Source: Deltaproteobacteria bacterium
GTDB taxonomy: Bacteria; Desulfobacterota_C; Deferrisomatia; Deferrisomatales; JACRMM01
NCBI GenBank assembly: GCA_016218905.1
Contig: JACRCS010000825.1
Coordinates: 1-11,323 of the forward strand
Direction of reading: 5' to 3'
DNA: 11,323 nucleotides
Shown: one piece after another, positions 1-11,323 of the stretch
How the letters are laid out: every line of letters starts with the position of its first letter
Position numbering within the stretch: position 1 is the stretch's first letter
Notes under the pieces: generated by a model
What the model saw: the letters and a program-made list of their open reading frames with translations, nothing else
What the model was told of the DNA's origin: nothing
The model's database searches: none
Position numbers and translations under genes: made by a program

Positions 1-2
1 AT

Positions 3-98
3 TCACTCCCTCTCCCCTGGCGGGAGAGGGTTGGGGTGAGGGGGGCTCGGCGACGCACATACCCCCCTCCCCCTGCCCCCTCCCGCGGGGGGAGGGGG
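3..98. repeat. Two GC-rich palindromic (REP-like) repeats
   Basis: Two stem-loops lie back to back in front of the first gene. The first (3-39) has a perfect 9-bp stem, CCCTCTCCC at 8-16 with GGGAGAGGG at 22-30, around the loop CTGGC. It is flanked by an outer TCAC/GTGA pair at 3-6 and 36-39. The second (76-98) has a 9-bp stem, CCCCCTCCC with GGGAGGGGG, around a 5-base loop. Neither is followed by a T-tract, so they look like dispersed intergenic palindromes rather than intrinsic terminators. Similar CCCTCTCCC/GGGAGAGGG units are common in GC-rich bacterial genomes. They could still stabilise or attenuate an operon message arriving from upstream. Confidence 0.7.
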
Positions 99-109
99 AA
101 CTTACCGGT

Positions 110-114
110 AGGAG
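110..114 (+). promoter_or_regulatory. Ribosome binding site fixing the start at 123
   Basis: AGGAG at 110-114 sits 8 bases ahead of ATG 123. It supports translation starting there, upstream of the in-frame TGA at 171, rather than at the GTG at 201, which has no comparable Shine-Dalgarno sequence. Confidence 0.75.
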
Positions 115-122
115 AGCGAGTG

Positions 123-884
123 ATGGACCTCGAGTTCAAGCCGAACATCTTGGGTTTCGTCTGCAATTGGTGAGCGTACGGGTCTGCGGACCTGGCTGGC
201 GTGTCCAGACTACAATATACGACCGACATCAAGCTCATCCGCGTCATGTGCACCGGCAGGGTGGACCTGGGGTTCGTCCTGCGCGCCTTCTCGAACGGGA
301 AGGACGGCGTCTTCATCGGGGGGTGCCACCTCGGTGACTGCCACTACGTCACGGAAGGCAACTACCACGCGCTCCACATGGTGGAGCTCGCGAAGAAGCT
401 CCTCGGTTACGTCGGGGTGAACCCCGCGCGGCTGCGGATCGAGTGGATCTCCGCCGGCGAGGGGATCCGGTTCGCCGAGGTCATGAACGACTTCAGCAAG
501 CAGCTCCAGCAGGCAGGCCCGCTCGGCAAGAGCGAGGGCATCGACGCCGCCACGCTGAAGCTCAAGCTCGAGGCGCTCACCCGGATGATTCCCTACGTCC
601 GTCTCGTGGAGCGGGAGAGGCTGCGGGTGAAGTTCAAGACGGAGCAGGAGTACCGGGCGTTCTTCGACAGCGAAGAGGTCGACAAGGTCCTCCGCGAGCT
701 CCTGGCGGACAAGCTCGCCATGAGTCAGATCATGCTGCTCCTCGGCGAGAGGGAGTTCTCCCTGGAGGAGATCTCCGACAAGCTCCACCTGAGCCCCTCC
801 GAAGTGTCGAGGCACCTCGGCAGCTCGGCGCGGCACGGACTGGTCCGGTACGACCAGGGCCAGGAGCGGTTCGCGCTCGCGTGA
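123..884 (+). CDS. Selenocysteine-containing MvhD/BamF-like iron-sulfur subunit with C-terminal winged helix
   Basis: This is an electron-transfer subunit of the MvhD/FlpD/BamF family, which carries a [2Fe-2S] cluster and links HdrA-like flavoproteins to an electron donor. Seen: ATG 123 with a good ribosome binding site, then 16 codons ending CNW, an in-frame TGA (171-173) and AYGSADLAGVSRLQY. The family consensus is CNWC-S-Y-x-GAD, so the TGA stands exactly where homologues have Cys and is read as Sec17 of 253 residues. Other conserved candidate ligands are Cys43 (MCTGR) and Cys68/Cys73 (GCHLGDCHY). The MvhD domain spans about 5-135. Residues 185-253 resemble an ArsR-type winged helix (FSLEEISDKLHLSPSEVSRH). 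This is the first visible gene of the operon; an HdrA-like partner would be expected just upstream of the window. Known: archaeal VhuD and bacterial BamF include selenoproteins. If TGA is a true stop, only a truncated product from GTG 201 would be made, which I consider unlikely. Confidence 0.88.
182..210 (+). promoter_or_regulatory. Candidate bacterial SECIS hairpin
   Basis: Directly downstream of the UGA the message can fold: GTCT (182-185) pairs with AGAC (207-210), and GGAC (188-191) pairs with GTCC (203-206). GC at 186-187 is bulged and the 11-base loop (192-202) contains UGGCUGGC. The loop begins 18 nt after the UGA, within the spacing usual for bacterial SECIS elements, which lie inside the reading frame and recruit SelB. 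The stem is short and bulged, and no energy calculation was possible, so this is a candidate only. Confidence 0.45.
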
Positions 885-936
885 GCGGGGCGCTGGAAGA
901 GAGGCAGGTTTAGGACCCCCCGGGCGCGAGCGCGCC

Positions 937-1065
937 CCGGTTATCGGTTCTCGGTTGTCGGTTCGGGGTAAAGGCCGACGACGCCCAGGAGGGGCTAGTG
1001 CCGCGGAGCCCAGGAGGGGCGGGAGCGGCGAAACCGAAAACCGACGACCGAGAACCGGCAACCGG
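937..1065. repeat. Large inverted repeat built from CGGTTNT heptamers
   Basis: The left arm (937-963) is a run of 7-base units of the form CGGTTAT, CGGTTCT, CGGTTGT. The right arm (1039-1065) is its reverse complement with 3 differences in 27 positions. As RNA, two of these are G-U pairs, so 26 of 27 positions can pair, around a 75-base loop (964-1038). A small hairpin, GGGCGC/GCGCCC at 922-937, precedes it. The structure fills the gap between the MvhD-like and NuoE-like genes and could modulate read-through or mRNA decay. It lacks a T-tract, so it is not a standard terminator. Confidence 0.8.
984..1031 (+). repeat. GC-rich interspersed repeat, copy A
   Basis: A stretch of about 48 bases containing GGAGGGGCTAGTGCCGCGGA and ending GGAGCGGCGA. 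It shares roughly 34 of 44 aligned positions with copy B at 3946-3994. It forms most of the loop of the heptamer inverted repeat. Confidence 0.5.
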
Positions 1066-1096
1066 TCCTCACAGCTCATGAGGTTAGGACGCCACG

Positions 1097-1549
1097 ATGG
1101 ACAATGCCACGATCGACCAGATCATCGAAAAGCACGGGTGCAAGGCGAGCTCGCTCATCTTGATCCTGATGGACATCCAGCACGAGCACCACTGGCTCCC
1201 AAAGGAAGCGCTGGAGCGGGTGGCCGACCGGCTCGAGGTGCCGCTGGCCCGGGTCCGGCAGATCGCGAGCTTCTACAAGACCTTCAGCCTGGTTCCCAAG
1301 GGCCGGCACGAGATCCACATCTGCACAGGCACCTCGTGTCACCTCCGCGGCGCGCAGCAGGTCATCGACGCGCTCGAAGAGGTAATCGGGATCAAGCCGG
1401 GCGAGACCGCGGCGGACTCGAAGTTCAGCCTCGAGACGGTCAACTGCCTTGGCTGCTGCGCCCTGGGCCCCGTCGTGGAGATCGACGGCAAGCACCACGG
1501 CAAGATGGTTCCGGAAAAGACAGCGGACGTTCTGAAGAGCGTCGAGTAA
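1097..1549 (+). CDS. NuoE-like [2Fe-2S] thioredoxin-fold subunit (BamG-type)
   Basis: A 150-residue member of the NuoE/HndA family. These small proteins hold one [2Fe-2S] cluster in a thioredoxin-like domain and partner a NuoF-type flavoprotein. Residues 1-70 form the usual N-terminal helical part (ILMDIQHEHHWLPKEAL, VRQIASFYKTF). The cluster ligands are visible as Cys76-x4-Cys81 (CTGTSC) and Cys117-x3-Cys121 (CLGCC); Cys120 is extra. The length is typical. ATG 1097 follows TAGGA by 7 bases. The next gene starts 9 bases after the stop, so the two are co-transcribed and probably form one heterodimer. No other complex I genes are present, so this is a soluble NADH/ferredoxin-type module and not respiratory complex I. 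Confidence 0.9.
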   Translation: MDNATIDQIIEKHGCKASSLILILMDIQHEHHWLPKEALERVADRLEVPLARVRQIASFYKTFSLVPKGRHEIHICTGTSCHLRGAQQVIDALEEVIGIKPGETAADSKFSLETVNCLGCCALGPVVEIDGKHHGKMVPEKTADVLKSVE

Positions 1550-1558
1550 GGGAAAACG

Positions 1559-3259
1559 ATGAGGATCGATTCGCCCGAGCAACTGGAAGAGGTCCGCAAG
1601 GGGATCCTGGCGCAGAGGGATCCGGAGAAACCGTGCATCGCGATCTGTGGAGCGCCCAACTGCCACACGCTCGGCAAGGAGCGCCTCTTTCGCGCGGTCG
1701 AGGAAGAGATCGAGAAACGCTCCCTCCAGGCGAAGGTGGATGTGCGGAAGACCGGTTGCCTCGGCTTTTGCGAGAAGGGGCCCGTGGTCGTCGTCTACCC
1801 CCGGGAGCTCTGGTACGTGGGGGTGGCAGCCGAGGACGCCGCCGAGATCGTGAGTGAGACCGTCGAGAAGAAGCCCGTCGACCGGCTCCTCTTCGCCGAC
1901 CCGAAGACCGGTGCCAAGGCGCTGCGGCGCGAGGAGATCCCCTTCTACAACGGCCAGACCGAGTACCTCCTCGGCAAGAACGGCCGGCTGGACCCGAAGA
2001 GCATGGAGGATTACCTCGCCCTCGGCGGCTACGGCGCGCTCTCGAAGGCGCTCTTCCAGCTCAGTCCCGAGGGAGTGCTCGACGAGGTGAAGAAGGCCAA
2101 TCTCCGCGGCCGCGGGGGCGGCGGCTTCCCCGCCGGGTCGAAGTGGGAGACCACCCGCAACGCGCCCGGCCAGGTGAAGTACGTGATCGTGAACGGCCAC
2201 GAGGGCGAGCCCGGGGCGTTCATGGACCGGGCCCTCTTCACGGGCAACCCCCACGCCGTCCTCGAGGGGCTGATCATCGGCGCCTACGCCATCGGCGCCC
2301 ACCAGGGCTTCATCTACACGCGCCACGACAGCCCGATGCTCCTCGAGAACCTCAACCGGGCGCTGGATCAGGCGAGGGAGTACGGGTTCCTGGGCACGAA
2401 CATCCTCGGCTCCGGGTTCGACTTCGAGGTCGAGGTGCACTTCGACGTCGGGATCTTCGTCTCCGGCGAGTCGAGCGCCCTCATGCGCTCCATCGAGGGG
2501 AAGAACCCCGAGCCTCGGCCCAAGTACATCCGCACCTCGGTGAGCGGGATCTGGGACCGGCCGAGCAACCTCAACAACGTCGAGACCTGGGCCAACGTCC
2601 CGCTGATCATCAACAACGGCTCCGAGTGGTACTCGGCTATCGGGACGGAGCGGAGCAAGGGCGTGAAGCTCCTCTCCATGTCCGGCAGCATCGCGAACAT
2701 CGGCGTCGTGGAGGTGCCCTTCGGGACCCCGCTCCGAAAGATCGTCTACGAGATGGGCGGCGGCGTTCCCAACGGGAAGAAGCTGAAGGCCGTCCACTTC
2801 GGCGGGCCCATGGGGGGCTCCATCCCAGAGAGCCTCATCGACACCCCTCTCGACTTCGACGCGCTCTCGAAGCTCGGCGCTCCCATGGGTGCGGGCGCCA
2901 TGCTCGTCGTCGACGAAGACACCTGCATGGTCGACCTGACCCGGTTCTTCCTCGGCTTCCTGACGACCGAGTCCTGCGGGAAGTGCGTCCCCTGCCGGGA
3001 GGGCATCCGCCAGATGCTCAAGATCGTCACGCGGATCACCGAGGGAAGGGGCCGCGAAGGCGACCTCGAGGAACTGGAGAAGATCGCCTCCGTGTCGAAG
3101 GCGGCCTCACTCTGCTCCCTCGGGAGGACGGCTCCCGACCCGCTCCGGAGCGCGCTCCGGTACTTCCGGGAGGAGTTCGAGGCGCACATCAAGGAGAAGC
3201 GGTGCCCGGCCCAGGCGTGCAAGGCGCTGCGTCCGGAGGCCGGTGCCCAGGCCGCCTGA
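1559..3259 (+). CDS. NuoF-like FMN/iron-sulfur flavoprotein (BamH/HydB-type)
   Basis: A 566-residue flavoprotein of the NuoF/HndC/HydB/BamH family, which passes electrons between a nucleotide (or other two-electron donor), FMN and iron-sulfur clusters. Domains: a thioredoxin-like [2Fe-2S] domain at about 25-105 with Cys30, Cys35, Cys67 and Cys71; the FMN-binding loop GRGGGGFPAGSKW at 184-196; an SLBB-like segment at about 365-450; and the N3-type [4Fe-4S] site Cys473, Cys476, Cys479 and Cys519. It ends soon after (KRCPAQACK), without the C-terminal 2[4Fe-4S] ferredoxin present in many HydB proteins. Two signature motifs deviate: NGHEGEPGAFMDR (212-224), where NADEG(E/D)PG is usual, and GESSAL (303-308), where GEETAL is usual. 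Both lie in the FMN/nucleotide pocket, so donor specificity may differ from NADH. It starts 9 bases after the NuoE-like stop, with GGGA as the ribosome binding site. Confidence 0.9.
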   Translation: MRIDSPEQLEEVRKGILAQRDPEKPCIAICGAPNCHTLGKERLFRAVEEEIEKRSLQAKVDVRKTGCLGFCEKGPVVVVYPRELWYVGVAAEDAAEIVSETVEKKPVDRLLFADPKTGAKALRREEIPFYNGQTEYLLGKNGRLDPKSMEDYLALGGYGALSKALFQLSPEGVLDEVKKANLRGRGGGGFPAGSKWETTRNAPGQVKYVIVNGHEGEPGAFMDRALFTGNPHAVLEGLIIGAYAIGAHQGFIYTRHDSPMLLENLNRALDQAREYGFLGTNILGSGFDFEVEVHFDVGIFVSGESSALMRSIEGKNPEPRPKYIRTSVSGIWDRPSNLNNVETWANVPLIINNGSEWYSAIGTERSKGVKLLSMSGSIANIGVVEVPFGTPLRKIVYEMGGGVPNGKKLKAVHFGGPMGGSIPESLIDTPLDFDALSKLGAPMGAGAMLVVDEDTCMVDLTRFFLGFLTTESCGKCVPCREGIRQMLKIVTRITEGRGREGDLEELEKIASVSKAASLCSLGRTAPDPLRSALRYFREEFEAHIKEKRCPAQACKALRPEAGAQAA

Positions 3260-3320
3260 GCCGGTCCGGATCGGGCAGAACGATCGCGAGAAGCGCATCC
3301 CAGTCGGAGAGAGTGTTGCG

Positions 3321-3914
3321 ATGACGGAAGTCGTACTGCAGATAGACGGGACGGAAGTGAAGGCGACCCAAGGGATGACCGTCCTGGAGGCGGCCAAGAG
3401 CGCGGGGATCTCCATCCCGACGCTCTGCCACGCCGATATCCTGGAACCCTACGGCGGCTGCCGGGTGTGCACGGTGGAGGTGGAGTCCCGCGGCAGGAAG
3501 AACCTGGTCGCGGCCTGCCTCTATCCCGTGGAGAAGAACCTGGCGGTCCGGACCCGTTCCGAGCAAATCGACGAGATCCGCAAGACGCTGGTGGAGATGC
3601 TCCTCGCCCACGCTCCGGACTCCCCCGAGCTGATGACCTTGGCCGAGGAGTACGGCGCCGATAGGGCGCGGTTCGAGCGGGAGGCTTCGTTCTGCGTCCT
3701 CTGCGGCCTCTGCGTGCGCTACTGCGCCGAGGTCAAGAAGAAGGACGCCCTCACCTTCGTCGACCGGGGAGCGAGGCGGGAGATCAGCTTCATCCCGGAG
3801 ATCGCCGCCAAGGAGTGCTGGAACTGCAAGGAGTGTTTTCCGCTCTGCCCCACCTCGGCCCTCCAGGCGGCGTTCGTCCTCACCCGAGGGCTCACCGGGG
3901 CGGATCGGGAGTAG
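3321..3914 (+). CDS. Short NuoG-like [2Fe-2S]/2x[4Fe-4S] ferredoxin subunit (BamI-type)
   Basis: A 197-residue electron-transfer protein corresponding to the N-terminal part of NuoG/HydA. Residues 1-80 are a plant-type [2Fe-2S] ferredoxin domain with Cys36, Cys47, Cys50 and Cys66. The two [4Fe-4S] motifs follow: Cys125, 128, 131, 135 (CVLCGLCVRYC) and Cys166, 169, 172, 176 (CWNCKECFPLC). The intervening region (about 93-115) keeps a His (LLAHAPDSPEL) but lacks the HxxxCxxC residues that bind the extra cluster in NuoG. No catalytic domain is present. An in-frame upstream start at 3243 overlaps the NuoF-like gene, but ATG 3321 has GGAGAGA 8 bases ahead and gives the family N-terminus. It probably collects electrons from the NuoF-like subunit for the HdrA/MvhD side of the complex. 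Last gene of the operon. Confidence 0.88.
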   Translation: MTEVVLQIDGTEVKATQGMTVLEAAKSAGISIPTLCHADILEPYGGCRVCTVEVESRGRKNLVAACLYPVEKNLAVRTRSEQIDEIRKTLVEMLLAHAPDSPELMTLAEEYGADRARFEREASFCVLCGLCVRYCAEVKKKDALTFVDRGARREISFIPEIAAKECWNCKECFPLCPTSALQAAFVLTRGLTGADRE

Positions 3915-3945
3915 CGGTTCCCCGGATCTTCACGGGCGGAACGAG

Positions 3946-3994
3946 TCCACGGAGGGACTTGCGCCGCGAGGTCACGGAGGAGCAGGAGCGGCGA
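3946..3994 (+). repeat. GC-rich interspersed repeat, copy B
   Basis: Second diverged copy of the element at 984-1031. It contains GGAGGGACTTGCGCCGCGAG and GGAGCAGGAGCGGCGA. It begins 31 bases after the BamI-like stop codon. Confidence 0.5.
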
Positions 3995-4012
3995 CGCGCT
4001 GCGACGGGACCG

Positions 4013-4034
4013 CCCGGCCAGTCCGGGAGCTTTT
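4013..4034 (+). terminator. Weak intrinsic terminator after the electron-transfer operon
   Basis: CCCGG (4013-4017), loop CCAGT and CCGGG (4023-4027) are followed by AGCTTTT. The stem is only 5 bp and the T-run 4 bases, so efficiency is uncertain. The position, about 100 bases after the last gene of the operon, is appropriate. Confidence 0.4.
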
Positions 4035-4084
4035 GCGTCGTCACCCCCCATCCCTCAATCGCAGCCTCAACCTCAACAGTCATC

Positions 4085-4497
4085 CTTCAGCCCGCCCGGA
4101 AGCCGGCCGAAAAGTGAATTCTCCGGCCCGGAGCTCCCCCTGGGCACCCGCCTCTGACGAGTTGGCGCAAGTGGTTGGAAAGAGTAGTGATTTCTGGACT
4201 TGCGCGCCGACCCTGGCGCGAAGTAGCAGTAGAAGAGCCTCTGCGCACCAAATATTCTGTGCAGGTTGTGCCGGATCCCTTCCGCGCGCCGGTTCACACC
4301 GGGCCAAACGTGCAAGTTGCGGAGCCGTTCGGGTAAAACCGAAAGCAACGGCTTGCGCGCGGCTCTTGAGCTGGCTAAACGTATAGGCGAGTTTTGCGGA
4401 CATACGAAACAGGTCCGGCTAAGACCGTTTTGCTCCTCACGCCCAAGTAGTTTCTGTCAATCTGTCCGTTTCCATGTGGGGAGACAGTCAGACCATC
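4085..4497. other. Hairpin-rich non-coding block of lower GC
   Basis: About 410 bases with no convincing protein and visibly lower GC than the flanking genes. It holds several inverted repeats. GGCGCAAGT (4164-4172) pairs with ACTTGCGC (4198-4205). CGCGCC (4203-4208) pairs with GGCGCG (4215-4220), so these two stems compete. A nested stem lies at 4323-4353 (AGCCG/CGGCT outside TTCGG/CCGAA around GTAAAA). CGGAC/GTCCG pairs near 4397-4417. I recognise no riboswitch or RNA family and find no tRNA. It may be a leader or small RNA for the downstream 56-codon ORF, or a decayed mobile element. Confidence 0.4.
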
Positions 4498-4503
4498 AGG
4501 AGG
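4498..4503 (+). promoter_or_regulatory. Strong Shine-Dalgarno for the 56-codon ORF
   Basis: A perfect AGGAGG lies 10 bases ahead of ATG 4514. It is the strongest ribosome binding site in this otherwise non-coding stretch and the main reason for calling the small gene. Confidence 0.55.
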
Positions 4504-4513
4504 CAACGAGTAC

Positions 4514-4684
4514 ATGGTGAACCGAACTACCATCCGGCGCAGGAATGACCAGCAAGAGGAACCCGCCGCGCGCCCGGCCGTCAAACTGATCCGCCGAGGG
4601 GAGGCCGCGCCCGCGGCCGATGCGGTCGAGCGCAAGCTGCGCGCCGACGTCGAGGCGTGGCTGAAGGCCCGAAGGGCCGCCTGA
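4514..4684 (+). CDS. Small basic hypothetical protein (56 aa)
   Basis: An ATG-to-TGA frame of 56 codons beginning MVNRTTIRRRNDQQEEPAAR and ending EAWLKARRAA. It is rich in Arg, Ala and Glu. The N-terminus is strongly basic, and a likely amphipathic helix spans about residues 32-56 (ADAVERKLRADVEAWLKARR). There is no Cys, no signal peptide and no membrane segment. Support comes from the perfect AGGAGG ahead of it, and from codon third positions that become GC-rich inside the frame while the DNA upstream is GC-poorer. I do not recognise the family. It could be a small nucleic-acid-binding or regulatory protein, but nothing proves it is expressed. The 156 bases after it hold nothing recognisable until the MITE. 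Confidence 0.5.
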   Translation: MVNRTTIRRRNDQQEEPAARPAVKLIRRGEAAPAADAVERKLRADVEAWLKARRAA

Positions 4685-4840
4685 CCGGGCTCCTCCTCCG
4701 GTGACGCGCGGCCGCGCGTTCCAGGACCTCACTCGAACATCGAGAGGCCGCGGTTCAGGAACGGCGACCCGCCGACACCCCCAGCAGGCTACCAAGAGAG
4801 CAGCTTGCGCCGGTCCCGAGTCGGGCCTTCCTCTATCGGC

Positions 4841-4961
4841 CTAGTGTCCCGTTCAGGAAGTTCCTTCCTGCTATTCAGCCCCCGCGTTGGCCGAACGGCG
4901 CTGATTCGCCACCGTTCGTCCTGCTGGTTGCGATGCACGAACTAACCGCACGGGACACTAG
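4841..4961. mobile_element. 121-bp MITE with 12-bp terminal inverted repeats
   Basis: A perfect 12-bp inverted repeat bounds the element: CTAGTGTCCCGT at 4841-4852 and ACGGGACACTAG at 4950-4961. The outermost CTAG on each side is the likely target-site duplication, with termini GTGTCCCGT/ACGGGACAC; a TA duplication is also possible. CTAG/YTAR targets are typical of the IS5 group and TA targets of IS630. No transposase is encoded, so it would move in trans. Inside is a strong hairpin, CGAACGG (4892-4898) with CCGTTCG (4912-4918), and a small GGAAGTTCCTTCC palindrome near 4857-4869. The right end coincides with the stop codon of the minus-strand gene beside it. Confidence 0.78.
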
Positions 4962-5422
4962 AAGCAACCCAGCTGACACTGCCGAAACTTATACCTCCGG
5001 GCGTTGGCGGCGGCGACGACGGTCTTCGGCCTGATCGCGAGCTCGCTTGCGAGCGCGAAGAGGGCGGAGCAGGTGAGCCCCTCGCCCAGGTGAAGGTCCT
5101 CGACCCGGCGGGCGACCTCGTCGTCGAACGGCTCCGCCTCCTCGCCGATCGAGGAGGTCTTCCCGACCTTGAAGGCGCCCAGTTGGCAATCGCTCACGCG
5201 GATGCCGAGCCGGTCGACCATCACGCCGACGTCGAGGCGCGAGACGCCGAGGTCCTTCGCCACCCTCCAGGCGGACGGGCACGGAACGCAGCCGTCCTTG
5301 ACCGCCGCCCGGACCGCCTTCTCCAGCTCGGCCAGCGCTTCTTCTGAGAGGTTCCCCGGGTTCTCCGGCAGTTGGATCCTGCCGCGCTTCTTCTTGCGGT
5401 CCGCGTCGTTGAACTCACGCAT
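4958..5422 (-). CDS. Hypothetical protein with a duplicated HTH-like CQLG module
   Basis: A 154-residue soluble protein of unknown function. Residues 1-20 are charged and basic (ADRKKKRGR). Two related modules follow. Module 1 is at about 44-84, with Cys45, Cys48, a helix-turn-helix-like AWRVAKDLGVSRLDVGVMVD and the ending DCQLGAF. Module 2 is at about 113-154, with Cys118, LFALASELAIRPKTVVAAAN and the ending QCQLGCF. Cys48 aligns with Cys118 and Cys79 with Cys149, so the modules arose by duplication. The helix pattern suggests DNA binding and the paired cysteines suggest metal or redox sensing; both are inference. ATG 5422 is preferred over an in-frame start 15 codons upstream because GAGG lies 8 bases before it. 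The stop codon lies in the CTAG at the MITE border; the reconstructed empty site still reads TTC TAG, so the protein is probably intact. It is divergent from the PBP1B/tungsten-enzyme pair. Confidence 0.75.
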   Translation of the reverse strand: MREFNDADRKKKRGRIQLPENPGNLSEEALAELEKAVRAAVKDGCVPCPSAWRVAKDLGVSRLDVGVMVDRLGIRVSDCQLGAFKVGKTSSIGEEAEPFDDEVARRVEDLHLGEGLTCSALFALASELAIRPKTVVAAANARRYKFRQCQLGCF

Positions 5423-5457
5423 GTGGCTATCCTCAGGTGAGTGGTTTCGAGCCGTCC

Positions 5458-5463
5458 ATTCTA
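5458..5463 (-). promoter_or_regulatory. Possible -10 element of the minus-strand gene
   Basis: Read on the minus strand this is TAGAAT, a good sigma-70-type -10 match. It would place a transcript start near 5451, about 29 bases ahead of ATG 5422. No convincing -35 hexamer is seen at 17 bp, which fits a promoter needing an activator. Confidence 0.35.
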
Positions 5464-5490
5464 CCATCCCACGCCCTCCGCCCGAGAGCC

Positions 5491-5504
5491 TTGACGTGCG
5501 TCAA
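5491..5504. promoter_or_regulatory. FNR/CRP-family-like operator palindrome
   Basis: TTGACGTGCGTCAA is a near-perfect dyad (TTGACG, two bases, CGTCAA). TTGAC-N4-GTCAA is the layout of FNR/CRP-superfamily sites; HcpR-type regulators of anaerobes are, as I recall, of this half-site type. Its centre is about 46 bp from the inferred start of the minus-strand transcript and about 330 bp from the PBP1B start, so the divergent gene is the likelier target. The regulator is not in the window. Confidence 0.5.
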
Positions 5505-5828
5505 AAACCCTCACCCTCGACCTGAAACCTGCCTCACCCTCACCCTGGCCGCCCGACTGGAGCCGCCAACGAGCCCGTGGTGCCAGCCGCTCGCAAGCAG
5601 AGGAGGAGTCTCGGATTTCGAGAAGTCGCGCCGAACGGGCCTGCCGCGGTATGATATGCTCTCTTTACCTTCGGCCTCCTCCCGCGAGTAGCCCGGGCCA
5701 GCGACAAGGCGTGCGCCGATGTGCAGCAGAGCGGTTGAATCCACGCGTCCCGACCAGCGGAACGGCGAGCCGACGCCTCGGCGGCGGCTCGCGTCGTTCC
5801 ACGTGGTTCCCGGGCGGTCCGACGTCCG
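5505..5828. other. Leader region upstream of the PBP1B gene
   Basis: 324 bases without a supported gene. It opens with CCCTCACCCTC-type direct repeats (about 5508-5551) resembling one arm of the palindromes at the start of the window. It contains an isolated AGGAGGAG near 5601 with no start codon behind it, and a TATGAT (5650-5655) that could be a -10 for the PBP1B operon but has no good -35. Several frames stay open here because of GC bias, but none resembles a protein. Confidence 0.4.
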
Positions 5829-8198
5829 ATGACATCCCCTCTCTTCGCCCTGGCGAGGCTGGCGCGGGCGGTCGTCGCCACGCGTCCGCGCGTCTTCGCG
5901 GTCGCCCTCGCCGCGGGGCTGCTCGCCGCCTCCTGGTGGGCGACCTCGCGGATGGACCGGCGCATTCGCGCCGAGTTCGAGGCCTCGGCCGTGGACGCGC
6001 CTTCCGTCGTGTACGCCGAACCGGTTCGCCTCCAACCCGGGCTCCCGCTGAGCCCCGAGGAGCTGGAGCAAGCGCTCCGCGACCTCGAATACACCGCCGC
6101 GCCGGGAGCTCCCGAGCCCGGGAGCTACGAGCGCCGGGGGACGAGCTTCGAAATCTACCTGCGGGCCCTCCAGACGCCCGAACGCCACCGGCCTCCACAG
6201 AGGGTGAAGCTCCGGTTCCGGGACGGCGGCAGCGTTATCGGCGAGCTCAGCGACGGCTACGGCGCTGAGCTGGCGAGCGTCGAGACCGAGGCCCCCCGCG
6301 TCGGCATCTTCTACGGCGCCAGGCGAGTGGCGCGCAACCCCGTGCGCCTCGCCGACGTTCCCCAGGTGCTTCGAGACGCGGTGCTCGTCGTCGAGGACCG
6401 CCGCTTCTACGAACACCACGGCATCGACCCGCGGGGCGTCCTGCGGGCCCTCACCGCGGACGTGAAGGCCGGCGAGGCGGTCCAGGGCGGGAGCTCGATC
6501 TCACAGCAGCTCGTCAAGAACCTCTTCCTCTCGCGGGAGCGGACGCTCTACCGGAAGGTCCTGGAGGCGGGCTACGCGCTGCGCTTGGACTGGCTCTACC
6601 CCAAGGACCGCATCCTCGAGGTGTACCTGAACCAGATCTTCCTGGGGGCCGACCGGAGCCTCCAGATCTGCGGAGTGGCGGAGGCGGCCCGCCACTACTT
6701 CGACGTCGACGTGCGCCGCGTCACGCTTGCCCAGGCCGCGCTGCTGGCGGGACTGATCCGGGGGCCGGGGAAGTACGACCCCTTCCGGAAGCCCGAGGCC
6801 GCCGTGGGCCGCCGCGGCGCGGTGCTGGACCTGTTGCTCGCCGCCGGCCGCATCACGCCGGAGGAGCGGGACGAGGCCGGCCGGGCGCCCTTGGACCTCA
6901 ACCCCGGCCGGCGCGCCTCCGCGCCCGTGGCCTCGGCCTACGTGGACGCCTTGGAGGATCAGTTCGCCAGGGCGTACCGGTCGCTGCCGCTGGAGCGGGC
7001 GGGGCTGCGGATCTACGCGCCGCTCGACCTCGTCGCCCAAAACCGGGTCCAGAGCGCGCTCGACGACGGACTTGGCGACATCGAGCGGCGGCGGGGCTAC
7101 GGGAAGGGCGCGCTGCAGGGAGCCGTCATCGTGCTCGATCCTCGCAGCGGCGCCGTGCGTGCCCTCGTCGGAGGCCGGGGCGGCGTACCGAACACCTTCA
7201 ACCGGGCGGTGCAGGCCAAGCGCCAGCCCGGAAGTCTCATGAAGCCCTTCGTCTACGCGGCGGCCCTCGCCTCGGGCCGGTTCACGGCGGCGTCGCTCCT
7301 CCTTGACGAACCCATCGAGCTGCCGGGCAGGGACCGGCCCTGGAAGCCCAGGAACTCGGATGGCCGGTTTCGCGGACCGGTGACGCTGCGCAAGTCCCTC
7401 CAGAACTCCCTCAACGTGCCCTCCGTACGCCTCTTCCAGGAGGTCGGCCCGCGCACGGCCATCGAGGTGTGTCGCCGGGCGGGCATCTCGTCGCCCCTCG
7501 GCTTCGACTACTCCATCGTCCTCGGGACCTCGGAGGTGACGGCCCTGGAGATCGCCGGAGCCTTCGCCTCCTTCGCGGCCGGCGGCGAGGCCTTCCCTCC
7601 CCGCTTCGCTTCCCGCGTGCTCGATGCGGCGGGAGCCCCCGTCCCCGATCCGATCGGCGGCCCGGTGCGAGTCGTGCCGCCGACCGTCGCCTTCCTCATC
7701 AACGACATGCGGAGGGGGGCGTGCCGCCACGGCACGGCCTACGCGGTGCACAATCTCGCCTGGAAGTACCCGTTGGCCGGCAAGACCGGCACCTCGGACG
7801 GCGGCCGCGACGCCTGGTTCATCGGCTACACCCCGAACCTCCTCGTCCTCGTCTGGCTGGGACCCGATACCGCCGGAGACATCCACCTCATGGCCGGAGA
7901 CGATGCGATGCCGGTATGGCAGAAAGTGGTGGAGAGGATGCCCGACTGCCTGGAAGCCCCCGAACCGGTGCCTCCTGCCGGCCTGGTGAAGGTGGCCGTC
8001 GATACCCGGACCGGACTCCTGGCCGGGCGGGCGTGCGGCGGCGGCGTGGAGGAGTGGTTCCTGGAGGGCACCGAGCCCAAGATCCCCTGTACGCACGGGA
8101 GACTTCCCGCGTCGCCGGTCCGCGCCCCTTCTCCTGCCGAGGAGGAACGCGCGCAGAGGCCGCGGGTGAGGCCGGGCGCGCCGGGTAGTCCCGCATGA
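5829..8198 (+). CDS. mrcB: Penicillin-binding protein 1B-type bifunctional murein synthase
   Basis: A class A PBP of 789 residues that polymerises lipid II and cross-links peptidoglycan, anchored in the inner membrane and facing the periplasm. Domains: one transmembrane helix at about 21-37 after a short cytoplasmic tail; a UB2H domain at about 58-155 (VVYAEPV, YERRGTSFEIYLR), the mark of PBP1B, which in E. coli binds the activator LpoB; GT51 transglycosylase with EDRRFYEHHG at 189-198 (catalytic Glu189), QGGSSISQQLVKN at 219-231 and KDRILEVYLNQIFLG at 259-273; transpeptidase with SLMK at 469-472 (nucleophile Ser469), SLN at 527-529 and KTGT at 652-655. All catalytic motifs are intact and length is normal. 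The Pro/Arg-rich tail (760-789) looks disordered. The start is weakly supported (GGGCGG only). Its TGA overlaps the ATG of the tungsten enzyme, an unusual partner for a wall synthase. Confidence 0.95.
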   Translation: MTSPLFALARLARAVVATRPRVFAVALAAGLLAASWWATSRMDRRIRAEFEASAVDAPSVVYAEPVRLQPGLPLSPEELEQALRDLEYTAAPGAPEPGSYERRGTSFEIYLRALQTPERHRPPQRVKLRFRDGGSVIGELSDGYGAELASVETEAPRVGIFYGARRVARNPVRLADVPQVLRDAVLVVEDRRFYEHHGIDPRGVLRALTADVKAGEAVQGGSSISQQLVKNLFLSRERTLYRKVLEAGYALRLDWLYPKDRILEVYLNQIFLGADRSLQICGVAEAARHYFDVDVRRVTLAQAALLAGLIRGPGKYDPFRKPEAAVGRRGAVLDLLLAAGRITPEERDEAGRAPLDLNPGRRASAPVASAYVDALEDQFARAYRSLPLERAGLRIYAPLDLVAQNRVQSALDDGLGDIERRRGYGKGALQGAVIVLDPRSGAVRALVGGRGGVPNTFNRAVQAKRQPGSLMKPFVYAAALASGRFTAASLLLDEPIELPGRDRPWKPRNSDGRFRGPVTLRKSLQNSLNVPSVRLFQEVGPRTAIEVCRRAGISSPLGFDYSIVLGTSEVTALEIAGAFASFAAGGEAFPPRFASRVLDAAGAPVPDPIGGPVRVVPPTVAFLINDMRRGACRHGTAYAVHNLAWKYPLAGKTGTSDGGRDAWFIGYTPNLLVLVWLGPDTAGDIHLMAGDDAMPVWQKVVERMPDCLEAPEPVPPAGLVKVAVDTRTGLLAGRACGGGVEEWFLEGTEPKIPCTHGRLPASPVRAPSPAEEERAQRPRVRPGAPGSPA

Positions 8199-10693
8199 GC
8201 GACTGCCCTTCGCTCTCGTTCGTGCCGGAGCTCTGCTCGGGCTGCCTCCGGTGCATGACGACGTGCGCCACCTTCCACACCGGCGCGACCGGTCTTTCCC
8301 GTTCCCGGCTGCGCATCTCGCGGCACGAGGGGCATGCCCTCACGGATATCCACGAGGAAGACGACCTCGTCTTCGGGCTCGAGAGCTGCCGCCACTGCGC
8401 GCGCCCCTCGTGCCTGGAGGCGTGTCCCTCCGGCGCCATCATGAAGGAACGCGAAGCCGGCGTCGTCCGGATCTCGGACGAGAAGTGCACGCGATGCGGC
8501 GACTGCGTCCGCGCGTGCGCCTTCGGGGCGATGCTCCAGGACCCGCGCGACGGCCGGGTCGTCAAGTGCGAGCTCTGCTCCGGGCAGCCGGAGTGCGTGA
8601 AGTCGTGCCCGACGGGAGCGCTCCGCTTCGGGAAGGGGGGCGGATCCCCGGGCGCGGAGGAAACCCAAGGCCGCCCGGCCGGACATCTAACCGGAATCCC
8701 CGGCGGCTACGCCGGTCGCGCCCTCCTCGTCGATCTCACCGCGCACTCCTCCACCGTGTTGCCCATCGACGAGTTCTGGCGGGAGTACGACATCGACCCG
8801 AGGCTCTGGCTCGGCGGCGACGGCTTCATCACCAAGGTGCTCTGGAAGGACTTCCAGGGGCCGGTCGACCCCCTGGGCCCGGAGAACGAGATCGTCATCG
8901 CCACCGGCCCCTGGACGGCCACGGCGGCCCCCCAGGCGGGCCGGGCCATGCTCGGCTGCCTCAGCCCCGAGACGGGCGGCTTCGGGTCCGGGTCCTTCGG
9001 GTGGTTCTTCCCTGCGGCGCTGAAGTACGCGGGGTTCGACGTCGTGATCCTCCGCGGCCGGTCTCCCCGGCCGGTCTACGTCTTCATCGACGACCAGGAC
9101 GTGAGCTTCCGGGACGCGTCCCACCTCTGGGGCAAGGAGACCGGCCCGAAGGTCCGGTCGGTCCGGGAGGAGCTCGGGGAGGCGAGGGAAGGGGAGATCC
9201 GCGTCCTCAGCACCTCGGTCGCGGGAGAGAACCTCGTCCGGTACGCTCCCCCGTGTGCGGACGGGACGTCCTGCCCCGGCCGGACGGGCGCGGGGGCGGT
9301 CATGGGCTCGAAGAACCTGAAGGCGCTCGCCGTCCGGGGGACCGGGGAGGTTCCGCTCTTCGACGCTCGGGGCCTCCTGGAGAGCTCCCGCCGGGCGGTC
9401 GAACGCTTCGCGCGCGAGGAGCCCTTCCTGAAGCTCTGGACCGACTGGGGCGCCAGCACGGCGCTGGCCACCACGGGCGCGTGGGCGCTCGACGGCGCGA
9501 TGCTCGCGCGGAACCGGGACGCGGCCGACGTGCCGCATCTGCGCAACGTCGGCTGCCTCAACTGCCACAACCCCTGTTACCACTGGCTCCAGGTCAAGGA
9601 AGGGAAGCGCTCGGGGCTCCGGCAGCTCGGCGGGCACATGGCCTTCCTGACCGCCGCCCTGAGAAACCTCGGGATCGAGGACTTCGGCGAGTGGATCTAC
9701 TTCGAGCGCCTGACCCAGGAGCTCGGCCTCGACCCCGCCTCCTTCTCCGTCGCCGTCGCCTGGGCCGTCGAGTGCTTCGAGAGGGGCTTCCTCACTCTGG
9801 AGGAGACGGACGGCGTGGCCCTACGCCGGGGCGATCCGGAGCAGGTGGCGCTCCTCGCCGGAAGGGTGGCGCGCCGGGAAGGGCGCCTGGGCGACCTCCT
9901 CGCCGACGGCGTGGCCGAGGCGCGGCGAAGGCTCGGGAAGGACGGGGCGCCTGAGGCCTCCTGCGTAAAGGGGAAGCCGTCGCTCCTCAAGGATTCCAAC
10001 CCGCAGGCCCTCATCTGGGCCTTCGGGGCGCTGACCAGCCCGAGAGGGGGAGACTGGCTCCGGCTCCACAACGTGTGGGAGCTCGCCTTCGCGCCCGAGG
10101 GCCGGGACCGGTATCCGCAGTTCCTCGGCGTGGACTGCGCCGAGGTGTATCGCGCGTCCATCGAGGTCCTCGACATGCCCGCCGAGCTGAAGGCGCGTAT
10201 CTTCGGAGACCCGCCGAAGGTCGACCTCGCGTGGGTCCGGAACACGGAGGGTAAAGCGCTCTTCTCGCTCTGGTCCGAGAACCTCGTCTGCCTCTTCAAC
10301 TGCCTCGCGGCGTGCATGTTCGGCTCCGCCGCCCAATACCTGATGGTCGGCTTCGGTCCCACGACCTACTCGGAGCTCCTGAACCGGATCACCGGCTGGG
10401 ACACGTCCGCCGGCGAGCTGCTGGAGGTGGGCGAGAGGGTCTTCACGCTCCAAAGGCTCTTCAACCACAGGCTCCTCGGGTGGGACGGCCGCAGCGACGC
10501 CTGGTCCGCCAGGGAAGGGTACGAGCCGGCCAAAGCCGGCCTCTTCCGCGGCCGTACGGTGCCCTGGAACGAGCTCCTCCGGGAGTACTACGAACTGCGC
10601 GGCTGGTCGCCCGACGGGCTGCCGACCGCCGAGCGGCTCGACGCCCTCGGGCTTCTCCAGCACGCGGAGGGGTTGCCCGGAATCGGGGGATGA
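8195..10693 (+). CDS. Fused four-cluster ferredoxin and tungsten aldehyde ferredoxin oxidoreductase-family enzyme (BamC-BamB-like)
   Basis: An 832-residue cytoplasmic redox enzyme made of two parts usually encoded by separate genes. Residues 10-145 are a DmsB/HycB-type ferredoxin with four Cys motifs: C14/17/20/24, C65/68/73/77, C98/101/104/108 and C125/128/134/138, enough for four [4Fe-4S] clusters. A Gly-rich linker (about 146-167) leads to an AOR-family domain (168-832) that binds tungsten bis-pterin. It shows GYAGRALLVDLT, the pterin segment around SPETGGFGSGSFGWFFPA, GRTGAGAVMGSKNLKALAVRG, the cluster motif C454LNC457HNPC461 and a probable fourth ligand C699 (ENLVCLFN). The domain size suits BamB, AOR and YdhV relatives. 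The BamB reading follows from the BamF-I-like genes in the same window; substrate is not determinable here. Translation is probably coupled to PBP1B through the ATGA overlap, since no good ribosome binding site is seen. Confidence 0.87.
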   Translation: MSDCPSLSFVPELCSGCLRCMTTCATFHTGATGLSRSRLRISRHEGHALTDIHEEDDLVFGLESCRHCARPSCLEACPSGAIMKEREAGVVRISDEKCTRCGDCVRACAFGAMLQDPRDGRVVKCELCSGQPECVKSCPTGALRFGKGGGSPGAEETQGRPAGHLTGIPGGYAGRALLVDLTAHSSTVLPIDEFWREYDIDPRLWLGGDGFITKVLWKDFQGPVDPLGPENEIVIATGPWTATAAPQAGRAMLGCLSPETGGFGSGSFGWFFPAALKYAGFDVVILRGRSPRPVYVFIDDQDVSFRDASHLWGKETGPKVRSVREELGEAREGEIRVLSTSVAGENLVRYAPPCADGTSCPGRTGAGAVMGSKNLKALAVRGTGEVPLFDARGLLESSRRAVERFAREEPFLKLWTDWGASTALATTGAWALDGAMLARNRDAADVPHLRNVGCLNCHNPCYHWLQVKEGKRSGLRQLGGHMAFLTAALRNLGIEDFGEWIYFERLTQELGLDPASFSVAVAWAVECFERGFLTLEETDGVALRRGDPEQVALLAGRVARREGRLGDLLADGVAEARRRLGKDGAPEASCVKGKPSLLKDSNPQALIWAFGALTSPRGGDWLRLHNVWELAFAPEGRDRYPQFLGVDCAEVYRASIEVLDMPAELKARIFGDPPKVDLAWVRNTEGKALFSLWSENLVCLFNCLAACMFGSAAQYLMVGFGPTTYSELLNRITGWDTSAGELLEVGERVFTLQRLFNHRLLGWDGRSDAWSAREGYEPAKAGLFRGRTVPWNELLREYYELRGWSPDGLPTAERLDALGLLQHAEGLPGIGG

Positions 10694-11031
10694 ACCCGGG
10701 CGGAGCGCCGAGCCGGACGAAATTGGGCACTGGCAGGAGCAAGCGAGAGTGCTCGGCGGCCGGCCTCCTCGAGTCCTGGGTTCATGCGCTCCTCTTGCCG
10801 GCTATCAGCCGTCTCTGAATCCTTGGATATCCTTCAGAAACCCACCGGTTTCGGACGCCGCTTCGGAGAGCTAGAAGTCGATCCAGCCTTTCTGCAACCC
10901 GTTCCGGCCCGCCCTCTATTCAAACCGCAGTGATCCGACATGGGCGCCAGAGAGTCCCGGGCGGGCATCCAAAATCCCACCCATCTGGAAGGGCTGACGG
11001 GCGCGACGGCTGCGTCCGGACACAAGGCGCG
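10694..11031. other. Convergent intergenic region
   Basis: About 340 bases between two converging genes. There is a small stem CGGCT-ATC-AGCCG at 10799-10811 followed by TCTCT, and CTGAA/TTCAG arms near 10815-10837 around a GGATATCC palindrome. Either could weakly end the tungsten-enzyme transcript. I see no coding signal; the long antisense frame running through it is a shadow of the transporter gene. Confidence 0.4.
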
Positions 11032-11056
11032 AACCCTCCGGGCATCCCGGAGGTTT
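11032..11056 (-). terminator. Probable terminator of the MFS gene, possibly bidirectional
   Basis: A perfect 8-bp stem, CCTCCGGG (11035-11042) with CCCGGAGG (11046-11053), has a 3-base loop and lies 9 bases beyond the transporter stop codon. T-runs are short on both strands (TT on the minus strand, TTT on the plus), so it is a weak intrinsic terminator. Confidence 0.45.
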
Positions 11057-11062
11057 ACGCTC

Positions 11063-11323
11063 CTAGGCAGGCCGGCTCCGGCGCCCGAGGTCGGGTAGAA
11101 AGACGGTGAGCGCTCCCAGGAGGGGCAGGTAGGCGCAGACGTGGTACACGGCCTCGATTCCGTGTCGATCAGCGAATTTGCCGAGCACCGCGGCGCCGAT
11201 CCCCCCCATGCCGAAGGCGAAGCCGAAGACGAGGCCTGAGACCGCGCCCACGTTCCTGGGGATGAGTTCTTGGGCAAAGACGAGGATCGCCGAGAAGGCC
11301 GAAGCCAGGACGAACCCGATGCC
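11063..11323 (-). CDS. MFS transporter, C-terminal fragment (fosmidomycin-resistance Fsr-like)
   Basis: The last 86 residues of a major facilitator protein whose start lies beyond the right edge of the window. Two hydrophobic segments are visible: one at the fragment's start (GIGFVLASAFSAILVFAQEL) and VSGLVFGFAFGMGGIGAAVLG, followed by the cytoplasmic loop KFADRHG and a last helix, YLPLLGALTVFLPDLG. The combination of AQELIPRNVGAVSGL and GGIGAAVLGKFADRHGI is most like the C-terminal half of Fsr-family efflux proteins. The frame is open to position 11323 and ends with TAG at 11063-11065. Substrate cannot be inferred. It converges on the tungsten-enzyme operon and looks functionally unrelated to it. 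Confidence 0.8.
   Translation of the reverse strand, partial: GIGFVLASAFSAILVFAQELIPRNVGAVSGLVFGFAFGMGGIGAAVLGKFADRHGIEAVYHVCAYLPLLGALTVFLPDLGRRSRPA

Follow-up and report, generated by a model that had tools for sequence, protein, structure and literature searches.

The gene at the start of the contig

The window, i.e., the entire stretch of 11,323 nucleotides analysed here, starts 122 bases upstream of an MvhD/FrhD-like gene, which is followed on the same strand by genes for three HoxE-, HoxF- and HoxU-like subunits. The features of this region are:

110..114, plus strand: AGGAG, Shine-Dalgarno-like as judged from the sequence, with a spacing of 8 bases to ATG 123
123..884, plus strand: predicted selenocysteine (Sec)-containing MvhD/FrhD-like (BamF-like) gene; 253 amino acids including Sec17; an FlpD domain is followed by a helix-turn-helix region at the C-terminus
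171..173, plus strand: in-frame UGA, codon and residue 17, C-N-W-U, almost certainly read as selenocysteine
193..218, plus strand: candidate bacterial SECIS-type element with conserved 3' flank (alignment, codon use, covariance model)
201..203, plus strand: GTG, chosen as start by the plain ORF call but not conserved as a start codon
1097..1549, plus strand: HoxE/NuoE-like [2Fe-2S] subunit (BamI-like)
1559..3259, plus strand: HoxF/NuoF-like subunit (BamH-like)
3321..3914, plus strand: HoxU-like Fe-S subunit (BamG-like); GTG 3243 is the start in the ORF list

Between ATG 123 and the terminal TGA at 882-884, the reading frame of the first gene comprises 253 residues and is interrupted by a single internal stop codon, the TGA at 171-173, which occupies the second Cys position of the FlpD/MvhD motif C-N-W-[C]. 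A plain ORF call instead starts at GTG 201 and yields 227 residues, so that 26 residues are lost; as the preliminary description of this DNA had pointed out, a well-placed Shine-Dalgarno sequence lies in front of ATG 123 and the upstream codons restore the N-terminus of the family. The read-through form matches the Pfam FlpD family (PF02662) over the complete profile (1-123 of 123) with 163.4 bits at a cut-off of 22.3, and the truncated form reaches 126.3 bits over profile positions 19-123 only. The C-terminal helix-turn-helix region was detected by PF01022 and PF09339 (scores of 25.8 and 25, cut-offs of 22) within residues 174-218 of the 227-amino-acid form. In the alignment with MvhD that the same description had proposed, the solved chain 5odc_D carries Cys opposite the TGA, and its statement that the TGA replaces a conserved Cys also agrees with 25 of 84 related copies, which have Cys at this position.

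Conservation of the UGA codon in related genes

Conservation was analysed in the best 80 of at least 584 relatives, from a scan of GTDB genome contigs that yielded at least 589 stretches; none of this sample is more than 65% identical to the window protein. These loci gave 86 tblastn rows, 84 of which span the codon, with TGA in 59, TGC in 19 and TGT in six. Including ten further loci, we obtained 88 distinct contexts (63 TGA, 19 TGC, 6 TGT). A separate MvhD search of 395 genomes, representing the phylum of a Geomonas genome, returned matches in 99 genomes, 25 of them with two. Among these 124 matches, 111 contain exactly one in-frame TGA, the place of which was checked in ten fetched loci only, two contain TAA, and 11 have no stop, one of the latter not spanning the codon. 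TGA at codon 17 in the relatives is more than a chance occurrence. A scan of viral contigs revealed no relative.

The residues around the codon differ between the two types of copies. Cys14, Cys43, Cys68 and Cys73 are invariant in 88 rows, a comparison in which one of the 25 Cys rows, the second copy of L001, was left out for its length. At residue 18, all 64 TGA rows have Ala or Gly, whereas 24/25 Cys rows have Cys or Ser and the remaining one, the second copy of L001, has Ala; at residue 21, Ala or Ser occurs in 64/64 TGA rows and Gly in all 24 Cys rows kept. CNWCSY-x-GAD, given for homologues in the preliminary description, is the form of the Cys copies, whereas the TGA copies mostly read C-x-W-U-[A/G]-Y-x-[A/S]-A-D. 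The window protein has Ala18 and Ser21. Residues 18 and 21 are not a clean Sec/Cys marker, since the second copy of L001 deviates and the TGA-type residues Ala18 and Ala21 also occur in P0014, which is a Cys protein and shares 67% identity with the window protein.

Among the 120 protein matches listed, seven of 227-228 amino acids (75-77% identical) begin with VSRLQY or MSRLQY, i.e., at the same residue as the truncated form of the window protein. Such a common start would be expected if their genes shared the TGA. These seven, which do not belong to the 80 loci, were seen at the protein level, and several are nearly alike and hence not independent.

A SECIS-type hairpin downstream of the UGA

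Downstream of the UGA, the bases CUGG (196-199) can pair with CCAG (205-208), topped by a tip pair 200-203 that encloses a loop of G201 and U202 and leaves U204 unpaired. In 60 distinct TGA rows including the window, the tip pair is AU in 48, CG in nine, GC in two and something else in one. The TGA rows contain 11 double changes, compared to a mean of 1.4 in shuffled alignments, none of which reached this number (0/500). The covariation lies in one pair, because all double changes map to 200-203; of the five pairs, three never vary and one departs in three rows. Pairs showing any double change, and likewise pair types, were no more numerous than in the shuffles (388 and 381 of 500). Mapped on a quick tree, 200-203 switched its pair type at least seven times, with one of these changes leading to an unpaired A-C. 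A scan of all column pairs in 150-260 that can pair in more than 75% of 64 rows ranked 200-203 first, with its 11 double changes, ahead of the structurally meaningless combination 159-165 (9 double changes, 78% paired). The hairpin is a property of the TGA copies, in which 98.7% of the cells are paired, compared to 44.0% in the Cys copies, where no double change was found in the hairpin.

Bases 196-218 are nearly frozen in the TGA copies, beyond what the protein would need. Ser is encoded by TCC in 63/63 TGA copies, and Arg by AGA or AGG in 61/63, in contrast to CGN in 25/25 Cys copies. Several of the codons involved are rare in the other main genes of the window, where AGA accounts for 3 of 232 Arg, CTA for 2 of 294 Leu, GCT for 10 of 292 Ala and TAT for 3 of 61 Tyr codons. 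The codons at 195-218 represent the most atypical synonymous choice among 2745 eight-codon stretches, which we ascribe to the hairpin.

For a covariance model (R1), we used 40 of the 63 TGA relatives, deliberately excluding L081, L084 and L090 and omitting 20 more for brevity. The window, which is not part of the model, matched at 193-218 with 44.5 bits and nowhere else up to an E-value of 10. The left-out TGA copies L081, L084, L090 and L092 scored 36.3-42.6 bits and the Cys copies of mvhD at most 11.4 bits; the match in L093 has no value as a test, because the model includes this site (as L083). Over 30 loci, R1 also detected a decayed copy in L027 with 22 bits and, in L039 and L043, four matches that lie outside mvhD and score 11.3-15.3 bits. 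The search for a SECIS element that the preliminary description had suggested succeeded with our own model at 193-218, but not with Rfam, where no family matched at its gathering score or at E-values up to 10. To our knowledge, Rfam holds no general bacterial SECIS family.

The hairpin has a 4-pair stem and a 5-nt loop, CGUGU, 26 nt after the UGA. These dimensions agree with a bacterial SECIS model that, in the part of the review consulted, specifies an upper stem of 4-16 pairs, an apical loop of 3-9 nt with a G in the first two loop positions, a distance of 16-37 nt from the UGA and a minimum free energy of at most −7.5 (PMC13188914). The minimum free energy fold of 174-216 (−13.8 kcal/mol) contains the hairpin 196-208 together with a second hairpin. 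Folding energies showed no excess stability over shuffled sequences (z from −0.23 to +0.44), and RNAalifold on the TGA alignment recovered two of the five pairs. An alternative pairing of 182-185 with 207-210 and of 188-191 with 203-206 was rejected once the relatives had been aligned, as its outer arm is not kept.

Some loci harbor more than one copy of the gene. Two TGA-type mvhD copies lie within 10 kb of each other in a genome titled Dethiobacter alkaliphilus (L029:6348-7103 and 10001-10756), where the residues surrounding the TGA are identical and the two were counted as one context, and likewise in one titled Bacillota bacterium (L045:10001-10753 and 19902-20474). L068 combines a Cys copy at 7306-8061 with another, divergent MvhD-like frame that contains TGA, at 2090-2250 (C-N-Y-TGA-G-Y-S). 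At a locus titled Pelotomaculum sp. PtaB.Bin104, a decayed 5' copy of the TGA-type gene, with a broken frame and a worn hairpin (L027:4470-4690, the 22-bit match of R1), immediately precedes a Cys-type mvhD that is intact; Sec seems to be in the course of being replaced by Cys here.

Selenocysteine machinery and reading of the UGA

The genome with the best matches to the window's MvhD (69%) and HoxF (73%) among the 395 genomes, G350, encodes selA and selB and contains a tRNA-Sec match of 71 bits. In a survey of 50 genomes, covering 50 of the 80 loci, selB exceeded the cut-off in 24/27 TGA genomes and 12/23 Cys genomes (Fisher p 0.005), where one of the 23 Cys genomes is that of L068 with its second, TGA-containing frame. 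The association is weak, because 12 of the 23 Cys genomes also carry selB. At an E-value of 1e-60, selB was found in 9/10 genomes. Three TGA genomes (G002, G018 and G082) lacked selB at the thresholds used, and all three have selA. For selA, 11/12 TGA genomes and 1/8 Cys genomes were positive, the latter being a biased control since these eight were drawn from the Cys genomes without selB over the cut-off. Matches above 70 bits to the tRNA-Sec family RF01852 occurred in 10/12 TGA and 2/8 Cys genomes; at its own cut-off, RF01852 was also positive in 5/14 control genomes. In one TGA genome, G007, no match to selA or selB exceeded the cut-off; its TGA copy (L007) lies on a 3.7 kb contig titled Bacteroidetes, which may be mis-binned.

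Our comparative data indicate that the UGA at 171-173 is almost certainly read as selenocysteine in an MvhD/FrhD-type, BamF-like subunit, as the preliminary description had proposed. This reading is supported by the position of the TGA, its conservation (59/84 copies), the hairpin with compensatory changes in the TGA copies only, and the Sec machinery in G350. Gene finders cut the protein short because they take the UGA for a stop.

Other readings of this codon explain less. An error in sequencing or assembly that turned TGC or TGT into TGA, or a pseudogene, could be argued from the single 11,323-base contig on which the TGA was seen and from P0014, a Cys protein whose neighbouring residues are otherwise of the TGA type. 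However, the window carries an intact TGA-type hairpin with its rare codons, the remaining frame is open, and the seven 227-228 amino acid relatives, albeit seen at the protein level, share the start residue of the truncated form, which makes such an error or decay very improbable. That the UGA is a true stop and translation begins at GTG 201 would fit a mechanical ORF call and the fact that GTG is a possible start codon, but 52 of the 63 TGA relatives have GTT and three have GTC at this codon, leaving GTG in eight; moreover, family sequence is kept in the codons before the TGA, and AGGAG stands in front of ATG 123. We regard a start at 201 as highly unlikely. A changed genetic code, in which UGA specifies Trp or another residue, would likewise keep the frame open past the TGA; yet the gene itself and three others (ending at 3259, 8198 and 10693) terminate in TGA, and the relatives alternate with Cys codons only, so that the chance of this reading is vanishingly small.

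Neighbouring genes and a probable benzoyl-CoA reductase complex

The preliminary description had compared the gene to bamF of class II benzoyl-CoA reductase. The window protein shares with BamF the MvhD domain followed by a C-terminal helix-turn-helix region, and genes of the HoxE, HoxF and HoxU type, corresponding to BamG-I, adjoin it. HoxEFU constitutes an NADH module. Genes upstream of mvhD are out of sight, because the contig begins 122 bases before the gene. The first 110 bases of the window are GC-rich with inverted-repeat-like stretches, which may be why the assembly broke there.

The gene probably serves a benzoyl-CoA reductase, though this is less certain than the reading of the codon. 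The nearest relative, L091, encodes BamB, a BamD-like and a BamE-like (HdrA type) protein, an MvhD with TGA, HoxE, HoxF and HoxU, in this order. Its BamB scores 813 bits to the solved benzoyl-CoA reductase 4z3w and 244 bits to the next chain; in a Geomonas cluster (L093), whose mvhD also has the TGA, BamB reaches 1417 bits to 4z3w. The window shares the order MvhD-HoxE-HoxF-HoxU with L091, and its HoxE, HoxF and HoxU are 69-74% identical to those of that cluster. These likenesses speak against the less likely, though by no means negligible, alternative of a Sec-containing MvhD in another Hdr-HoxEFU complex. In favour of the latter, BamD- and BamE-like queries found no match in the window, its aldehyde oxidoreductase is not BamB-like (267 bits to 1aor, 168 to the BamB of 4z3w), and 99 of 395 genomes have an MvhD match, 25 of them two. 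The BamF-like label agrees with the domain architecture, the HoxEFU neighbours and the bam cluster of L091, but no BamD or BamE was found on the contig, whose only aldehyde oxidoreductase is not BamB-like.

Relation to known selenoproteins

The window gene is a new member of a known family of Sec-containing FrhD/MvhD proteins. In the excerpts consulted, 19 bacterial cases of Sec-containing FrhD were listed in 2006, with Syntrophobacter fumaroxidans and Geobacter metallireducens as deltaproteobacterial representatives of Sec FrhD/MvhD (PMC1794560), and four Sec-containing mvhD genes (mvhD1, 2, 3 and 5) are described in Desulfobacterium autotrophicum (PMC2702500). A review gives the Sec motif of the FrhD/MvhD family as CxxU and places archaeal SECIS elements mostly in the 3' UTR (PMC13188914), and another source counts VhuD among the selenoproteins of Sec-using archaea (PMC9312934). 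Because the family has been listed among the selenoproteins since 2006, our gain is one of certainty and detail. The window gene belongs to the same family as the deltaproteobacterial and D. autotrophicum proteins; it differs in coming from another organism and a contig without upstream Hdr genes, and in that a hairpin with a covarying tip pair could be derived here from 64 copies. The methanogen VhuD/MvhD chains 5odc_D and 7bkb_F share the FlpD domain and the CNWC motif with the window protein; with 129-141 amino acids they match up to about residue 141 and, in contrast to the window protein, lack its C-terminal region.

BamF of G. metallireducens (Gmet_2083) is annotated as 'hydrogenase, delta subunit; HTH' in the text consulted (PMC1924859), i.e., likewise a hydrogenase delta subunit with a helix-turn-helix region, and has HoxU- and HoxF-type partners, BamG and BamH. 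Unlike in the BamF system, no BamD or BamE was detected on the window contig, and its gene order is F-I-H-G, as in L091. In the parts of the literature consulted, BamF of Geotalea daltonii is predicted to bind selenite (PMC13119186), and Desulfococcus multivorans has as Sec proteins BamE and a separate mvhD (PMC5109826). The preliminary description had attributed the selenocysteine of class II benzoyl-CoA reductase to BamF, for which these texts offer partial documentation. A Sec-containing FrhD and BamF are each on record for G. metallireducens, but the two are not joined in the excerpts seen; nor was BamF itself named as a Sec protein in the consulted portions of the literature searched.

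Proposed mechanism and implications

We propose that a ribosome reaching the UGA at 171 would be served by SelB with Sec-tRNA-Sec, held by the hairpin 196-208, and would thereby insert Sec at residue 17. We infer this insertion for the source organism, as well as the following electron route and the membership in a benzoyl-CoA reductase, from comparison with relatives. According to the part of the source consulted, MvhD passes electrons via its [2Fe-2S] cluster to the flavin of HdrA (PMC6019823). Correspondingly, the window protein would most likely connect two partners in electron transfer: the NADH-linked module formed by HoxE, HoxF and HoxU, whose genes follow downstream, and a BamE-type, HdrA-like flavoprotein, which would be encoded off the contig. 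The complex as a whole would be a benzoyl-CoA reductase of class II or a related complex of the Hdr type.

Sec17 could be a selenolate ligand of the [2Fe-2S] cluster in MvhD-type subunits, an idea we advance only tentatively and consider somewhat doubtful; it could also be a redox residue next to the cluster. The conserved Cys/Sec positions 14, 17, 43, 68 and 73 exceed by one the number required for a [2Fe-2S] cluster, which is compatible with either role of Sec17. If Sec17 is a ligand, a whole lineage of NADH-coupled Hdr/Bam complexes would operate on natural selenium-ligated Fe-S clusters, with switches to Cys. The alternation of Sec and Cys makes the role of selenium at residue 17 testable. 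The false start obscures that a redox complex, tied in relatives to anaerobic aromatic degradation, depends on selenium, and the TGA-only hairpin offers a simple rule for finding and correcting such genes.

Further features of the window

A 169-amino-acid ORF on the minus strand (4958-5467) had no Pfam match at an E-value of 0.01. At 4841-4863 and 4939-4961, 75 nt apart, lies a 23-nt inverted repeat with 83% complementarity and matching outer ends, which may be either a small mobile element or a terminator. The aldehyde ferredoxin oxidoreductase (AOR; 8195-10693, 832 amino acids) carries a fused N-terminal 4Fe-4S domain, which matches chains that accompany AOR as separate partners, such as 8c0z_C.
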